Shown one piece after another: positions 1 to 64,000 of a stretch of DNA of 64,000 nucleotides. The notes below the pieces were generated by a model. It searched no databases and was not told the DNA's origin. It saw nothing but the letters and a program-made list of their open reading frames with translations. Position numbers and translations under genes: made by a program. Positions within the stretch are counted from its first letter, which is position 1. Each line of letters begins with the position of its first letter. Source of the stretch: Oxalicibacterium faecigallinarum (GTDB lineage Bacteria > Pseudomonadota > Gammaproteobacteria > Burkholderiales > Burkholderiaceae_D). The stretch spans positions 124,001 to 188,000 of the forward strand of contig NZ_BMDI01000002.1 in assembly GCF_014635705.1 (NCBI RefSeq), read 5' to 3'.

Positions 1-265
1 CCGTCGTTGCAAAGCCAATCACGATTGCAGTCAGTACCAGCGCCTGCGGCAGCGGGTCGCCGTACATGGCAGGATCGACCACACCATCAGTCAGTGTCAG
101 CGGCGGTTTGTCGATCCACAGCCGACCCATGATAAAGATGAACAGATTGACCGCATAGGACATCAGCATGAGTCCGGTCAGTACCTGGAAGCTGCGAGGA
201 CGCAGGATCAGCCAGATGCCCGAGCCGAACAGGATGCCGATGGCGATCGAGATGGTGGCTTCCAT
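1..265 (-). CDS. mrpC: Mrp/Mnh Na+/H+ antiporter subunit C (partial)
   Basis: Subunit C of the Mrp (Mnh/Pha) multisubunit cation/proton antiporter, a NuoK-like small membrane protein of the inner membrane. The 88 visible codons begin MEATISIAIGILFGSG and contain two hydrophobic helices, the RPRSFQVLTGLMLMSYAVNLF segment typical of MrpC, and the conserved DPLPQALVLTAIVIGFA region. The 3' end lies outside the window. The start codon overlaps the stop of the upstream mrpA by one base (TGATG), which points to translational coupling. Subunits D to G would be expected beyond position 1. Confidence 0.93.
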   Translation of the reverse strand, partial: MEATISIAIGILFGSGIWLILRPRSFQVLTGLMLMSYAVNLFIFIMGRLWIDKPPLTLTDGVVDPAMYGDPLPQALVLTAIVIGFATT

Positions 266-3195
266 CAGGCGCTCCCTTTTTTAGGTAAAACAACAGTATC
301 CGGTGTACTGCCTTGCGGACGGCGCGAGCGCAGGCTTTGGTGCGCCAGTGCAATCAGGATCAGCATGGTGGAGCCGACGACGACCATGAATACGCCAAGG
401 TCGAACGTGAATGCGCTCGGTGCATGCATTTCGCCGATGATCGGCAGGGTCAGATGCGCGGTGTGGCTGGTCAGGAACGGGAAGCCCAGTGCCATCGCAC
501 CGGCACCGGTCGCGCAGGCGATCAGCAGACCCCATGATATCCAGCGCAGCGGTCGCAACGAAATATGTGTTTCAACCCAGTGCGTACCGGAGATCATGTA
601 TTGCACGATGATGGCAACCGAGAAAATCAGGCCTGCCACAAAACCACCGCCCGGCAGGTTGTGACCCCGCATGAAGAAGTAGATCACCACCACTGCCATC
701 AAAGGCAGCAGGAAGCGCAGGTAAATGCTCGGGATATGCAGATAGCCTTTTTCGACCTGTTCGGTCTGGGTCTGACGGACAGCCGGATCGATATCGTTGA
801 CTTGCTGTTCCGGAATGGTGATGCTTTCCTGCGCCGGGCGGAAGCGACGGAGCAGTGCATAGACCGTCAGCGCGACAATCGCCAGCACGGTGATTTCACC
901 CATCGTATCGAAGCCACGGAAATCGACCAGCAGCACATTGACGACATTGGTGCCGCCGCCTTCCGGCAAGGCACGTGACAGGAAGTAATCGCCGATGCTG
1001 TCCGGTTGCGGATGCATGAGCACGATATAGCTGATGGCAGCGATCGCCGTGCCACCGATCACGGCCAGCACGAAGTCACGTGAACGACGCAACCAGACCG
1101 AACGCGGCACTTGCAGGTCCAGCATCTCCTTTGGTGCAAGACGGCGCGGCAGCCAGCGCAGGCCAAGCAGGATCAGTACGGTGGTGACGGTTTCGACCAT
1201 CAGCTGCGTCAATGCCAGATCCGGTGCCGACATCCAGAGGAAGGTCATGCTGGTCACGACGCCGACACCACCGACCAGAATCAGTGCGGCCAAGCGGTGA
1301 TACTTGGCTTGCCATGCCGCGGTCAGCGCACAGGCACACCCGATCACCCACATCACGGCAAAGAATGGATTGAAGGTATCAATCGTCGGCGATTGCAATG
1401 CCGGCATGGCGCCGGTCAATAACCACGGTACCGCAATCATCGCCAGCATCATGAGGAAGAGCTGCGGCTGCAGACGCTGCGTGCTGAACCAGCGCAACAC
1501 CAGTCCTGTGAAGGAAGTCAGGCGCAGCATGGCTGTTTCATAGGCTTGCGCACCGCTCAGGCGATGCAGTACGGGCGCATCCGTACGTTGCTGCAGCGTA
1601 AAGAATTTGCGCAAGACGATGTAGAAAATCACACCGACGACCAAGGCAACAAAACTCATTGCCAGCGGCATGTTGAAACCATGCCAGAGCGCCAGACTGT
1701 ATTCGGGTGTCTGCGCACCCATGACGGAATGCACGGCGCTGTGCAGATACGGGCCGACGCTTAATCCGGGAATGATGCCGACCACCAGACAGAGCAGCAC
1801 CAGCAGCTCGACCGGCAGGCGCATCCAGTGCGGCGGCTCATGTGGTTCATGCGGCAGATCGCTTGGCATCTTGCCGAAGAAGACGCTGATGAAGCGCAGC
1901 GAGTAAGCCACGCTGAAAATGCCCATCGCGACCGCGGCGATCGACATCCACCAGTTATCGTTACCACCGACCAGGAGGGTTTCGGCAAAGAACATTTCCT
2001 TGGACAGGAAGCCGTTCAAGAGCGGTACACCTGCCATCGAGGCGCTGGCGACAATCGCCAGGGTGGCCGTGATCGGCAAAGCCTTGCGCAAGCCGCGCAG
2101 GACGCGCATGTCGCGGGTGCCGGTTTCGTGATCGATGATGCCGGCCGCCATGAACAGCGAGGCCTTGAAGATCGCGTGATTCAGCGTATGGAAGATCGCA
2201 GCAACCACCCCGAGCGGCGAACCGATGCCGAGCAGGGTTGTGATCAGGCCCAGATGGCTGATGGTCGAATAGGCGAGCAAACCTTTGAGGTCATGCTGGA
2301 AGATCGCGATGAAGGAGCCGATCAGCAGCGTACACACGCCGGCACCCGCAACGATCCATGTCCATTCTTCCGTACCGGCCAGCGCCGGCCACAAACGCAT
2401 CAGCAGGAAGATGCCGGCCTTGACCATGGTGGCCGAGTGCAGATACGACGACACCGGCGTCGGGGCCGCCATGGCGTGCGGCAGCCAGAAATGGAAAGGG
2501 AATTGTGCGCTCTTGGTCAGGGCGCCAAGTGCGATCAGGATCAGTGCGGTCAGGTACAGCGGATGGGCACGGATCAGATCGCCGGCTGCCATCACGGTTT
2601 CGAGATCGTAGCTGCCGACGATGTGCCCCAATACGAGCACACCGCACATCAGACACAGTCCGCCGGTTGCCGTCACGGTAAACGCCATACGTGCGCCACG
2701 GCGGGCATCGATACGGTGATGCCAGTAACCAATCAGCAGGAAGGAGGTGATACTGGTCAGTTCCCAGAAAATCACCAGTTGAATCAGATTGCCCGACAGC
2801 ACCACGCCCAGCATCGCGCCCATGAAGGCCAGCAGGAAGGCAAAGAAGCGTGGCACCGGATCCTCGGCCGACATGTAGTAACGCGCATACAGCACGACCA
2901 TCAGACCGACCCCGGTGATCAGCATCACGAACAGCCACGCCAACCCATCCATGCGCAAAATGAAGGCCAGGCCATAGGCCGGCATCCATTCGGCGTGGTA
3001 ACGCACCGCTTCGTCCGCGCCGACATACTGATACAGGAAAACGGCGACGGCCAGTCCGTACAGGGCAACGCCGCCGGCCAGAAATGACTCGGCATTGCGC
3101 GCATTCGACGGCATGCAGGCGGCAACCACACTTCCCAAAAAGGGAACCACGATCAGTGAAAGAAGCAGCAGGGATTCGGTGACAGGTATTTGCAT
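265..3195 (-). CDS. mrpA: Mrp Na+/H+ antiporter subunit A fused to subunit B
   Basis: Large membrane subunit of the Mrp antiporter, about 976 residues. The N-terminal two thirds is NuoL/ND5-like (proton-conducting domain with VLLYARYYM, TSITSFLLIGYW, KSAQFPFHFWLPHAMAAPTPVSS and the lysine/histidine-bearing ISHLGLITTLLG helix). From about residue 840 the GYLHIPSIYLRFLLPLMAVV and RGHNLPGGGFVAGL motifs are those of MrpB, so A and B form one polypeptide, as in rhizobial PhaAB. I chose the ATG at 3195 because the protein then begins shortly before the first helix; a TTG at 3249 gives an unlikely 18-residue extension. The complex exports Na+ (or K+) in exchange for protons in pH and salt homeostasis. 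A structured leader precedes it. Confidence 0.93.
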   Translation of the reverse strand: MQIPVTESLLLLSLIVVPFLGSVVAACMPSNARNAESFLAGGVALYGLAVAVFLYQYVGADEAVRYHAEWMPAYGLAFILRMDGLAWLFVMLITGVGLMVVLYARYYMSAEDPVPRFFAFLLAFMGAMLGVVLSGNLIQLVIFWELTSITSFLLIGYWHHRIDARRGARMAFTVTATGGLCLMCGVLVLGHIVGSYDLETVMAAGDLIRAHPLYLTALILIALGALTKSAQFPFHFWLPHAMAAPTPVSSYLHSATMVKAGIFLLMRLWPALAGTEEWTWIVAGAGVCTLLIGSFIAIFQHDLKGLLAYSTISHLGLITTLLGIGSPLGVVAAIFHTLNHAIFKASLFMAAGIIDHETGTRDMRVLRGLRKALPITATLAIVASASMAGVPLLNGFLSKEMFFAETLLVGGNDNWWMSIAAVAMGIFSVAYSLRFISVFFGKMPSDLPHEPHEPPHWMRLPVELLVLLCLVVGIIPGLSVGPYLHSAVHSVMGAQTPEYSLALWHGFNMPLAMSFVALVVGVIFYIVLRKFFTLQQRTDAPVLHRLSGAQAYETAMLRLTSFTGLVLRWFSTQRLQPQLFLMMLAMIAVPWLLTGAMPALQSPTIDTFNPFFAVMWVIGCACALTAAWQAKYHRLAALILVGGVGVVTSMTFLWMSAPDLALTQLMVETVTTVLILLGLRWLPRRLAPKEMLDLQVPRSVWLRRSRDFVLAVIGGTAIAAISYIVLMHPQPDSIGDYFLSRALPEGGGTNVVNVLLVDFRGFDTMGEITVLAIVALTVYALLRRFRPAQESITIPEQQVNDIDPAVRQTQTEQVEKGYLHIPSIYLRFLLPLMAVVVIYFFMRGHNLPGGGFVAGLIFSVAIIVQYMISGTHWVETHISLRPLRWISWGLLIACATGAGAMALGFPFLTSHTAHLTLPIIGEMHAPSAFTFDLGVFMVVVGSTMLILIALAHQSLRSRRPQGSTPDTVVLPKKGSA

Positions 3196-3315
3196 GCGCA
3201 GGAAAACATTCAGGGATAACCGCCATACAGCCACAGCGGCAGATGGCAACCATCGGGTTTTACGAGATTCGGATCAGGGAATGAATTCCACCGAGAGTCA
3301 GCAACGGAGCAAATG

Positions 3316-3380
3316 CCGGGGCGTTAGCTCCAGGTTCCGGACTGTTCCAGTCTGATTGTGTTTGCAGGTCACCCCTTTCC
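3316..3380 (-). ncRNA. Candidate structured leader of mrp operon (possible cation riboswitch)
   Basis: On the minus strand a compact fold is visible in the mrpA leader: GGGG (3372-3375) can pair with CCCC (3318-3321), enclosing a perfect GACTG-GAA-CAGTC hairpin (3340-3352) and purine-rich joins such as GGTGACCTGC and GGAGCTAACG. The segment ends about 120 bases before the mrpA start. Its position before a Na+/H+ antiporter and its small pseudoknot-like form recall the Li+/Na+ riboswitch classes (nhaA-I, DUF1646), but I cannot confirm a match to any consensus from memory. Assignment to a class is inference; the helices are seen directly. Confidence 0.4.
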
Positions 3381-3420
3381 TTAGAAAATCGACATCGTGT
3401 GATGACGTACAAACCAGGTA

Positions 3421-3540
3421 AGGCCGCTTCGGGCGGATAGGAGGCAAGCGAATTGCCTTCTGCCCGATACAACTTATCTGGCGAATCTTGCGCCCCCCTC
3501 TCTGCGGAGCGCTGCCCTGACAGGGGCACTCTCTTCAAAA
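3421..3540 (-). other. Array of hairpins in the long mrp leader
   Basis: Upstream of the candidate riboswitch fold the minus strand holds consecutive perfect or near-perfect stems: TGCCC/GGGCA (3513-3528), GCGCTCC/GGGGCGC (3490-3512), and a CGGGC/GCCCG stem (3430-3466) enclosing AGGCAA/TTGCCT (3442-3458). The last one competes with CCGC/GCGG (3424-3436), so two mutually exclusive helices are possible. No reading frame of protein-like character covers it. The rest of 3196-3967 holds the divergent control region for mrp and the ABC exporter and no gene I can support. Confidence 0.4.
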
Positions 3541-3710
3541 AAGGCGGTGGTATTGTCAGCAAAAGCAGCGCTGCGACAGAACATCAACAGCACACTTCGA
3601 CCTGACGAGACACGCAGCGAATGGCTGCATGAACGAGCGATGGCAGCGCAGGCGCCTTTCCATCGAACAATAACCTCCGCATCATACCAGACTCGGCAAG
3701 ATGCTTATAC

Positions 3711-3747
3711 GTAATTACCTTAAATAAACGCAATTACCTGCAATAAA
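3711..3747. repeat. Tandem 18-bp direct repeat inside an inverted repeat
   Basis: Two copies of G(T/C)AATTACCT(TA/GC)AATAAA, 15 of 18 positions identical, start at 3711 and 3730 with a period of 19. They are flanked by TGCTTAT (3702-3708) and its complement ATAAGCA (3752-3758). The element is AT-rich against its surroundings and sits about 220 bases before the ABC exporter start, so a regulator-binding site is plausible. No regulator is identified. Confidence 0.45.
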
Positions 3748-3967
3748 AGGCATAAGCAAGGCGGGCGCTTGTTTTGCCATTGCATGATCCGGGCGGCTCA
3801 CCAATACGTGAAATGCGCGGATATGCAAAAATTTCGCCTTGTCCGTTTTCCGGATGCTGTACGTCTTCCGTTCTACATGCAGGACTTGTGCCATTGCATA
3901 GGCGTTTTGCCTTTTAGTACGCGAGAAGCGACAAAAATTCCCGAACCGGATCGATTTGGAGAAATGC

Positions 3968-5821
3968 ATGCTGCGCTGGTTTGAAAATCTGCTGTACCCG
4001 TATAAAGAAGAGCGGCCTGCCACCCCGCCGACCGGTTTTGTTGCCTTTGTCTGGGCGTGTACCAAGGGCGCACGTCGCTATATCGTCGCGATGACCTTGC
4101 TGACGGCGCTGACGGGTGCGTTCGAAGCCCTGCTGTTTGCCATGATGGGACGTGTGGTGGACTGGCTGGCGAAAGTCGAGCCGGCGTCGCTGTGGGAGCA
4201 GGAGCGCGGCAGCATTGTGTTGCTCGTTGTATTGATTCTGGGCAGCACGGTGCTGGTGGCGTTGCAGACTTTCTTCAAGCATCAGACGCTGGCGGGTAAC
4301 TTCCCGATGCAATTGCGCTGGAATTTCCATCGCCTGATGCTCAACCAGAGCATGGGTTTCTATCAGGATGAGTTTGCCGGCCGTATCGCGACCAAGGTCA
4401 TGCAGACGGCACTGGCAGTGCGTGATGTCTGCATGATTGCCGGCGACATTCTGGTCTTTGTCCTGATTTACTTCGTGACGATGGCTGTAGTGGTCGGTAG
4501 TTTCGATACGTGGATGCTGGTGCCGTTTCTGGGTTGGGCAGCTGCCTACGGGATTGCCTTGCGTTATTTCATTCCGCGTCTGAGTCGTGTGTCGCGCAAG
4601 CAGGCCGATGCGCGCTCGCTGATGACGGGACGCATCACGGATGCCTATACCAATATCGGTACCGTCAAGCTGTTCTCCCATGCCGGACGCGAGGCGGGTT
4701 ATGTGCGTGGTGCGATGCAGGAATTCATGGTGGCGGTGCATGGACAGATGCGTCTCGTCAGCGGTTTCGAGATCGTCAATCACGCACTGAGCATGTTGCT
4801 GATCCTTGGCACCGCGGGCATGGCATTGTGGTTGTGGAGCCATGGCCAGATTGGTGTGGGCGCCGTGGCGGCTGCGACCGCCATGGCCTTGCGGCTGAAC
4901 GGTATGTCGCACTGGGTGATGTGGGAAATGGCCAGTCTGTTCGAGCAGGTCGGCACCGTGCAGGACGGCATCAATACCTTGTCGCGCGCGCATGCCGTGA
5001 CCGACGCGCCGGATGCAAAACCGATCAAGGTAACGCAGGGCGAACTGACTTTTGAGAACGTGAGCTTTGGCTACGGTGGATCGCGCGATGTGATTGATCA
5101 GTTCAATCTGACGATCCGGCCGGGCGAGAAGGTCGGTCTGGTCGGGCGTTCCGGTGCAGGCAAGTCCACCATCGTCAATCTGCTGCTGCGCTTCTACGAT
5201 ATCGAGCGTGGTCGTGTCCTGATCGATGGACAGGATATTGCGCACGTGACGCAAAATTCGCTGCGTGCCCAGGTCGGGATGGTGACGCAGGATACATCCT
5301 TGTTGCATCGTTCTGTGCGCGACAACATTCTGTACGGTCGCCCTGACGCCAGCGATGCGGACATGCTGTCAGCCGCGCAGCGCGCTGAGGCACACGACTT
5401 CATCCAGACACTGAGCGATGCCAAAGGACGTACCGGATATGACGCGCATGTTGGCGAGCGCGGCGTGAAGCTGTCGGGAGGGCAGCGTCAGCGCATTGCG
5501 ATCGCGCGTGTCATGCTGAAGGATGCGCCGATTCTGTTGCTCGACGAAGCCACCAGTGCACTGGACTCGGAAGCGGAAGTCGCGATTCAGGCCAGCTTGT
5601 ACGATCTGATGGAGGGCAAGACGGTGGTGGCCATTGCGCATCGACTCTCGACGATTGCAGCAATGGATCGACTGATCGTGCTCGATAAGGGCAGGATTGT
5701 GGAAGAAGGCACGCACAGCGAACTGCTGGCGCAAGGCGGGCTCTATGCACGCCTGTGGGCGCACCAGAGTGGCGGTTTTCTGGGAGAAGAGGCCGAAGAA
5801 GAAACGACCTCGATTGGATAA
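3968..5821 (+). CDS. ABC exporter, fused permease and ATPase (MsbA/multidrug type)
   Basis: Half-transporter of 617 residues with an N-terminal six-helix exporter domain (about residues 30-330) and a C-terminal nucleotide-binding domain. The latter shows Walker A GRSGAGKST, Q-loop region VTQDTSLLH, signature LSGGQRQRIAIARVML, Walker B ILLLDEATSALD and switch histidine AIAHRLS. Such proteins work as homodimers or heterodimers in the inner membrane and export lipids or drugs; the substrate cannot be read from the sequence. The ATG at 3968 has GGAGA six bases upstream, whereas the TTG at 3956 lies inside that ribosome-binding site. It appears to be a single-gene unit; the next gene is convergent. 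Confidence 0.93.
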   Translation: MLRWFENLLYPYKEERPATPPTGFVAFVWACTKGARRYIVAMTLLTALTGAFEALLFAMMGRVVDWLAKVEPASLWEQERGSIVLLVVLILGSTVLVALQTFFKHQTLAGNFPMQLRWNFHRLMLNQSMGFYQDEFAGRIATKVMQTALAVRDVCMIAGDILVFVLIYFVTMAVVVGSFDTWMLVPFLGWAAAYGIALRYFIPRLSRVSRKQADARSLMTGRITDAYTNIGTVKLFSHAGREAGYVRGAMQEFMVAVHGQMRLVSGFEIVNHALSMLLILGTAGMALWLWSHGQIGVGAVAAATAMALRLNGMSHWVMWEMASLFEQVGTVQDGINTLSRAHAVTDAPDAKPIKVTQGELTFENVSFGYGGSRDVIDQFNLTIRPGEKVGLVGRSGAGKSTIVNLLLRFYDIERGRVLIDGQDIAHVTQNSLRAQVGMVTQDTSLLHRSVRDNILYGRPDASDADMLSAAQRAEAHDFIQTLSDAKGRTGYDAHVGERGVKLSGGQRQRIAIARVMLKDAPILLLDEATSALDSEAEVAIQASLYDLMEGKTVVAIAHRLSTIAAMDRLIVLDKGRIVEEGTHSELLAQGGLYARLWAHQSGGFLGEEAEEETTSIG

Positions 5822-5826
5822 TGTGT

Positions 5827-5858
5827 CAATGCGTTTCACGTGATCGTGGAGCGCATTG
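5827..5858. terminator. Stem-loop between convergent genes
   Basis: CAATGCG/CGCATTG (5827-5833 with 5852-5858) encloses CACG-TGAT-CGTG (5837-5848), separated by 3-base internal loops TTT and GAG. It fills the 42-base gap between the ABC exporter stop and the convergent MFS gene stop, so it probably acts as a bidirectional terminator or mRNA end-stabiliser. It lacks a run of T, so intrinsic termination is not certain. Confidence 0.45.
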
Positions 5859-5863
5859 TGTGA

Positions 5864-7156
5864 TCACGATTCGACGGGTTTTCTCGCCAGCAGCAAGGCA
5901 ATCAGCGTCAGGAAGGTCGCGCCCGACAAGTAATAGCCCACGTATTGCAAGCCATGATGCGTCGCCAGCCATGTGGCGACATACGGTGCCAGCGAGGCGC
6001 CAAGGATCCCGCCGAGATTGAACGTCAGTGAGACGCCCGTATAACGGATCGCCGTCGGGAACAGTTCGGAGAGCATGGTGCCGAGCGGACCGTAGGTCAT
6101 ACCCATCAGTGCCAGTCCCAGCGACAGGAAAATCGTCACGCCCAGCAGATTGTCTGCCACGAACATCGGTGCAAACAACAGGCCAAACAGGATCATCGCA
6201 ATCGAGACCAGGATCATCGTGATGCGGCGGCCATAACGATCGGCCAGCAATGCCGATGCCGGAATCGTGAGTGCAAAGAAAAATACAGCGAACAGCTGCG
6301 CGATCAGAAAATCATGGCGCGTATAGCCGAGACCGGTCGTGCCCCAGCTCAGCGCGAATACCGTCATCAGATAGAACAGCACGAAGGTCGCGAGCGCAAT
6401 CAGCGTACCCACCACCAGCATGCTGCCATGTTGCGAGAACACCGTGACCAGCGGTACCTTGGCACGCTCTTCGTGATCGATGACTTTCTGGAAGGCCGGC
6501 GTCTCCGTAATTTTCAGACGCACGTACAAGCCAACCAAAACCAGTACGGCGCTGGCAAGGAAAGGGATGCGCCAGCCGTAGCTGAAAAACTGTTCGTTGG
6601 TCATTGTCTCCGTCAGGATCAGGAAAATCGCGCCGGACATGAAGAAACCGATCGGTGCACCCAACTGCGGAAAGCAGCCATACCAGGCAATCTTGCCCGG
6701 TGGCGCATTCTCGGTTGCCAGCAAGACGGCACCACCCCATTCACCGCCAAGACCAAGGCCCTGGCCGAAGCGGCACAAGGCCAGCAGCGCCGGTGCCAGC
6801 CAGCCAATCGCTTCATAAGTCGGCAGCAAGCCAATCGCGACCGTTGATAAGCCCATGGTCAGCAAGGCCGCAACCAGCGTGGCTTTGCGTCCGATACGAT
6901 CACCGTAGTGTCCGAACACGGCGGAGCCGACCGGGCGCGCAAAAAAGGCAATTGCAAACGTCGCCAGCGATTGCAGCATCGCGGCGGTCGGATCGGATGA
7001 AGGGAAAAACAGGTGAGGAAAAACGAGTACCGCCGCCGTCGCGTAAATATAAAAATCGAAAAACTCGATAGTGGTGCCGATCAGACTGGCAAACAGGACG
7101 TTGGCCTTGGAGTTGACTTGCTTGAAGCCGGCGTCTGCGGCATGCGTGGTGCTCAT
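5864..7156 (-). CDS. MFS metabolite:H+ symporter (MHS family)
   Basis: A 430-residue, 12-helix transporter of the major facilitator superfamily. FFDFYIYATAAVLVFPHLFFP after the first helix, the loop 2-3 motif GHYGDRIGRKATL, and the FGQGLGLGGEWGGAVLLATE stretch are characteristic of the metabolite:H+ symporters (ProP, KgtP, ShiA relatives), which import organic acids, osmolytes or aromatic compounds. The substrate is not predictable here. The ATG at 7156 is preferred because an upstream GTG/ATG start would run into lipA; 31 bases separate it from the lipA stop, so it may be read through from the lip operon. Confidence 0.9.
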   Translation of the reverse strand: MSTTHAADAGFKQVNSKANVLFASLIGTTIEFFDFYIYATAAVLVFPHLFFPSSDPTAAMLQSLATFAIAFFARPVGSAVFGHYGDRIGRKATLVAALLTMGLSTVAIGLLPTYEAIGWLAPALLALCRFGQGLGLGGEWGGAVLLATENAPPGKIAWYGCFPQLGAPIGFFMSGAIFLILTETMTNEQFFSYGWRIPFLASAVLVLVGLYVRLKITETPAFQKVIDHEERAKVPLVTVFSQHGSMLVVGTLIALATFVLFYLMTVFALSWGTTGLGYTRHDFLIAQLFAVFFFALTIPASALLADRYGRRITMILVSIAMILFGLLFAPMFVADNLLGVTIFLSLGLALMGMTYGPLGTMLSELFPTAIRYTGVSLTFNLGGILGASLAPYVATWLATHHGLQYVGYYLSGATFLTLIALLLARKPVES

Positions 7157-7187
7157 CTTGCGTGTTCTTTCTTCCCTGAAGCAGGGG

Positions 7188-8195
7188 TTAGGTGGGCTGG
7201 CTGGCGAGACCAATGGTGGCGGTCACGCCATGCGCCTGTTGATCGGCGTGGTAGGAGCTGCGCACCATGGCACCGACGGCTGCATGCGCAAAGCCCATCT
7301 TGTACGCTTCTTCTTCATACATCTTGAAGGTATCCGGATGCACATAGCGACGCACCGGCAGGTGATCTCCGCTCGGCATCAGATACTGGCCGATGGTCAG
7401 CATGTCGACGTTGTGTGCGCGCATGTCGCGCATGACTTGCAGCACCTCTTCATCCGTTTCGCCGAGGCCGACCATGATGCCGGACTTGGTTGGCGTGTTC
7501 GGATGCAGATCCTTGAAGCGCTTGAGCAGGTTCAAGGAGTATTCGTAATCCGAACCAGGACGTGCTTCCTTGTACAGGCGCGGCGCAGTTTCCAGATTGT
7601 GATTCATCACATCCGGTGGCGAGGCATTGAGGATTTCCAGCGCACGATCCATGCGGCCGCGGAAGTCCGGCACCAGAATTTCAATGCGCGTATTCGGTGA
7701 CAGTTCGCGCACGCGGCGAATGCATTCGGCAAAGTGGCCGGCGCCGCCATCGCGCAGATCGTCACGATCGACGGAAGTGATGACGACGTAATTCAGGCGC
7801 AATGCGGCGATTGTCTTGGCCAGATTCTCCGGCTCGTTGACGTCGAGCGGATCAGGACGACCATGACCAACATCACAGAACGGGCAGCGGCGCGTGCATT
7901 TGTCGCCCATGATCATGAAGGTCGCCGTACCTTTCCCGAAGCATTCGCCGATGTTGGGGCAACTGGCTTCTTCACACACGGTCACCAGATTGTTGGCGCG
8001 CAGGATGTCCTTGATTTCGTAGAAGCGGGTCGATGGCGAGCCGGCGCGCACGCGAATCCAGTCCGGCTTGGGCAGACGTTCGGCCTGCACCACCTTGATC
8101 GGAATGCGGATGGTCTTGGCGGCACCTTTCTGCTTTTCGTTCGGATTGTAGGCAGATGCGGGTGTTGTGCTTTGGGCTTGGCTATCGATGCTCAT
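7188..8195 (-). CDS. lipA: Lipoyl synthase
   Basis: Radical-SAM enzyme (335 residues) that inserts two sulfur atoms into protein-bound octanoyl groups to make lipoyl cofactor for pyruvate and 2-oxoglutarate dehydrogenases and the glycine cleavage system. Both iron-sulfur sites are visible: the auxiliary-cluster motif [12 protein letters not shown] and the radical-SAM motif [26 protein letters not shown] and [15 protein letters not shown] are family hallmarks. The start MSIDSQAQ gives the usual N-terminal extension. It lies downstream of lipB (146-base gap) in the standard dac-ybeD-lipB-lipA order. Confidence 0.98.
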
Positions 8196-8341
8196 TGGGC
8201 TGGTCGCTCCGTTTGTAGTCGCCAGACAAGCACCGGGTCACGGTGCAGGATGACGACAGGCGGCGCCGGCGCGTGGCCTTTGCCGCAATCATGAAAATGT
8301 TCTTTTAATTCGTTGTACTACCGATAAATACAAATGCGAGC

Positions 8342-9001
8342 CTAGGGGAACAGGCTCGCAATCAAAAACTGCGTCAGGGTTTGCTGCACGTCTTGCAGAT
8401 TCGCTTCGATGCCGAGACTGCGCATATCGATGGTTTGCAATCCTTCGTAACCGCACGGATTGATCCACAAAAACGGTTGCAAATCCATTGCGACATTCAG
8501 GGATACCCCGTGATAGGTGCAGCCGTTGCCACGAATCTTCAATCCCAGTGCGGCGATCTTGGCACCCTGTGCCGGTCCGTTGGACAGATAAATGCCCGGC
8601 GCGCCTGACTGGCGTTCACCAGCCAGATTATACGCCGCCAGCGTGTCGATGACCGCCTGCTCGATGCGGTGGACAAGCTCGCGCGCAAAGAGTCGCGCAT
8701 CCGGATGATTGCGACGCAGATCAAGCATTAAGTAGACAACAACTTGTCCGGGGCCGTGATAGGTGACTTCGCCGCCACGGTCGGTCTGAATGACCGGAAT
8801 ATCGTGTGCGTCGAGCACGTGCGACGTATCGGCGGCGAGACCAAGGGTGTATACCGGCGGATGTTCGACGATCCAGATCTCATCGGCTGTGCCGGCATGA
8901 CGCGCATCCGTGAACGCGCGCATGGCAGCAAACGTGATGTCATACGACTCGACGCCACGCTGCCGGATGACAGGCGCGAGACGATCGGCGACGGAGTGCA
9001 T
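8342..9001 (-). CDS. lipB: Octanoyl-[ACP]:protein octanoyltransferase
   Basis: LipB (219 residues) moves octanoate from acyl carrier protein to the target lysine of lipoyl domains, supplying the substrate of LipA. The family signature [15 protein letters not shown] is present, as are the catalytic lysine region [19 protein letters not shown] and the catalytic cysteine in [11 protein letters not shown]. The gene starts 19 bases after the stop of ybeD and is followed by lipA, so it is almost certainly co-transcribed with them. Cytoplasmic. Confidence 0.97.
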
Positions 9002-9020
9002 GCGCGGGGCCGGATGCTGT

Positions 9021-9299
9021 TTAGAGAACGAACTTCACCATCGGATGGCCCGACAGATCGCGATACAGATTGTCGAGCTGTTCGCGGCTGGTGGCGCGGA
9101 CGGTCACGGTCAGCGACAGGTACTTGCCGCCGGACGAAGGACGCATTTCTACTTTGCCGGTATGGAATTCCGGGTCGTGTATGGTCACGACCTCGACAAT
9201 CGCTTGTGAGAAATCGTCGTGCATGATGCCGACCACCTTGATAGGGAAGTCGCTCGGATATTCGATCAGGCTTTCGCTCGGGTCAATTTGTTCTGTCAT
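9021..9299 (-). CDS. ybeD: DUF493/YbeD-family protein
   Basis: A 92-residue protein of the YbeD (DUF493) family, with an ACT-like ferredoxin fold. The [11 protein letters not shown] start, the central [22 protein letters not shown] segment and the C-terminal HPMVKFVL ending are all conserved. Its molecular role is not established; it nearly always sits between a PBP5-type carboxypeptidase gene and lipB, as here, which suggests a link to lipoate or cell-wall metabolism. The ATG at 9299 matches the family length; longer in-frame readings extend into the terminator upstream. Confidence 0.93.
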
Positions 9300-9433
9300 G
9301 GCAATCGGTGTAGGGCATGCCGTTGCAACGTGCAAACGGCCAAGTCGACATGATAGCGGGAATGGCGACAGGACGAAGGCGACGTGCCCGGAATCCCGCT
9401 TTTGATTGCTTAAACGGCAACGTGAATTTAAAA

Positions 9434-9470
9434 AAAAACGGCAGGTCGCTTGCACGCACCTGCCGTTTTT
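9434..9470 (-). terminator. Rho-independent terminator after the D-Ala-D-Ala carboxypeptidase
   Basis: Stem ACGGCAGGT/ACCTGCCGT with an 11-base loop, flanked by A and T runs on both sides, lies just after the carboxypeptidase stop. On the minus strand it is followed by nine T. It separates the carboxypeptidase transcript from ybeD-lipB-lipA, at least in part. Confidence 0.88.
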
Positions 9471-9490
9471 GAGGATTGCTTCTGGTGCGA

Positions 9491-10639
9491 TCAGTGCAGC
9501 CAGAGGCGGATCGAATCCAGCGCGCGGCCAAACATGCCGGCTTCGCCAACCTGCTCCAGCGCCACGACAGGCAGTTCTGCAGTGGTGCGGCCGTCGATCT
9601 CGATCTTGAGCGTGCCGACCTTGCTGTTCTTGTCGATCGGTGCAACCAGTGGGTCTTTGCGTTGCAGAACCGGTTTGATCTTGTCTGCCGTGCCTTTCGG
9701 TACCGTGACCCACAGGTCGCGGGTAAAGCCGATCTTCACGCTGTTCTGCGTCCCTTTCCAGACATTCGGCGTTGCGACGGCCTGATCCTTGGCGTACAGA
9801 CGTACTGCATCAAAGTTCAGAAAGCCCCAGTTCAGCAGTTTCTGGCTTTCCTGTGCGCGGGCCTGATCCGAGGTGGTGCCAAGCACGACCGAGATCAGAC
9901 GACGTTCGCCGTTGCCAGCTGGGCGTTTGGCTGTCGAAATCAGACAGAAACCGGCGCCGGTGGTGTAGCCGGTTTTCATGCCGTCCACGGTCGGGTCCAG
10001 CCACAGCAAACGATTGCGGTTTGGCTGCTTGATGTTGTTGTACGTGAACTCCTTGGTGGAGTAATAGGTCGCGAAATACTGCGGATGATCAATCACCAGA
10101 CGCGAAGCCAGAATCGACAGGTCACGCGCGGTCGAATAGTTGGTTTCGCTCGGCAGACCGTGCGGATTGGCAAAGCGCGTCGACGTCATGCCCATGCGTT
10201 CGGCTTCGCGGTTCATCAGCGAAACGAATACGTCTTCGGTGCCGGCCACGGCTTCGGCCAGCGCAACGGCGGCATCGTTGCCGGATTGCACGATCAGCCC
10301 ATAGAGCAGATCGTTGACCGACACAGGCACGCGCGGTTCGATGAACATTTTGGAGCTGCTTGGATCGACGCGCCATGCGTGTTCGGACACGTTGATCATC
10401 TGGTTGAGGTCAAGCTTCTTTTCCTTCAACGCGTTGAATACCACGTAAGCGGTCATCAGCTTGGTCAGCGATGCGGGTTCGATGCGCATATTGGCTTCTT
10501 GCGAAGCCAGAATCTGATTGCTCGTTGCATCGAGCAGCAACCACGATTTGGCGTTGATGGTCGGCGACGGAACAGCTTGAGCAAAGGCGGTGGAAATGGA
10601 GAAGAGTGTGGCGGCAAGCAGCGCAAATAGATTTTTCAT
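9491..10639 (-). CDS. D-alanyl-D-alanine carboxypeptidase (PBP5/6 family)
   Basis: Low-molecular-weight penicillin-binding protein of 382 residues that trims the terminal D-Ala from peptidoglycan pentapeptides in the periplasm. A signal peptide (MKNLFALLAATLFSISTAFAQ) precedes the S11 peptidase domain with the three catalytic motifs SLTK, SGN and KTG, followed by the beta-sandwich PBP5_C domain. The C-terminal GRALDSIRLWLH is an amphipathic helix for inner-membrane anchoring, as in E. coli DacA/DacC. Which paralogue name applies cannot be decided from the window. A strong terminator follows. Confidence 0.96.
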   Translation of the reverse strand: MKNLFALLAATLFSISTAFAQAVPSPTINAKSWLLLDATSNQILASQEANMRIEPASLTKLMTAYVVFNALKEKKLDLNQMINVSEHAWRVDPSSSKMFIEPRVPVSVNDLLYGLIVQSGNDAAVALAEAVAGTEDVFVSLMNREAERMGMTSTRFANPHGLPSETNYSTARDLSILASRLVIDHPQYFATYYSTKEFTYNNIKQPNRNRLLWLDPTVDGMKTGYTTGAGFCLISTAKRPAGNGERRLISVVLGTTSDQARAQESQKLLNWGFLNFDAVRLYAKDQAVATPNVWKGTQNSVKIGFTRDLWVTVPKGTADKIKPVLQRKDPLVAPIDKNSKVGTLKIEIDGRTTAELPVVALEQVGEAGMFGRALDSIRLWLH

Positions 10640-10733
10640 CGGACTTTCTGGAGGCGCATACCGACTGGTATGCGTCGGTGAATAAATAGATGGATAGACA
10701 GGTAAAACAGGGTTTGTCAGAGAGGCGCGCCGG

Positions 10734-11366
10734 TCAGGCCGGGCGGCGCCACATTTGGACTACGTGATTCTTGATATGTTGCAATTTTCGATTGAAAAAA
10801 TGGTCGGAGCCCGGGACAACGAGTACTGGCAAGTCTTGCGGGCGCGCCCACTCGAAAACATTGCTCAGGGGAATTGTGTGGTCCAGTTCGCCGTGAATCA
10901 CAATCGTATCATTCGGCACGGTCGGCAATGGCCATTTTCCCGGCGCAGAGCCGACCAGTACCAGACGCTCTGCCGGTGTTTGTGCTTCTTCCAGTCGTTT
11001 CTGCAGTTGGGTCTGCACAAAAGTGCCGAACGAAAAACCGGCCAGCGCAAACGGCAGATCGGGATACTGTTCGCGTGCGTGTGCCAGCAGTTGTGCCATA
11101 TCGTCGGTTTCGCCACGGCCTTCATCGTATTCGCCGCCCGACTTGCCGACACCGCGGAAATTCATGCGGAATGCGGCATAACCCAAGGTGACAAATGAAC
11201 GTGTCAGCGTATGCACGACCTTGTTGTCCATGGTGCCGCCAAACAGCGGGTGGGGGTGGGCGATCAGGGCGACGCCAACGGGGGGGTTGTCTGCGGGCAG
11301 GTCCAGCGCACATTCAATGAGGCCGGCGACGCCGTCGAGAGAGAAATAGTGGGTTTGCGCGTTCAT
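10734..11366 (-). CDS. Alpha/beta hydrolase of the COG2945 type
   Basis: Cytoplasmic alpha/beta-hydrolase of 210 residues. It shows the oxyanion-hole segment HPHPLFGGTMDNKVV, RGVGKSGGEYDEGRGE, the nucleophile elbow GFSFG, a likely catalytic aspartate in GELDHTIP and histidine in SDHFF. These features fit the small COG2945 family, whose substrates are unknown. The ATG at 11366 gives the family length; it follows the ferredoxin gene by 14 bases, so the two are probably one operon with the VanZ-like and Mla genes upstream. Confidence 0.88.
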   Translation of the reverse strand: MNAQTHYFSLDGVAGLIECALDLPADNPPVGVALIAHPHPLFGGTMDNKVVHTLTRSFVTLGYAAFRMNFRGVGKSGGEYDEGRGETDDMAQLLAHAREQYPDLPFALAGFSFGTFVQTQLQKRLEEAQTPAERLVLVGSAPGKWPLPTVPNDTIVIHGELDHTIPLSNVFEWARPQDLPVLVVPGSDHFFNRKLQHIKNHVVQMWRRPA

Positions 11367-11380
11367 GCGTGATTCCGGGC

Positions 11381-11701
11381 TCAGATGACCAGACGATCGA
11401 CCACGCGACCGTTGACCAGATGTTCGTCGATGATTTCGTCGATATCTTCCTGATCGACGTAGGTGTACCACGTGCCTTGCGGATAGATGACGATGACCGG
11501 GCCGACTTCGCAGCGGCCCAGGCAGCCGGCCTGATTGACACGTACGGCACCGGTTTTGCTGAGGCCGAGGTCCTTGACGCGTGCTTTCAGATGCTGCTGG
11601 GCAGCGGCAGCGCCTTTCTCTGCGCAGCATTCGCGGCCGTCGTCACGCTGGTTCATGCAAATGAACAGATGTTGGCCAAAATGCTGTTTGTTCTCGGTCA
11701 T
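11381..11701 (-). CDS. Thioredoxin-like [2Fe-2S] ferredoxin
   Basis: A 106-residue protein of the thioredoxin-fold [2Fe-2S] ferredoxin family (related to the NuoE C-terminal domain). The cluster ligands are visible as HLFICMNQRDDG-x2-CC near the N-terminus and GCLGRCEVGP further on; the C-terminal half has YPQGTWYTYVDQEDIDEII, typical of the family. It is a soluble electron-transfer protein whose partner is unknown. It is encoded between the VanZ-like and hydrolase genes with short gaps on both sides. Confidence 0.9.
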   Translation of the reverse strand: MTENKQHFGQHLFICMNQRDDGRECCAEKGAAAAQQHLKARVKDLGLSKTGAVRVNQAGCLGRCEVGPVIVIYPQGTWYTYVDQEDIDEIIDEHLVNGRVVDRLVI

Positions 11702-11740
11702 TACGGGGCTCGCGTCAAAGAGCCAAATGATACACCGCCG

Positions 11741-12901
11741 TCAGCTTCGTTTCAGGCGATGCGTGCGGTGAAACAGAAACCAGAAGGCCAGCAACGGCCA
11801 GATCAGGGACAGAAATTGTGCCGCGCCATTGAAGTTGAGGAACTTGCCCTGCACCCAGCTTTCCAGTGTCGCGATGAAGTAGGGATTGGCTGGCGCCACA
11901 TTGATGACGACGAAGGCGATGGCCAGTAGCGTGATCGACAGATAGCGCTGCAGACGTGCCGGTAGCCAGATCAGTACCGCGACCATCACAACGCCGGCCA
12001 GCAAGCCCAGTTGCGCGCCTTCCGATAACCAGGCAAATGCGTTCTGCGGTTTGAAAAGCAGCGCCATGGACAAGGTCTTGACTGCCAATGCGGCTGCCAG
12101 CATGGCGATGACCAACAGGATGCGCGGCGCCTTTTCGCGCAGGATATGAAACCAGGCCAGCAGCGCCGCAGCCGTGCTGCAACTGGTGACCAGAATTTCA
12201 ACTTGCCAGTATTGCGTTGCGGACAGCGGCATGTCGTTTCGCAGCCACGCACTCAAATCGATCGGTGCATCGGTCAGCATCGAAACCCAGTCCGAGATAA
12301 CCGGCAGCAATTGTCCGGTGCCAAACAGATAGCTCTGCGGATAGATTTGTGCCAACGGCCATAAGGCCAGCACCACGATGCCACGACTTGCCTGCGGCGT
12401 GAAAAGACGATGGCGGATGCGACGCAGACCGCTGCGTTCCAGCACCTGATGGTAAGTAAAGGCACCGATGACAGCACCAATCAGAGCGCCCGCGCTGTTG
12501 GTCAGAAAATCAAGATTGGACGTGACACGCGTTGGCAAGAAACTTTGCAGCGCTTCCATCGAACCCGACACCAGAATGCCGAGCAATGCTGCCAGCAGTA
12601 ACGCAGCGACGCCGCGAACGGTCGGATAAAACGCATACACCGCAAGCACGCCAAGTGGCACATAGCCAAGGATGTTGGTGACGACATCAAAGCCGGTCCA
12701 GTAACGCGGCGGTATCTGCTCGAACAGATAGTTTTCGAGCGGAATACCCATGCGTTCCCAGCCTGAAAACGGATACAAGCTGGCATAGATGATCAGCGCC
12801 AGATAGGCAAGCAGCACACCGCGCGCGAAAACCGAAGGTTCGCGCGGCGGTGCGGGTGGCAGCTGCTGGATCAGCGTTTCGGCGGCAGGGTCGCGAGCCA
12901 T
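11741..12901 (-). CDS. VanZ-like multi-helix membrane protein
   Basis: Integral membrane protein of 386 residues. The N-terminal half is a VanZ-like domain: YASLYPFSGWERMG in the first segment, then DVVTNILGYVPLGVLAVYAF and the SGSMEALQSFLPTRVTSNLDFLTNSAGALIGA motif. Further hydrophobic segments follow to the C-terminus, about ten in total. VanZ domains occur in proteins affecting glycopeptide tolerance, but the function of this long betaproteobacterial form is unknown. Its start overlaps the end of the upstream lipoprotein gene by 31 bases, tying it to the Mla-type operon. Confidence 0.85.
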   Translation of the reverse strand: MARDPAAETLIQQLPPAPPREPSVFARGVLLAYLALIIYASLYPFSGWERMGIPLENYLFEQIPPRYWTGFDVVTNILGYVPLGVLAVYAFYPTVRGVAALLLAALLGILVSGSMEALQSFLPTRVTSNLDFLTNSAGALIGAVIGAFTYHQVLERSGLRRIRHRLFTPQASRGIVVLALWPLAQIYPQSYLFGTGQLLPVISDWVSMLTDAPIDLSAWLRNDMPLSATQYWQVEILVTSCSTAAALLAWFHILREKAPRILLVIAMLAAALAVKTLSMALLFKPQNAFAWLSEGAQLGLLAGVVMVAVLIWLPARLQRYLSITLLAIAFVVINVAPANPYFIATLESWVQGKFLNFNGAAQFLSLIWPLLAFWFLFHRTHRLKRS

Positions 12902-13488
12902 GTGCTCATGTCAGCAATGACGGCATCGCTGGCGGCGGCCAAAGCAGCCGCGCCACCTTGTGCGTCAGCGGATGACGACGGGACTTTATGCATGAACATT
13001 TTCTGCGCGCGCAGAACACGGCCGTCAAATAGCGAGGCACGAACAGCAACTTCGCCATGATTCTTCGACGCGCTGTCGAAACGCTGCGAAAACTCATCGA
13101 TGTCCAGCCGAAGCGTCGGCAGGTTGATCGCACCGTCGGAGGCCGCGATCACGGTACCGCCGGCGCGACTCAGGCTGGCTTTCAAGCGTTGTGCAAACAA
13201 CTGGGCGGGCGGCATGCTCCAGCGACTGGCCGAGTACGCGCGTGGTTGCAGATCGTTGGCATAGTCAAGGCGATAGAACATCATCTGGCTATCAAGCCAT
13301 GCCGGTGCCTGCACATCGGCCAGACTGATGGCCGGCAGGGTTGTGGCCGTCGTCGCTTGTGTACGGACAGGGCCCAGGTCAAGCAGTGTGGTGCGTGGCA
13401 CATCACTGGCGCAACCAGCCAGTGCAGCGCTCAGCAGACAGACAATCGACAGGCGGCGTAACTGCATCGTGGTGTGTGTTGAAAACAT
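12871..13488 (-). CDS. ABC-transport auxiliary lipoprotein (PqiC/MlaD-associated)
   Basis: Outer-membrane-type lipoprotein of 205 residues with a lipobox LSAALAGC about 30 residues from the start and the ABC_trans_aux (PqiC/YmbA-like) layout: DLGPVR, then a pairwise YRLDYANDLQPRAYSASRWSMPPAQL motif. The C-terminal part has the conserved VAVRASLFDGRVLRAQKMF strand. Such lipoproteins sit next to MCE transporters and may complete a lipid bridge at the outer membrane. The ATG at 13488 has AAGGA eight bases upstream. It follows the MCE gene by 31 bases. Confidence 0.9.
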   Translation of the reverse strand: MFSTHTTMQLRRLSIVCLLSAALAGCASDVPRTTLLDLGPVRTQATTATTLPAISLADVQAPAWLDSQMMFYRLDYANDLQPRAYSASRWSMPPAQLFAQRLKASLSRAGGTVIAASDGAINLPTLRLDIDEFSQRFDSASKNHGEVAVRASLFDGRVLRAQKMFMHKVPSSSADAQGGAAALAAASDAVIADMSTWLATLPPKR

Positions 13489-13519
13489 CGTCGAGATCCT
13501 TCCCAGATGACCGTACATG

Positions 13520-14449
13520 TTATGGAGCCCTGAAGCCGGGTTCGCCCGGTCCCGGTTGTGGCGCACCGTTGCCGAACAGAATGCTTTGCGGCCGCTGATT
13601 GAAATTTTCCAGAGTGCGATTGAGGGCGCGCATCGAGGTCTTGGTTTCATTGATGAGCGGCACGGCCTGATATTCGATGACCGAAGCAGCCGAGCCGACA
13701 TTGTCGACCGCGCCGCTGAAGCCGGCCAGCGGACCATCCTCGGCGTTCAGTCTGGTTGCAAAGGTATTCAGGTTGCCGGTCAGGACGGTAGCGTCATCCG
13801 ACAGTTTGTTGAGCGAAATGACCATTTGATTCGCATTGCGCGTCAGCGCCGGGAATTCATCCAGTGCCGGTTGCAATTTATCCGGGATGGTAGCGATTTT
13901 GTCGGCAGCTTCGCTGACATCCGTAAAGGCGGCAATCATCTTCTTCTGGTTGTCATCGGAGAGGAAGGTGTTGAGTTTCTGTGCAACTTCCTCTGTCTGT
14001 CTCAGGATCGCCAGTCCCCGCAACTGCAGCGTGTCGAGCAGGCCGGGGCGCAATTCAATGCGTGCCACCTTGTTTTTCGATGATGGCAGCAAGGTGGGAT
14101 CCCTGCCGGTGTCATCCAGTTGGACGTACGCCAGACCGGTGACGCCCTGGTAACTCAGGGTGGCAAAAGTCGAATTGGTAATCGGCGTGTTCTTGGAGAC
14201 GCCAAAGCGGATCAGGATGCGGCCCGGTTGTTCCGGATCGAACAGAACCTCGTTGACGCGTCCGACATCCAGTCCGCGATACCGCACGGCGGCTTGCGGA
14301 TTGAGTCCGGGAACAGACAGATTGGTGGCGATTTCGTAGGGAATGCGTTCTTCGCGATCGCGGTTGAACCACATCGCAATCAGCGCGGCGGCAATCAGCA
14401 GCGCGATCGTAAAGATCCCGGCCATCAGTGCATGAGCTTTATTTTCCAT
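13520..14449 (-). CDS. MCE/MlaD-family lipid transport protein
   Basis: Periplasmic substrate-binding subunit of an Mla-type transporter, 309 residues. One N-terminal transmembrane helix (ALMAGIFTIALLIAAALIAMW) is followed by a single MCE domain (IATNLSVPGLNPQAAVRYRGLDVGRVNEV to about residue 120), then a long helical C-terminal region (TEEVAQKLNTFLSDD and onward) and a Pro-rich tail. The long helical segment is like that of PqiB/LetB-side or YrbD-like proteins with a lipid-conducting tube. It is encoded between the ATPase and the auxiliary lipoprotein. Confidence 0.93.
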   Translation of the reverse strand: MENKAHALMAGIFTIALLIAAALIAMWFNRDREERIPYEIATNLSVPGLNPQAAVRYRGLDVGRVNEVLFDPEQPGRILIRFGVSKNTPITNSTFATLSYQGVTGLAYVQLDDTGRDPTLLPSSKNKVARIELRPGLLDTLQLRGLAILRQTEEVAQKLNTFLSDDNQKKMIAAFTDVSEAADKIATIPDKLQPALDEFPALTRNANQMVISLNKLSDDATVLTGNLNTFATRLNAEDGPLAGFSGAVDNVGSAASVIEYQAVPLINETKTSMRALNRTLENFNQRPQSILFGNGAPQPGPGEPGFRAP

Positions 14450-14475
14450 GATGCGTTTCCATAATGCGCTGCCAG

Positions 14476-15306
14476 TTATTCGTGCTCTTTCTTATATTCC
14501 TGATTCTCCGGCAACGCCTCAAATGCGCGCTGCCCGCGTTCACCGCGGAAGAAGGTTTCAATGAACGGATGCTTGAACTCCACCACCTTGTCCGGCGCGC
14601 AATACGCGATGATATGCTTGTCAGCCAGTACCGCGACGCGCGATGACAGCGCAAACAGCGTATCGAGATCGTGCGTCACCATGACCACGGTCAGCTTCAT
14701 TTCGTGGTGCAGTTCGCGGATCAGATCGACAAAGCTTTCCGAGGCATTCGGATCCAGACCAGCGGTCGGTTCGTCCAGAAAAACGAGGTCCGGATCGAGC
14801 GCCAGAGCACGTGCCAATGCGACACGCTTGATCATGCCGCCAGACAGATCGGACGGCATCTTGCGCGCATGTTCGGGGCCGATCCCTGCCATCTGCAATT
14901 TCAGCAACGCCGCGTCGCGCACCACTTCCTTGGGCAGCACGCGCAGTTCGCGCAATGGCTGTGCCACGTTATCGAATACGGTCAGCGCCGAGAACAAGGC
15001 ACCGTGCTGAAACAGCATGCCCCAGCGCGCGCGCAATTGTTGCAGGTGGTCGCTACTGATGCGATTGATCTCTTCGCCAAACACGCGCACCGAGCCGGCT
15101 GCGGGTCGCGTCAGCCCCAGCATCTGACGCAGCAGGACTGTCTTGCCGGAGCCTGAACCGCCTACCAACGAAACGATCTCGCCGCGATGAATGGTCAGGT
15201 TCAAATCCTGATGCACAACCGTATCGCCAAATTGCGTACGCAGGTTCTCGATCTCGATGATCGGCTCTTTCCCTTCCTTGGGCTCAATCGGATCGCATTC
15301 GTTCAA
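14476..15306 (-). CDS. ABC transporter ATPase of an Mla-type system
   Basis: MlaF-like ATPase of 276 residues that powers lipid movement through the MCE system from the cytoplasmic face. Walker A GGSGSGKTV, signature LSGGMIKRVALARALA, Walker B LVFLDEPTAGLD and switch histidine VTHDLDTL are all present; the LSGGM signature and the Walker A valine are typical of the Mla/Ttg2 group. Its start overlaps the permease stop by four bases (ATGA), so translation is coupled. Confidence 0.95.
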   Translation of the reverse strand: MNECDPIEPKEGKEPIIEIENLRTQFGDTVVHQDLNLTIHRGEIVSLVGGSGSGKTVLLRQMLGLTRPAAGSVRVFGEEINRISSDHLQQLRARWGMLFQHGALFSALTVFDNVAQPLRELRVLPKEVVRDAALLKLQMAGIGPEHARKMPSDLSGGMIKRVALARALALDPDLVFLDEPTAGLDPNASESFVDLIRELHHEMKLTVVMVTHDLDTLFALSSRVAVLADKHIIAYCAPDKVVEFKHPFIETFFRGERGQRAFEALPENQEYKKEHE

Positions 15307-16427
15307 AATCCGACCCCCGTGAAAATGATGGCAAACACAGCGTCGGCCAGAATCACGATTGTGATGGCCGTGACAACCGAGATCGTGGTGCCCTGCCCCA
15401 GACTTTCGGTATTGGCCTTGATGCGCAGACCAAAGTGACAGGCCACCAACGCGATCAGACCGCCAAAGACTACGCCTTTGCCAAGGCCGATCCAGTAATT
15501 GGCAAGCGGCACAGCGTCCGGCAGTTCGCGCAGAAAATATTTGTAGCTCATGCCGAGTTCCAGATTGGCGGCCACCATGCCACCGATCAGGGCCATTGCG
15601 TCGGTCCAGACGACCAACAGCGGCATCGATATCGCCAGCGCGATGACCTTGGGCAGGATCAGCCGGAAACCGTGTGGCATGCCCATTACCAGCATGGCAT
15701 CCAGTTCTTCCGTCACACGCATCACGCCAAGTTGCGCCGTAATCGAAGATCCGGAGCGGCCGGCCACCAGAATCGCTGCCAGCAGCGGCCCGAGTTCACG
15801 GATGACTGCCATGCCAAGAATATTGACCAGATAGATGTCGCCGCCAAACTGGTGCAGTTGCTGTGCTGACAGATAGGAGAGCACCACGCCAATCAGAAAG
15901 CCGACCAGTGCCGTGATGCCGAGTGCCTGATAACCGGTATGAAAGATGTTGGCGGAAATTTCTTTCCATGGTCCGCGTTGCGGCTGACGCAAGAAGCGGC
16001 CGAAATCGATGGTCAGTTGACCGATCAGTGTCACGAAGCCAAGCAGGTGATCGACCAGATTCAGCTTGCGCTGCAGTATGGCGTCCAGCGAATACCAATG
16101 CTTCTTCTGCGCCTTGCGCATATCGAGCGTGCCGGTTTCTTCCAGACGTTCGAAAAAATCCTCGTGTTGCGGTGCCAGTTTCAAATCGGTCGGACGTTGC
16201 TTGCCCCATGCGTTCCACAGCAATTGCGCACCGATGTAATCCAGCGCCTCGATCTGCGATAGATCCCAGTGTTGCGTTTTGGACGAGCCAGCGGTCTTCA
16301 ACGCGAGGTTGATGCGCGCCATGGTTTGCGGTTCTGTCAGCGCACGCACATGCCACGACCCACTGGCGGTCGCAGTGGCGTGGTCGTCCTGACTAAGGCC
16401 AAGGGAAGGGGCAACGTGATCGGGCAT
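15303..16427 (-). CDS. MlaE-family permease with N-terminal STAS domain
   Basis: Inner-membrane permease of about 374 residues. The first 110 residues form a STAS-like domain (HWDLSQIEALDYIGAQLLWNAWG), which in E. coli is a separate protein (MlaB). The MlaE domain follows: HTGYQALGITALVGFLIGVVLSYLSAQQL, then GPLLAAILVAGRSGSSITAQLGVMRVTEELDAM, the family hallmark. The first gene of the operon permease-ATPase-MCE-lipoprotein-VanZ. The start is uncertain: ATG at 16427 is favoured, with GTG at 16463 possible. The operon diverges from birA with about 100 bases between. Confidence 0.92.
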   Translation of the reverse strand: MPDHVAPSLGLSQDDHATATASGSWHVRALTEPQTMARINLALKTAGSSKTQHWDLSQIEALDYIGAQLLWNAWGKQRPTDLKLAPQHEDFFERLEETGTLDMRKAQKKHWYSLDAILQRKLNLVDHLLGFVTLIGQLTIDFGRFLRQPQRGPWKEISANIFHTGYQALGITALVGFLIGVVLSYLSAQQLHQFGGDIYLVNILGMAVIRELGPLLAAILVAGRSGSSITAQLGVMRVTEELDAMLVMGMPHGFRLILPKVIALAISMPLLVVWTDAMALIGGMVAANLELGMSYKYFLRELPDAVPLANYWIGLGKGVVFGGLIALVACHFGLRIKANTESLGQGTTISVVTAITIVILADAVFAIIFTGVGF

Positions 16428-16528
16428 GCGGCCAAGTGTAAGGGAGAAACATTTCTTCGTCACGTGCGTTGCCGCACGGACGCATCTGTCTGCGTTGTGT
16501 CATCAGGCCGCTCGGCTACAATGCGCAC

Positions 16529-17320
16529 ATGCAAGCTCTCCCTGATTCTGTGCGCGTGGCCACGCTGGCCGGACTGGCGGCACGCGATGTCGCGATCGAA
16601 ATCGTTGCCGAAACCGGTTCCACCAACGCGGATCTGTTGGCGCGTGCCACGACACTCGCACAGCCGACAGTGCGTTGGGCCCTGCAGCAGACGGCGGGCA
16701 AAGGTCGTGCGGGGCGCGCATGGCTTGCGCCCGAAAACGGTGCATTGACCTTTTCACTGGCATGGAAACTGGCCTTGCCTTTGCAGGCGTTGAGCGGCTT
16801 GTCGTTGGCAATTGGCTGCGTGGTGTCGCAACAATTGAATACATTTGGTCTTGATACCCGATTGAAATGGCCTAACGATGTATTGCGTCATGGTGCGAAA
16901 CTGGGCGGCGTGCTGATCGAAACGGCGGTCGATCGCAATGATCGCAATGCAGTGTGGGTCGTGATCGGTGTTGGTATCAATCTGGCGCGTTCGGGCGAGC
17001 TGAGTCAGACACTTTCCCGTGCCGTGGCCGATGCCAGCGATGTTGATTACGACAGGGAAGAATGGATGGGCGCGTTGCTGGGTGGTTTGAGCGCGATGCT
17101 GCAACAGTTTGAACGTGACGGGTTTGCTGCATTCGTGGCGCGGTGGAATGCACTGGATGCGTATGCCGGACAGGATGTGAAGATCGTGGATCAGGGCCGT
17201 GTCTTATATCAGGGGCAGGCAGCGGGTGTCGATGCGGAAGGACGTCTGCTGCTGGATACGCCAGAGGGTCAAGTGGCCGTGATCGCTGGCGATGTCTCGT
17301 TGCGCATGGCGGAGGATTGA
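16529..17320 (+). CDS. birA: Biotin-[acetyl-CoA-carboxylase] ligase (class I)
   Basis: Biotin protein ligase (263 residues) that activates biotin with ATP and attaches it to the carrier protein of acetyl-CoA carboxylase. The biotinyl-AMP loop is seen as KGRAGRAW, with AETGSTNADLL before and LKWPNDV, GGVLIE and IGVGINL after; a C-terminal SH3-like domain follows. There is no N-terminal helix-turn-helix, so it cannot repress a biotin operon as E. coli BirA does. The ATG at 16529 removes a 20-residue upstream extension of unlikely character. coaX starts four bases after its stop. Confidence 0.96.
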   Translation: MQALPDSVRVATLAGLAARDVAIEIVAETGSTNADLLARATTLAQPTVRWALQQTAGKGRAGRAWLAPENGALTFSLAWKLALPLQALSGLSLAIGCVVSQQLNTFGLDTRLKWPNDVLRHGAKLGGVLIETAVDRNDRNAVWVVIGVGINLARSGELSQTLSRAVADASDVDYDREEWMGALLGGLSAMLQQFERDGFAAFVARWNALDAYAGQDVKIVDQGRVLYQGQAAGVDAEGRLLLDTPEGQVAVIAGDVSLRMAED

Positions 17321-17324
17321 GAGC

Positions 17325-18089
17325 ATGTTGTTACTGATCGATGCCGGTAATACCCGTGTGAAATGGGCGCTGGTGGATGCTTCGCTTTCTGATCAGCCAG
17401 GAAAATGGGACGCCGCAGGCAGTGTGTCGCATGCTGAACTGCCTTCCGTGCAAGCGATCTGGGCGCATGCGGCGATCGGGCGCGTACTGATCGCCAATGT
17501 GGCTGGCACAGCCTTGCGACAGGCCTTGCAGGAAGTGCTGAATACAGTGTTGGAGCCGCACGTGCCGGTTGAGTGGTTTGCTTCTTCCGCTGAGCGTGCA
17601 GGTGTGCGCAATCGTTATCGCAATCCCGCGCAACTGGGTTGTGATCGGTTTGCCGCAGCCATCGGAGCGCGGGCAATGCGGCCGGATGAATCCCTGATCG
17701 TGGCGACTTGCGGGACGGCAACGACGATCGATGCGGTGTCCGCAGATGGTGTGTTCGTTGGTGGCATGATTTTGCCGGGGATCGCTTTGATGACCGCGTC
17801 ATTGGCACAGCATACGGCGCAGTTGCCGCAAGTTGCCTTGCAAACGCATGCCCAGCCTTTTGCCGATCATACGGATGCGGCGATCGTCAGTGGCTGCCTG
17901 ATGGCGCAAACTGGTGCGATTGAGCGCGCAGTGACGGCGCTGCGCAATGAGACGCGCGCAGAGAACGTGACTTGCATTCTGGCGGGCGGCGCGGCAGACT
18001 TGATCGCCCCCCAATTGTCGATTCCGTTCGAACGCATCGATAATCTGGTTTTGATTGGTCTGCAAACGGTAGCGACTTCCTCATGCTGA
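17325..18089 (+). CDS. coaX: Type III pantothenate kinase
   Basis: First enzyme of coenzyme A synthesis from pantothenate, in the CoaX form (254 residues), which is not inhibited by CoA. Hallmarks are the N-terminal phosphate loop DAGNTRVKWAL, the pantothenate-site GCDRFAAAIGAR, and the second phosphate motif ATCGTATTIDAV, then GGMILPGI. The start ATG at 17325 has GGAGG inside the birA end as ribosome-binding site, so translation follows from birA. Its end overlaps the SPOR gene by seven bases. Confidence 0.97.
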   Translation: MLLLIDAGNTRVKWALVDASLSDQPGKWDAAGSVSHAELPSVQAIWAHAAIGRVLIANVAGTALRQALQEVLNTVLEPHVPVEWFASSAERAGVRNRYRNPAQLGCDRFAAAIGARAMRPDESLIVATCGTATTIDAVSADGVFVGGMILPGIALMTASLAQHTAQLPQVALQTHAQPFADHTDAAIVSGCLMAQTGAIERAVTALRNETRAENVTCILAGGAADLIAPQLSIPFERIDNLVLIGLQTVATSSC

Positions 18090-18802
18090 AAATTCTGTTC
18101 GGGCTCTTGTTGGTGATCAATGGCGGCTTGCTGGCGTATCAGCAGGGCTGGTTTGAAGGCGTGAAGAAAAATCACGAGCCGACACGCCTGTCCCAGCAAT
18201 TGCATCCGGAGCGACTGACTATCATTGCACCGACGCCGCCGGTGCAAAAAACGGAGGTGCCGGCGACGGATGCGCCCGCCGAGCCGGGACCCGAAGCAGT
18301 GACTGCAGCACCAACTGCAGCCAATGCCGCGACGCCGTCGGCAGTCGTGGCCTGTACTGAAATCGGCACTTTCGATACGGCAGAAGCACAACGGTTTGAG
18401 TCACGTCTTGCCTCGCTGGCACTGGGGGAGAGGTTGGTGCGGCGCGAGGTGCAAGACAACATGCGTCACATTGTGTATATCCCGCCGCTGGGCAACAAGG
18501 ATGCGGCCGACCGCAAAGGCAGCGAGCTGACCAAGCTGGGCGTGACGGATTATTTTGTGATTCAGGACAATTCTCCTTTGCAGTGGGGCATCTCCCTTGG
18601 CGTGTTCCGCACCGAAGAATCGGCGCGCAATCATCTTGCCGCATTAACGCAAAAGGGCGTACGTACGGCACGTGTCGGCATGCATGGCACCGGCGCTGTG
18701 CGCGTAGCGTTTCAGTTGCGCAGCATGGATGCGCCCCTCAAGCAGAATATCGATCGTATTAAAGAGGCGTTCCCGCGTCAGCAATGGCGCGAGTGTGCCT
18801 GA
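18083..18802 (+). CDS. SPOR-domain membrane protein
   Basis: A 239-residue protein with one N-terminal membrane helix (LKILFGLLLVINGGLLAYQQGWF), a Pro/Ala/Thr-rich periplasmic linker (about residues 45-85) and a C-terminal SPOR-like domain (VYIPPLGNKDAADRKGSELTKLGV to SLGVFRTEESARNHLAALTQKGV). SPOR domains bind glycan strands lacking stem peptides, mostly at the division septum. It overlaps coaX by seven bases and the order birA-coaX-SPOR is usual in Burkholderiales. Its stop is four bases from that of the convergent CWC gene. Confidence 0.9.
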   Translation: MLKILFGLLLVINGGLLAYQQGWFEGVKKNHEPTRLSQQLHPERLTIIAPTPPVQKTEVPATDAPAEPGPEAVTAAPTAANAATPSAVVACTEIGTFDTAEAQRFESRLASLALGERLVRREVQDNMRHIVYIPPLGNKDAADRKGSELTKLGVTDYFVIQDNSPLQWGISLGVFRTEESARNHLAALTQKGVRTARVGMHGTGAVRVAFQLRSMDAPLKQNIDRIKEAFPRQQWRECA

Positions 18803-18805
18803 GTC

Positions 18806-19021
18806 TTACTTGCTCTCTGTCGGTACGGTAGCAGGACGGGTGGCGCGCAAGGCGCCAAGACATGCCTGACAAAGGCAGCTTTTTCCGGCCAGATTTTCAC
18901 TGACGATTGTTGTATCCGCAGGCGGCTGGCGTGGCGAGTCCATGCACCAGCAGGCCGCCGGCTTGTCGGTATCGACCACACCGCAAAGAAAGGCGGTATG
19001 GCATTGCGGGCAAATACTCAT
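18806..19021 (-). CDS. Cysteine-rich CWC-family small protein
   Basis: A 71-residue cytoplasmic protein of the cysteine-rich CWC family. It carries CPQCHTAFLCGV, then AACWCMD and a C-terminal SCLCQACLG, seven or more cysteines that could bind zinc or another metal. The name comes from the CWC tripeptide, which is visible. Function unknown. It is monocistronic, convergent with the SPOR gene and divergent from argB. Confidence 0.85.
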   Translation of the reverse strand: MSICPQCHTAFLCGVVDTDKPAACWCMDSPRQPPADTTIVSENLAGKSCLCQACLGALRATRPATVPTESK

Positions 19022-19167
19022 GAGACAGGTGAATGGGTTGGGGGTGATGAGCGCGGCTTATGACTTTTGTGCAACATCGTCGCGCAATAATCGGTAATTT
19101 ACCGCAGCGTACAGAAAACAATCGGCATTCCCTGTAAAATCGCGGGCATTGTTTTTCAGGACCTGAC

Positions 19168-20070
19168 ATGACCGATTCTACCGTTGATCTCACTGGCGTT
19201 TCACCGCAAAGCAAGGCGGAAATTCTGGCCGAAGCGCTGCCGTATATCCGCAAGTTTCACGGCAAAACGATTGTCGTCAAGTACGGCGGCAATGCGATGA
19301 CCGAGGAGCACCTCAAACATGGTTTCGCACGCGACGTGATTCTGCTCAAGCTGGTTGGCATGAATCCGGTGGTCGTCCATGGTGGCGGTCCGCAGATCGA
19401 TAACGCACTCAAGAAAATCGGCAAGCAAGGTACGTTCGTGCAGGGCATGCGTATCACCGATGAAGAAACGATGGAAGTGGTCGAGTGGGTTCTGGGGGGC
19501 GAGGTGCAGCAGGACATCGTCATGCTGATCAATCACTACGGCGGCCAGGCCGTTGGTCTGACTGGTAAGGACGGTGGTCTGATCCGTGCACGCAAGATGC
19601 AGATGCCGGACAAGGAAAAGCCAGGTCAATTTCTCGATATCGGTTTTGTCGGCGAGATCGAGGCGATCAATCCGGCGGTTGTCAAAGCCTTGCAGGACGA
19701 TGCGTTCATTCCGATCATTTCGCCGATCGGCTTTGGCGATGATGGTCAGGCATACAACATCAATGCCGATCTGGTCGCAGGCAAGATTGCAGAAATCCTG
19801 AAAGCCGAAAAGCTGATCATGATGACCAATATTGCCGGCGTGCAGAACAAGGCGGGCGAATTGCTGACCGATCTGTCGGCGCGTGAAATTGACGAGATGT
19901 TTGCCGACGGCACGATTTCCGGTGGCATGTTGCCAAAGATTTCTTCGGCACTGGATGCGGCAAAATCCGGCGTCAATACCGTCCACATCATCGATGGCCG
20001 TATCGAACATTCGCTGCTGCTGGAAGTGCTGACCGAACAGGCTTTTGGCACGATGATCCGTTCGCACTAA
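19168..20070 (+). CDS. argB: Acetylglutamate kinase
   Basis: Second enzyme of arginine synthesis (300 residues); it phosphorylates N-acetyl-L-glutamate. The amino-acid kinase fold is clear: [10 protein letters not shown] at the ATP site, [13 protein letters not shown] at the substrate site, [11 protein letters not shown] and [18 protein letters not shown] near the C-terminus. The N-terminal helix ([19 protein letters not shown]) is of the kind that mediates hexamer formation in arginine-feedback-inhibited enzymes. A strong terminator follows 22 bases after the stop, so it is probably a single gene. Confidence 0.98.
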
Positions 20071-20091
20071 TTCAGCAAAGACTAGTTAAAG

Positions 20092-20124
20092 GCGCATCGG
20101 CCGCAAGGCGATGCGCTTTTTTAT
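20092..20124 (+). terminator. Rho-independent terminator after argB
   Basis: GCGCATCG (20092-20099) pairs perfectly with CGATGCGC (20109-20116) and is followed by six T. It ends the argB transcript before the convergent gene. Confidence 0.9.
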
Positions 20125-20154
20125 TTGATGTCGCGATGCCAGTATCAGCCGATG

Positions 20155-21258
20155 TCAGGGCGCATGCAAATCGATGGGCAGCAGGTCGTGTTGCTGCCAT
20201 GTTCCACGCAGGCGATTGCCGTCCATGTGCAGTTGCATGCGGGCGATGATCTTGCCTTCGGGATCACGCTCATCCAGTTCAATCCGTTTGCCGTTGACGC
20301 GCCCATACAGATCAATGGCTTTGCGGTATTTGCTATAGAAGTAAGTGCCGGAAATCGAACTATCTTCGTGTCTTTCCAGCAGCATCACAACCGGTTGTTT
20401 CCCCAGATTGCCACGCAAGACTTGTCCGTAGACGTTATGGATATCGACAGTGCCTTCGTCTAGCAAAATGCTTTTTCCATAGGCCGTCATATACGGCCGC
20501 AGCGTGGCGTAGTGTAAAGGCAATTCGATATCGCCGACATCATCCAGTGCACGGCTGGCGTGGTTGCTGCAACGTCCGGCGTGGAGACTGGCGTGTTGCG
20601 GCAAAAAGCTCCATCTATAGTGAAATGCAGCGCGATCATCGCTTTGTTCGTGGATGCGTTCTGCACATTCCCTGTTCAGTTCCAGTCGCTCCTGCAAATC
20701 GGCAAGTTCGTCAGGATTGGGCGTCGATTTCCTCTGTTCTGCTTTGAATGTTTTTTGCAGGGCGGCAATCTGATTCCTGTACAAGCGCTGTTTTTCCCTG
20801 CGCATTTTTTCGGCGACCATGTGCATGCCGGAGGGCGTGAATAAATCCGTGTGATTCAGTTTGCGTCCTGTTTTCAGATCGAAGCTGTAGGCGACGCTAT
20901 AGCTTTCGCAATACGCACCACAACCTTCTGCATCAAAACGCAAGGACAGGATGCGTCTGTCCAGTCGCACCAGTTCGAAATCCTGTTCGGCCAATCCATC
21001 CAGTCGCAGGTTGATGCTGTCGAGTGTGTCGGTTAGTTTTGCCGGTGCCAGGCCGTTGAGCTGCCCAATAAACAGTCTGTCATTGATGTCGGCAGCGACT
21101 GCCGCATCAGGCAGAGTGATGAATGGCATGCGCAATGAGCGTGGATAAAGCGGACCATCCTGCTGCTTATCAAGGATGGTGATGGGCACGACGCGTACGT
21201 CCGCGGCGTGGGCAATACCCCATGCAACGATCAAGATCAGCCAGAGCGAACGTATCAT
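20155..21258 (-). CDS. Secreted protein of unknown function (RsiV-like C-terminal pattern)
   Basis: A 367-residue exported protein: signal peptide MIRSLWLILIVAWGIAHAAD, then a region with LSLRFDAEGCGAYCESYSVAYSFDLKTGRKLNHTDLFT, which resembles the RsiV/DUF3298 pattern of periplasmic proteins. A charged helical stretch (residues about 150-195, KMRREKQRLYRNQIAALQKTF) follows. Two nearby cysteines (GCGAYC) could form a disulfide. I do not recognise a function. Its start overlaps the stop of the GNAT gene upstream (ATGA), so the two are co-translated. Confidence 0.7.
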   Translation of the reverse strand: MIRSLWLILIVAWGIAHAADVRVVPITILDKQQDGPLYPRSLRMPFITLPDAAVAADINDRLFIGQLNGLAPAKLTDTLDSINLRLDGLAEQDFELVRLDRRILSLRFDAEGCGAYCESYSVAYSFDLKTGRKLNHTDLFTPSGMHMVAEKMRREKQRLYRNQIAALQKTFKAEQRKSTPNPDELADLQERLELNRECAERIHEQSDDRAAFHYRWSFLPQHASLHAGRCSNHASRALDDVGDIELPLHYATLRPYMTAYGKSILLDEGTVDIHNVYGQVLRGNLGKQPVVMLLERHEDSSISGTYFYSKYRKAIDLYGRVNGKRIELDERDPEGKIIARMQLHMDGNRLRGTWQQHDLLPIDLHAP

Positions 21259-21797
21259 GCAAAGTCCCTATGCATCACAATGGCATCGGCATCGTGATGC
21301 GCAATACTGGAAAAGAAGTTGGGGAGTCGGATCGCTTCGGCATAACCTGCTTGCCGATAGATGCGATGTGCGCCGGTCCATTCGGCACTCAGCATCAGGG
21401 TCGAATGCCGTATTTGCGGCATGGCGCAGCGCACGTGTGCAAGACATTGCGTAAAGAATTGTCGTCCCATGCCATTGCCACGATGATGCGGATCGATGGT
21501 CATGGAGGATACATAGAGCCGGTTGCCGTCTGCGCGATGCACGTCACGAATATCGTGACCGACCGCAAAATTGTTTGCATCAATGCCAGCGTCGCGATCC
21601 CACAGCTCGGAACAGAAATAGCCGATCACCTCGCCGGCATCGCTTTCAAGCACCAGAAATCCTGCAGGAAAATGTTCTTGCCGGTGTTGCATGACGGCGC
21701 GACTTTCACGAATCGGCGCCGGAAAGCCATGCCTTTCCAGTTCCATGATGCGGTCGATATCCGTGCTGTGCGCCGGACGAATGGCGAGCGTTGTCAT
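21255..21797 (-). CDS. GNAT-family N-acetyltransferase
   Basis: A 180-residue acetyltransferase. IRPAHSTDIDRIMELERHGFP at the N-terminus, the central strand GEVIGYFCSELW and the acetyl-CoA loop region LYVSSMTIDPHHRGNGMGRQFFTQCL (motif A, Q/RxxGxG/A as RGNGMG) followed by LMLSAEWTGAHRIYRQAGY identify the GNAT fold. Rather close in style to spermidine/RimI-like acetyltransferases; the acceptor is unknown. It overlaps the downstream secreted-protein gene by four bases. Confidence 0.88.
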   Translation of the reverse strand: MTTLAIRPAHSTDIDRIMELERHGFPAPIRESRAVMQHRQEHFPAGFLVLESDAGEVIGYFCSELWDRDAGIDANNFAVGHDIRDVHRADGNRLYVSSMTIDPHHRGNGMGRQFFTQCLAHVRCAMPQIRHSTLMLSAEWTGAHRIYRQAGYAEAIRLPNFFSSIAHHDADAIVMHRDFA

Positions 21798-21826
21798 GTT
21801 GTTGATTCTGGGGTGTTGGTCGATTG

Positions 21827-22801
21827 TCAGTAGATTTTGGTGACACGATAGCCACGCTGTTTGAGCAGGGCGGGCACGCTGTTGTCACCGAGCAGGTGCA
21901 GGGTGCCAACCGCCATGAATATCTTTTGTTTGTTCCTGATTAATCTTTCGATGCCGTTTGCCATGTCGGGATTGCGTTCATTCAGCAAAACATTTTCCGT
22001 GAATCTGGCCGAGGCCGAATCTTCTTCCACCATCTGACGTTTCTGCAATTCCATCGCCGGGCCGTCGGCGCGAGACCATGCCTGAATCAGACTCACGCCT
22101 TTTTGTACGCCTGTACCGCTCTTCAAATCCTTGAGCGTGTCGAGCAGATACGCTTCCTGCTGCGCTGGCGTCATCCTGTCGAATAGCGCGAGCTGGTAAT
22201 CGGCGGTCTCCAGTTCTAGTACGCTTTTTTTCTCTTGGGTGGCAATCGAGAGGAAATACTGCTCGATTCCCTGCTCGGCTGGATAACCGCTTTGCGCCAT
22301 GGACTGGATGATCAGGACGTTGGCGATCATCCACGGTTTCATGGTCATGACCGCATCGAAGGGAACGCCTGCCTCGCGCAAACCATCCTTGAGCTTCTGC
22401 AGCGCATCATGCGAAAGTTGATTGCTCAGATTTTTGCCATCGCGATAGAAGGCGTACTCCTTCATGGCTTTCTGCAGTGCATCAACCTTGCGGATATCGA
22501 CTTCGATCACCAGCGTATCCGCTTCGTGCAATGCCCGCATGACCTGTGGTTCCAGCGGATAAAAGCCGGTATGGCCGACATGGATCGTGCCAAACAGCCA
22601 CGCGGAATGATTCTGATGGTCGATCCGGTACAACGTCCCGCGTAATGGGGCGACATTGCCGGTGACCTTGTTTTGACTGCTCGTGTTCTGAGTATGTGCA
22701 TTCGGTGCCTGCGCCCACATGAATAGCGCGACCAGCACAGTGACAATCAGTGCAAAAAATCGTGTCCGAAAGAAGGCAGCCGAGTTACGTGTGAACGTCA
22801 T
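21827..22801 (-). CDS. TraB/GumN-family protein
   Basis: An exported 324-residue protein of the TraB/GumN (Tiki-like) family, probable metal-dependent peptidases. An N-terminal hydrophobic segment (FALIVTVLVALFMWAQA) serves as signal or anchor. Two GX2H motifs characteristic of the family appear: GTIHVGHTGFYPL after the first strand and FMAVGTLHLLGDNSVPALL near the C-terminus, with a conserved EVDIRKVDALQ between. The ATG at 22801 has AGGA five bases upstream. Substrate unknown. The gene precedes the GNAT gene by 29 bases and may share its transcript. Confidence 0.87.
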   Translation of the reverse strand: MTFTRNSAAFFRTRFFALIVTVLVALFMWAQAPNAHTQNTSSQNKVTGNVAPLRGTLYRIDHQNHSAWLFGTIHVGHTGFYPLEPQVMRALHEADTLVIEVDIRKVDALQKAMKEYAFYRDGKNLSNQLSHDALQKLKDGLREAGVPFDAVMTMKPWMIANVLIIQSMAQSGYPAEQGIEQYFLSIATQEKKSVLELETADYQLALFDRMTPAQQEAYLLDTLKDLKSGTGVQKGVSLIQAWSRADGPAMELQKRQMVEEDSASARFTENVLLNERNPDMANGIERLIRNKQKIFMAVGTLHLLGDNSVPALLKQRGYRVTKIY

Positions 22802-22981
22802 GAAAGTCCTGATGAATGGGTTGGCGCAATCCGTTTTCTGTTCATTGAGCGTGGATGCGACGCCGGAATGCATGGATGCAAACAGTTATCTTACCTGTCC
22901 CGATTCGCCAGATGAAGTCGGATGAATCAATGGAGTAGGTAGAATGGTCGCCAAGTGGTGATTTTCCAGATTGATAGACGA

Positions 22982-23725
22982 ATGACGATGCGACAAAAGG
23001 CAAAGCGGCTGACCTGGCTGTTCGATCTCGATAATACCTTGCACGATGCATCGCATGCGATTTTTCCCGCGATTCATCAAAACATGAATGTCTATATCGC
23101 CAAGGTGCTGCAGTCCTGCGGGTTGCCTTGCGATACCGCAGCGGTGGACGAGGCGCGGATCGGTTATTGGCAGCGCTATGGCGCGACCCTGCTTGGCATG
23201 GTGCATCACCATCAGGTCAAGGCGGATGATTTTTTGCGCGAAGCGCATCGTTTCGACAATCTGCACGACATGATCCGTGCCGAGCGTAATCTGGCGCGCA
23301 TTCTGCATAAGCTGCCGGGCCGCAAGATTTTGTTGACGAATGCACCACGCATTTATTCGCATGATGTGATGCGTCATCTGGGCTTGCATCGACATTTTGC
23401 GCGGCATGTGCCGATTGAGGCGATGCGCGTACATGGTCGTTTGCGTCCCAAGCCATCGAAGTTGATGCTGAAAAAACTCATGGCGGCCGAGGGATTGAGG
23501 CCACGGGATTGCATCCTGATTGAAGATACGGTTGAAAATCTGAAGGGCGCGAAAACGCTGGGTTTGCGGACGGCCTGGATCACGCAGTATCTGAGCATGG
23601 ATTCCAGCCGACAGGCGATTGCGGGCGTGCGCGCAACAACCAAAAGCACAAAACGCCCAATTTACGTCGATGTCAAAGTAAAATCCGTTGGGCAACTATT
23701 CAGACAGTTGCACCGATTGCGTTAG
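22982..23725 (+). CDS. Pyrimidine 5'-nucleotidase (HAD family)
   Basis: HAD-superfamily phosphatase of 247 residues, of the type that dephosphorylates pyrimidine nucleotides (Sdt1/Pyn-like). Motif I FDLDNTLHDA bears the nucleophile Asp, motif II is LLTNAPRIY, motif III KPSKLMLKKL, and motif IV IEDTVENLKGAK. The cap inserted after motif I (IHQNMNVYIA through WQRYGATLLGM) fits this subfamily. Start ATG at 22982 gives a short lead before motif I; a second ATG six bases later is also possible. slmA follows after 29 bases, the usual Burkholderiales order. Confidence 0.9.
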   Translation: MTMRQKAKRLTWLFDLDNTLHDASHAIFPAIHQNMNVYIAKVLQSCGLPCDTAAVDEARIGYWQRYGATLLGMVHHHQVKADDFLREAHRFDNLHDMIRAERNLARILHKLPGRKILLTNAPRIYSHDVMRHLGLHRHFARHVPIEAMRVHGRLRPKPSKLMLKKLMAAEGLRPRDCILIEDTVENLKGAKTLGLRTAWITQYLSMDSSRQAIAGVRATTKSTKRPIYVDVKVKSVGQLFRQLHRLR

Positions 23726-23754
23726 TTCGATTGCTTATCTTTCTATAAAAATTC

Positions 23755-24336
23755 ATGGCAACCACAAAAACTGGCGAACGCAAGCTCCAGATCCTGCAGA
23801 TGTTGGCAACGATGCTGGAACAGCCTAAGGGGGAGAAGATCACGACCGCGGCACTGGCGGCACGTCTGGACGTGTCGGAGGCCGCCTTGTATCGGCATTT
23901 CGCCAGCAAGGCGCAGATGTTCGAGGGACTGATCGAGTTCATCGAATCCACGGTATTTGGTCTGATCAACAAAATCACCGAGCAGGAAGACAATGGTCTG
24001 GCGCAGGTACAGGCCACGGTCGTCATGCTGCTCAACTTTGCCGAACGTAATCCGGGCATGACGCGTGTAATGATCGGTGATGCGCTCGTCAACGAGGATG
24101 ACCGCTTGCAGGCACGCATGAACCAGTTTGTGGAACGGGTTGAGCTGGCTGTGAAGCAATCGCTGCGTATCGCCGCCAGCCAGCAACAAACCGCGCCAGG
24201 CGATGTGGAGATTGCCTTGCGTGCCAATCTGATCGTCAGTGCAGTTGTCGGGCATTGGCAGCGCTACGCCAAGACCGGCTTTGCACACAACCCTTCCGTC
24301 AATGTGCAGGGGCAGATCGCCATCTTGCTGAGCTGA
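23755..24336 (+). CDS. slmA: Nucleoid occlusion factor SlmA (TetR family)
   Basis: DNA-binding TetR-family protein of 193 residues. ITTAALAARLDVSEAALYRHFASKAQMFEGLIEFIE is the helix-turn-helix region of SlmA, which binds chromosome sites and blocks FtsZ assembly over the nucleoid. The C-terminal dimer domain (NPGMTRVMIGDALVNEDDRLQARMNQ) matches the SlmA group more closely than metabolite-sensing TetR regulators. It follows the pyrimidine nucleotidase gene by 29 bases. Assignment rests on family resemblance; FtsZ inhibition in betaproteobacteria is less tested. Confidence 0.9.
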   Translation: MATTKTGERKLQILQMLATMLEQPKGEKITTAALAARLDVSEAALYRHFASKAQMFEGLIEFIESTVFGLINKITEQEDNGLAQVQATVVMLLNFAERNPGMTRVMIGDALVNEDDRLQARMNQFVERVELAVKQSLRIAASQQQTAPGDVEIALRANLIVSAVVGHWQRYAKTGFAHNPSVNVQGQIAILLS

Positions 24337-24419
24337 TCGGTTGGCACGGCGATGCTGCCCGCTGTGCGTGCGGGCGACGTACAATAGCGTCTGATCAGCC
24401 TGCTGGCGTCTTTTTTCTC

Positions 24420-26258
24420 ATGTTTTTTCCTGCCGATTCTGCCGACGCCTGTTTCGCATTGCTGGATGATTGCAATGCGGATGCGGACACGCCACGTTCC
24501 CGCCTGTACTCCCGCTATGTCGGCAAACTGACCTGCACGGGTGTGGCGCAGTTTGCGGATTTCCTTGATGCCTTGCAGCAGGCCTTGTCGCATGGCCGAT
24601 TTGCCGTCGCCGTTTTCAATTACGAGCTGGGCGCGGTCATGCATGGCATCGCACCACAGGCGACGGGTTCTGCACTTGCCAGTGTTCTTCTGTTTGAACG
24701 GTGTGAGCGACTGGATTCACAGGCTGTCACAAAATGGCTGGTCGAGGCGACTGCTGGAGAATCACAAGCCGCCGGCATCGCCAATCTGCATGCCGATATC
24801 GATCAGGCGGCTTTTGATGAGGCAATGCAGCGGATTCATGCCTATATCGAGGCGGGCGACACCTACCAGGTCAACTACACCTATCGTTTGCGCTTCGATG
24901 CATTTGGTTCGCTCGCAGCATTGTATGCACGTTTGCGCGCACGTCAGCCGGTGCCGTATGGCGCGCTGATCGGCATGCCGGATGGTGCCGGCATTTTGTC
25001 CTTGTCGCCCGAATTGTTCGTGCGCCATGATGCGGGACGACTGACGGTGCAGCCGATGAAGGGCACAGCTGCCGCAACGGGTGATGTCGTACAGGATGGG
25101 GCGACCGCGCAGACGCTTGCACAGGATGTGAAGAATCGGGCTGAGAACCTGATGATCGTGGATCTGCTGCGTAATGATCTCGGTCGTGTTGCGGAGGTCG
25201 GTTCCGTACAGGTCGAGCGACTTTTCGAAGTGCAGCGTTATCAAAGCGTGTTGCAGATGACATCCACCGTGCATGCCGCTTTACGCGGCGATGCGACTTT
25301 GGCGAATCTGTTTGCCGCACTTTATCCTTGCGGATCGATTACAGGCGCGCCCAAGCGTCGCACCATGCAGATCATTCGGGAGCTGGAAGCCAGTCCCCGT
25401 GGTGTTTACACCGGCGCGATTGGCTGGTTCGATCCCGTGACATCTTCGGCAATGGCCAGTTTCTGTCTGTCAGTGCCGATTCGAACTTTGGAACTGCAAG
25501 CGCCGGTTCATGGTGTCAGGCACGGAGAAATGGGTGTCGGTGCGGGTATCGTGCATGATAGTGTGGCGGCTGATGAATACGCGGAATGTCTGCTCAAGGC
25601 TCGCTTTCTGACAGGGCTGCCGACAGACTTTCAGCTGTTTGAAACCATGCGAAGTGTCGGTACCAACGTGCCGCATCTGACGCGACATCTGCAGCGGTTG
25701 CAAGCGTCGGCAAACTACTTCGGTTTCGTCTTTGATGAAACGCGTATTCGTGCAGAAGTGATGCAGCAGTGTGCCGATTTTGCCGAGGGGGCCTTGCATC
25801 GTGTACGTCTGGCATTGTCGCAAGATGGCAGGCTGGAGATCGGCTGGGCGCCGTTGGCACCTCTGTCTTATCCCGTCAAATTGATGTTGTCGGCGGAGGT
25901 AACCGATGCGGATGACCTGTTCTCGCGACACAAGACCACGGTCAGAGCGCACTACGACAAGGCATGGCGCGAGGCGGAAGCGTATGGTGCGTTCGATCAG
26001 TTGTTCTTCAATACAGAAGGCGCATTGACTGAGGGCGGGCGCAGCAGCGTGTTCCTGCGCTTGCGCGGCAAATGGGTGACACCGCCTTTGCGTGATGGCT
26101 TGCTGCCCGGTGTCATGCGTGCCATCGTCTTGGAGGATCCCGCATGGCAGGCTACCGAACAAACCTTGACGCGAGAAGACCTCCTGCAGGCGGAAGAAAT
26201 CATGGTGTGCAATGCCTTGCGCGGCGTGATGCCTGCCATCTTGCAGAAAGACGGCTGA
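24420..26258 (+). CDS. pabB: Aminodeoxychorismate synthase component I fused to aminodeoxychorismate lyase
   Basis: Bifunctional para-aminobenzoate synthesis protein for folate, 612 residues. Residues about 1-400 form the chorismate-binding PabB domain with AGDTYQVNYTYRLRF, the PMKGTAAATGD segment whose lysine marks aminodeoxychorismate rather than anthranilate synthase, LMIVDLLRNDLGRVA and ALYPCGSITGAPKRR. From about residue 400, FQLFETMRSVGTNVPHLTRHLQRL begins a class IV aminotransferase (PabC) domain that would release pyruvate to give pABA; its active lysine should lie in the VKLMLSAEVTD region or nearby. The glutaminase PabA is not in the window. Confidence 0.93.
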   Translation: MFFPADSADACFALLDDCNADADTPRSRLYSRYVGKLTCTGVAQFADFLDALQQALSHGRFAVAVFNYELGAVMHGIAPQATGSALASVLLFERCERLDSQAVTKWLVEATAGESQAAGIANLHADIDQAAFDEAMQRIHAYIEAGDTYQVNYTYRLRFDAFGSLAALYARLRARQPVPYGALIGMPDGAGILSLSPELFVRHDAGRLTVQPMKGTAAATGDVVQDGATAQTLAQDVKNRAENLMIVDLLRNDLGRVAEVGSVQVERLFEVQRYQSVLQMTSTVHAALRGDATLANLFAALYPCGSITGAPKRRTMQIIRELEASPRGVYTGAIGWFDPVTSSAMASFCLSVPIRTLELQAPVHGVRHGEMGVGAGIVHDSVAADEYAECLLKARFLTGLPTDFQLFETMRSVGTNVPHLTRHLQRLQASANYFGFVFDETRIRAEVMQQCADFAEGALHRVRLALSQDGRLEIGWAPLAPLSYPVKLMLSAEVTDADDLFSRHKTTVRAHYDKAWREAEAYGAFDQLFFNTEGALTEGGRSSVFLRLRGKWVTPPLRDGLLPGVMRAIVLEDPAWQATEQTLTREDLLQAEEIMVCNALRGVMPAILQKDG

Positions 26259-26275
26259 GTACAGTCTTTCTGCGC

Positions 26276-27586
26276 CTAGGCTGGCAAGGTCACTTCAAAG
26301 CAACTGCCCGGCTCATCCCGACCGACGCAGATCACTTCGCCACCATGGCGACGCGCAATCTGACGAACCAGACTCAGGCCCAGGCCAACGCCCCCTTCGC
26401 GCTCGCTGGCACCTGACAGGCGATAGAAAGGTTCGAAGATGTTTTCGCGTTCGCCTGCCGGCACGCCGGGACCGCCATCACACACCTGCAATACGATCTT
26501 GTTGCCGGCAGCGCGGGTAAGACGCACGTTGATCGGCGTGCCATTGCCATAACGCCGTGCATTCTCCAGCAGGTTGCGCACCATGCGTCGCAACAGACGT
26601 GCATCGCCTGGCAATTCCAGTGTGTCGCTATCCAGTTCTGCATCGAATTCGGCTGAAATACGCGCGCATTCCTCGGCAACCAGTGCGGTCAGATCCACTG
26701 GCGTAAAGGCTTGTGCGGTATCGGCTGTGGCGTCGAGGCGGCTGGCTAGCAGAATTTCATCGATCAACTGATCCAGTTCGGCAATGTTGCGTTTGAGTTC
26801 ATCACGGATTTCCGGCTGAGCATCGGAAGCCGTCAGTTCGACCGCCATGCGAATGCGTGCCAGCGGCGAGCGTAGTTCATGCGAAGCGTTGGCCAGCAGA
26901 GTCTTTTGCGCATTGACCAAGGCTTCAATGCGCGTCGCAGAGCGATTGAAGCTGGCGGCCAGGCTGGCAACTTCATCGCGTCCTTCAACAGCGATACGTG
27001 TGGAAAGCTGACCGGCGCCGAGCGCTTCGACACTGGTTTGCAGGCGCTCAAGCCGGCGTGTCAGGCGACGAACGATCGGGTAACAGCCAATGCCGATCAC
27101 CAGACCGATCAGTGCCAGCGTCGTGACAAAGCCGAAAGGTGGTGGGCGACGACGACCTTCGCCGCGTTCCGAGCGTTCACCGACCAGCCAGCGACCGTCA
27201 GGCAGTTTCACAGCATAAAAAGGTGGTGTGCCGCCTAGCCAGCCACTCGTTGTCTGTTCATCGTCGAGCGGCGGCAATGGTTTGCCGATGGAGGCAATTA
27301 CTTCGCGTTCGGCAGAATACAGCGTGAGGTCGGCACGCATGCGCGATTGCCACCGACGCAATGCACGATACTGTTCTTCGTTGGTGGCGTAAGCGGGCGG
27401 CAGCACATCGGCAGCAATGGCCGCAAAGGATTCGAGGCTTGGGCCGATCTGACGATACTCGGCGTTCCAGCGCCATGCAGTCACAACCAGCAGGCCGCCA
27501 ATGACCAGACTGATGATGACCGCCAGATAGATGCGGACATACAAGCGGTTCGGCCATGCAAACCAGCTTTTCTTTGCGTCAGACAT
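26276..27586 (-). CDS. Sensor histidine kinase (CpxA/RstB-like)
   Basis: Inner-membrane sensor kinase of 436 residues: TM1 (LYVRIYLAVIISLVIGGLLVV), a periplasmic region of about 110 residues, TM2 (FGFVTTLALIGLVIGIGCYPIV), HAMP, then HisKA with phospho-acceptor NASHELRSPLARI and HATPase_c with N box NLLENARRYG, DGGPGVP and GLGLSLVRQIA. It is translated from an ATG at 27586 that overlaps the regulator gene stop by eight bases. Together with the regulator and a CpxP-like protein upstream it resembles the Cpx envelope-stress system; the signal is inferred. Confidence 0.93.
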   Translation of the reverse strand: MSDAKKSWFAWPNRLYVRIYLAVIISLVIGGLLVVTAWRWNAEYRQIGPSLESFAAIAADVLPPAYATNEEQYRALRRWQSRMRADLTLYSAEREVIASIGKPLPPLDDEQTTSGWLGGTPPFYAVKLPDGRWLVGERSERGEGRRRPPPFGFVTTLALIGLVIGIGCYPIVRRLTRRLERLQTSVEALGAGQLSTRIAVEGRDEVASLAASFNRSATRIEALVNAQKTLLANASHELRSPLARIRMAVELTASDAQPEIRDELKRNIAELDQLIDEILLASRLDATADTAQAFTPVDLTALVAEECARISAEFDAELDSDTLELPGDARLLRRMVRNLLENARRYGNGTPINVRLTRAAGNKIVLQVCDGGPGVPAGERENIFEPFYRLSGASEREGGVGLGLSLVRQIARRHGGEVICVGRDEPGSCFEVTLPA

Positions 27587-28298
27587 CTTGTGCTTTTGCG
27601 AAAACGTAACCCGCACCGCGTACGGTGATGATGCGCTTTGGCTGCTTCGGGTCATCTTCAATGGCAGCGCGCAGGCGACCAATATGGACGTCAATGGAGC
27701 GATCAAACGCTTCTAGGGGTTCACCTTTGACCATATCCATCAATTGTTCGCGCGAGAGCACGCGTCCGGCGCGTTCGGCCATCGCGGCCAGCAGATTGAA
27801 CTGATAGGCAGTGACAGGGCGCTCCTGATCGTCCAGCCGCAGCATGCGTGCATCCAGATCCACTTCCAATCGGCCAAAGCGCAGGACGCGATCTTCCGAT
27901 GACGGAATGCCACCTTGCTGACGACGCAGTACGGCGCGCAGACGGGCCAGCAGTTCACGTGGTTCAAATGGCTTGGGTACGTAATCATCGGCGCCTAGTT
28001 CAAGGCCGACGACGCGATCCATCGGATCACCTTTTGCAGTTAGCATGACGATCGGTATGGCATTCAGTGGCGGTGCAAAGGCGCGAATCTGGCGGCAGAC
28101 ATCCAGACCATCGGCATCCGGCAGCATGAGGTCCAGCAAGACGATCGAGAATGCCTGGCTGTCGCCATGACGTAGTTTGTCGAGACCGGCTGCTGCGGTG
28201 TCGCAATGCTGTACATCGAAGCCATTCTGGCGCAGATAAGTCGCGACCATGGTGGCAAGCCGCTGGTCATCTTCGATCATGAGGAGATGTTGTGTCAT
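27579..28298 (-). CDS. OmpR-family response regulator (CpxR-like)
   Basis: Response regulator of 239 residues with receiver domain (acidic pocket IEDD, phospho-acceptor in LLDLMLPDADG, conserved MLTAKG and KPFEPREL) and winged-helix DNA-binding domain (LLAAMAERAGRVLSREQL, DRSIDVHIGRLRAAIEDDP, ITVRGAGYVF). The gene lies between the CpxP-like gene and the kinase. An exact GTAAA-N5-GTAAA element, the consensus bound by E. coli CpxR, occurs upstream of the CpxP-like gene, which supports a CpxR-type identity, though RstA is a close alternative. Confidence 0.94.
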   Translation of the reverse strand: MTQHLLMIEDDQRLATMVATYLRQNGFDVQHCDTAAAGLDKLRHGDSQAFSIVLLDLMLPDADGLDVCRQIRAFAPPLNAIPIVMLTAKGDPMDRVVGLELGADDYVPKPFEPRELLARLRAVLRRQQGGIPSSEDRVLRFGRLEVDLDARMLRLDDQERPVTAYQFNLLAAMAERAGRVLSREQLMDMVKGEPLEAFDRSIDVHIGRLRAAIEDDPKQPKRIITVRGAGYVFAKAQDV

Positions 28299-28415
28299 GT
28301 GCGTAGTGTGTCGATTTGCGTGCGTATCTGCAAGTGCGAGGGCGACCGAACGGATTTCTCCGTGTCGATCGCCTCGTTCAAGTCAACTTGCCTTGATGCT
28401 GCCTGATCGCCGGTG

Positions 28416-29054
28416 TTAAGGCGCTTTTGGTGCAGCTGGCGGTGCTTGGTCGGAACCCGGTTTGAACTTGCCGCCATGACGCAGGCCGTGCTCACCAAAA
28501 TGCTTGCGATGTTTTTTCATCTGCTCGGCCGCCTTGACGCGTTGTGCTGGCGTCAGGACTTCGGCAGCATCGGTGAATGCCTTGGTGACAATGCGCGAAC
28601 GCTGATCCGCGAGTTGTTGTTCGGCTGCACGTGCCTTTTCAATTGCCGCACGATCAATCGTTGGTGCCGACAACAGCTTCATGCGCTGTTCACGTGCATC
28701 ACGGGCTTTTTCATGCAGCGGATGCAGCTCTTTAAAAGCGGATTGCGATATCGCTTTCAGTTTGGTTTTCTGCTCTGCCGAGGCGTCCGGCACCAGACGC
28801 TCGAGCATGCGATCAAAGCGCTTCTCTGCCTTTTCCGGGCTCATGCGTTCATCTCTATCACCATGACGCTCCTGTTTTTGCTGCGCCGTCGGCACAGGCT
28901 TTTGATCTACCTGTGCATGACTGACACCGATCAGCGACATGCTGCCGACGATGGCAGCGGTTGCGCCGGCGATCAGAAGGCGGCGACCGCGCGCGGAGGC
29001 GGAAGTCTGGTCTGCAATGGTGACGGCGTTGTTGCGTGCTTGTTGGTTGTTCAT
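28416..29054 (-). CDS. Spy/CpxP-family periplasmic protein
   Basis: Exported protein of 212 residues with a signal segment (RRLLIAGATAAIVGSMSLIGVSHAQ preceded by an unusually long N-region) and an alpha-helical Spy/CpxP body: MSPEKAEKRFDRMLERLV, LKAISQSAFKELHPLHEKARDAREQRMKLL, and one LTPAQRVK motif (LTxxQ). In E. coli such proteins act as chaperones and feed back on CpxA. Histidine-rich patches near the ends (HRKHFGEHGLRHGG) may bind metal. It is first in order on the minus strand before the two-component genes (117-base gap) and has the CpxR-type site 86 bases upstream. Confidence 0.88.
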   Translation of the reverse strand: MNNQQARNNAVTIADQTSASARGRRLLIAGATAAIVGSMSLIGVSHAQVDQKPVPTAQQKQERHGDRDERMSPEKAEKRFDRMLERLVPDASAEQKTKLKAISQSAFKELHPLHEKARDAREQRMKLLSAPTIDRAAIEKARAAEQQLADQRSRIVTKAFTDAAEVLTPAQRVKAAEQMKKHRKHFGEHGLRHGGKFKPGSDQAPPAAPKAP

Positions 29055-29139
29055 GTGAACTCCTTTCAGTGGTGCCCGCTAAGTGGTGCTGGCATGGTGT
29101 CACTGTAGGCGTCCACTGTTGCGTGATCGCTTTGACGCG

Positions 29140-29154
29140 GTAAAGTAATGTAAA
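29140..29154 (-). promoter_or_regulatory. CpxR-type binding site
   Basis: GTAAA (29140-29144), five bases GTAAT, GTAAA (29150-29154) on the plus strand exactly match the E. coli CpxR consensus GTAAA-N5-GTAAA. The site is 86 bases upstream of the CpxP-like gene and about 190 bases upstream of the divergent PilJ-domain gene; the rest of the 290-base interval shows no gene. Confidence 0.65.
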
Positions 29155-29344
29155 GCGGCGTTCTGTCGTTGGTCGGTGCAGGTTTGCCAACTTTCGCACC
29201 GGAATGGGCTTGCGCCAACGGCGTTCGACGGATTACCTGTATTGCTTATTGGTATGTTTTTTGCTGCAAAGTGCGGTGCTGACGGACCCGTGCAGTGTGC
29301 CGGTAGGTGTCAGTTCCGATCGCATGTTGAGCAAGGACATTTCC

Positions 29345-30139
29345 ATGGACAGGCGCCATTTTCTTCATATGACCGCAGCAGGCGGATCTCTGCTGATACT
29401 GGGCCCGGCATGGGCACAGGTTGGCCACATCAACGATGCCATCAACAAATCGGGGCGCCAGCGCATGCTGTCGCAACGCATGGCGAAGAGCTATTTGCAG
29501 ATCGGACAGGCGATTGATCAGCCACGCTCCGACAAGATCTTTACCGACTCCATCAGTCTGTTCGAGCGCCAGTTGAATGAGTTGCAGAATTTTGCACCCA
29601 ACGCAGAGAACAAGGCGACGCTGGCCGAGCTGCGCAAGGCCTGGCTGGGTTACCGCGAAGTGCTGCTGACCGGCAAACCCAACGCGCGTGACGCCAGGTC
29701 TGTCATGGCGCTCAGTGAGGAAGTGCTGGTGCTTGCACATGCGTCGACAACACAGCTGGAAGCAGTCTCCGGCACGGCAGCCGGTCATCTGGTCAATGTG
29801 GCGGGGCGTCAGCGCATGCTGTCGCAGCGCATGGCCAAGTTTTATCAGGCGGTCAGCTGGGGCGTGGCACCGACAGATGCGCTGGGAAAACTGGCCCAGT
29901 CGCGCACCGAGTTTTTGACGGCAATGAAGGAATTGTCGGATTCGCCCAAGAACACTCGGACGATCGCTTCAGAGCTCGAGCTGGCGCAGCAGCAGTGGTT
30001 CTTCTTCGATCAGGCATTACGTTCGAGCGCCACCACCGTCGAAAGCAAGAAGCGCTTTGCCACCAATGTGGCGACGACCAGTGAGCGCATTCTGGAAACC
30101 ATGGATCGCATTACCGGCATGTACGAACAGGTCGGTTAA
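29345..30139 (+). CDS. Exported protein with two PilJ/type IV pilus MCP N-terminal repeats
   Basis: A 264-residue exported protein with a twin-arginine-like signal (MDRRHFLHMTAAGG, RRxFL) and cleavage likely after AWAQ. It contains two PilJ-type sensor repeats, each starting with nearly the same motif: SGRQRMLSQRMAKSY and AGRQRMLSQRMAKFY, about 125 residues apart. In PilJ and NarX-like proteins this fold senses ligands in the periplasm, but here no membrane helix or signalling domain follows, so it is a stand-alone periplasmic protein. ATG at 29345 has AAGGAC upstream; a start at 29204 would bury the signal peptide. Confidence 0.85.
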   Translation: MDRRHFLHMTAAGGSLLILGPAWAQVGHINDAINKSGRQRMLSQRMAKSYLQIGQAIDQPRSDKIFTDSISLFERQLNELQNFAPNAENKATLAELRKAWLGYREVLLTGKPNARDARSVMALSEEVLVLAHASTTQLEAVSGTAAGHLVNVAGRQRMLSQRMAKFYQAVSWGVAPTDALGKLAQSRTEFLTAMKELSDSPKNTRTIASELELAQQQWFFFDQALRSSATTVESKKRFATNVATTSERILETMDRITGMYEQVG

Positions 30140-30160
30140 CGTCCTGTCTGAGCGCCTGGT

Positions 30161-30910
30161 CTAGTGCGCCTTGCCGCACACGGCGCAGCCTGGATTGCGT
30201 GCAACCTTGATGCTGCTCCAGTCCATGGAGCGCGCATCCAGCAGTAGCAACCGCCCGGCCAGCGATTCGCCGATGCCGGCAATCAGTCGCAACGCTTCGG
30301 CGGCCTGCATGCTGCCAATGATGCCGACCAGCGGTGCGAAAACACCCATCGTGCCGCAGTTGATTTCATCGAATTGCTGATCTTCCGGAAACAGGCACGA
30401 GTAGCATGGCGTATCAGTGCGGGAATCGAATACGCTGATCTGACCATCGAAGCGAATTGCAGCACCGGAAACCAGTGGCACGCGATGTGCGACACAGGCG
30501 CGATTGACGGCATGGCGCGTGGCAAAGTTGTCGCTGCAATCGAGTACGACCGACGCTTGCGCGACCAGCTCGGACAAGCGCGCTCCTTCCACTCTTTCGT
30601 TGAGTGCGATGACACGCACATCCGGATTGATCTGCGCCAGCGCTTCCTTGCCGGAGTCCACCTTGTTCTGGCCGACACGCGACGTCGTGTGCAGAATTTG
30701 CCGTTGCAGATTGGTCAGATCAACCGTGTCGTTATCCACCAGCGTCAGCGTGCCGACACCGGCTGACGCGAGATAGAGCGCAGCAGGCGAGCCGAGGCCG
30801 CCGGCACCGATGATCAGGGCGTGACCGGCCAGCAGTTTTTCCTGTCCTTCGATGTCGATCTCATCAAGCAGGATATGACGTGAATAGCGGAGCAGCTGTT
30901 GGTCGTTCAT
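30161..30910 (-). CDS. moeB: Molybdopterin-synthase/ThiS adenylyltransferase (MoeB/ThiF family)
   Basis: E1-like enzyme of 249 residues that adenylates the C-terminus of MoaD or ThiS for sulfur transfer. It has the nucleotide-binding GAGGLGSPAALYLASAG, the DLTNLQRQILH arginine region, and two zinc-binding CxxC pairs (CYSC and the C-terminal CAVC). Members named MoeB and ThiF cannot be told apart safely by sequence; the neighbours (S41 protease, EnvC, gpmA) give the order commonly annotated moeB in Burkholderiales. Convergent with the PilJ-domain gene. Confidence 0.88.
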   Translation of the reverse strand: MNDQQLLRYSRHILLDEIDIEGQEKLLAGHALIIGAGGLGSPAALYLASAGVGTLTLVDNDTVDLTNLQRQILHTTSRVGQNKVDSGKEALAQINPDVRVIALNERVEGARLSELVAQASVVLDCSDNFATRHAVNRACVAHRVPLVSGAAIRFDGQISVFDSRTDTPCYSCLFPEDQQFDEINCGTMGVFAPLVGIIGSMQAAEALRLIAGIGESLAGRLLLLDARSMDWSSIKVARNPGCAVCGKAH

Positions 30911-30973
30911 GACATGTTCATTCAGGGTAATGCTTCAACATACGTGCGGGCAATGAATGCCTGTGTGCCTATT

Positions 30974-31001
30974 AAAAAAGCCGCATCACTGCGGCTTTTT
31001 T
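30974..31001 (-). terminator. Rho-independent terminator after the S41 protease gene
   Basis: AAAAAAGCCGCA, a four-base loop and TGCGGCTTTTTT form a perfect hairpin with flanking A and T runs, 16 bases beyond the protease stop on the minus strand. It ends the gpmA-envC-protease transcript. Confidence 0.9.
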
Positions 31002-31016
31002 ACGGGCGAAACCGCC

Positions 31017-32501
31017 TTATTTCTTGTCGCCCGGTTTTTCACCATTCTTCTCACCGGCTTTCGGCTCGTTGATGGTTGGTTCCTTCTTGTTTTCTACCTT
31101 GGCCGATTTCGACAGCGTGACTGGCAGACCCTTCAACTGATTCAGTGCCTGTTGCAACTGGAAGTCATCCTTGCTGCCGAATTCCAGCGGTTTGCGTTTC
31201 TTCTCCAATGCGATCAGACGCTGCTCTTCTTCCAGCTCATCCACGGTATTGGCATGCACTTCAGGCGACTTGTCCTTGTCGTTCATCAGATGCTTTTGCA
31301 GATCGGCTTCACGCAGACGCAGACCATTGAGGCCGTCGCCTTCTGCTGTTTCATCGACCAGCATGTCCGGCACGATGCCGCGCGCCTGAATCGAGCGGCC
31401 GCTTGGCGTGTAATAACGTGCGGTCGTCAGCTTGACGGCGGTATCGGCCGACAATTGACGGATCGTCTGTACCGAGCCTTTGCCAAAGGTTTGCGTACCC
31501 ATGATGATGGCGCGTTTGTGATCCTGCAGCGCGCCAGCCACGATCTCGGAAGCCGACGCCGAACCGGAGTTGACCAGAACGACCATCGGGATTTTCTTCA
31601 GCGCTTCCGGCAGTTTGGCCAGCGGATCACCGACGGCACGCGTCGCGTAGAACTCGCGACGTGCATAGAAGGTTTGCTTCGAGTCCGGCAACTGACCATT
31701 GGTCGACGTGATCACGACATCCTTCGGCAGGAACGCCGCCGATACGCCGATGGCGCCCGGCAAGACGCCACCCGGATCGTTACGCAGATCGAGCACCAGA
31801 CCTTTCAGGTTTGGATCTTCCGCATAGAGAGCGGCGATCTTCTTGGCCATGTCATCCACGGTCGGTTCCTGGAACTGGGCGATACGCAGCCATGCATAGC
31901 CGGGTTCGACAATCTTGGACTTGACGCTCTGTACGCGGATTTCCTGGCGCGTGATGGTCACGATCACAGGCTTGTCTTCATCCTTGCGGGCGATGGTCAG
32001 GGTGATCTTGGTGTTGGGTTCGCCGCGCATGCGCTTGACGGCTTCGTCCAGCGTCATGCCTTTGACCGGCGTGGAATCGAGACGCGTGATCAGATCGCCG
32101 GCCTTGACGCCTGCCTTGTGGGCTGGCGAATCCTCGATCGGCGAGATCACTTTGACGTAGCCGTCTTCCATGCCGACTTCGATGCCGAGGCCGACAAACT
32201 TGCCTTGCGTGCCTTCACGCAGTTCCTTGAAGGCTTTCTTGTCGAGATAGGCAGAGTGCGGATCGAGTGAGGAGACCATGCCGGAGATGGCTTCGGTCAA
32301 CAGCTTCTTGTCTTCTACGGGCTCGACGTAATCCGATTTGATCAGGCCGAACACATCGGCTAGCTGACGCAATTCTTCAAGCGGTAACGGTGAACCGGCG
32401 GTGTTCTTTTGTGCAACCGCGTCGAGCTGAGTGCCCATGCCGATTGCGCCGGCGATCATGCCCAGACCAACCAAAGCGATATTTTTGAGTTTCGTTCCCA
32501 T
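31017..32501 (-). CDS. S41-family C-terminal processing peptidase
   Basis: Carboxy-terminal protease (CtpA/Prc type, 494 residues) exported to the periplasm behind an N-terminal membrane segment (LKNIALVGLGMIAGAIGMG). A PDZ domain (about residues 85-165, GIEVGMEDGYVKVISPIEDSPAHKAGVKAGDLI) precedes the peptidase with catalytic Ser in VNSGSASASEIVAGALQD and Lys in FGKGSVQT. The C-terminal tail is Lys/Glu-rich. Such proteases often degrade or activate peptidoglycan hydrolases, and the EnvC-type activator gene lies two bases upstream, which fits. The ATG at 32501 has AGGTGA upstream. Confidence 0.94.
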   Translation of the reverse strand: MGTKLKNIALVGLGMIAGAIGMGTQLDAVAQKNTAGSPLPLEELRQLADVFGLIKSDYVEPVEDKKLLTEAISGMVSSLDPHSAYLDKKAFKELREGTQGKFVGLGIEVGMEDGYVKVISPIEDSPAHKAGVKAGDLITRLDSTPVKGMTLDEAVKRMRGEPNTKITLTIARKDEDKPVIVTITRQEIRVQSVKSKIVEPGYAWLRIAQFQEPTVDDMAKKIAALYAEDPNLKGLVLDLRNDPGGVLPGAIGVSAAFLPKDVVITSTNGQLPDSKQTFYARREFYATRAVGDPLAKLPEALKKIPMVVLVNSGSASASEIVAGALQDHKRAIIMGTQTFGKGSVQTIRQLSADTAVKLTTARYYTPSGRSIQARGIVPDMLVDETAEGDGLNGLRLREADLQKHLMNDKDKSPEVHANTVDELEEEQRLIALEKKRKPLEFGSKDDFQLQQALNQLKGLPVTLSKSAKVENKKEPTINEPKAGEKNGEKPGDKK

Positions 32502-32503
32502 GT

Positions 32504-33907
32504 TCACCTGATAGTTACCCACCCGAGCGGGTCAAACGCGCGACCCTGATGTCGCATTTCGAAGTATAAACCTGATTGATCGTTGCCGCCGCTATTGCCT
32601 GTGCTGGCAATGATATCGCCCGATTTGACTATGTCTCCCGGCCGTTTCAGAACCGACTGATTATTGCCATAAATCGTCATGTACTGACTGCCATGATCGA
32701 CGATGATCAGATTGCCAAAACCGCGCAACCAGTCGGCAAACACGACCCGGCCGCCGGCAATTGCTTTGACTTCCGTTCCTTCGGGTGCGCGGATGAACAG
32801 GCCTTTCCAGGTCGGGCCATCGCCGCGCTTGCTGCCATAGCGTGCGGTCAGGTCGCCGGCAATTGGCAGGCGCAGCTTCCCGCGAAGGGCGGCGAAAGCG
32901 CCATCCGGCATGCCCGGCTGCGGTGTCAGACTGTTACGCGCCACGCTTTGTGCCGGTGGTGGCTCGTCATCCTCGATGGCATCCGGATTGCGCATGCGGT
33001 TGCTGGCGCTGCCCGATGGCGGTGTTTTGCCTGCTTGTGCTGCTGCGGCGGCTGCCGCACGACGCTCGCGTTCTGCCTTGGCGCGTGCCAGTTGTTCCTG
33101 ACGACGTTTCTCCGCAGCAGCGGCTTCGGCCTTGCGTTGTTCTTCTATCAGCACATTGAGTCGATTGACCAGCGTGCCAAGGCGACGATCATCGCGCTCG
33201 ATATTGCCGACTTCTTTACGCTGACTGGCCAGTTTGCTGGAAAGTTGTGCCAGCAGGTTGGCGCGTTGCGCTTTTTCCTTTTGCAGCACCGCATGTTGTT
33301 CGCGCGCTTCCGCGGCGATTTCATCCAGTTCCGCCTTGGCGTTCTGGATGTCTTCCTGATTTTCTTCCAGCGTTTTCAGGTTGGCGCGCAAGGACTCGAT
33401 GAGCGCGGCCTGGGCACGCGACACGTAGCCCATGTATTGCAACTCGCGGTTGATGCGGTTCGGGTTGTCGCCCGAAAGCAGCAGTTTGATGCGATCCTCG
33501 TTGCCGGCGACGTAATGATCGCGCAGCAGTTTGGCCAATTGATTCTGCTGTGTATGGACGACTTTCTCCAAGGCCGCCATCTTCCGGGCCAACTCTGCCA
33601 GCTTGGCTTCCGTATCGCGTTGTTCGCTAGCGAGATCACGCAGATTGCGTTTGGCATCGGAAATGGCTGCCTCGGATTCGGACAGGGCATCGGCCGCGGT
33701 GCTTTTCGCGCTTTCGGTACGATCGATATCCCTTTTCAGCGTACTCAGCTTGCGGCGCAGTTCGGCACGCTCGGATTCCGCAGCCTGCTTCTGCTTGCTG
33801 CGGTCGGTCTGTTTTTGCGCATGTGCTAAAGGCCCCGCCAGCAGCGTGGCAGCGCACAAGCCGGCGACAGCAAAACGCAGCAGACCCTTGTGATCGATGA
33901 TGGACAT
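32504..33907 (-). CDS. EnvC-like murein hydrolase activator (M23 domain)
   Basis: Periplasmic protein of about 467 residues: signal peptide ending in PLAHAQ, a long coiled coil (about residues 30-240, heptad-like ELRRKLSTLKRDIDRTES and EEQRKAEAAAAEKRRQEQ), a Pro/Ser linker, and a C-terminal LytM/M23 domain (LPIAGDLTARYGSKRGDGPTWKG to LYFEMRHQGRAFDPLGWV). In EnvC the LytM site is catalytically dead and activates amidases. The H-x3-D pair is replaced here (ARYGSKRGDG), consistent with a non-enzymatic activator. Start is uncertain among ATG 33907 and GTG 33946. Confidence 0.9.
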   Translation of the reverse strand: MSIIDHKGLLRFAVAGLCAATLLAGPLAHAQKQTDRSKQKQAAESERAELRRKLSTLKRDIDRTESAKSTAADALSESEAAISDAKRNLRDLASEQRDTEAKLAELARKMAALEKVVHTQQNQLAKLLRDHYVAGNEDRIKLLLSGDNPNRINRELQYMGYVSRAQAALIESLRANLKTLEENQEDIQNAKAELDEIAAEAREQHAVLQKEKAQRANLLAQLSSKLASQRKEVGNIERDDRRLGTLVNRLNVLIEEQRKAEAAAAEKRRQEQLARAKAERERRAAAAAAAQAGKTPPSGSASNRMRNPDAIEDDEPPPAQSVARNSLTPQPGMPDGAFAALRGKLRLPIAGDLTARYGSKRGDGPTWKGLFIRAPEGTEVKAIAGGRVVFADWLRGFGNLIIVDHGSQYMTIYGNNQSVLKRPGDIVKSGDIIASTGNSGGNDQSGLYFEMRHQGRAFDPLGWVTIR

Positions 33908-33948
33908 GCGACGGAAGAGGCGGGTGGGCAGCAAGACGAACGGCACGT

Positions 33949-34665
33949 TTATTTCGAATGCGCAGTGGCGCCCTCATCGCCGAGATAGTAATGACGAATC
34001 GGCTTCAGATCGGCATCCAGCTCGTACACGATCGGGCGGCCGTTTGGAATATTCAATGTGATGATGTCCTGATCGTTGATCTCGTCCAGCATTTTGATCA
34101 GCGCGCGCAGACTGTTGCCATGGGCTGAAATGATGATATTGCGGCCGGCACGGATTTGCGGCGCGATTGTGTCATTCCAGTAGGGAACAACGCGTTCCAC
34201 CGTATCCTTCAGGCATTCGCCGAGTGGAATTTCTTCACGCTTCAGACCGACGTAGCGTGGATCGCCATAGGACGTGCGTTCGTCATTTTCCTCCAGCAGG
34301 CTAGGCGGAATGTCAAAACTGCGACGCCACTGCATGACTTTGTCCTGACCGTATTTTTCCGCGGTCTCTGCCTTGTTCATGCCTTGCAAGGCGCCGTAGT
34401 GACGCTCGTTGAGGTGCCAGTCGCAGACAATCGGAATCCACATCAAATCCATTTCGTCCAGCGTGATCCACAGCGTGCGGATCGCACGTTTGAGCATGGA
34501 AGAGTAGGCAAGGTCAAAGGTAAAACCGGCCTCACGCAGCAGGACCCCTGCCTTTTTTGCTTCAGCGCAACCTTTTTCGGTCAGGTCAACGTCGGCCCAG
34601 CCTGTGAAACGGTTTTCGAGATTCCATGTGGACTCGCCATGGCGCATCAATACGATTTTGTACAT
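33949..34665 (-). CDS. gpmA: 2,3-bisphosphoglycerate-dependent phosphoglycerate mutase
   Basis: Glycolytic enzyme of 238 residues interconverting 3- and 2-phosphoglycerate. The phosphohistidine motif [23 protein letters not shown] with adjacent [16 protein letters not shown], and the second histidine [12 protein letters not shown] mark the cofactor-dependent mutase; length is right for GpmA. It begins the operon gpmA-envC-S41 protease on the minus strand and diverges from the rhodanese gene. Confidence 0.97.
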
Positions 34666-34734
34666 GAGTCAGATAGGTGGTAATGAGTTTTTGATGCAAA
34701 ATGCCGAATCCGGATCGGTTTCGGCCGTCTATTT

Positions 34735-34740
34735 TATAAT
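34735..34740 (+). promoter_or_regulatory. Probable -10 element for rhodanese-grxC
   Basis: A perfect TATAAT hexamer lies 30 bases before the rhodanese GTG start in the gap divergent from gpmA. No good -35 box is seen at 16-18 bases upstream, so only the -10 is called. Confidence 0.45.
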
Positions 34741-34770
34741 GCGAACATTCTTTCTACCCACTGGAACGCT

Positions 34771-35190
34771 GTGAATTTCTTTTCTGACATCAATAATCTG
34801 GTCCTTTTGGCGATTGTCTTCCTGTCTGGCGGTGCATTGGTTGCGCATACCTTGCGACAGGTCGGTGCAAAGGTTTCTCCTTTGCAAGCTACCCAACTGC
34901 TCAATCAGAACAAGGGCTTTATCCTTGACGTGCGTAGCGAAGAAGAGTTCGCTGCCGGACATATCAAAGATGCAAAAAATATTCCTTTGTCGGCATTGAA
35001 AGAGCGCGTCGGCGAGTTGGACAAGGCCAAGGGCCGCACGGTTGTGACGGTGTGCGACCGGGGCTTGCAATCAAACAAGGCGGCCTCACTTTTGGGTAAA
35101 GAAGGCTTTGAAAGCAGCAGCCTTCTGGGCGGAATGGAAGCATGGCGGGCCGCCGGCCTGCCGGTCAGCAAGAAGAAGGAGGCAGCATGA
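34771..35190 (+). CDS. Membrane-anchored rhodanese-like protein
   Basis: A 139-residue protein with an N-terminal membrane helix (NLVLLAIVFLSGGALVAHTL) and a cytoplasmic rhodanese domain (GFILDVRSEEEFAAGHIKDAKNIPL). The catalytic cysteine is present in VVTVCDRGLQS, and the GGMEAWRAAGLPV ending is typical, so sulfurtransferase activity is possible. It resembles E. coli YibN, whose gene also stands before grxC and secB. GTG start at 34771. Its stop overlaps the grxC start (ATGA). Confidence 0.93.
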   Translation: MNFFSDINNLVLLAIVFLSGGALVAHTLRQVGAKVSPLQATQLLNQNKGFILDVRSEEEFAAGHIKDAKNIPLSALKERVGELDKAKGRTVVTVCDRGLQSNKAASLLGKEGFESSSLLGGMEAWRAAGLPVSKKKEAA

Positions 35191-35450
35191 CAGCCACGGT
35201 AACGATGTACAGCACGGGCGTTTGCCCTTATTGTGTGATGGCAGAGCGTCTGCTGAAGGCAAAAGGCATCGACGACGTCCAGAAAATCCGTGTCGATCTC
35301 GATCCGCAGCAACGCGCCTTGATGATGGAGAAAACCGGTCGTCGTACCGTGCCGCAGATTTATATCGGCGACACCCATGTAGGTGGCTTTGACGATCTCA
35401 ACGCGCTGGAGCGCGCAGGCAAGCTGGATAGCCTGCTGCAAGGTGCCTGA
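35187..35450 (+). CDS. grxC: Glutaredoxin 3
   Basis: Small dithiol glutaredoxin (87 residues) using glutathione to reduce disulfides, including ribonucleotide reductase. The redox site GVCPYC, the cis-proline TVPQIYIGDTHVGG and the GG glutathione-binding step are intact. The ATG at 35187 lies after AGGAGGCAGC, a strong ribosome-binding site within the rhodanese gene, and overlaps its stop. A terminator follows before secB. Confidence 0.97.
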   Translation: MTATVTMYSTGVCPYCVMAERLLKAKGIDDVQKIRVDLDPQQRALMMEKTGRRTVPQIYIGDTHVGGFDDLNALERAGKLDSLLQGA

Positions 35451-35504
35451 TACGCGAAAGATCAGGTCGAAGAATCAGGCAGCATCCAAGGTTTGGCAAT
35501 ACTC

Positions 35505-35531
35505 AGGCGGACGTATGTCCGCCTTCCTTTT
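35505..35531 (+). terminator. Rho-independent terminator between grxC and secB
   Basis: AGGCGGAC (35505-35512), loop GTAT, GTCCGCCT, followed by TCCTTTT. The stem is perfect, the T run is interrupted, so partial read-through into secB is likely. Confidence 0.75.
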
Positions 35532-35559
35532 AATCACAATCATTATTTGAAAGAGCTTC

Positions 35560-36063
35560 ATGGCTGACGAAAATCTCCAACCCGTATTCCAGATTCAACG
35601 TGTTTATCTGAAAGACCTGTCGCTGGAACAACCAAATTCTCCGGAAATTTTCCTCGAGCAGGAAGCGCCAGCTATCGAAGTGGCCGTGGATGTGGGTGCA
35701 CGCCCATTGGCAGAAGGCATTTTTGAATCGACCGTGACGATCACGGTGACTGCCAAGGTCAAGGAAAAAACCGCGTTTCTGGTGGAAGGCAAGCAGGCTG
35801 GTATTTTCGAAATCCGTAACATTCCGGATGAGCAGTTCGACCCGTTGCTCGGCATCGGTTGCCCGAACGTGATCTATCCGTACCTGCGCGCTAACATCGC
35901 CGACATGATCACGCGTGCCGGCTTCCCGCCTGTGCATCTGAGCGAGATCAATTTCGAACTGTTCTACCAACAGCGTCTGCAGGCATTTGCCGAACAGCAA
36001 AAAGAAGCAGGCGCCGGTCTGGTGATGGCGGACGGTTCGACGGCATCGACCGCCAAACACTAA
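35560..36063 (+). CDS. secB: Protein-export chaperone SecB
   Basis: Tetrameric cytoplasmic chaperone (167 residues) that keeps preproteins unfolded and passes them to Sec[23 protein letters not shown], the [12 protein letters not shown] strand and [36 protein letters not shown] are highly conserved in SecB. A short poorly conserved tail follows. The order rhodanese-grxC-secB-gpsA is shared with gammaproteobacteria. Confidence 0.98.
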
Positions 36064-36119
36064 TGCAACGCGGCGTGTGCAATCCGCCGCATTCTGTTTT
36101 TCCCTGCAGCAGGGCAGCC

Positions 36120-36557
36120 ATGCTACGTGTGGTTGCCCTGTTTGTCTGCTGGCTGCTCCATGGCACGGCTCAGGCGGCGGAGTACAAGTCCGTCGGTAGT
36201 GAGGCGGCGATTCTCTACAATGCCCCGACCGAGCGTGCGCGCAAGGTGTTCATCGCGCCGCGCGGCATGCCGGTCGAGCTGATCCTCAATCAGGAAGGCT
36301 GGAGCAAGATCCGCGACGCCGACGGCGACTTGTCTTGGGTGCAAAGTGGCGCCTTGTCGGACAGACGAACGGTGGTGGTGACCGCCGTTAGAGCCAGTGT
36401 GCTGTCTGCCAATGCCGATGCAGCACCGATTGTGGCAACCGCTGACAAAGGCGTACTGTTTGCGATGCAGGCACCAGCGTCCGGCGGATGGGTCAAGGTC
36501 ATGCATGAGGATGGCACCGGCGGTTATGTGCGTACGGCCGAAGTCTGGGGCGACTAG
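36120..36557 (+). CDS. Exported SH3-domain protein
   Basis: A 145-residue exported protein: signal peptide MLRVVALFVCWLLHGTAQAAE, then two SH3-like segments, each starting with a similar strand (SVGSEAAILYNAPTERARKVFIAPRGMPVEL and TAVRASVLSANADAAPIVATADKGVLF) and each ending in a Trp-containing W(S/V)K motif. Bacterial SH3 domains of this sort often bind cell-wall peptides. ATG at 36120 follows AGGG; 56 bases from secB. Common between secB and gpsA in Burkholderiales. Confidence 0.87.
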   Translation: MLRVVALFVCWLLHGTAQAAEYKSVGSEAAILYNAPTERARKVFIAPRGMPVELILNQEGWSKIRDADGDLSWVQSGALSDRRTVVVTAVRASVLSANADAAPIVATADKGVLFAMQAPASGGWVKVMHEDGTGGYVRTAEVWGD

Positions 36558-36618
36558 AATGCGCGGTAGACATCCCATGATCGAATCATCGTTTTTCTTC
36601 TGTGAGTAGAATCCTTTC

Positions 36619-37614
36619 ATGAATATCACCATTCTTGGCGCGGGCGCATGGGGTACCGCGCTGGCGATTTCGCTTGCGTCCTCTCATGCTGTCGTGTTGT
36701 GGGGCCGCGAAGCCGACGTCATGCGCGAGGCGCAGGCCAGGCGCGAAAATCCGGCCTACCTCCCCGGATTTGCCTTGCCGGATGGTGTGACCATGACGGC
36801 CGACTTCGAGATGGCCGTTCAGCATGTGGGGCAGGATGGTTTGCTGATCATTGCCACGTCCCTGTCGGGGCTGCGACCGATGGCAGCGCGATTGAAGGCC
36901 TGTGCGATTCCCAATATCGTCTGGCTGTGCAAAGGCTTTGAAGAAGACACCTATCTGCTGCCGCATCAGATCGTGCGCGAAGTAATGGGCGATGCCATTC
37001 CTTCCGGCGCCTTGTCCGGCCCCTCGTTCGCACAGGAAGTGGCGCAAGGTTTGCCGTGCGCGCTGACCATTGCCTCCAGCGACGCGGCGCTGTGCCAGCG
37101 GGTTGTGGACGCTTTGCATGGTCGTAGTTTGCGCATCTATTCAACCGACGATCTGGTCGGCGTGGAAGTGGGCGGGGCGGTCAAAAACATTCTGGCGATT
37201 GCAACCGGCGTGAGCGACGGACTTGGCCTTGGCCTCAATGCGCGTGCAGCGCTGATGACGCGTGGCTTGGCTGAAATCATGCGGCTCGGTGTTGCGCTTG
37301 GCGGGCGTGCAGAAACCTTTACCGGTCTCACTGGCATGGGCGATCTGATTCTGACTTGTACCGGCGACTTGTCACGTAATCGTCGGGTCGGGTTGGGGCT
37401 GGCACAAGGCAAGCCTTTGCAGCAAATCGTGTCAGAGCTGGGGCATGTGGCCGAAGGCGTGCGTTGTGCCCAGGCTGTACGCGCCCTGTCGGACAGACTG
37501 GGCGTCGACATGCCCATTGCGCATGCCGTGGCTGCCGTGCTGTTTGACGGGGAGTCGCCGCGTGACATTCTTACCCATCTGCTGTCACGCGATCCGCGTG
37601 TGGAAAACGGCTGA
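36619..37614 (+). CDS. gpsA: NAD(P)H-dependent glycerol-3-phosphate dehydrogenase
   Basis: Makes sn-glycerol-3-phosphate from dihydroxyacetone phosphate for phospholipid synthesis (331 residues, cytoplasm). The Rossmann motif [12 protein letters not shown], the [12 protein letters not shown] segment, [25 protein letters not shown] with the catalytic lysine, and [18 protein letters not shown] at the substrate site are all intact. Last gene of the secB-SH3-gpsA run; the cupin gene is convergent, four bases away. Confidence 0.97.
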
Positions 37615-37617
37615 CGC

Positions 37618-37974
37618 CTAACTGCGCGCAGCGTCCTGCGACTGGCTGGGGAAAAGCAAGGTCAGCAGCACGGAGGCATCTTGCAGCGCGTGCAAAGAAT
37701 GCGGTTCGCCACCTGCCAGATAAACCAGTTGTCCTGGTTGCATGGTCTGCGACTTGCCGTGCGCGCAAAGTTCGATTTCACCTTCAATACACTGGATCGT
37801 CACGGCCCCGGGCACCTTGTGTTCGGGCAAGCCCTTGCCGCGTGGCAGGACCAGACGCATCAGTTCGAGCTGGGATGTTTTGAACAGGGCGTTGGAATGG
37901 GCTTCCTCCATACGCGGGCCAAGTGGCAGGATGTCGATCAATTGTCCGGATGTTGCATGTGGTAGCGCCATCAT
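37618..37974 (-). CDS. Cupin-domain protein
   Basis: A 118-residue cytoplasmic protein with one cupin fold. The first motif is weak (LPRGKGLPEHKVPGAVTIQCIEGE, one histidine where two are usual) and the second reads LVYLAGGEPHSLHALQDASVLLTL, so metal binding may be altered. Two adjacent ATG codons begin it; GAGGAG lies before 37974, which decides the start. Such small cupins are common and have no single function. The nearest neighbour on this strand is a possible small gene upstream. Confidence 0.85.
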   Translation of the reverse strand: MMALPHATSGQLIDILPLGPRMEEAHSNALFKTSQLELMRLVLPRGKGLPEHKVPGAVTIQCIEGEIELCAHGKSQTMQPGQLVYLAGGEPHSLHALQDASVLLTLLFPSQSQDAARS

Positions 37975-38050
37975 GTTCTCCTCAACGATGTACATGGGTG
38001 CCATAACGCGTCGGCATGCCGGTAGCATACACCTGACCGAGAGGGCGACG

Positions 38051-38245
38051 TCAATCGTCTTTGCTATTTTGCAGCAGCAGATCCAGCAATTGTTTCTTGC
38101 CAGGTCGTTGTGACAGCTTTGCGGGTTGATGCGGCCCTGCCGCCCGTTGTTTGGCGGCAAGCGCAAACGGATTGCGTGGTGCCTTTTGTGAAGGCTCCTG
38201 TCGGATCGTCATTCTCTGACGTTTTGCGAGTGCCTTGTTTGCCAT
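38051..38245 (-). CDS. Small basic hypothetical protein
   Basis: Possible 64-residue, strongly basic protein (MANKALAKRQRMTIRQEPSQ at the start, RNPFALAAKQRAAGPHQP in the middle, KKQLLDLLLQNS at the end). The centre with RNPFALAAKQR resembles a pattern I associate with small conserved betaproteobacterial proteins, but I cannot confirm it. No clear ribosome-binding site is seen. It lies between hslU and the cupin gene. It could equally be chance. Confidence 0.4.
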   Translation of the reverse strand: MANKALAKRQRMTIRQEPSQKAPRNPFALAAKQRAAGPHQPAKLSQRPGKKQLLDLLLQNSKDD

Positions 38246-38318
38246 GTGATCAGGCGTGTGCTTCTGTCAGAAACACGCGCCTTCCTTGTGACGGTTGCCG
38301 TACGAAATGCGATAAGAA

Positions 38319-39665
38319 CTACAGTACGTAGCGCGACAAATCCTCGTCGACGGCCAGGGCGCCGAGACGTTCATCCACATAATTGGCGGTGATGCGCAGT
38401 TCCTTCTCACTCCCTTCGCTGGCGGAGAACGAAATCTCTTCCAGCAATTTTTCCATGACGGTGTACAGACGGCGCGCGCCAATGTTTTCCGTCTTCTCGT
38501 TGACGGAGTAGGCGATCTCGGCCATGCGCTGAATGCCTTCTTTTTCAAACACGAGTTGAATCCCTTCGGTATTCAGCAAGGCTTCATACTGGCGTGTCAG
38601 ACAGGCGTCCGTGCTGGTCAGAATGCGCTCAAAATCGGCAATCGACAGTGACTCCAGTTCGACACGAATCGGAAAGCGACCTTGCAGCTCCGGGATCAGA
38701 TCCGATGGCTTGGACAAATGGAAAGCGCCCGATGCGATGAACAGGATGTGATCGGTCTTGATCATGCCGTACTTGGTATTGACCGTCGTGCCCTCTACCA
38801 GCGGTAACAGATCGCGCTGCACACCGGCACGCGAGACATCGCCGCCACCGTGTTCCGAACGCGTGGCGATCTTGTCGATTTCATCCAGAAACACGATGCC
38901 GTTCTGCTCGACGTTGGCGATCGCCTTTTGCTTGAGTTCATCTTCGTTGACGAGCTTGGCAGCTTCCTCGTCGATCAGCAGCTTCATCGCCTCTTTGATC
39001 TTGACCTTGCGCGGTTTCTTGCGATTGCCGCTAACGCCCGAAAACATGCTCTTGATCTGTTCGGTCATTTCTTCCATGCCGGGAGGCGCCATGATTTCCA
39101 TCGTCGGGCCGGCTTCGGCCACTTCGATTTCAATTTCTGTGTCGTCCATGCTGCCTTCGCGCAAACGCTTGCGGAAGGTCTGGCGCGTGCTGTTGCCATT
39201 CTTTTCGTCGGCCGCAGCATTGTTCTGTCCGTTGGTAAAACCAAAATCGCGTGCGGGCGGTACCAGAATGTCAATGATGCGGTCTTCTGCCGCGTCTTCT
39301 GCGCGTGCGCGTACCTTGCGGGTTTCTACCTCGCGGGTTTGTTTGATGCCGATATCGACCAGATCACGAATGATAGTGTCGACATCGCGACCGACGTAGC
39401 CGACCTCGGTGAACTTGGTCGCTTCGATCTTGATGAAGGGCGCGTCGGCAAGTTTGGCGAGGCGCCGTGCGATTTCGGTTTTGCCGACACCTGTCGGGCC
39501 GATCATCAGGATGTTTTTAGGGGTGATCTCATGACGCAGCGGCTCTGCCACTTGCTGCCGGCGCCAGCGGTTGCGCAGGGCGATGGCAACGGCACGCTTG
39601 GCCTTGCCCTGGCCGACGACGTGCTTGTCGAGTTCGGAAACGATTTCCTGTGGAGTCATGTTCAT
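38319..39665 (-). CDS. hslU: ATP-dependent protease ATPase subunit HslU
   Basis: AAA+ unfoldase (448 residues) that forms a hexamer and feeds substrates to the HslV peptidase; part of the heat-shock response. N-terminal [16 protein letters not shown], Walker [10 protein letters not shown], pore-loop [13 protein letters not shown], an intermediate I-domain (about residues 110-240), Walker [10 protein letters not shown], and the C-terminal sensor region end with DEDLSRYVL, which docks into HslV. It follows hslV by 33 bases on the same strand. Confidence 0.98.
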
Positions 39666-39698
39666 GGCGTATGTTTGTCTTGGTTGAAATCGCCGCGC

Positions 39699-40235
39699 TC
39701 AGTCGAGCGTTTCGATGATGTGCGAAAGATTGGTATAGATGCAGAGTTCGCCGGCGATGGTCAGCGATTTCTTGACGACTTCCGCAGGCGACAGATCGGT
39801 ATTCTCTTGCAGCGCCTTGGCGGCCGATTGCGCGTAGGTGCCGCCGGAGCCTATGGCACCAATCCCGTCGTTCGGTTCCAGCACGTCGCCGTTGCCGGTA
39901 ATGACCAGTGTGGTCTCGCGATCGGCGACAAGGAGCATGGCTTCCAGCCGGCGCAACATGCGATCAGTGCGCCAGTCCTTGGCGAGTTCGACCGAGGCGC
40001 GCATCAGATTGCCCTGATGTTTTTCCAGTTTGGCCTCAAAGCGTTCCAGCAAGGTAAACGCGTCGGCGGTGCCGCCGGCAAAGCCGACCAGTACCTTGCC
40101 GTTGTAGACCTTGCGTACCTTGCGTGCGGTGCCCTTCATGACGATGTTGCCGAGCGTGACCTGACCATCGCCACCAAGTGCGACGCTGTTTCCGCGCCGA
40201 ACGGACAGGATGGTAGTGCCGTGAAATTGTTCCAT
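39699..40235 (-). CDS. hslV: ATP-dependent protease peptidase subunit HslV
   Basis: Proteasome-like peptidase (178 residues). After removal of the short propeptide MEQFHG the N-terminal threonine of [10 protein letters not shown] is the nucleophile. [37 protein letters not shown] and [19 protein letters not shown] are conserved. First gene of hslVU. Upstream are a possible sigma-32 promoter and a hairpin in the untranslated leader. The ATG at 40235 is fixed by the propeptide. Confidence 0.98.
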
Positions 40236-40268
40236 GCGTGTCTCTGTAATCAGTTTGTGAATTGGAGT

Positions 40269-40291
40269 GGCGGATCGTTGGACGATCCGCC
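40269..40291 (-). promoter_or_regulatory. Perfect 9-bp hairpin in the hslVU leader
   Basis: GGCGGATCG and CGATCCGCC, separated by five bases, stand 33 bases before the hslV start. E. coli hslVU mRNA also carries a leader stem-loop that stabilises the message, so a similar role is likely. No T run follows on either strand, so it is not a typical terminator. Confidence 0.6.
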
Positions 40292-40332
40292 CGAGTGCAT
40301 CACTTTGAGGTGACGACGTGATTTTTCTGAGC

Positions 40333-40360
40333 AAGTGGGGACAAGGCGCCGAAATGCAAG
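40333..40360 (-). promoter_or_regulatory. Candidate sigma-32 promoter of hslVU
   Basis: On the minus strand CTTGCAT (40354-40360), a 13-base spacer and CCCCACTT (40333-40340) resemble the heat-shock consensus CTTGAAA-N13-15-CCCCATNT with three mismatches. It would give a leader of about 90 bases that contains the hairpin at 40269. Confidence 0.55.
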
Positions 40361-40417
40361 ATCAGAATCGGCAAGATCGAAGCCGTCGTGCGATGATCCG
40401 ATAAAACGTGGGGTTTG

Positions 40418-41785
40418 TCAGGTCTTGCGTGGCAGGATGCGGATGACTTCGTGAAATCCCATGACGTGACAGAGTGCCGCCACGAAATGATTGGCGTTGT
40501 GGAGTTCGATGATTTTTCCGCCTGCGATCACAGGCATGAGACCGCCGAATAACTGGCTGGCCGCAGAAAAATCCATGCGCACCAGCTGGGTGCAATCGAG
40601 GATGGCTGGCTGATGGATTTCCGCAAAAGCAATGATCTGTGGCAACAGGGAGTCGGTTTTGTTGCCGACGATGGCTGGCATCATGAAACGCGTTGTTGCT
40701 TCATCATCGTGCAGCATATCGACTGATGCGTCGGTTTCCTCGAGGACCGCATCGCGTGGTGCGGTAAAGGCCGGTGGTGAGACTTCAAACGTGATGCAGT
40801 AATCGATGCTGGTTTCCTCGAAGTCTGCTTCACGATTGAGCAGGCGCAGCAGTTCAAGCAGCAATAACCAGGGTGCCTCGGTTTCATCGCGTCGTCCGAC
40901 AGCGAGGATCGCCCGGATTTTTTCCGTTAGTTCCTCCGCGCCCAGCAGCGCCAGTCGGTGTCCGGATTTTTGCAGGCGCATCAGGATGTTGAACAACAGG
41001 CCACAGCCCACCGGATCGACGTCGGTGACTCGGGTAAAGTCGAGGCGCAGGGTTTCGCTCATGCCGGACAGATTTTGCAATCGTTCGATCTGCTTGACGA
41101 TGCTGCTGTCGAGTTTGTCTGTGAAGGCAACGCTTGGTGGCAGCCCTTTGCGTAATGGCAGGTTGTTTTGCTCGATGTTTTGTTCGCGATCAAGCCATGC
41201 GGGAGGCGAGCGTTCAAAGCGGCTGGCATATTCGATGGCCAGATTTTCGAACTTGTCGCGTTCACCGGTGATCTGGTATAGATCGAACAGCATGCCCCAA
41301 ACGGCCAGTGGCATGCTGCCCAGCATGTCGTCTTCGATGGCATGCCGCAAAATCGGCTCGATCATGTCGGTCTGCCCGTTGGCGAACAGGATGGCTGCTT
41401 CTTCGACGACAGGGGCGGCTTCCGACAAGGCAATCGGGCCGGGTTTCGTTTCGCTGCTCATCAGCAGCGCGGTAGTCGAGCCTTGTGTCAGGGTTGCCTG
41501 ATCCAGTGCGGTTGTGCGTGCAGCGGAAATGGGTGGTGTCAGCGGTCTGCTGGCAGGATTGGTGTTGCCGAACAGCTGATCGGGCGAAAGTGGCAGAGTG
41601 TTGCCGCTGAATGGCAAAGGTTGCACGAATTCGGACGACATTTCCGATTCGATGGCGTCGATCTTGTCGGCAGTGACGCGCGATGGCTTGCGCACGACAG
41701 GTGCTTCGCTACGCGACGCGGCTCCGGCGGTCTTGCGAACCGGAGCCTTGTTGTCCTTTTTGCGGAATAACGAAAAAATTCCCAC
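40418..41785 (-). CDS. Protein with two STAS-like domains
   Basis: A soluble 455-residue protein beginning (V/M)GIFSLFRKKDNKAP, from a GTG with AGGAAA upstream. After a low-complexity region of about 150 residues come two STAS-like domains: about residues 220-300 (LRLDFTRVTDVDPVGCGLLFNILMRLQKSG, then LALLGAEELTEKIRAIL) and 380-455 (PAILDCTQLVRMDFSAASQLFGGLMPVI). STAS domains act in anti-anti-sigma or lipid-transport regulation; the serine expected at the phosphorylation site of anti-anti-sigma factors is not at the usual place. Function unknown. Stands alone before hslV. Confidence 0.8.
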   Translation of the reverse strand: MGIFSLFRKKDNKAPVRKTAGAASRSEAPVVRKPSRVTADKIDAIESEMSSEFVQPLPFSGNTLPLSPDQLFGNTNPASRPLTPPISAARTTALDQATLTQGSTTALLMSSETKPGPIALSEAAPVVEEAAILFANGQTDMIEPILRHAIEDDMLGSMPLAVWGMLFDLYQITGERDKFENLAIEYASRFERSPPAWLDREQNIEQNNLPLRKGLPPSVAFTDKLDSSIVKQIERLQNLSGMSETLRLDFTRVTDVDPVGCGLLFNILMRLQKSGHRLALLGAEELTEKIRAILAVGRRDETEAPWLLLLELLRLLNREADFEETSIDYCITFEVSPPAFTAPRDAVLEETDASVDMLHDDEATTRFMMPAIVGNKTDSLLPQIIAFAEIHQPAILDCTQLVRMDFSAASQLFGGLMPVIAGGKIIELHNANHFVAALCHVMGFHEVIRILPRKT

Positions 41786-41952
41786 GTGTTTCCTGATCAG
41801 CGATGGCACCGTTCGCAGTGGGCAACGGGCCAGAATGATTGCTGACCTGCAGCAAAATACAGGCCAGCCCTTTAACTGCTAAAAGGTAACACAAAGACGT
41901 GACAGGAATTAAACACGCGTGTCGGGAATTTCCCAAATTTTGTGAACAAGCA

Positions 41953-43980
41953 TTAGAAGCGTGTACGCATACCGACAATCAGATTGCGGCCGGATTGGGG
42001 GGCGACCTCACTCAGCACGGATGTTGACAGACGAATATCTTCATCCAGCAGGTTTTTCACCATTGCAAACCAGGTGATCGGCATGCTGTTCGTGCGTTGC
42101 GTGTAGGACAGGCTGGCGTCAACCTTGGTGTAAGACGGCGTTGCAAAGTCCTCGAAGCTGGCCCGACGACGCTGCTTGTCTGCATGCAGGACGCTTACGC
42201 CGGATTGCCAGTTGCCCTGGCGATAGCTGACTTCGCCGCCGTAACGCGTGACGGGTTGCAAGGGCAGGTTTCCAAGTCCGTCCGTCAGCTTGCCGCGCGA
42301 GGTGTCGGCAAACGCGCGCAGGCCAATGCCTTCGCCAAAGCGGTTGTAGCTGACTTCGACTTCCGCGCCACGAATACGCGCATCGTTTTGCGACCAAGTG
42401 CGTTCTCTATATTCACCTCCGATTGGATCCGGATCGCCATGATCGTCGACCAGTCCGCCCATTTCGCCATAAACGTAATTCTTGACGCTGTTGTGAAAGA
42501 CGTTGGCTTTCCAGCGGAACAGTCCTTCGGTCTTTTGCAGACTGAGCTCGATATTACGCGAGGTTTCCTTGCGCAGATTGGCATCGCCGATATCAAACGT
42601 GGCGGTCGCTTCGTGCGCACCATCGGAATACAGTTCTTCTACCGAAGGTGCACGTTGCGCGATCGATCCGGTCAGGCCAAGACCATAGCCCGGTGTGAAG
42701 GTCCACAGGCCACCAACCGAGTACGAGCCCAGCGTAAAGTCGCGATTCGTGTTGCCGGACGCTGCATCCGGCTTGCGTTTGATCGATTCGACACGCGCTC
42801 CTGCACTGGCACGTACCGGGCCAAAATCCTTTTGCTCTACCAGAAAGGCAGCGATCGATTCTGTCTTGGTCAGCGGAACCGTGGCATGGCTGTGACCATG
42901 GCCGTGATCATCGGCAGGCAACGCAGAGAACTCCGAATTCTCGGTTTGCAGACCGAATGTGCCGTGCCAGCCGGCGAATGGTTTGTGGGTCAGTTCGAGT
43001 CTTGATTCCAGCGCGCGATTCTTGAAGGTCACGGCGGTATCGCCATCTTCGTGATGCTCGGCGTGCTCGTAATCGGTATTGCCGATTTTGAAGCGCAAGG
43101 ATTCGAAATTGGCAAACGGCTCCTTGATCAGGCCATCGATGTCGAAACGTGTCTGCTTGAGTTTGATGTAGGAACGTTCTTCGGTAGGAATGCCATAGCG
43201 ATCGTCATTGACACCGACCGATGCACCGATGTGTCCCCAATTCTGGATGTAGCTGCCGCCAAAGCCAAGGCTGCCGGCACGTGTAAACGAGTTCGGCAAG
43301 GTGCCGGATCCGCTGGAAGCATCGCCCAAGACGACATTGCCCGGAATCCTGTAATCGTCGGCATCGCGGAAGTTGCCATCCAGATGCAGGCCGATGTTGC
43401 CGGTGGAGCCATCGACCGAGGTCGATACCTGTTTGCCATGATCGACGCTGCTGTAACGCACTTCGGCTTCGCCGGTCGGTTTGCCAACCAGCGTGGTCGG
43501 AATGCGGTCGTTGACAATGTTGACCACACCGCCGATCGCGCCCGAACCATACAGCAAGGCAGCCGGGCCGCGCAGGATCTCGATCTGGCGAGCCGTGGCT
43601 CCTTCACCGGCAACCGCATGATCGTTGGAGAACGTGGAGGCATCCAGTACCGACATGCCGTTTTGCAGAATCTTGACGCGTGGGCCTTCCATGCCGCGAA
43701 TGATCGGGCGGGATGCACCCGGGCCGAATGACGAGGCAGAAACACCGAGTTCTTGCGATAGCGTGTCGCCGAGGGTATTGCCGAGTTTGTTGCGCAGCTC
43801 ATCGCCGCGCAGGACGGTGGCTGGTGCCAGAATCTGGTTTTCGACACCATCATTGAAAGGTGTGGCGGTAACCGTTACGGCAGGCAGGGTCTGGCTTGTT
43901 TGCTGTGAAAGAACAGGGGCAGACATGGTGGCAAGCGCGGACAATACGGCGCTCGCCAGCAGGGTACGTTGGGCAATCAT
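41953..43980 (-). CDS. TonB-dependent receptor, probably for zinc (ZnuD-like)
   Basis: Outer-membrane receptor of 675 residues: signal peptide to LSQQ, TonB box-like TLPAVTVTATP, plug domain (TVLRGDELRNKLGNTLGDTLSQ to IGGVVNIVNDRIP), and a 22-strand barrel ending in GRNLIVGMRTRF. Histidine-rich extracellular-type loops (DDHGHGHSHATV, EHAEHHEDGD) resemble those of neisserial ZnuD, a zinc receptor, and fit the zinc-linked genes upstream. GAGGATTCTCC before ATG 43980 fixes the start. It is the last gene of a run of six on the minus strand. Confidence 0.92.
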   Translation of the reverse strand: MIAQRTLLASAVLSALATMSAPVLSQQTSQTLPAVTVTATPFNDGVENQILAPATVLRGDELRNKLGNTLGDTLSQELGVSASSFGPGASRPIIRGMEGPRVKILQNGMSVLDASTFSNDHAVAGEGATARQIEILRGPAALLYGSGAIGGVVNIVNDRIPTTLVGKPTGEAEVRYSSVDHGKQVSTSVDGSTGNIGLHLDGNFRDADDYRIPGNVVLGDASSGSGTLPNSFTRAGSLGFGGSYIQNWGHIGASVGVNDDRYGIPTEERSYIKLKQTRFDIDGLIKEPFANFESLRFKIGNTDYEHAEHHEDGDTAVTFKNRALESRLELTHKPFAGWHGTFGLQTENSEFSALPADDHGHGHSHATVPLTKTESIAAFLVEQKDFGPVRASAGARVESIKRKPDAASGNTNRDFTLGSYSVGGLWTFTPGYGLGLTGSIAQRAPSVEELYSDGAHEATATFDIGDANLRKETSRNIELSLQKTEGLFRWKANVFHNSVKNYVYGEMGGLVDDHGDPDPIGGEYRERTWSQNDARIRGAEVEVSYNRFGEGIGLRAFADTSRGKLTDGLGNLPLQPVTRYGGEVSYRQGNWQSGVSVLHADKQRRRASFEDFATPSYTKVDASLSYTQRTNSMPITWFAMVKNLLDEDIRLSTSVLSEVAPQSGRNLIVGMRTRF

Positions 43981-44061
43981 GGAGAATCCTCGAATAACAA
44001 TGACAAAGTGCGGCAGCGACCGCTCGATCAAACGAGGCGGTGTGCGCAATACGGCGGTAAG

Positions 44062-44418
44062 TCAGTTGCGTCGAGCGGGTGGGGCGCGAGAAGAAAAATG
44101 GCAGAGCAGGGGGGCATCCCATGAGGCGAACGCGTGCCACAAGGCGAGAACGCGTGCGCCGGGAAGCAGCGGCAGGCTGACCGGCAAGAGGGGTGTTGCA
44201 TCCGCCAGAGAAATGCCATCGAACAGGATGCACGAGTGGGTTGCTTCCGGTTGATGATTGTCTTCAGCCTCGATTGTTTGCAGAACGTGTGGTGAAATCA
44301 GTCCCGCATGTTCGATGCGATGGTGCAGCCCAGCCCATTGGGCACAAAGCAGTGCCAACACCAGCAATGCGATCAGGCATGCCGGTGTGTGTGCAATGGA
44401 TGGGCGAGCGTGAAACAT
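44062..44418 (-). CDS. Uncharacterised membrane-anchored protein of the zinc cluster
   Basis: A 118-residue protein with one N-terminal hydrophobic helix (LIALLVLALLCAQWAG) and an exported, His-bearing body: GLHHRIEHAG right after the helix and THSCILFDGISLADA further on, with one Cys next to His in each half. The metal-ligand-like residues and the position between the DUF3299 and receptor genes suggest a role in zinc handling in the periplasm. I do not recognise a family with confidence (DUF2946 is a loose possibility). ATG 44418 chosen over TTG 44424. Confidence 0.65.
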   Translation of the reverse strand: MFHARPSIAHTPACLIALLVLALLCAQWAGLHHRIEHAGLISPHVLQTIEAEDNHQPEATHSCILFDGISLADATPLLPVSLPLLPGARVLALWHAFASWDAPLLCHFSSRAPPARRN

Positions 44419-44441
44419 GGGCAAATGTAGAGGTAAGTCAG

Positions 44442-44942
44442 TTATTTGCTGATTGCCGCATTGTTCATGCGGTAATACAGACCCATGGGATCATCCTGCA
44501 GGATTTCCATGGTGCCCGAAATAACGACCGGTTCAAACGTGTATTTGACGGGCGTCTTGGCGTTCACCTCCACCACGCCTTCCGGACCTGCTGGCAAACA
44601 GTAGCTGCAGGATTGCGGATAAATGGACAGCAGAAAGTGCTTTTGTTTTTCGCCTGGTTCAAGCGGCATCATGAATCCCTGCACCTTGATTTCCCGTTTG
44701 TCGAGGGCAACCACCTCTTTGGCAAAGGCGGGAAGAATCTGATTCTTCACCTTCTTTTGCTTCACCATGGCGAGCGTGTTCCACGACGTGACACCCGGTA
44801 TTTCCTTGAGGACCGGCATCTGGGGCGGCGGCGTCGTGGTATTCGCATGTTGTTCCGCAGAAGATTGTGCGAGGGCGACATGGGTTGCACTGTACGACAA
44901 CAGCGCGCACACGATCAGGCTAAAGCGGCGAGGCAGGGACAT
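44442..44942 (-). CDS. DUF3299-family exported protein
   Basis: An exported 166-residue protein (signal peptide MSLPRRFSLIVCALLSYSATHVALAQ). The DUF3299 features are visible: a short helix SWNTLAMVKQKKVK, then KREIKVQGFMMPLEPGEKQKHFLLS and PQSCSYCLPAGPEGVVEV with a CxxC pair. DUF3299 proteins accompany FtsX-type ABC transporters in Zur-regulated loci such as V. cholerae zrgABCDE and P. aeruginosa PA4063-4066, exactly the partners seen here. Molecular role not established; the CSYC pair may bind metal. Confidence 0.87.
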   Translation of the reverse strand: MSLPRRFSLIVCALLSYSATHVALAQSSAEQHANTTTPPPQMPVLKEIPGVTSWNTLAMVKQKKVKNQILPAFAKEVVALDKREIKVQGFMMPLEPGEKQKHFLLSIYPQSCSYCLPAGPEGVVEVNAKTPVKYTFEPVVISGTMEILQDDPMGLYYRMNNAAISK

Positions 44943-44959
44943 GACAAACTCCAGCGTGA

Positions 44960-44978
44960 TAATCAGGGTTGCATTCTA
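44960..44978 (-). promoter_or_regulatory. Degenerate Zur-box-like site before the DUF3299 gene
   Basis: On the minus strand TAGAATGCAACC occurs about 30 bases before the DUF3299 start, identical over 12 bases to the sequence preceding the ABC ATPase gene. The left half TGCAA is intact, the right half is degenerate (ATTAT for TTGCA). It may be a second, internal promoter of the operon. Confidence 0.35.
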
Positions 44979-45013
44979 GTGAATGAATGGACGGAATCGA
45001 TGAACGTCAGGCA

Positions 45014-45253
45014 TTAGTGCGCATGGCGCATGCCGCAGCGCTTGCCGAGCGCCAGACCTTTGCATGCTGCAGTCAGTTCTGCATGACATGTTTTTTCATC
45101 CTTGCCGCTACGCAGGCATTGCGCTGCAGCGGCATGGGCTTCTGCCATGGCTTGATGTTGTGCAATGGTTTCCCTGGCGTGATCCGACTTGGGTTCATGT
45201 GCGGCAACAGGCAGGGCGCAGGCAACGAGCAGGGCGAACAGTAATTTTTTCAT
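45014..45253 (-). CDS. Small periplasmic Cys/His protein of the zinc cluster
   Basis: A 79-residue exported protein with signal peptide MKKLLFALLVACALPVAAHE, leaving a mature chain of about 60 residues with seven histidines and four cysteines in the pattern C-x9-C-x7-C-x8-C, ending in GMRHAH. Two disulfides or a metal site are possible. In similar loci of other bacteria this position is taken by a much larger His-rich protein (ZrgA, DUF2796); the small size here is unusual. It begins 19 bases after the permease stop. I know no family for it. Confidence 0.72.
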   Translation of the reverse strand: MKKLLFALLVACALPVAAHEPKSDHARETIAQHQAMAEAHAAAAQCLRSGKDEKTCHAELTAACKGLALGKRCGMRHAH

Positions 45254-45272
45254 GATGCGTTCAATCTGTTGA

Positions 45273-46487
45273 TCAATGTGCGAGTGTGGTCGCGATATCG
45301 GTGCGGTAGGCGCGCATCGCGGGAATCAGTGCGGCGGCGATACCAATCACGATAGCGAGTGGCAGTAACCAGATCTCGTCCGCCGCGATAAACCAGGCGG
45401 ACAGAACGATATTGTGTTCGCTCGCCATCATCTGCGCGAGCAGGCCGACGGTTGCATGACCAAGAAGCCAGCCCAGCGCGGCACCGAGCAATGCGAGCAA
45501 CAAGCCTTCTGTGAGCAGCAGGCGCAAGAGTTTCGCGGGTGAAGCGCCGAGTGTGCGCAGGATGGCAAGGTCCGTACGGCGCTCTTCCAATGCATGGTAG
45601 AGCGCAACGAACATGGCCAGCGTTGCCGCCAGCAGAACGATGGCGGCAATACCGCGCAGGACATCGATACCAACCCCCATCAGGCGGAACAGCTTGGCCG
45701 ATTCGAACGCAGGTTGTGCGGCCTGCAATTGTGGCTGACTGTTGATAAAGCGTGGCATGGTGACGGCGGCCAGTGGCGAACTGTACTGGACCAGCAGCGC
45801 CGTCAGTTCCCTGTGTTGTTCCATGACTTCTCGTTCTTCGGGATCATCGGGATTCAGACCATCGATTTTTTCGTGCACTTTCCAGACAGACTCTACCGGC
45901 GTAATGATCAGACGATCAAGTACGGTCCCGGTGGGTTGCAGAATGCCGACGACTTCAAATGCGGCTTCTTCATGCGCGTATCCACCATCGGCAAGACCGT
46001 GTGAGCCAAAAAAATGATTGCCGATGGCAGCTTTGGTCCGTTGGGCGACGAGTGCGCCCATGACAGCGTGCATGCTGTGCGTCGGCAGGTTGCCTTGCGC
46101 GAGTTGACCTTTGTAATGCCGGATGTAGTCGTCATTGGTGCCAACGATACGAAAGCCACGATAACTGTCACCCAGCGCCAGCGGAATCGCTGTCTTCACC
46201 ATGCGATTCTGTTTGAGTTGCGTTTCGGTTGCCAGTGGAATGTTGCCGGTGGGTGCATCGATCTGATAAATCGAGGACAGGATCAGTTGCAGCGGCGAGC
46301 CTTTCGCGCCCACCACCAGATCAATCCCCTCTGCATCGCGCAGTGCCCGATCAGTGAGCTGGGACGATGCGGACAGAATGAAGGTCATCATCGCAATACC
46401 GATGGCCATCAAGAACAGATTGAGTACCGTTGCGAGCGGGCGATGCCACAGTGATTTCAGTGCAAGGGAGAACGCATTCAATTGCAT
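45273..46487 (-). CDS. FtsX/MacB-type ABC permease (Zrg-like)
   Basis: Membrane permease of 404 residues with four helices in the FtsX arrangement: one near the N-terminus (VLNLFLMAIGIAMMTFILSAS), a large periplasmic domain (about residues 45-280), then three C-terminal helices (GIAAIVLLAATLAMFVALYHALEERRTDLAILRTLGASPAKLL is the conserved segment). It pairs with the ATPase gene, with which it shares a TGATG overlap. This permease type usually performs mechanical work or lipoprotein handling rather than ion uptake, so how it serves zinc acquisition is open. Confidence 0.9.
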   Translation of the reverse strand: MQLNAFSLALKSLWHRPLATVLNLFLMAIGIAMMTFILSASSQLTDRALRDAEGIDLVVGAKGSPLQLILSSIYQIDAPTGNIPLATETQLKQNRMVKTAIPLALGDSYRGFRIVGTNDDYIRHYKGQLAQGNLPTHSMHAVMGALVAQRTKAAIGNHFFGSHGLADGGYAHEEAAFEVVGILQPTGTVLDRLIITPVESVWKVHEKIDGLNPDDPEEREVMEQHRELTALLVQYSSPLAAVTMPRFINSQPQLQAAQPAFESAKLFRLMGVGIDVLRGIAAIVLLAATLAMFVALYHALEERRTDLAILRTLGASPAKLLRLLLTEGLLLALLGAALGWLLGHATVGLLAQMMASEHNIVLSAWFIAADEIWLLPLAIVIGIAAALIPAMRAYRTDIATTLAH

Positions 46488-47152
46488 CAGAGCCCCTGCG
46501 TCGAAAACGGTGCTGCCAGACGCAGGGTCTTGGCGTCCGGCATGGCGTGCAGCACACGTGCATCATGCGTGGAGATGATCAGGGAACTGCCATTTTCCTC
46601 GGCTTGAGTACGCAACAGGGTAATCGCGTCATGTGCGGCGATGTCGTCCAGGCTGGCTGTTGGCTCGTCGGCCAACAACAGCAATGGTCGCTGGAAAAGC
46701 GCACGGGCGAGGGCAACACGTTGTCGTTGGCCGTGGCTTAGCTGATGTGGCTTCGCGTGCACGCGGTCTTGCATGCCCAGTTTGCCGAGCAGGGCGTCTG
46801 CCCGTGCCGTGTCATGCTTGTGATTGCCGGCATAGGCTGCAACCAGAATGTTTTCACGTACCGTCAGGCTGGGAATGAGCGCCAGTTTTTGTGGCAGGAA
46901 GCCGATGGTCCGGCTGCGCCACTGATCTGCAGATGAGGCAGAGAGTTGGGTAAGGTCGGTGCCGCCAATCGAAAGGCGTCCGCCTTGTGGCGTCAGAATG
47001 CCGGCCAGCAGGTGCAGCAGCGTGGATTTGCCGCTGCCGGAGGGGCCGGCCAATACTGCGTGCTGCCCTTTTTCGAGGGCGAACTCAGGTACGGCCAGTT
47101 GTGGATGGGATGCGTCATCATAACGATGCACAAGGTTCTCGATTTGCAACAT
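46487..47152 (-). CDS. ABC transporter ATPase (LolD/MacB-type)
   Basis: ATPase subunit of 221 residues: Walker A GPSGSGKST, Q-loop IGFLPQKLA, signature LSHGQRQRVALARAL (an LSHGQ variant of LSGGQ), Walker B LLLADEPTASLD, and switch ISTHDARV. It belongs to the LolD/MacB-type group that partners FtsX-like permeases. It is the first gene of the six-gene zinc operon. The start codon lies inside a palindrome matching the one before zur, and a TAGAAT box stands directly upstream. Confidence 0.93.
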   Translation of the reverse strand: MLQIENLVHRYDDASHPQLAVPEFALEKGQHAVLAGPSGSGKSTLLHLLAGILTPQGGRLSIGGTDLTQLSASSADQWRSRTIGFLPQKLALIPSLTVRENILVAAYAGNHKHDTARADALLGKLGMQDRVHAKPHQLSHGQRQRVALARALFQRPLLLLADEPTASLDDIAAHDAITLLRTQAEENGSSLIISTHDARVLHAMPDAKTLRLAAPFSTQGL

Positions 47153-47159
47153 GGTTGCA
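47145..47159 (-). promoter_or_regulatory. Predicted Zur box at the start of the ABC/receptor operon
   Basis: TGCAA-CATGG-TTGCA is a perfect 5-bp inverted repeat with a 5-base centre, the same design as the site upstream of zur. It overlaps the ATPase start codon and adjoins a possible -10 box TAGAAT, a position expected to block transcription when Zur binds with zinc. Assignment to Zur rests on shared design and gene content. Confidence 0.55.
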
Positions 47160-47173
47160 TTCTACAAAAAAAC

Positions 47174-47203
47174 AAAGCGCACGGAAAGAGCCGTGCGCTT
47201 TTG
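47174..47203 (-). terminator. Rho-independent terminator after dksA
   Basis: AAAGCGCACGG, a six-base loop, CCGTGCGCTTT form an 11-bp stem; on the minus strand it is followed by GTTTTTTTG. It lies 34 bases after the dksA stop and just before the zinc operon promoter, so it insulates the two units. Confidence 0.85.
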
Positions 47204-47236
47204 TCTGATCCGACCAAGTCGAACGTGAGTACGAAC

Positions 47237-48172
47237 TCAGTCGCCGTACAACTTCTGCTTGAGTTCGCGGCGTTGTTGCGCTTCGAGTGACAGGGTTGCC
47301 GTTGGGCGAGCCAGCAGACGCGGCACACCAATCGGTTCGCCGGTTTCTTCACACCAGCCATAGTCACCGGCATCGATGGCGACAATTGACTGCTGCACCT
47401 TTTTCAACAGTTTGCGTTCGCGGTCGCGGGTACGCAATTCAAGCGCATGTTCTTCCTCAATGGTGGCGCGATCAGCCGGATCGGGAACCAGAACGGTTTC
47501 ACGCAGATGTTCGGTGGTTTCGTCGGCATTCTTGAGCAACTCTTTTTCGAGTTGCTGCAGACGATCCTTGAAGAAGGCGAGCTGCGCCTCGTTCATGTAA
47601 TCCTTTTCACCCATTTTCAGAATCTGTTCTTCTGTCAACAGGGCGCCAGGGGCGGTCGTTTGTGCTTTTGATGTTTTAGTTGCCACTTCGCTTGCCTTTG
47701 AAACTACGGATGGTTCAATTTTATCCACGATTGGAGCAGCGGGTTGCGCCGCTTTTTTTGCTCCGGATCGGGACGCGGTTTTTGTTGTTGCAGTGAGCGC
47801 TGGTTTGGACGCCGTGACTGCGGTTTTGGTTGCCGAACTTGTTGCCGTTTTAGCGGTTTTTTTAGCGGGCGTTTTCGCTGCGCCGGCGGCCTTGGTCGTC
47901 TTGGCTGCACTGGCGCGCGTTGCAACAGGTGCCTTGCTCTTCGCGGGGGATTTTACCGCACTCTTGGCGACCGCCTTTTTTGCCGCCGCAGCAACTGTCT
48001 TGCTGGCTGGTTTGATCGATTTGGACAATGCCTTGACAACGCTGCCGGCCAGTGACTTGGCAGTGCTTTTGACAGCAGATTTGGCTGTTGTCAGCTTCGT
48101 CTTGCTGGTCGCGATCGGTTTGGGAGCAGCTTTTTTTGTGCTTTTCGCAGCTTTTGTGACGGTTGCGTTCAT
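47237..48172 (-). CDS. dksA: RNA polymerase-binding protein DksA with a long Lys/Ala-rich N-terminal extension
   Basis: Transcription factor of 311 residues. The C-terminal 135 residues are DksA: coiled coil with tip motif DPADRAT, then DYGWCEETGEPIGVPRLLARPTATLSLEAQQRRELK. Only one of the four zinc-finger cysteines remains (C, T, S, A), the zinc-free type common in alpha- and betaproteobacteria. Residues 1-175 are almost only K, A, T, S, P and V, resembling histone H1 tails and AlgP/HctB repeats, which suggests DNA binding. ATG 48172 follows AGGGGACT. DksA works with ppGpp at promoters. Confidence 0.93.
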   Translation of the reverse strand: MNATVTKAAKSTKKAAPKPIATSKTKLTTAKSAVKSTAKSLAGSVVKALSKSIKPASKTVAAAAKKAVAKSAVKSPAKSKAPVATRASAAKTTKAAGAAKTPAKKTAKTATSSATKTAVTASKPALTATTKTASRSGAKKAAQPAAPIVDKIEPSVVSKASEVATKTSKAQTTAPGALLTEEQILKMGEKDYMNEAQLAFFKDRLQQLEKELLKNADETTEHLRETVLVPDPADRATIEEEHALELRTRDRERKLLKKVQQSIVAIDAGDYGWCEETGEPIGVPRLLARPTATLSLEAQQRRELKQKLYGD

Positions 48173-48260
48173 AGTCCCCTGTCCTTGATGAACCTTACCA
48201 CGCTCAAACGACGACAGCCTCGCGTCTTGCGGCCTGCCGCACGAAATCAACCACGCTAGT

Positions 48261-49313
48261 TTATACCAGACATTGTTTCAAACCGAGAATAAAAGTTTCC
48301 TTCGGGAGATTTTGTCCGATGAAAACCATTTTGCTGCCTTTTGGCTCGTTTTCACCCCATTTGGCGCCAATGTCGGTCCCCATGATCTGGTGTACACCCT
48401 GAAAAATGACTTTTCGGTCGGCGCCATCCATCCACAGTACGCCTTTGTAACGTAGCATGCGCGGCCCATAGACTTGCACGATGATGCCCAGATACTCGTC
48501 CAGTTTTTCAGCCTGAAACGGACGATCTGCCTGAAAGACAAAGGCTGTGATGCTATCGCTGTGGTGCCCCTGATGGTGATTGTGGTCATGGTGGTGATGC
48601 TCGTGACCACAATCTGCGCCGCATGCATGATCATCGTGGTCATGTGCATGGTCGTCTGCCAACAGGAAATCCTGATCGAGTTCGAGCTTGTCGTTCAGGT
48701 TGAAGCCGCGCAGATCAAGGACTTCTGCAATCGCAACCTTGCCGAAATCGCTGGTAACGATCGGTGCGCGCGGGTTGATGTGGCGTAACCGTGCCGTCAA
48801 TCTTTCGAGCGCGGCGCCATCGACCAGATCGGTTTTGGAAAGCAGCAGTTTGTCGGCGAACCCGACCTGACGCTGTGCCTCTTCGTAGGTATCCAGCTGA
48901 TGCATGGCGTGGCGTGCATCAACGACCGTGACAACCGCATCGACCAGATAGTCGGCGGCGACTTCTTCATCGATAAAGAAGGTTTGTGCAACCGGTCCCG
49001 GATTGGCAAGGCCGGTGGTTTCAATGACGACGTGATCGAACTGCAGCTCGCCAGCGGCGCGACGGCGTGCCAGATCGGTCAGTCCCATGATCAGATCGCC
49101 GCGCACGGTGCAGCAAATGCAGCCGTTGTTCATTTCGATGATCTGTTCGCGACTCTCCTGTACGAGTATTTCATTGTCGATGTTTTCTTCGCCAAACTCG
49201 TTTTCAATCACCGCAATCTTGAAACCATGTGGTTCGTGCAGGATGCGATTGAGCAGCGTGGTTTTGCCGGCGCCAAGAAAGCCGGTAAGAATGGTAGCGG
49301 GAATCAGGGCCAT
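48261..49313 (-). CDS. CobW/ZNG1-family GTPase with His-rich segment
   Basis: GTP-dependent metallochaperone-type protein of 350 residues: Walker A TGFLGAGKTTLLN, the zinc-binding GCICCTVR motif, Walker B-like ETTGLANPG, base-recognition KTD, and C-terminal CobW_C domain (IIVQVYGPRMLRYKGVLW). A metal-binding segment between them (DDHAHDHDDHACGADCGHEHH, then more HH pairs to about residue 265) is very rich in His. Related Zur-controlled proteins (ZigA, YeiR, eukaryotic ZNG1) deliver zinc to client enzymes when zinc is scarce. Located between zur and dksA. Confidence 0.93.
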   Translation of the reverse strand: MALIPATILTGFLGAGKTTLLNRILHEPHGFKIAVIENEFGEENIDNEILVQESREQIIEMNNGCICCTVRGDLIMGLTDLARRRAAGELQFDHVVIETTGLANPGPVAQTFFIDEEVAADYLVDAVVTVVDARHAMHQLDTYEEAQRQVGFADKLLLSKTDLVDGAALERLTARLRHINPRAPIVTSDFGKVAIAEVLDLRGFNLNDKLELDQDFLLADDHAHDHDDHACGADCGHEHHHHDHNHHQGHHSDSITAFVFQADRPFQAEKLDEYLGIIVQVYGPRMLRYKGVLWMDGADRKVIFQGVHQIMGTDIGAKWGENEPKGSKMVFIGQNLPKETFILGLKQCLV

Positions 49314-49332
49314 GTATCGCTTTCAATGACAG

Positions 49333-49863
49333 TTACTTGGCTTGCAGAGCGCATTCCGCGCACCAGCCTTTGATGGTAAGTTCCACTTCGTGACTCTGGA
49401 AACCTTTGCCCAATGTACTTTGCAGGATTTTTTGCAATTGCTGGCGCAAGGTCAGGCTGGAATTGCCCTGTTTGCTATCCATATCAGTGTTGAATAGTTT
49501 TTCATCCACATTGTCGATGCAGAAAACCTTTGCACAGCGTGTGCATTTGAAATGTCCATGTTGGTGATGATGGGCATGACCGTGACCGGCTTCCGTTTCT
49601 TCCACGCCCGCGTTGTAGCGGAAGACGCGATCGTCGCCGGAAATCTTATGTGCCAGCCCCGCATCGGTTAAGCCATCCAGGGCGCGATACAGGGTGACGC
49701 GATCCATATCGACCAGTTTGTCCTGCACATCCTGATGCGACAGTGCGTGGCGTGCGCCGAGCAGGGTGGCTAGTACCCTGATGCGTGCATCGGTCGTGCG
49801 TAGCGATGAGCTACGGAGTTGTTCTTCAGCAAGCGACTGAAAATCGGGAGCATTCTTTTTCAT
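49333..49863 (-). CDS. zur: Zinc uptake regulator Zur (Fur family)
   Basis: Fur-family repressor of 176 residues. Winged helix RIRVLATLLGARHALSHQDVQDKL with DRVTLYRALDGLTDAGLAHKI; regulatory site region GHGHAHHHQHGHFKCTRCAKVFCID; C-terminal GWCAEC completes the structural zinc site (CTRC plus CAEC). The many histidines and the neighbouring cobW gene indicate zinc rather than iron. The start at 49863 is preferred: upstream in-frame codons fall in the promoter, where a palindrome suggests autoregulation. cobW follows after 19 bases. Confidence 0.88.
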   Translation of the reverse strand: MKKNAPDFQSLAEEQLRSSSLRTTDARIRVLATLLGARHALSHQDVQDKLVDMDRVTLYRALDGLTDAGLAHKISGDDRVFRYNAGVEETEAGHGHAHHHQHGHFKCTRCAKVFCIDNVDEKLFNTDMDSKQGNSSLTLRQQLQKILQSTLGKGFQSHEVELTIKGWCAECALQAK

Positions 49864-49903
49864 GGTGATACTTCGGGAGGCAACAGCACGATTATGCCGT
49901 ATA

Positions 49904-49918
49904 TGCAATTGAGTTGCA
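49904..49918 (-). promoter_or_regulatory. Predicted Zur box upstream of zur-cobW
   Basis: TGCAA-TTGAG-TTGCA, extended to ATGCAA/TTGCAT on both sides, lies 41 bases before the zur start and about 7 bases upstream of a possible -10 box CATAAT, so it would cover the -35 region. The same palindrome design occurs at 47145. Confidence 0.6.
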
Positions 49919-49962
49919 TGTGATTGTTGGCGATGACATCAAGGAGGCTGCGATGAAGGCGT

Positions 49963-50919
49963 TTATTTGCCTGATTTTTTCTTCGCGCGCGGATGGGCGG
50001 CATCGTAGACCTGCGCCAGACGCTGAAAATCCAGTGAAGTATAAATCTGCGTGGCAGAAATTGACGCGTGGCCGAGCATTTCCTGTACCGCACGCAGATC
50101 GCCCGATGACTGCAATACATGAGACGCGAAGGAATGGCGGAGGACGTGCGGGTGTACATTGGTCGGCAGACCGATGGTTTGTCCGTGTGATTTCAGCCGC
50201 AACTGCAAGACCCGGGCGGAGATCCGTGCGCCGCGCTCATTGAGAAACAGCGGGTATGGATCCAGTTTGATCAGTGTGGCGCGTACACCCAGCCAGTCGT
50301 GCAAGGCGGTGACCGCTGCTTGTCCTATCGGTACGCTGCGCATTTTGCTGCCTTTGCCGGTAACCGTCACTTCCTGTGCATCAAGATCGATCCAGCCTTG
50401 CGAAACGTAACGCTCTTCCTTCACATAATGCAGATCCAGTCCGACCAGTTCGGAAACGCGCAGGCCGCTCGAATACAACAATTCAAACATCGCGTGATTG
50501 CACTTTTGCATGGCTGACTGCGTACTTGTTACGCCCTCGTGGGCAACCAGCCGCACGGCATCATCTGCGGAGAGTGCTTTGGGGAGCGTCTTGTTACGCT
50601 TGGGTGCCTTGATGCCCGCGACAGGATTGGCAGCGATCGCATGCTGTTCTGCCAGCCAGTCGAAAAAACCGCGCCATGCGGAAAGCTTGCGGGCGATCGA
50701 GCGTGCATTCAATCCCTGACTATGCAATTGCGCAGTCAATTTGCGAATCTGGAAGTGATCGACTTCGGTCAGGACGGCGTGCGGCTTCGGTTGCGTTACC
50801 AACGTAGCCAGTTCAAGCAGATCGCGGCGATACGCGTTGCGCGTCAGTGCGGCAAGTTGCCGCTGTCCCGCCAGATAGTCGAGGTAGTCGTCTATCCAGG
50901 CAAGGTTGGCGGCAGACAT
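49963..50919 (-). CDS. xerC: Tyrosine recombinase XerC
   Basis: Site-specific recombinase (318 residues) that with XerD resolves chromosome dimers at dif. N-terminal SAM-like core-binding domain (WIDDYLDYLAGQRQLAALTRNAYRRDL), then catalytic domain with the tetrad visible: R in SSGLRVSELVGL, H-x-x-R in HVLRHSFASHVL, H in LGHASISATQIYTSLD with the nucleophilic tyrosine. Its place between zur and DUF484/dapF is the usual one. Nothing suggests an integron or prophage origin. Confidence 0.95.
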   Translation of the reverse strand: MSAANLAWIDDYLDYLAGQRQLAALTRNAYRRDLLELATLVTQPKPHAVLTEVDHFQIRKLTAQLHSQGLNARSIARKLSAWRGFFDWLAEQHAIAANPVAGIKAPKRNKTLPKALSADDAVRLVAHEGVTSTQSAMQKCNHAMFELLYSSGLRVSELVGLDLHYVKEERYVSQGWIDLDAQEVTVTGKGSKMRSVPIGQAAVTALHDWLGVRATLIKLDPYPLFLNERGARISARVLQLRLKSHGQTIGLPTNVHPHVLRHSFASHVLQSSGDLRAVQEMLGHASISATQIYTSLDFQRLAQVYDAAHPRAKKKSGK

Positions 50920-50924
50920 GAGGT

Positions 50925-51581
50925 TTAGTCGAGCAGACTGGTCAGCGCAGCACTGGCAGTTTTGCCAATGTTGTCGAGGAAGTCGGTTGCCATGTCGGCG
51001 GTGAATCGTGCCGCATCAGGGGAGCCGAGCACCAGCAGGCCGAATGCCTTGCCACTGTCTTCCTGACGCAGAGGGATCAGTGCAACCGATTGAATGGCCG
51101 GTGCTTCTTCAAACCAGGTGGTGGCTTCGAAGTCGTTGTTGGCACCGCAAAACGGTACCGTCATGCCGCTGGCAAACAGGCGCGAATCGTCGGAGACCGG
51201 CGCGGCAAACCAAGCATGCGAGAACGCTTCGGCAACACCCCACAGCCGCAAGGTGACATGCGGGACATCGAAGGTGCGCTGCAGGCCACTGGTCAGCGTG
51301 TGCGGCAGATCGACATCATTGCGCGCAACAAGCAAGTCGCGTGTCCACACCTGAAATTTCTGGGAAATCTGGTCGTTCTCTTGTCCGATACGCATCAGTT
51401 CTGCCAGACGCAGTTCCATGACCTTGAATTTCTCGCGCATGACGTCCATCTGGCGCTCTTGCAGAGAAAGGGTGCGTGCGCCAAGTGCGCTGGACAGGCG
51501 AACCTGTGCCAATACTTCGGCATGTTCTTCAAAGAACTGGGGATTGTTCAACAGATAGTCGGCAACGGCTTGAGAATCCAT
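50925..51581 (-). CDS. DUF484-family protein
   Basis: A 218-residue cytoplasmic protein of the DUF484 family: an N-terminal DSQAVADYLLNNPQFFEEHAEVLAQVRL motif, a coiled-coil linker (about residues 38-75), and a GAF-like domain ending in FGLLVLGSPDAARFTADMATDFLDNIGK. The function is not known; in most proteobacteria the gene lies between dapF and xerC, as here. Five bases separate it from xerC, so they form one operon. Confidence 0.93.
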   Translation of the reverse strand: MDSQAVADYLLNNPQFFEEHAEVLAQVRLSSALGARTLSLQERQMDVMREKFKVMELRLAELMRIGQENDQISQKFQVWTRDLLVARNDVDLPHTLTSGLQRTFDVPHVTLRLWGVAEAFSHAWFAAPVSDDSRLFASGMTVPFCGANNDFEATTWFEEAPAIQSVALIPLRQEDSGKAFGLLVLGSPDAARFTADMATDFLDNIGKTASAALTSLLD

Positions 51582-51697
51582 GGAGCGTTTTTTCCTGAGA
51601 ATGTGTGGTGCGCCGGTCGAATGCCGACAAAGTGTGCGGGGATTTTAACCGACAACCATCGTCATGCGGCAACAGCCGGTCAGGCATGACGATACCC

Positions 51698-52549
51698 TTA
51701 CAGCGTGATCTCACCTTCGAAGACTGTGACGGCGGGGCCGGTCATCATGACCGGCTGATTGTCGCCAGCCCATGCAATTGACAGGTCGCCGCCGCGTGTA
51801 TGCACCTTGACCGGCGATGACAGCATGCCACGACGGATACCCGAAACCACGGCAGCGCACGCGCCGGTACCGCATGCGAGTGTCTCACCGGCGCCGCGTT
51901 CGAATACGCGCAGCTTGATTTCATGCGGATTGATGACCTGCATGAAGCCGGCGTTGACGCGACGTGGGAAACGCGGATGGCGTTCGATCAAGGTGCCGTG
52001 CTCTTGTACGGGGGCTTTGTCGACATCGTTGACGATCTGCACGGCATGCGGATTGCCCATGGAAACGGCGCCAACCCAGCAGGTGCCACCAGGCAGTTCG
52101 AGTGGCCAGAGTGTCTCGTCGCCTTCGACCTTGCCCAACAAGCCTTCGTTGTTGAAGGGCACTTGTGCCGGATCGAGAATGGGGGCGCCCATGTCGACCG
52201 TGATGCCACCATCTGCTTCAAGGCGTGGTTCGATGATGCCGCTCATGGTCTGCACACGGATTGCCTGCTTGTCGGTCAGACCCTTCTCGGTCACAAAGCG
52301 GACGAAGGCACGTGCGCCGTTGCCGCATTGTTCGACTTCGCCGCCATCGGCGTTATAGATACGGTAGCGGAAATCGACGTCGTCGCTTTGCGGTTTTTCA
52401 ACCACCAGAATCTGGTCGGCGCCGATACCGAAACGACGATCGGCGACAAAACGCCATTGTTCCGGTGTCAGGTGAATGTCTTGGTTGATGGCATCGACGA
52501 CGACAAAATCATTGCCGGCACCGTGCATTTTGGTGAACTTGAGTTTCAT
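51698..52549 (-). CDS. dapF: Diaminopimelate epimerase
   Basis: Converts LL- to meso-diaminopimelate for lysine and peptidoglycan (283 residues). Both active-site cysteines are visible: [14 protein letters not shown] and [27 protein letters not shown] at the N-terminus and [10 protein letters not shown] are conserved. The start at 52549 begins [13 protein letters not shown]; a further upstream in-frame start adds nine residues not seen in the family. It heads dapF-DUF484-xerC. Confidence 0.97.
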
Positions 52550-52620
52550 AGAATGATTATAGTGATCGGTGATCAAGACGTCAGGGGAAAGGTCATCCTG
52601 ATCGCGCTGGTGTGTGGCGA

Positions 52621-53484
52621 TCAGTACACGCCGGGTTCGCCTGGCGGACGTGTTTTGAAGCGCTTATGCGTCCAGAAATACTCGGCTGGCACCTCGCGAG
52701 AGCGCGCTTCGATGAAGCGGTTCATGCGACGTGTTGCCTCGATCAGATCATCGCCCGGGTAATCTTCCCATGCCGGATAAAAGCGCACGACCCAGCCGGC
52801 GTAATGGGGTCGATAGGTCGCAATGACGGGAATGACCTGCGCGCCCGTTGCCGCAGCAATACGGGCCGGCGCAGTCAGTGTTGCGGCCGTCGTATGAAAA
52901 AAGGGGACGAAGGCGGCATCCCTGGCGCCAAAATCCATATCAGGCAGCATGAAGAAGGGCAGACCTTCGCGCATGGCACGAATGATGGGCTTGACGCCTT
53001 CTTCCCGTGAAAAGAGTTTGACCGGACGGAAGCGGGAGCGGCCTTTGCGCAGCACTTTGTCGAAAGCATCGTTGAGTTGCTTGGTATAAATCGAACAGAG
53101 CGACGATTCGAGCATGACGGCCACGCCAGCCACATCCAGCCCGACGAAATGCGGGCACAGCAAAATGGTCGGCTTGGCAGCGATTTGTTCGACTGGCACG
53201 CCAGGCTCGATGCGGATCAGCCGACGCAGTCGCGCTTCGGATGCCCACCAGAGAATACCGCGTTCCAGTACGCTGCGCGCATACGCCTGAAAATGCTGTT
53301 TCGCGACGGCTTCACGTTCCGCTTCGCTCCACTCCGGGAAGCATAAGCGCAGGTTGGTGAGGGTGATGTGGCGGCGTTTTTTCTTATAGGCATACAAAAA
53401 GCGGCCAATCGCTTCACCCAAACGGCCGATCACGCACAAGGGCAGCCAGTGCAATAGCCACAGAAACGCCAGTGCAATACGCAT
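52621..53484 (-). CDS. Lipid A biosynthesis acyltransferase (LpxL/HtrB family), copy 1
   Basis: Membrane-bound acyltransferase of 287 residues, which adds a secondary acyl chain to Kdo-lipid A. One N-terminal helix ([18 protein letters not shown]), the catalytic HX4D motif HFVGLD, the [18 protein letters not shown] segment and the ending [16 protein letters not shown] are those of the LpxL family. It follows the second acyltransferase by two bases. Which copy adds which acyl chain cannot be told. Confidence 0.93.
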
Positions 53485-53486
53485 CG

Positions 53487-54347
53487 TCAGTTTTCCTTCC
53501 CATCAGATTGCGCATCGGGTGGGGTCACGCCCGAGGGTACTTTGTAATGGTTGTAGCTCCAGAAGTACTGCGCCGGGCAGCGCAAGATCAATTTTTCCAT
53601 GGCAGCGTTGATGGCGGTTGCCTGCTGCTGCGGCGAAAGTCCGGTTGGCAGTTCAAAGCTGCTCATGTGTAATACATACCCTTTGCCACGCGGCAGGCGT
53701 TCGGCATAGGCGAGCACAATGGCCGCATCCGTCATTTCCGCCAGCTTCCCCGGCAGTGTCATGGTGTAGGCTGGTTTGCCAAAAAAATCCGCCCAGACGC
53801 CTTCACCATTTTGCGGGACCTGATCCGGTAGTACGCCGATCGCACCGCCGCGTTTAAGCACCTTGAACAGGCTGCGCACGCCGCTCAGATTCGCAGGTGC
53901 CAGCGACAGGTTGGTGCGTGCACGGGCGCCTTCTATTAATGGTTTGAGTGCAGCCTGTTTGGGCGGGCGATACATGACGGTCATGGGTTCATGTACCGAA
54001 GCCAGTTGGGCTGAGATTTCAAAGCAGCCAAGGTGAGGGGTCAGAAAAAGCAGCCCCTTGCCTTTAGCGCGCGCGGCTTCGACGACCGCCCAGTTTTCGA
54101 TACGACCGCTACGCAACACACGTTCCGGTGCGGCACACCAGATGAAGGGAAGTTCAAGAACGTTCTTGCCGGCTTCGCCAATGGCTGCACTTAAGTGCTG
54201 ACCAAGACCAGCCTGATGAATATTGTTACGCAGGTGCTTGCGATAACGCGGTGAGGCGAGATAGACCAGCCAGCCCGCTGCGACGCCGAGGGCATGCAGA
54301 ACCGGCAAAGGCAGATAGGAAAGGAGGCGGAAGAGTAAGACAAGCAT
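53487..54347 (-). CDS. Lipid A biosynthesis acyltransferase (LpxL/HtrB family), copy 2
   Basis: A second LpxL-family protein, 286 residues: N-terminal hydrophobic region (LLSYLPLPVLHALGVAAGWLVYLAS), HX4E catalytic motif HLGCFE, then PDQVPQNGEGVWADFFGKPAYTMTLPGKLAEMT and YFWSYNHYKVPSGV. The HX4E rather than HX4D pattern separates it from copy 1, so the two are not recent duplicates and probably have different acyl positions or donors. Divergent from metK with about 200 bases between. Confidence 0.93.
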   Translation of the reverse strand: MLVLLFRLLSYLPLPVLHALGVAAGWLVYLASPRYRKHLRNNIHQAGLGQHLSAAIGEAGKNVLELPFIWCAAPERVLRSGRIENWAVVEAARAKGKGLLFLTPHLGCFEISAQLASVHEPMTVMYRPPKQAALKPLIEGARARTNLSLAPANLSGVRSLFKVLKRGGAIGVLPDQVPQNGEGVWADFFGKPAYTMTLPGKLAEMTDAAIVLAYAERLPRGKGYVLHMSSFELPTGLSPQQQATAINAAMEKLILRCPAQYFWSYNHYKVPSGVTPPDAQSDGKEN

Positions 54348-54385
54348 GCCGTCAGCGCGGGTCCCGCGAGATTCGTCGCGAGATT

Positions 54386-54414
54386 TTGCCGTTTTGATTC
54401 AAGACGCGTAAAAT
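54386..54414 (+). promoter_or_regulatory. Probable sigma-70 promoter of metK
   Basis: TTGCCG (54386-54391), a 17-base spacer and TAAAAT (54409-54414). A start near 54421 would leave an untranslated leader of about 124 bases with several helices. Confidence 0.6.
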
Positions 54415-54429
54415 AGCACAAAGTGTTAC

Positions 54430-54540
54430 CCGCCGAGTTAATGACAACTTGCGAGGCGGTATATAAATTTCGCTAAAGCGTCGCAGGCTCGCCAGGTTGG
54501 CCGCGACATTTGACCAACTGTAGTTGCCAGGGAGTCCTGC
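54430..54540 (+). other. Structured leader of metK mRNA
   Basis: In the leader CCGCC (54430-54434) can pair with GGCGG (54455-54459); CGC-TAAA-GCG (54471-54480) and GTCGC-A-GGC with GCC-GCGAC (54480-54507) form further hairpins, and CAAC-TGTA-GTTG stands close to the ribosome-binding site. No known SAM riboswitch consensus is recognised. Regulation of metK by S-adenosylmethionine is inference only. Confidence 0.35.
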
Positions 54541-54544
54541 CATC

Positions 54545-55708
54545 ATGGCAAATGATTATCTGTTTACCTCTGAATCCGTTTCCGAAGGCCATCCTGACAA
54601 GGTTGCGGATCAAATCTCCGATTCCATCCTCGACGCGATCTTTGAACAAGATCCGAAAGCGCGTGTTGCTGCAGAAACGCTGTGCAACACCGGTCTGGTA
54701 GTACTGGCTGGTGAAATTACCACGACCGCCAACGTCGATTACATCAAGGTTGCACGCGACACCATCAAGCGTATCGGCTATGACAATGCCGACTACGGTA
54801 TCGATTACAAGAGCTGCGCCGTGCTGGTCGCGTACGACAAGCAGTCGCCTGACATCGCACAAGGTGTGGACGAAGGCGCGGGTATCGACCTTGATCAGGG
54901 GGCAGGCGATCAGGGCTTGATGTTTGGTTATGCCTGTGACGAAACGCCGGAACTGATGCCTGCAGCGATCTATTATGCGCATCGCATCGTCGAACGCCAG
55001 GCAGATTTGCGCAAGGATGGTCGTTTGCCATGGCTGCGTCCGGATGCCAAATCACAGGTTACCCTGCGCTACGTAGATGGTCGTCCGGTGTCGATCGATA
55101 CGATCGTGCTGTCGACCCAGCATGCGCCGGAAATGCAGCATAAGCAGATCGAAGAAGCGGTCATTGAAAGCATCATCAAGCCGGTCGTGCCTGCGGAATG
55201 GCTGAAAGACACACGTTTCCTAGTCAATCCGACCGGCCGTTTCGTTATCGGCGGCCCGCAAGGCGATTGCGGTCTGACCGGTCGCAAGATCATCGTTGAC
55301 ACCTACGGCGGCGCAGCACCACACGGCGGTGGTGCCTTCTCCGGCAAGGATCCTTCCAAGGTTGATCGTTCGGCGGCGTACGCGGGTCGCTACGTGGCGA
55401 AAAATATCGTTGCTGCCGGCCTGGCAGAACGTGCGCAAATTCAGATTTCGTATGCGATTGGTGTTGCCAAGCCGACGTCGGTCATGGTGACGACTTTTGG
55501 CACGGGCAAGATCAGTGACGCAAAAATTGCGCAACTGGTACAGGAACATTTCGACCTGCGTCCGAAAGGGATTGTGCAGATGCTGGACCTGCTGCGTCCG
55601 ATTTACAGCAAGACGGCAGCATACGGCCACTTCGGTCGTGAAGAGCCCGAGTTCAGCTGGGAGCGCACGGACAAGGCAGCTGCCTTGCGTGCAGCAGCAG
55701 GACTGTAA
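54545..55708 (+). CDS. metK: S-adenosylmethionine synthetase
   Basis: Forms S-adenosylmethionine from methionine and ATP (387 residues, tetramer). [20 protein letters not shown] at the N-terminus, [15 protein letters not shown] in the substrate loop, and [34 protein letters not shown] are hallmark motifs. The ATG at 54545 is preferred over an upstream start because the family begins at [12 protein letters not shown] strong terminator lies 16 bases after the stop. With ahcY and metF downstream it forms the methyl-cycle region. Confidence 0.98.
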
Positions 55709-55723
55709 ACCTGTTTGAAGTGC

Positions 55724-55759
55724 GGGCCGGATCAATCCAAGGATTGGCCGGCCTTTTTG
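55724..55759 (+). terminator. Rho-independent terminator after metK
   Basis: GGCCGG and CAATCC pair with GGATTG and CCGGCC around a two-base loop, followed by TTTTTG. The stem is about 12 bp with small mismatches. Confidence 0.88.
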
Positions 55760-55775
55760 TTTGTGGAATGCCTGC

Positions 55776-56711
55776 ATGTTGAATGCCAACCTGATTGTTC
55801 CTGCCTTGCTTATGGCAGTCGCGGCGGTGTTAGCGCCGATGTCTGCGTACGCTGCCAAGTCTGTGGAGTTGAAACCTGCCGAATGGTGCGAGCGGTTGAT
55901 TCCACGCATGCCGACAGTGACGCAAAGTGCATGCGAGCAGGCAGGATTTTTACCGACCGGCCGCCATTCCCTGCAAGGTTTTCCGCTGTTGGCAAAAGAT
56001 GTGAAAGCCAATGGCAAAGGGAAGAAAAAACGTCCCTTGCGTGTGTTGCTGATGGGCGGCATCCACGGCGATGAGCTGACATCGGCCGCGATTGTCTATC
56101 GCTGGCTGGACGGGATGTCTGGCCCGATTGCCCAAAGCATTCGATGGCGCATCATGCCGGTGGTGAACCCTGATGGCTTGTTGGCAAAAAAAGCGTCACG
56201 CATGAATGCGAATGGGGTTGATCTGAATCGCAATTTTCCGACGCCGGACTGGGAGGCGGAAGCCCCCGCATACTGGCAGACACGTACACGTTCTGATCCA
56301 CGTCGTTTCCCCGGCAAAGCGCCTTTGTCCGAGCCGGAAAGTCGTTGGGTGGAACATGAAATGCAGGTCTTCAAGCCGGACGTGATCATTTCCGTCCATG
56401 CACCGTATGGTGTGCTGGATTTTGACGGCCCGGCGCAGCCGCCACGCAAGTTCGGTCGTTTACTGCTCAATCGCGTCGGCATCTATCCGGGGTCGCTGGG
56501 CAATTACAGCGGTGTCCATAAAAATGTGCCGGTGATCACGATTGAATTGCCCAATGCGCAAAAAATGCCACCCAAAGCGGAGGTGCGGCGCATCTGGGTG
56601 GATATGCTGAATTGGATTAATGACAAGGTCGAGCCGCAGGAGGATCCGGTCAAGGAAGCGAAATCCAGCGCGCGCTCGGCTAAAGCGGGGCTGGGCTCAC
56701 CAGCGCGCTGA
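55776..56711 (+). CDS. Exported M14-family zinc carboxypeptidase (MpaA-like)
   Basis: Exported metallopeptidase of 311 residues with signal peptide ending in SAYAA. The zinc ligands are in GGIHGDELTSA (HxxE) and ISVHAPYG, with the substrate-binding NPDGLLAKKASRMNANGVDLNRNFP and a likely catalytic Glu in VITIELPNAQ, all M14 features. Closest in character to murein peptide amidase MpaA, which removes diaminopimelate from cell-wall tripeptides. The tail is Lys/Ser/Ala-rich. It separates metK from ahcY, which are usually closer. Confidence 0.85.
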   Translation: MLNANLIVPALLMAVAAVLAPMSAYAAKSVELKPAEWCERLIPRMPTVTQSACEQAGFLPTGRHSLQGFPLLAKDVKANGKGKKKRPLRVLLMGGIHGDELTSAAIVYRWLDGMSGPIAQSIRWRIMPVVNPDGLLAKKASRMNANGVDLNRNFPTPDWEAEAPAYWQTRTRSDPRRFPGKAPLSEPESRWVEHEMQVFKPDVIISVHAPYGVLDFDGPAQPPRKFGRLLLNRVGIYPGSLGNYSGVHKNVPVITIELPNAQKMPPKAEVRRIWVDMLNWINDKVEPQEDPVKEAKSSARSAKAGLGSPAR

Positions 56712-56798
56712 TGCTGGCTAGCACTGCCGGCAACATTTAACCAGAGTCGCAAGGCAGGCAGGTGCCTTGTACAGGTTTTTCGATTAAAATGGCAACCC

Positions 56799-56870
56799 GC
56801 ATCAAGGAGCGTTGCGACAGGAAATCTTCCTGCCAGGCTTGATGCATGTCTCATCTGCAACTGCGCTCAC
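56799..56870 (+). ncRNA. S-adenosylhomocysteine (SAH) riboswitch
   Basis: The SAH riboswitch pattern is clear: outer stem GCATCAAG (56799-56806) with CTTGATGC (56838-56845); conserved GGAGCGTTGCGACAG; inner hairpin CAGGAA/TTCCTG (56818-56832); CCAGGCT; and pseudoknot GAGCG (56807-56811) with CGCTC (56864-56868). It lies 33 bases before ahcY, the gene this class usually controls. It is an ON switch: SAH binding raises expression of the enzyme that removes it. A T-rich run and an SD AAAGGAGG follow. Confidence 0.92.
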
Positions 56871-56902
56871 GTTTTCTTTTTTTCTAACGAAAGGAGGGCG
56901 TG

Positions 56903-58321
56903 ATGAACGCCGCAGTACTGAATTCCAATTCCAAAGACTACATTGTTGCCGACCTCTCGCTGGCTGACTGGGGCAACAAGGAAATTCGCATCGCCGAAAC
57001 CGAAATGCCTGGCCTGATGGCCATCCGTGAAGAATTCGCGGCGGCGCAACCATTGAAGGGCGCACGCATCACCGGTTCGCTGCACATGACGATCCAGACG
57101 GCCGTCCTGATCCAGACGCTGGAAGCATTGGGCGCATCGGTTCGCTGGGCATCGTGCAACATCTATTCGACGCAGGATCATGCCGCTGCCGCGATTGCTG
57201 CGAACGGTACGCCGGTGTTCGCGATCAAGGGCGAAACGCTCGAAGAGTACTGGGAATATACGCACCGTATTTTCGACTGGCCGAACGGCGAACAAGCCAA
57301 CATGATTCTCGATGACGGTGGTGATGCAACACTGCTGTTGCACCTGGGTGCACGTGCTGAGAAAGACATCAGTGTTCTGAACAATCCGGATTCGGAAGAA
57401 GCCGTTTGTCTGTACGCCGCGATCAAGAAATATCTGGCGATCGATCCGGCCTGGTATTCGAAGCGTCTGAAAGAAATCAAGGGCGTGACAGAAGAAACCA
57501 CGACCGGTGTGCATCGTTTGTACCAAATGCACAAGGAAGGCAAGCTGGCTTTCCCTGCGATCAACGTCAATGACTCGGTCACCAAGTCCAAGTTCGACAA
57601 CCTGTACGGCTGCCGCGAATCGCTGGTCGATGGTATTAAGCGTGCGACCGACGTGATGATCGCCGGCAAGATCGCTGTCATTGCTGGCTACGGTGACGTC
57701 GGCAAGGGCTCGGCGCAAGCGATGCGTGCCTTGTCGGCGCAAGTCTGGGTGACCGAAATCGATCCGATCTGCGCGTTGCAGGCGGCGATGGAAGGCTACC
57801 GTGTCGTGACGATGGATTATGCGGCTGAACACGGCGACATTTTCGTCACCTGTACCGGTAACTACCACGTCATCACGCATGACCACATGACCAAGATGAA
57901 AGACCAGGCCATCGTCTGCAACATTGGTCACTTCGACAACGAGATCGAAGTCGCCGCGCTGAAGAAATACACGTGGGAAAACATCAAGCCGCAGGTCGAT
58001 CACATCATCTTCCCGGATGGCAAGCGCATCATCCTGCTGGCCGAAGGTCGCCTCGTGAACCTTGGTTGCGGTACTGGTCATCCTTCGTATGTAATGAGCT
58101 CCTCGTTCGCCAACCAGACGATCGCGCAGATCGAGCTGTACACGAACACCAGTGCTTATCCGGTTGGCGTCTACACCCTGCCCAAGCATCTGGACGAGAA
58201 AGTCGCCCGCCTGCAGCTGAAGAAACTGAACGCGCAACTGACCACGCTGACCGAAGAGCAAGCGGCGTATATCGGCGTCAAGCAGGTTGGTCCGTACAAG
58301 CCAGAGCACTATCGTTACTAA
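56903..58321 (+). CDS. ahcY: Adenosylhomocysteinase
   Basis: Hydrolyses S-adenosylhomocysteine to adenosine and homocysteine (472 residues, NAD-dependent tetramer). [53 protein letters not shown] at the NAD site, and the C-terminal [12 protein letters not shown], whose tyrosine reaches the neighbour's NAD, are hallmark. The ATG at 56903 is one codon after a GTG; AAAGGAGGG upstream serves both. Regulated by the SAH riboswitch before it. Confidence 0.98.
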
Positions 58322-58435
58322 ATCTGGTCATACGCTCAAGCAAGGCTTCATTGCGTTGCCTGCCTTGTCTGATGTCAGACTAGGCAATTTGTCGATAACC
58401 GGTTCGTGCCGGGTATCCTTCAAGGGGAGAATGAC

Positions 58436-58780
58436 ATGCGTTTATTAATCATCTGGGCAATCAATGCGGCTGCGCTGTTTGCGCTGCCTTTTCTGATGTC
58501 GTCGATCCGCATCGACGGATTTGGCACGGCGATCATTGCAGCGCTGGTATTGGGGCTGATCAACGCCTTGATCCGGCCGGTCCTGATCTTGCTGACCTTG
58601 CCGGCAACCCTGCTGACTCTTGGTTTGTTTATCTTCGTGATCAATGCGCTGATGTTCTGGGCGGCATCTGAGCTGGTAAGCGGCTTCCATGTGGCAGGCT
58701 TCTGGTCAGCCTTCTTTGGCGCGATTGTGTACAGCGTCATTTCGTGGGTGCTGTCCTCGCTTTTATTACAAGAAAAATGA
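58436..58780 (+). CDS. Holin-like four-helix membrane protein (phage holin family 4)
   Basis: A 114-residue membrane protein with four helices: LLIIWAINAAALFALPFL, FGTAIIAALVLGLINALIRPVLILLTLP, LLTLGLFIFVINALMFWAA, and FWSAFFGAIVYSVISWVLSSLL. It matches the family annotated as phage holin 4 (YvlD-like), but no phage gene is near, so this is a chromosomal protein of unknown role. AAGGGGAG precedes ATG 58436. Its stop overlaps the metF start (ATGA), a tight coupling conserved in many Burkholderiales. Confidence 0.88.
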   Translation: MRLLIIWAINAAALFALPFLMSSIRIDGFGTAIIAALVLGLINALIRPVLILLTLPATLLTLGLFIFVINALMFWAASELVSGFHVAGFWSAFFGAIVYSVISWVLSSLLLQEK

Positions 58781-59628
58781 CACAACAGAATTTCAGTATC
58801 GAGTTTTTTCCCCCAAAGACACCGGCTGGTGTCGAGAAGCTGCGTGAAACCTGCGCCAAGCTGGGGGAGCTCGATCCCAAATATTTTTCCGTCACCTTTG
58901 GTGCGGGTGGCTCGACCCAGCACGGTACGCTCGATACCGTGCTGGAAATCCGCAAGGCGGGCCATGATGCAGCGCCGCACCTTTCGTGCATTGGCAGCTC
59001 GCGCGAAAGCTTGCGCGCCATTTTGCAAGAGTACAAATCCCATGGCATCAAGCGTATCGTCGCCTTGCGCGGCGATCTGCCGAGCGGTTACGGTGCGATG
59101 GATATGTCCTCAAGTGAGTTTCATCATGCCAATCAACTGGTGGAATTCATCCGTGCCGAAACCGGCGACTGGTTCCATATCGAGGTGGCGGCTTATCCGG
59201 AAATGCATCCACAGGCAAAATCGCCGCAGGATGACGTGACCAATTTTGTGCGCAAGGTGAAGGCCGGCGCCAACTCGGCAATCACGCAGTATTTTTACAA
59301 TCCGGATGCCTATTTTCGGTTTGTGAACGATGCGAACAAAGCCGGTGCCGATGTGCCGATTGTCGCCGGCATCATGCCCATTACCAATTATGCGAATCTC
59401 ATGCGTTTCTCGGATACCTGCGGTGCCGAGATTCCGCGCTGGATTCGCCTGAAGCTGGCCGCGTACAACGATGATGCCGACTCGATCCGTGCGTTTGGGC
59501 TCGATGTCGTGACGGATCTGTGTGAGCGCTTGCTGGCGGGCGGCGCGCCGGGTCTGCATTTCTACTCATTGAATCAGGCTGCGGCAACCCATGCGATCTG
59601 GTCGCGGCTCAATCTGTCCGCAAAGTAA
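58777..59628 (+). CDS. metF: 5,10-methylenetetrahydrofolate reductase
   Basis: Flavoenzyme (283 residues) giving 5-methyl-THF, the methyl donor for methionine. SIEFFPPKTPAG, TFGAGGSTQ, HLSCIGSSRESL, IKRIVALRGDLPSG, KVKAGANSAITQYFYNPDAYF and PGLHFYSLNQ are all conserved MetF motifs. Starts within the stop of the holin-like gene, so expression depends on that gene being translated. A terminator shared with the convergent cyclo-ligase gene follows. Confidence 0.97.
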   Translation: MTQQNFSIEFFPPKTPAGVEKLRETCAKLGELDPKYFSVTFGAGGSTQHGTLDTVLEIRKAGHDAAPHLSCIGSSRESLRAILQEYKSHGIKRIVALRGDLPSGYGAMDMSSSEFHHANQLVEFIRAETGDWFHIEVAAYPEMHPQAKSPQDDVTNFVRKVKAGANSAITQYFYNPDAYFRFVNDANKAGADVPIVAGIMPITNYANLMRFSDTCGAEIPRWIRLKLAAYNDDADSIRAFGLDVVTDLCERLLAGGAPGLHFYSLNQAAATHAIWSRLNLSAK

Positions 59629-59643
59629 TAGTGTGAGATCAAG

Positions 59644-59679
59644 AAAAACGGAGAGCCGATCGTGGCTCTCCGTTTTTTT
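59644..59679. terminator. Bidirectional terminator between metF and the 5-FTHF cyclo-ligase gene
   Basis: AAAAACGGAGAGCC (59644-59657), six-base loop, GGCTCTCCGTTTTTTT. A perfect stem with A and T runs on both sides ends metF (plus) and the convergent gene (minus, stop at 59701). Confidence 0.92.
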
Positions 59680-59700
59680 ATGTCTGCGCATCATGGCAGA

Positions 59701-60246
59701 TCAACGCAGCGCTTCCCTCTCTGTCAGAACGCAATCCATCGCAATATCGAACGAGTCTGCTTCGAACTCGATCAGACTAAACGCATAGGCGACACCAACC
59801 ATGTGTGGTCGTGGCGCACGCGCGACCGTCCTGTCATAGAAGCCGCCCCCATAGCCAAGGCGAAACAGTTGCTGGCTGAACCCGACACAAGGGATTACCA
59901 GCGCGTGGGGAAAGATTTCATCGCGTTCGGCGGCCGGCATCATGGCACCAAATCGATCCTTGATCATTGCTTCGCCGGGGAGCCATTCCACGAACTTTAA
60001 TGGGGCATTGTCACTCACAACCGTGGGCAACGCGAGACGTATGCCCTGCTTGTGCAGGGCGAGAAACGTTACCTGCAGATCCGGTTCGCCCCGCATGGGT
60101 GAATACACGCCCAGCACGGCGGGCTTGTGGGTTTGTATCCAGTCGAGCAGGCGGTTGCCGATGGCCTGATCCATGCGGATCTTGTCATCGTGATCAAGGC
60201 TGGAGCGTTGTACCAGCAAGGGCTTTCTCAGCTCGGATTTCTGCAT
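59701..60246 (-). CDS. 5-formyltetrahydrofolate cyclo-ligase
   Basis: Small folate enzyme (181 residues) returning 5-formyl-THF to 5,10-methenyl-THF using ATP. YSPMRGEPDL, the LVIPCVGFSQQLFRLGYGGGFYDRT segment with its nucleotide-binding glycines, and VGVAYAFSLIE are typical. In E. coli the gene (ygfA/fau) follows 6S RNA; no such RNA is seen in the 132 bases upstream here. Divergent from the lytic transglycosylase gene. Confidence 0.95.
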   Translation of the reverse strand: MQKSELRKPLLVQRSSLDHDDKIRMDQAIGNRLLDWIQTHKPAVLGVYSPMRGEPDLQVTFLALHKQGIRLALPTVVSDNAPLKFVEWLPGEAMIKDRFGAMMPAAERDEIFPHALVIPCVGFSQQLFRLGYGGGFYDRTVARAPRPHMVGVAYAFSLIEFEADSFDIAMDCVLTEREALR

Positions 60247-60378
60247 GTATTTTTGCCTGTATTGATGCGTGCGTATCGTTGTTTATTGCTTGACGTCGCG
60301 TGCTATTCTAGCCGTCAATGCGCAAGCCGTCGTTGGCGCGCACGGCTGGGCCAGACCATCGAAAGGATCGAGAAGTTT

Positions 60379-62328
60379 ATGTTTGTAAAAAAAGTGCTGA
60401 CCCGCTTTCTGTTCGCAGCCGTTTCCGTAGCGGCTTTTGTTCCTGCCGCGCAGGCACAACGTGTTGCCGGCTTCGCCAGTGCTGATGATGCTTTTCTGGC
60501 TTTGCGCGATGCCTCGCGCCGTGGCGACGCCACCAAGGCAGCTGAGATTGCCGCCGGCCTTGGTAATTATCCGATTCCTTCCTACGTTGACTATTACCAG
60601 ATTCGTCCGCGCATCAAGGATGCCTCGGCTTCCGATGTGCTGGGCTTCATCGATCAATATCGTGGCACGGCGATTGCAGATCGTTTGCGCAACGACTGGT
60701 TGCTGGAGCTGGGCAAGCGTCGCGACTGGGCGACCTTTGATGCGCAGTATCCCATGTTCGTCCTGAATGATGATACGCAGCTCAAGTGTTATGCATTGAT
60801 GTCCAAGGCACTCAAGGGAGGCAATGTCGCTGACGAGGCGCGTGCGTTGCTGGCGGTGCCCAAAGATTTTGGCGAAGCGTGCATTGCGCTGATTGCCTTG
60901 CTGATGGAAACCAAGCAGTTTGACGAGGACGACCTGTGGGCGCAAATTCGTCTGGCTGCTGATACCGGCAATGCGGATTTCGTCCGCCGGCTGGTACCAC
61001 TGTCAGGCATTGACGATGGTTCCCTGATGACAGCCATCGACAAACCTGCGCTGATTGTTGCCAAAGGCCCGGGTTTCCGTCGCGTCAAGCACGAGGTGTA
61101 TATCGTGGCGCTGGGCCGTGTGGCGCGGAACAACCCTCAGCAGGCTGCCGATGCATTGATGTCGAACGATGGGCAACGCCTGAACAACAAGCAGCAAAAG
61201 CTGGCTTGGGCGCAGATTGCTTTGCAATCAGCGCGAAAACTGCAACCGGAGGCAGTCGAGTATTGGCGCAAGGCAGGCGATGCGCCGTTGTCTGTCGAAG
61301 CGCACGAATGGAAGATTCGTTCGGCCTTGCGTGCCGGTGACTGGAAACTGGTGCGACACGGGATTGAAATGATGCCGAATGCGCTGCGTAATGATCCGAC
61401 CTGGACGTACTGGCTGGCACGCGCTTATGCGCAGGATGACAAGAAAGAAAAAGCCATCACGCTATGGCAATCGATTGCTTCCCAGCCCGGATTTTACGGA
61501 CAACTGGCGCTGGAGGAATTGGGCCAGCGTACAACGATTCCGCCACGTGCTGCCGCGGTGACGGCAGCAGAACTTGCGCCCATGGAAAACAACGCGGGTT
61601 TCAAGCGTGCGTTCAAATTCTTTGAACTGGGATTGCGCTTTGAAGGCTACCGCGAATGGAACTGGGAACTGCGTGGCATGAACGAACGACAGTTGCTTGC
61701 AGCAGCCGAATTCGCGCGTCGCAATGATGTACTGGATCGCATGGTTAATACGTCGGATCGCACCGTGGTTGAAGTCAATTACGATCAACGCTTTCCGACT
61801 CCCCATCGCGAAGTGATGGCGACGGCGACGCAGCGTCTGCAACTTGAGATGGCATGGGTTTATGGCCTGATTCGTCAGGAGTCGCGCTTTGTGCGTGATG
61901 CACGTTCGCATGTCGGTGCTTCCGGCCTGATGCAGTTGATGCCGGCGACGGCGCGTTATGTGGCGAAGAGGATCGGTTACAACGATTTCACGCCCGCTCG
62001 TGTGAATGAGATCGAAACCAATGTGCTGCTCGGCACAAATTATCTGAACATGGTCCTTGGCGATCTGGAAGGCTCGCAAACGATGGCAACGGCTGCCTAT
62101 AATGCAGGGCCGGGGCGCCCGCGTGCATGGCGTTCCACCTTGGCACAACCGGTGGAAGGCGCCATCTTTGCGGAGTCGATTCCCTTCTCCGAAACGCGTG
62201 ATTACGTGAAGAAGGTGCTGTCTAACGCCACCTACTACGCGGCCATGTTCGAGAATCGTCCGCAGTCGCTCAAGGCGCGACTCGGGATGGTCGGGCCCGC
62301 AGCTTTCGTGCCGAGTACGCTTCCCTGA
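60379..62328 (+). CDS. Soluble lytic murein transglycosylase
   Basis: Periplasmic Slt-type transglycosylase of 649 residues: signal peptide to AAQAQ, a large alpha-superhelical U-domain (about residues 25-450, with repeats such as WKIRSALRAGDWKLV and PTWTYWLARAYAQDDKKEKA), and a C-terminal lysozyme-like SLT domain (WVYGLIRQESRFVRDARSHVGASGLMQLMPATARYVAKR, then NAGPGRPRAWRSTL). The catalytic Glu is that of RQESRF. It cleaves glycan strands to give 1,6-anhydro ends. AAGGATCG precedes ATG 60379. Confidence 0.95.
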   Translation: MFVKKVLTRFLFAAVSVAAFVPAAQAQRVAGFASADDAFLALRDASRRGDATKAAEIAAGLGNYPIPSYVDYYQIRPRIKDASASDVLGFIDQYRGTAIADRLRNDWLLELGKRRDWATFDAQYPMFVLNDDTQLKCYALMSKALKGGNVADEARALLAVPKDFGEACIALIALLMETKQFDEDDLWAQIRLAADTGNADFVRRLVPLSGIDDGSLMTAIDKPALIVAKGPGFRRVKHEVYIVALGRVARNNPQQAADALMSNDGQRLNNKQQKLAWAQIALQSARKLQPEAVEYWRKAGDAPLSVEAHEWKIRSALRAGDWKLVRHGIEMMPNALRNDPTWTYWLARAYAQDDKKEKAITLWQSIASQPGFYGQLALEELGQRTTIPPRAAAVTAAELAPMENNAGFKRAFKFFELGLRFEGYREWNWELRGMNERQLLAAAEFARRNDVLDRMVNTSDRTVVEVNYDQRFPTPHREVMATATQRLQLEMAWVYGLIRQESRFVRDARSHVGASGLMQLMPATARYVAKRIGYNDFTPARVNEIETNVLLGTNYLNMVLGDLEGSQTMATAAYNAGPGRPRAWRSTLAQPVEGAIFAESIPFSETRDYVKKVLSNATYYAAMFENRPQSLKARLGMVGPAAFVPSTLP

Positions 62329-62331
62329 TTG

Positions 62332-63063
62332 ATGTCAGACCCTATGCAAACCACCGAACTCGATCCGGGCGTATCGCTGGCTCTCAGCGATGCGGAAAAC
62401 AGCGGTCTCAAGCTCGTCATCGCCAACAAGAATTATTCGTCGTGGTCCATGCGGCCATGGGTATTGATGACGGCGTTCAATATTCCTTTTCAGGAAATTA
62501 AGGTACTGCTCGACAGAGACGATACCGCTGCGCAGATTACGCATTACTCTGCGTCGGGCCGTGTCCCTATCCTGCTGACGGGGGAAGCAGCAATCTGGGA
62601 TTCGCTGGCGATCTGTGAATATCTGGCCGAGCAGTTCCCGGAAAAACGCATGTGGCCGGAAGATGTAAGCGCGCGCGCCATTGCACGGTCAATCTGTGCC
62701 GAAATGCATGCTGGCTTTCGTGATCTGCGCAGCGCGATGTGGATGAACATTCGCGCGCGTTTTCCCGGTCGAGGGCGTACGGTCGGTGCTCAGGCCGATA
62801 TCGGACGGATCAGCGAGATTTGGGAGGACTGCCTGGCCGTGTCGGGTCCCAACGATTTTCTGTTTGGTGAGTTTTCGATTGCCGATGCCTATTTTGCCCC
62901 CGTGGCGACACGTTTTCGCACCTATGATGTGTCGCTGGGACCGTTGCTCGACGCTTATGTGGAGCGCGTCCTTGCATATCCGCCGGTAGCGCAATGGATC
63001 AATGCCGCCGAGCTTGAGACCACGCATATCGCGAAGTACGACAACTATCCTGATCCGGCATGA
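62332..63063 (+). CDS. Glutathione S-transferase family protein
   Basis: A 243-residue cytoplasmic GST-like protein. Thioredoxin-like N-terminal half ([55 protein letters not shown]) with the conserved ES/DS glutathione-binding step as WDSLAI, and an all-helical C-terminal half ([17 protein letters not shown] with the N-capping box). The [10 protein letters not shown] start places it in the YfcF/zeta-like bacterial group. It starts four bases after the transglycosylase stop (ATG 62332, alternative 62344), and overlaps cca by four bases. Confidence 0.9.
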
Positions 63064-64000
63064 GAACCTATGTTGTTGGCGGAGCCGTCCGTGATGCCTT
63101 GCTCGGTGTGCCGGTCAAGGACAAGGATTACGTCGTGGTGGGCGCGACGCCTGAGCAGATGGTACAACTCGGTTACCGGCCCGTTGGCAAAGACTTTCCG
63201 GTTTTCCTGCATCCTGATACGCGTGCCGAATATGCGCTGGCACGCACCGAGCGCAAGACGGCGCCCGGTTACAAGGGATTCGTTTTTCATACCGATGCCC
63301 ATGTCACGCTGGAAGAGGATCTGATCCGGCGTGATCTGACCATCAATGCGATGGCACAGGATGAGGATGGTCGCATCGTCGATCCGTTCGGCGGCCAGAC
63401 TGATCTGTCGCAGCGTCTGTTTCGCCATGTGTCGCCGGCATTCGCGGAAGACCCCGTACGTATCCTGCGCGTGGCGCGGTTTGCGGCTCGGTTTCCCGAG
63501 TTCACCGTTGCGGAAGAAACCAACTGCCTCATGCAGCAGATGGTGGCGCAGGGGGAAGTGGATGCACTGGTGCCAGAACGTGTCTGGCAGGAGCTGGCAC
63601 GAGGTCTGATGGAAGTGCGGCCATCGCGCATGTTTGCCGTGTTGCGTGACTGCGGTGCCCTGCAGCGCATTCTGCCGGAGCTGGATGTGTTGTGGGGTGT
63701 GCCGCAACCGGCCCAGCATCATCCGGAAATCGATACGGGCGTGCACATCATGATGGTGATTGATTATGCAGCCAGCCAGCATCTGAGTCTGCCGATCCGG
63801 TGCGCGGCGTTGTTACATGATTTGGGTAAGGGGGTGACACCGCCAGAACTCTGGCCCCGTCATCACGGACATGAAATGCACAGCGCACGTCTGGTGGAAG
63901 CCGTCAGCAAACGCTTGCGCCTTCCCAATGAATGCCGTGATCTGGCGTTGATGACAGCGCGGGAGCACGGCAATGTAGGGCGTGCGATGGAATTGCGCGC
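63060..64000 (+). CDS. cca: CCA-adding enzyme / multifunctional tRNA nucleotidyltransferase (partial)
   Basis: tRNA nucleotidyltransferase that builds or repairs the 3' CCA end; 313 codons are in the window and the 3' end is cut. [16 protein letters not shown] and [15 protein letters not shown] form the nucleotidyl-transfer head with the DxD pair; [35 protein letters not shown] and the following [11 protein letters not shown] are conserved. An HD domain ([23 protein letters not shown]) starts at about residue 230, as in the gammaproteobacterial and betaproteobacterial multifunctional Cca with phosphatase and phosphodiesterase activity. ATGA overlap with the GST gene. Confidence 0.96.

Follow-up and report, generated by a model that had tools for sequence, protein, structure and literature searches.

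Our data point toward a zinc-starvation locus that Zur represses through two operators in a bacterium of the Herminiimonas group, and Zur control in particular is well supported by sequence comparison. The comparison also shows that the ABC module of this locus (ATPase, permease, p79, and DUF3299 protein) is a separable cassette; by gene content, it is a ZrgA-less relative of the ZrgABCDE (Vibrio) and PA4063-PA4066 (Pseudomonas aeruginosa) systems. The locus as a whole may serve ATP-driven zinc handling outside the inner membrane, combined with a separate importer, a reading that we hold tentatively and at just short of even confidence. The analysis covers positions 41953-49863 of a 64-kb window (the whole stretch of DNA analyzed) from a genome of 3.33 Mb. 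This genome was compared with those of 12 genus mates (13 genus genomes), to which G213 was added as the fourteenth.

Table 1. Genes and signals of the zinc-starvation locus (window positions)
Feature	Positions	Strand	Description
Operator 1 (Zur box) TGCAACTCAATTGCA	49904..49918		Upstream of zur; exact palindrome
zur	49333..49863	-	Fur-family repressor; Cys pairs FKCTRC and GWCAEC; His-rich stretch; PF01475 4e-6
cobW	48261..49313	-	COG0523 GTPase; GCICC motif; internal His-rich stretch; cobW 5e-59, CobW_C 2e-21
dksA	47237..48172	-	Long Lys/Ala-rich N-terminal extension; DksA_N 4e-25
Terminator-like hairpin	47174..47201	-	3' of dksA; stem of 11 pairs followed by a T run
Operator 2 (Zur box) TGCAACCATGTTGCA	47145..47159		Overlaps ATPase start codon; TAGAAT hexamer adjoining
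ABC ATPase	46487..47152	-	LolD/FtsE/DevA-like; ABC_tran 7e-36
Permease	45273..46487	-	FtsX/MacB-type; H163, H172, H205; FtsX 6e-16 and MacB_PCD
p79	45014..45253	-	Small protein; signal-peptide-like start
DUF3299 protein	44442..44942	-	Signal-peptide-like start; C112-x2-C115; PF11736 4e-9
p120	44062..44424	-	Small protein; HRIEH, HSC...D, CHFSS motifs; weakly DUF2946-like
TonB-dependent receptor	41953..43980	-	ZnuD-like; His-rich loop; Plug 5e-18, barrel 2e-31

All nine minus-strand genes of the initial annotation were found where it had placed them, and its family calls agree with Pfam matches for the TonB receptor, DUF3299, FtsX, ABC ATPase, DksA, CobW, and FUR; p120 (120 amino acids) and p79 (79 amino acids) gave no Pfam family at an E value of 0.01. 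The operators that it had proposed at 47145 and 49904 are exact TGCAAYNNNRTTGCA palindromes, as expected of Zur boxes, and the only exact copies in the window. Genome-wide, exact palindromes occur at three places, the third of which lies 5' of a ZIP zinc transporter gene, against two places for the reversed control motif. The genome count is therefore not enriched and was rejected as proof of Zur control, so that the evidence lies in location and conservation. Only the exact form is informative, because up to two mismatches gave 17 matches in the window against 17.7 expected. Across the 14 genomes, we found 60 operator sites versus 8 control sites. Operator 1 is exact 5' of zur in all 14, operator 2 is exact 3' of dksA in 13 of 14 (with one mismatch in G203), and the operator precedes the ZIP gene in each of the 13 ZIP-bearing genomes. 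Furthermore, copies of the motif are overrepresented near this ABC module, Bacteroidota loci included. At the level of sequence, the operators, the ZnuD-like receptor, CobW, and the operator-bearing ZIP together support Zur control and a connection with zinc, as had been claimed for the locus.

Seven of the 60 sites have no recognized zinc gene (G213:C79, G207:C2, two in G206:C2, G202:C35, G203:C314, and G211:C80); two ORFs beside such sites, when scanned, were a polyprenyl synthetase and a sugar epimerase. Among 20 permease loci of the same order, seven have an exact operator, with 11 sites in all, none of which lies 5' of the ATPase gene; they precede CobW, Zur, the receptor, or no scanned gene. 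Exact operators are missing from 55 of 80 named loci, which hold 34 sites in total (3 of them from two genus genomes), and none was present in the five named plasmid-record loci scanned. A sigma-70 scan gave no promoter at operator 1 or operator 2.

Of the 19 hairpins of this kind found in the region, against a mean of 10.7 in shuffles, the one behind dksA has the most pairs; similar sequence follows dksA in the genus mates. Since dksA is followed by this terminator-like hairpin and the ABC module is a separable cassette, the nine-gene block is not one unit. The best explanation is that ATPase, permease, p79, DUF3299, p120, and receptor form one transcription unit, the other being zur-cobW, perhaps with read-through into dksA.

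The ABC module is absent from 6 of the 13 genus genomes, in which zur-cobW-dksA-receptor remains; the proposal of a cluster built around the transporter is hence not supported. G206, G208, and G209 have neither the window-type module nor a ZrgA-type one. Outside the genus, 24 genomes have a window-type permease, and 20 loci, all from other families of the same order, were analyzed (G131, G104, G181, and G069 were left out) by tblastn with the window proteins over about 10 kb. DUF3299 and ATPase accompany the permease in 20/20 loci. CobW-like genes are present in 12/20, Zur-like genes in 11/20 (a count that may include Fur), DksA-like genes in 6/20, and a related TonB receptor in 5/20. Several module loci of Pedobacter also bear CobW-like and Zur-like genes. 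Because related joined clusters are this widespread, the claim that the gene sets are not joined elsewhere fails.

Uptake across the inner membrane has an obvious candidate in the Zur-box-bearing ZIP encoded elsewhere in the genome. ZIP is present in 13 of the 14 genomes and absent only from G203, the sole genus member with ZnuA; this may be an assembly gap, since G203 is only 90% complete. The ZnuA-type binding protein of ZnuABC importers (PF01297) is absent from the host genome. A ZIP or Znu importer was found in 14/14 genomes searched for both. ZIP or ZnuAB lies in the module's own locus in 6/20, 6/10, and 10/80 loci, never both together, and in G213 the ZIP gene directly follows the module.

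The genome has two Fur-family matches, zur and a second one at 1.9e-46; zur reaches 19 of 167 bits against the NCBIfam Zur model. The best matches of cobW in the 12 genus mates are 80 to 91% identical. DksA retains one of the four cysteines of a C4 zinc finger (CEET...TLSLEA, read from the sequence), and the zf-dskA_traR model still matches (1e-11). As dksA is the only PF01258 match in the genome, the idea of a zinc-starvation spare was dropped. The receptor resembles the outer-membrane receptor ZnuD, which is its only PDB match at 1e-10 (4rdr, 2e-65) and its best NCBIfam model (NF038289), but it scores 401 of 950 bits, below the cutoff of that model.

With ZrgABCDE and PA4063-PA4066, the locus shares an ATPase, an FtsX/MacB-type permease, and a DUF3299 protein under Zur, joined in one operon. 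Those systems have ZrgA (PF10986, formerly DUF2796), whereas the host has p79 and a CxxC-type DUF3299 protein instead. Because PF10986 is absent from the host genome, the module is a relative and not a member of this group; this absence supports in part the contrast that the initial annotation drew with DUF2796-using sets. One of nine ZrgA-type genomes (G065) is without ZrgA. The Zur regulon of Cupriavidus metallidurans (zur, cobW2, cobW3, zupT, and a double-box cobW1 operon) likewise has a COG0523 GTPase with an internal His-rich stretch and a Zur-box-bearing ZIP, and its double-box cobW1 operon may be likened to the paired operators that, in three genus mates, lie 5' of a second CobW; the accessible text on it does not mention an FtsX-type module (PMC11340326, PMC6103462, PMC10882993).

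The permease model (AF2, pLDDT 86.9) matches LolC/E, MacB, HrtB, YbbP, BceB, and FtsX in Foldseek searches, and the permease scores 44.8 of 362 bits against TIGR02212, below the LolC/E cutoff. MacB, LolCDE, and HrtBA are type VII ABC systems and share the fold and the ATPase type with the module, but the module differs in its histidine triad, and the nine genes include neither a MacA/TolC nor a lipoprotein partner. In contrast to tripartite MacB, ATPase and permease are separate genes, with no adaptor among the nine.

The triad H163/H172/H205 lies in the periplasmic domain of the permease and is conserved in some 130 permeases from several phyla: among rows with a residue at the position, H163 is found in 126/126, H172 in 125/125, and H205 in 125/125. 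Not all rows are independent, since L070/L166 and L125/L165 each come from one genome, and at position 172, L246 shows a gap in one alignment and V in another. The triad also occurs in one permease each of Deinococcus, Thermus, Phaeobacter, Aeromonas, and P. aeruginosa, five in all; in P. aeruginosa, it is seen in a ZrgA-type operon beside oprG. Twenty regions had been retrieved, for the most part with controls in mind; 13 other FtsX-family permeases among them lack the triad (0/13) and served as controls, and the seven with the triad were regrouped after it had been seen (four to a third clade, three to the ZrgA-linked one). The tree, and not the choice of rows, is therefore the test. High support was obtained for both groups in both trees (third clade, 99/93 in the second). 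The window permease, 27 to 36% identical to the ZrgABCDE/PA4063-PA4066 permeases, falls outside the ZrgA-linked clade in both (100/99, then 100/100). Window-type permeases form one clade in the first tree (100/99), and two changes are needed in the second; the triad-less control L247, on a very long branch, is placed on the triad side in the first. In 4/6 third-clade loci, the gene order is alkaline phosphatase, DUF3299-like, ATPase, permease. Conservation of the triad across phyla and the alkaline-phosphatase-linked sister clade appear to be new: a literature search covering few subscription journals found no described histidine site or zinc in connection with mechanotransmission and no description of DUF3299, and the word "histidine" is absent from the main text of PMC11481552. 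This pattern of conservation would fit a metal site formed by the three histidines.

The partner proteins are also rich in possible ligands. H33, H40, C46, C56, C64, C73, G74, M75, and H79 of p79 are kept in 23/23 aligned homologues; two weak Pfam matches of p79 (0.017 and 0.28) were not accepted as real. The DUF3299 protein scores 37.1 bits (Pfam cutoff, 22), and its model matches the structure of PA4066 (4hsp; Foldseek E value, 2.5e-5). Its CxxC position would suit a metal ligand, since 92/99 rows have CxxC and 4/99 have CxxH. Five of 10 p120 members match DUF2946 (best E value, 0.034), the window member not among them; an assignment to DUF2607 (ZrgD) was rejected, as DUF2607 is absent among the matches of the 10 members at E values up to 5.

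ABC machines of the FtsX type usually target proteins that lie outside the inner membrane. In our model, the ZnuD-like receptor would bring zinc over the outer membrane, and ATPase and permease, rather than acting as a classical import channel, would use ATP to reshape the periplasmic domain of the permease. There, the three histidines of the triad, possibly joined by D56 and D107, may form a putative metal site, and zinc would be loaded onto p79 and DUF3299, both His/Cys proteins, or taken off them. Zinc would then enter the cytoplasm via a separate importer, here the Zur-box-bearing ZIP, and be allotted by CobW. Against this model stand the absence of the module from six genus genomes, the plasmid-record loci free of the operator, and the published accounts of the V. 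cholerae and P. aeruginosa systems given below. Related permeases may serve this function with different partners: in the zrg/PA4063-PA4066 clade ZrgA, and in the third clade alkaline phosphatase. It is imaginable, though on balance doubtful, that all triad-bearing FtsX/MacB-like permeases are one cross-phylum ABC class that uses ATP to put zinc onto, or take it off, proteins located outside the inner membrane, with p79 and the receptor, ZrgA, or alkaline phosphatase (Deinococcus, Thermus, and some Betaproteobacteria) as clients.

Alternatively, the permease could itself accept zinc from p79/DUF3299, as a substitute for ZrgA, and carry it across the inner membrane. The V. cholerae zrg operon is described as an importer, with ZrgA proposed as the binding protein of ZrgBC, and is important when zinc is scarce in V. 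cholerae lacking znuA (PMC9820375); the strong induction seen in V. parahaemolyticus under zinc-poor conditions (PMC9817125) and the histidine triad fit direct import as well. We nevertheless consider it unlikely, as loss of the P. aeruginosa permease changed cobalt and pyochelin but not zinc content, although a zinc-starvation promoter rose (PMC11481552). In addition, ZIP or Znu is already at hand in every genome searched for both, adjacent to the module in some loci. All Foldseek matches of the permease belong to a class in which we know of no ion importers.

The same P. aeruginosa experiments (PMC11481552) and the MacB/LolC fold would agree with MacB-like export of metal bound to a metallophore, the role put forward for PA4063-PA4066 with pyochelin-cobalt. 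This is quite improbable here: NRPS condensation domains exceed the cutoff in only 5/32 carrier genomes and are absent from the host, G213, and the six genus mates that carry the module, and IucA/IucC occurs in 1/32, which disfavors pyochelin-type export (the scan covered these two families). The nine genes also lack MacA and TolC, and the 13 controls lack the histidines. An FtsEX-like activator that pushes a periplasmic enzyme during zinc starvation, with zinc only as the sensed signal, would suit the fold class and the enzyme (alkaline phosphatase) adjoining the third clade; we regard it as very improbable for this locus, whose nine genes include no hydrolase and whose partners are small His/Cys proteins. 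That unrelated genes merely lie beside a housekeeping region is scarcely credible, for although the xerC/dksA/hslV backbone is conserved across the genus, operators stand on both units and the genes co-occur across phyla.

A cross-phylum class of such zinc-loading machines, if real, would mean that mechanotransmission is applied to a metal ion. It would also account for the arguments made for both "importer" and "exporter" in the case of Zrg/PA4063-PA4066, whose function is disputed between zinc import in Vibrio and pyochelin-cobalt export in Pseudomonas. The ZrgA-free relative, the three conserved histidines, and the alkaline-phosphatase-linked sister clade offer handles for telling apart import, export, and a transfer of zinc that takes place outside the inner membrane. 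The operator common to the Betaproteobacteria and Bacteroidota loci would provide a ready motif for Zur regulon prediction there; it equals ATGCAACNNNGTTGCAT, the published predicted Zur motif of Desulfovibrio (PMC545781).

ORF calls and Pfam searches bore out the nine minus-strand ORFs of the initial annotation in place and family, respectively (zur, cobW, dksA, ABC ATPase, FtsX/MacB-type permease, p79, DUF3299, p120, and TonB receptor), and Pfam assigned no family to the 120-aa and 79-aa proteins (p120 and p79). The observation made there holds as a whole, the interpretation only in part. The receptor is ZnuD-like, as judged from PDB and NCBIfam matches. CobW has a His-rich stretch inside the protein and in this resembles CobW2 of Cupriavidus metallidurans, for which the accessible text describes an internal His-rich stretch (PMC11340326). 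DksA, the sole PF01258 match in the 3.33-Mb genome, retains one of four zinc-finger cysteines; the whole gene has matches of similar length in genus mates.

Of the 199 genomes sampled from the order besides this one, 24 have a window-type permease (match list judged by eye), and 20 loci out of these 24 genomes were compared. DUF3299 and the ATPase are present in all 20, CobW-like genes in 12, hslV or STAS in 12, Zur-like genes in 11, DksA-like genes in 6, and a receptor in 5. The best 80 of 527 named loci, with hosts among Oxalobacteraceae, Comamonadaceae, Pedobacter, Algoriphagus, and Roseivirga, contain ATPase (77), DUF3299 (71), Zur-like (25), CobW-like (21), receptor (19), and p79 (15) genes. 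The former claim that genes of this kind are not joined elsewhere is therefore wrong. A locus with all nine genes was seen in none of these 20 and 80 loci outside the genus. In Pedobacter (L205, 10216-12007), the permease is followed by three tandem DUF3299-like genes and a Fur-family-like gene.

Zur control is predicted from the palindrome TGCAAYNNNRTTGCA, whose only exact copies in the 64-kb window are operators 1 and 2; a third copy, elsewhere in the genome, is located within the 5′ region of a gene for a His-rich ZIP transporter.

Features of the cluster (window positions)
Feature	Position	Description
Operator 1	49904	exact TGCAAYNNNRTTGCA palindrome upstream of zur
dksA	47237-48172	encodes N-terminal extension of ~190 residues, Lys/Ala-rich, histone-H1-like
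TAGAAT hexamer	47145-47170	ends six bases upstream of the ATPase ATG
Operator 2	47145	exact TGCAAYNNNRTTGCA palindrome overlapping the ATPase start codon

Across 14 genomes (this one, 12 genus mates, and the comparison genome G213), 60 exact operators were counted versus 8 for the reversed control. They lie upstream of zur in 14/14, 3′ of dksA in 13/14 (the G203 copy has one mismatch), and upstream of ZIP in 13/13 ZIP-bearing genomes. Others are found as pairs upstream of a second CobW (G206, G207, and G211), upstream of module copies located elsewhere (G205 and G213), upstream of the ZrgA operon and of a TonB receptor in G202, and beside a weakly DUF2946-like gene in G213, which has ZnuA on the same contig; at 7 of the 60 sites, no zinc gene was recognised nearby. 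At L127 of G210 (contig C1), two adjacent operators have a DUF2946 gene and a TonB receptor on one side and a divergent TonB receptor on the other. The 20 same-order loci hold 11 exact operators in 7 loci (59 permuted-arm controls: mean, 0.10; maximum, 1), the 10 ZrgA-type loci hold 4 (mean, 0.03; maximum, 1), and the best 80 of 527 named loci hold 34 in 25 loci (mean, 0.37; maximum, 3), with 0 reversed operators in each set. In Bacteroidota loci among these 80, operators precede the ATPase in six and CobW in ten. The accessible text of PMC545781 gives the motif ATGCAACNNNGTTGCAT as a Zur prediction upstream of znuABC in Desulfovibrio.

A terminator-like hairpin lies 3′ of dksA, and operator 2 would open a new unit after it. 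Since there is no space for a ribosome-binding site between the TAGAAT hexamer and the ATPase ATG, the transcript of this unit is possibly leaderless. The backbone dapF-DUF484-xerC-zur-cobW-dksA-(p120)-receptor-STAS-hslV is kept in the genus. At this place, ATPase-permease-p79-DUF3299 is present here and in G200, G201, G204, G210, and G211 (in the last, read across a contig break within dksA); it lies at a different place in G205 and is missing in G202, G203, G206, G207, G208, and G209. The module is thus a cassette. Its smallest form, operator-ATPase-permease-p79-DUF3299, is that of G205, and G202 and G207 have a ZrgA-type operon in place of it. G207, where that operon lies elsewhere in the genome, keeps p79 alone where the ABC genes are missing (L063, 10317-10559). 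At L077 of G213, dksA is followed by an operator and a sequence resembling a decayed ATPase gene start, and this genome has an intact copy of the module on a different contig.

The AF2 model of the permease is confident (pLDDT, 86.9; pTM, 0.80), with Foldseek matches to LolC/E, MacB, HrtB, YbbP, BceB, and FtsX. Three histidines of its periplasmic domain, H163 (126/126), H172 (125/125), and H205 (125/125), are invariant in 126 permeases with gaps set aside and occur in 0/13 other FtsX-family permeases used as controls, of which D56 and D107 are each found in 1/13. Five more permeases, from Deinococcus, Thermus, Phaeobacter, Aeromonas, and a ZrgA operon of P. aeruginosa that adjoins oprG, also have all three. 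The named loci were collected via motifs at about residues 60-67 and 254-263, distant from these histidines. We infer a putative metal site. No description of the triad across the family was found in the portions of the literature searched, and to that extent a triad common to the whole permease family is new here. Among the partner proteins, p79 has H33, H40, C46, C56, C64, C73, and H79 in 23/23 aligned homologues. The DUF3299 protein has a CxxC motif, found in 92 of 99 rows (CxxH in 4, CxH in 2 from ZrgA-linked loci, and 1 stray fragment), and its predicted model matches PA4066 in Foldseek, a structure entry named in the accessible text of PMC8561739. Four of the six loci seen of a third permease clade share one gene order (alkaline phosphatase, CPFC DUF3299-like protein, ATPase, triad permease): L254 and L255 (same-order), L269 (D. 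radiodurans plasmid MP1), and L270 (Thermus plasmid). Of the other two loci, one (L245) is close to the end of its contig and the other (L246) holds only the DUF3299-like gene and the permease. The DUF3299-like proteins of this clade did not match the DUF3299 Pfam model, and L269 and L270 have no operator of the window type.

Of the 14 genomes, 13 have ZIP; the exception is G203 (90% complete), which alone in the genus has ZnuA. Thus, each of the 14 has a ZIP or ZnuA-type system. In G213, ZIP is directly 3′ of the module. The module looks like an addition beside such an importer, and because of the fold, the triad, the His/Cys partner proteins, and the clade associated with alkaline phosphatase, we favour a function in which it would drive zinc transfer outside the inner membrane with ATP. 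As far as their accessible texts go, published studies describe an import-like need for Vibrio zrg (PMC9820375, PMC9817125) and, for Pseudomonas, no change in zinc, together with effects on cobalt and pyochelin and a raised zinc demand (PMC11481552), with the export view kept in later papers (PMC12838275, PMC13083405); these data do not decide between the readings. Pyochelin-like export by the window module is unlikely, because NRPS condensation domains and IucA/IucC are absent here and in most carrier genomes searched.

ZrgA (PF10986) was found in 11/47 genomes searched. It stands beside a more distant permease in 8/9 genomes, and also in G202 and G207, and occurs in 1/24 non-genus window-type genomes, there on a separate contig. 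The ZrgA-linked permeases, together with the Phaeobacter and P. aeruginosa ones, form one clade (support, 100/100), and the third group forms one with Deinococcus and Thermus (99/93). Window-type permeases group as a single clade in the larger of two trees (34 rows; support, 100/99) but not in the smaller tree with named outsiders, so they may represent the ancestral stock of the other groups. Under either tree, the window system is a relative of zrg/PA4063-66 that lacks ZrgA, and not a member. A record labelled as a P. aeruginosa plasmid (L273, CP109682.1) has ZrgA-ATPase-permease-DUF3299-oprG, the gene order of the P. aeruginosa chromosome; the record possibly represents a chromosomal contig with the wrong label.
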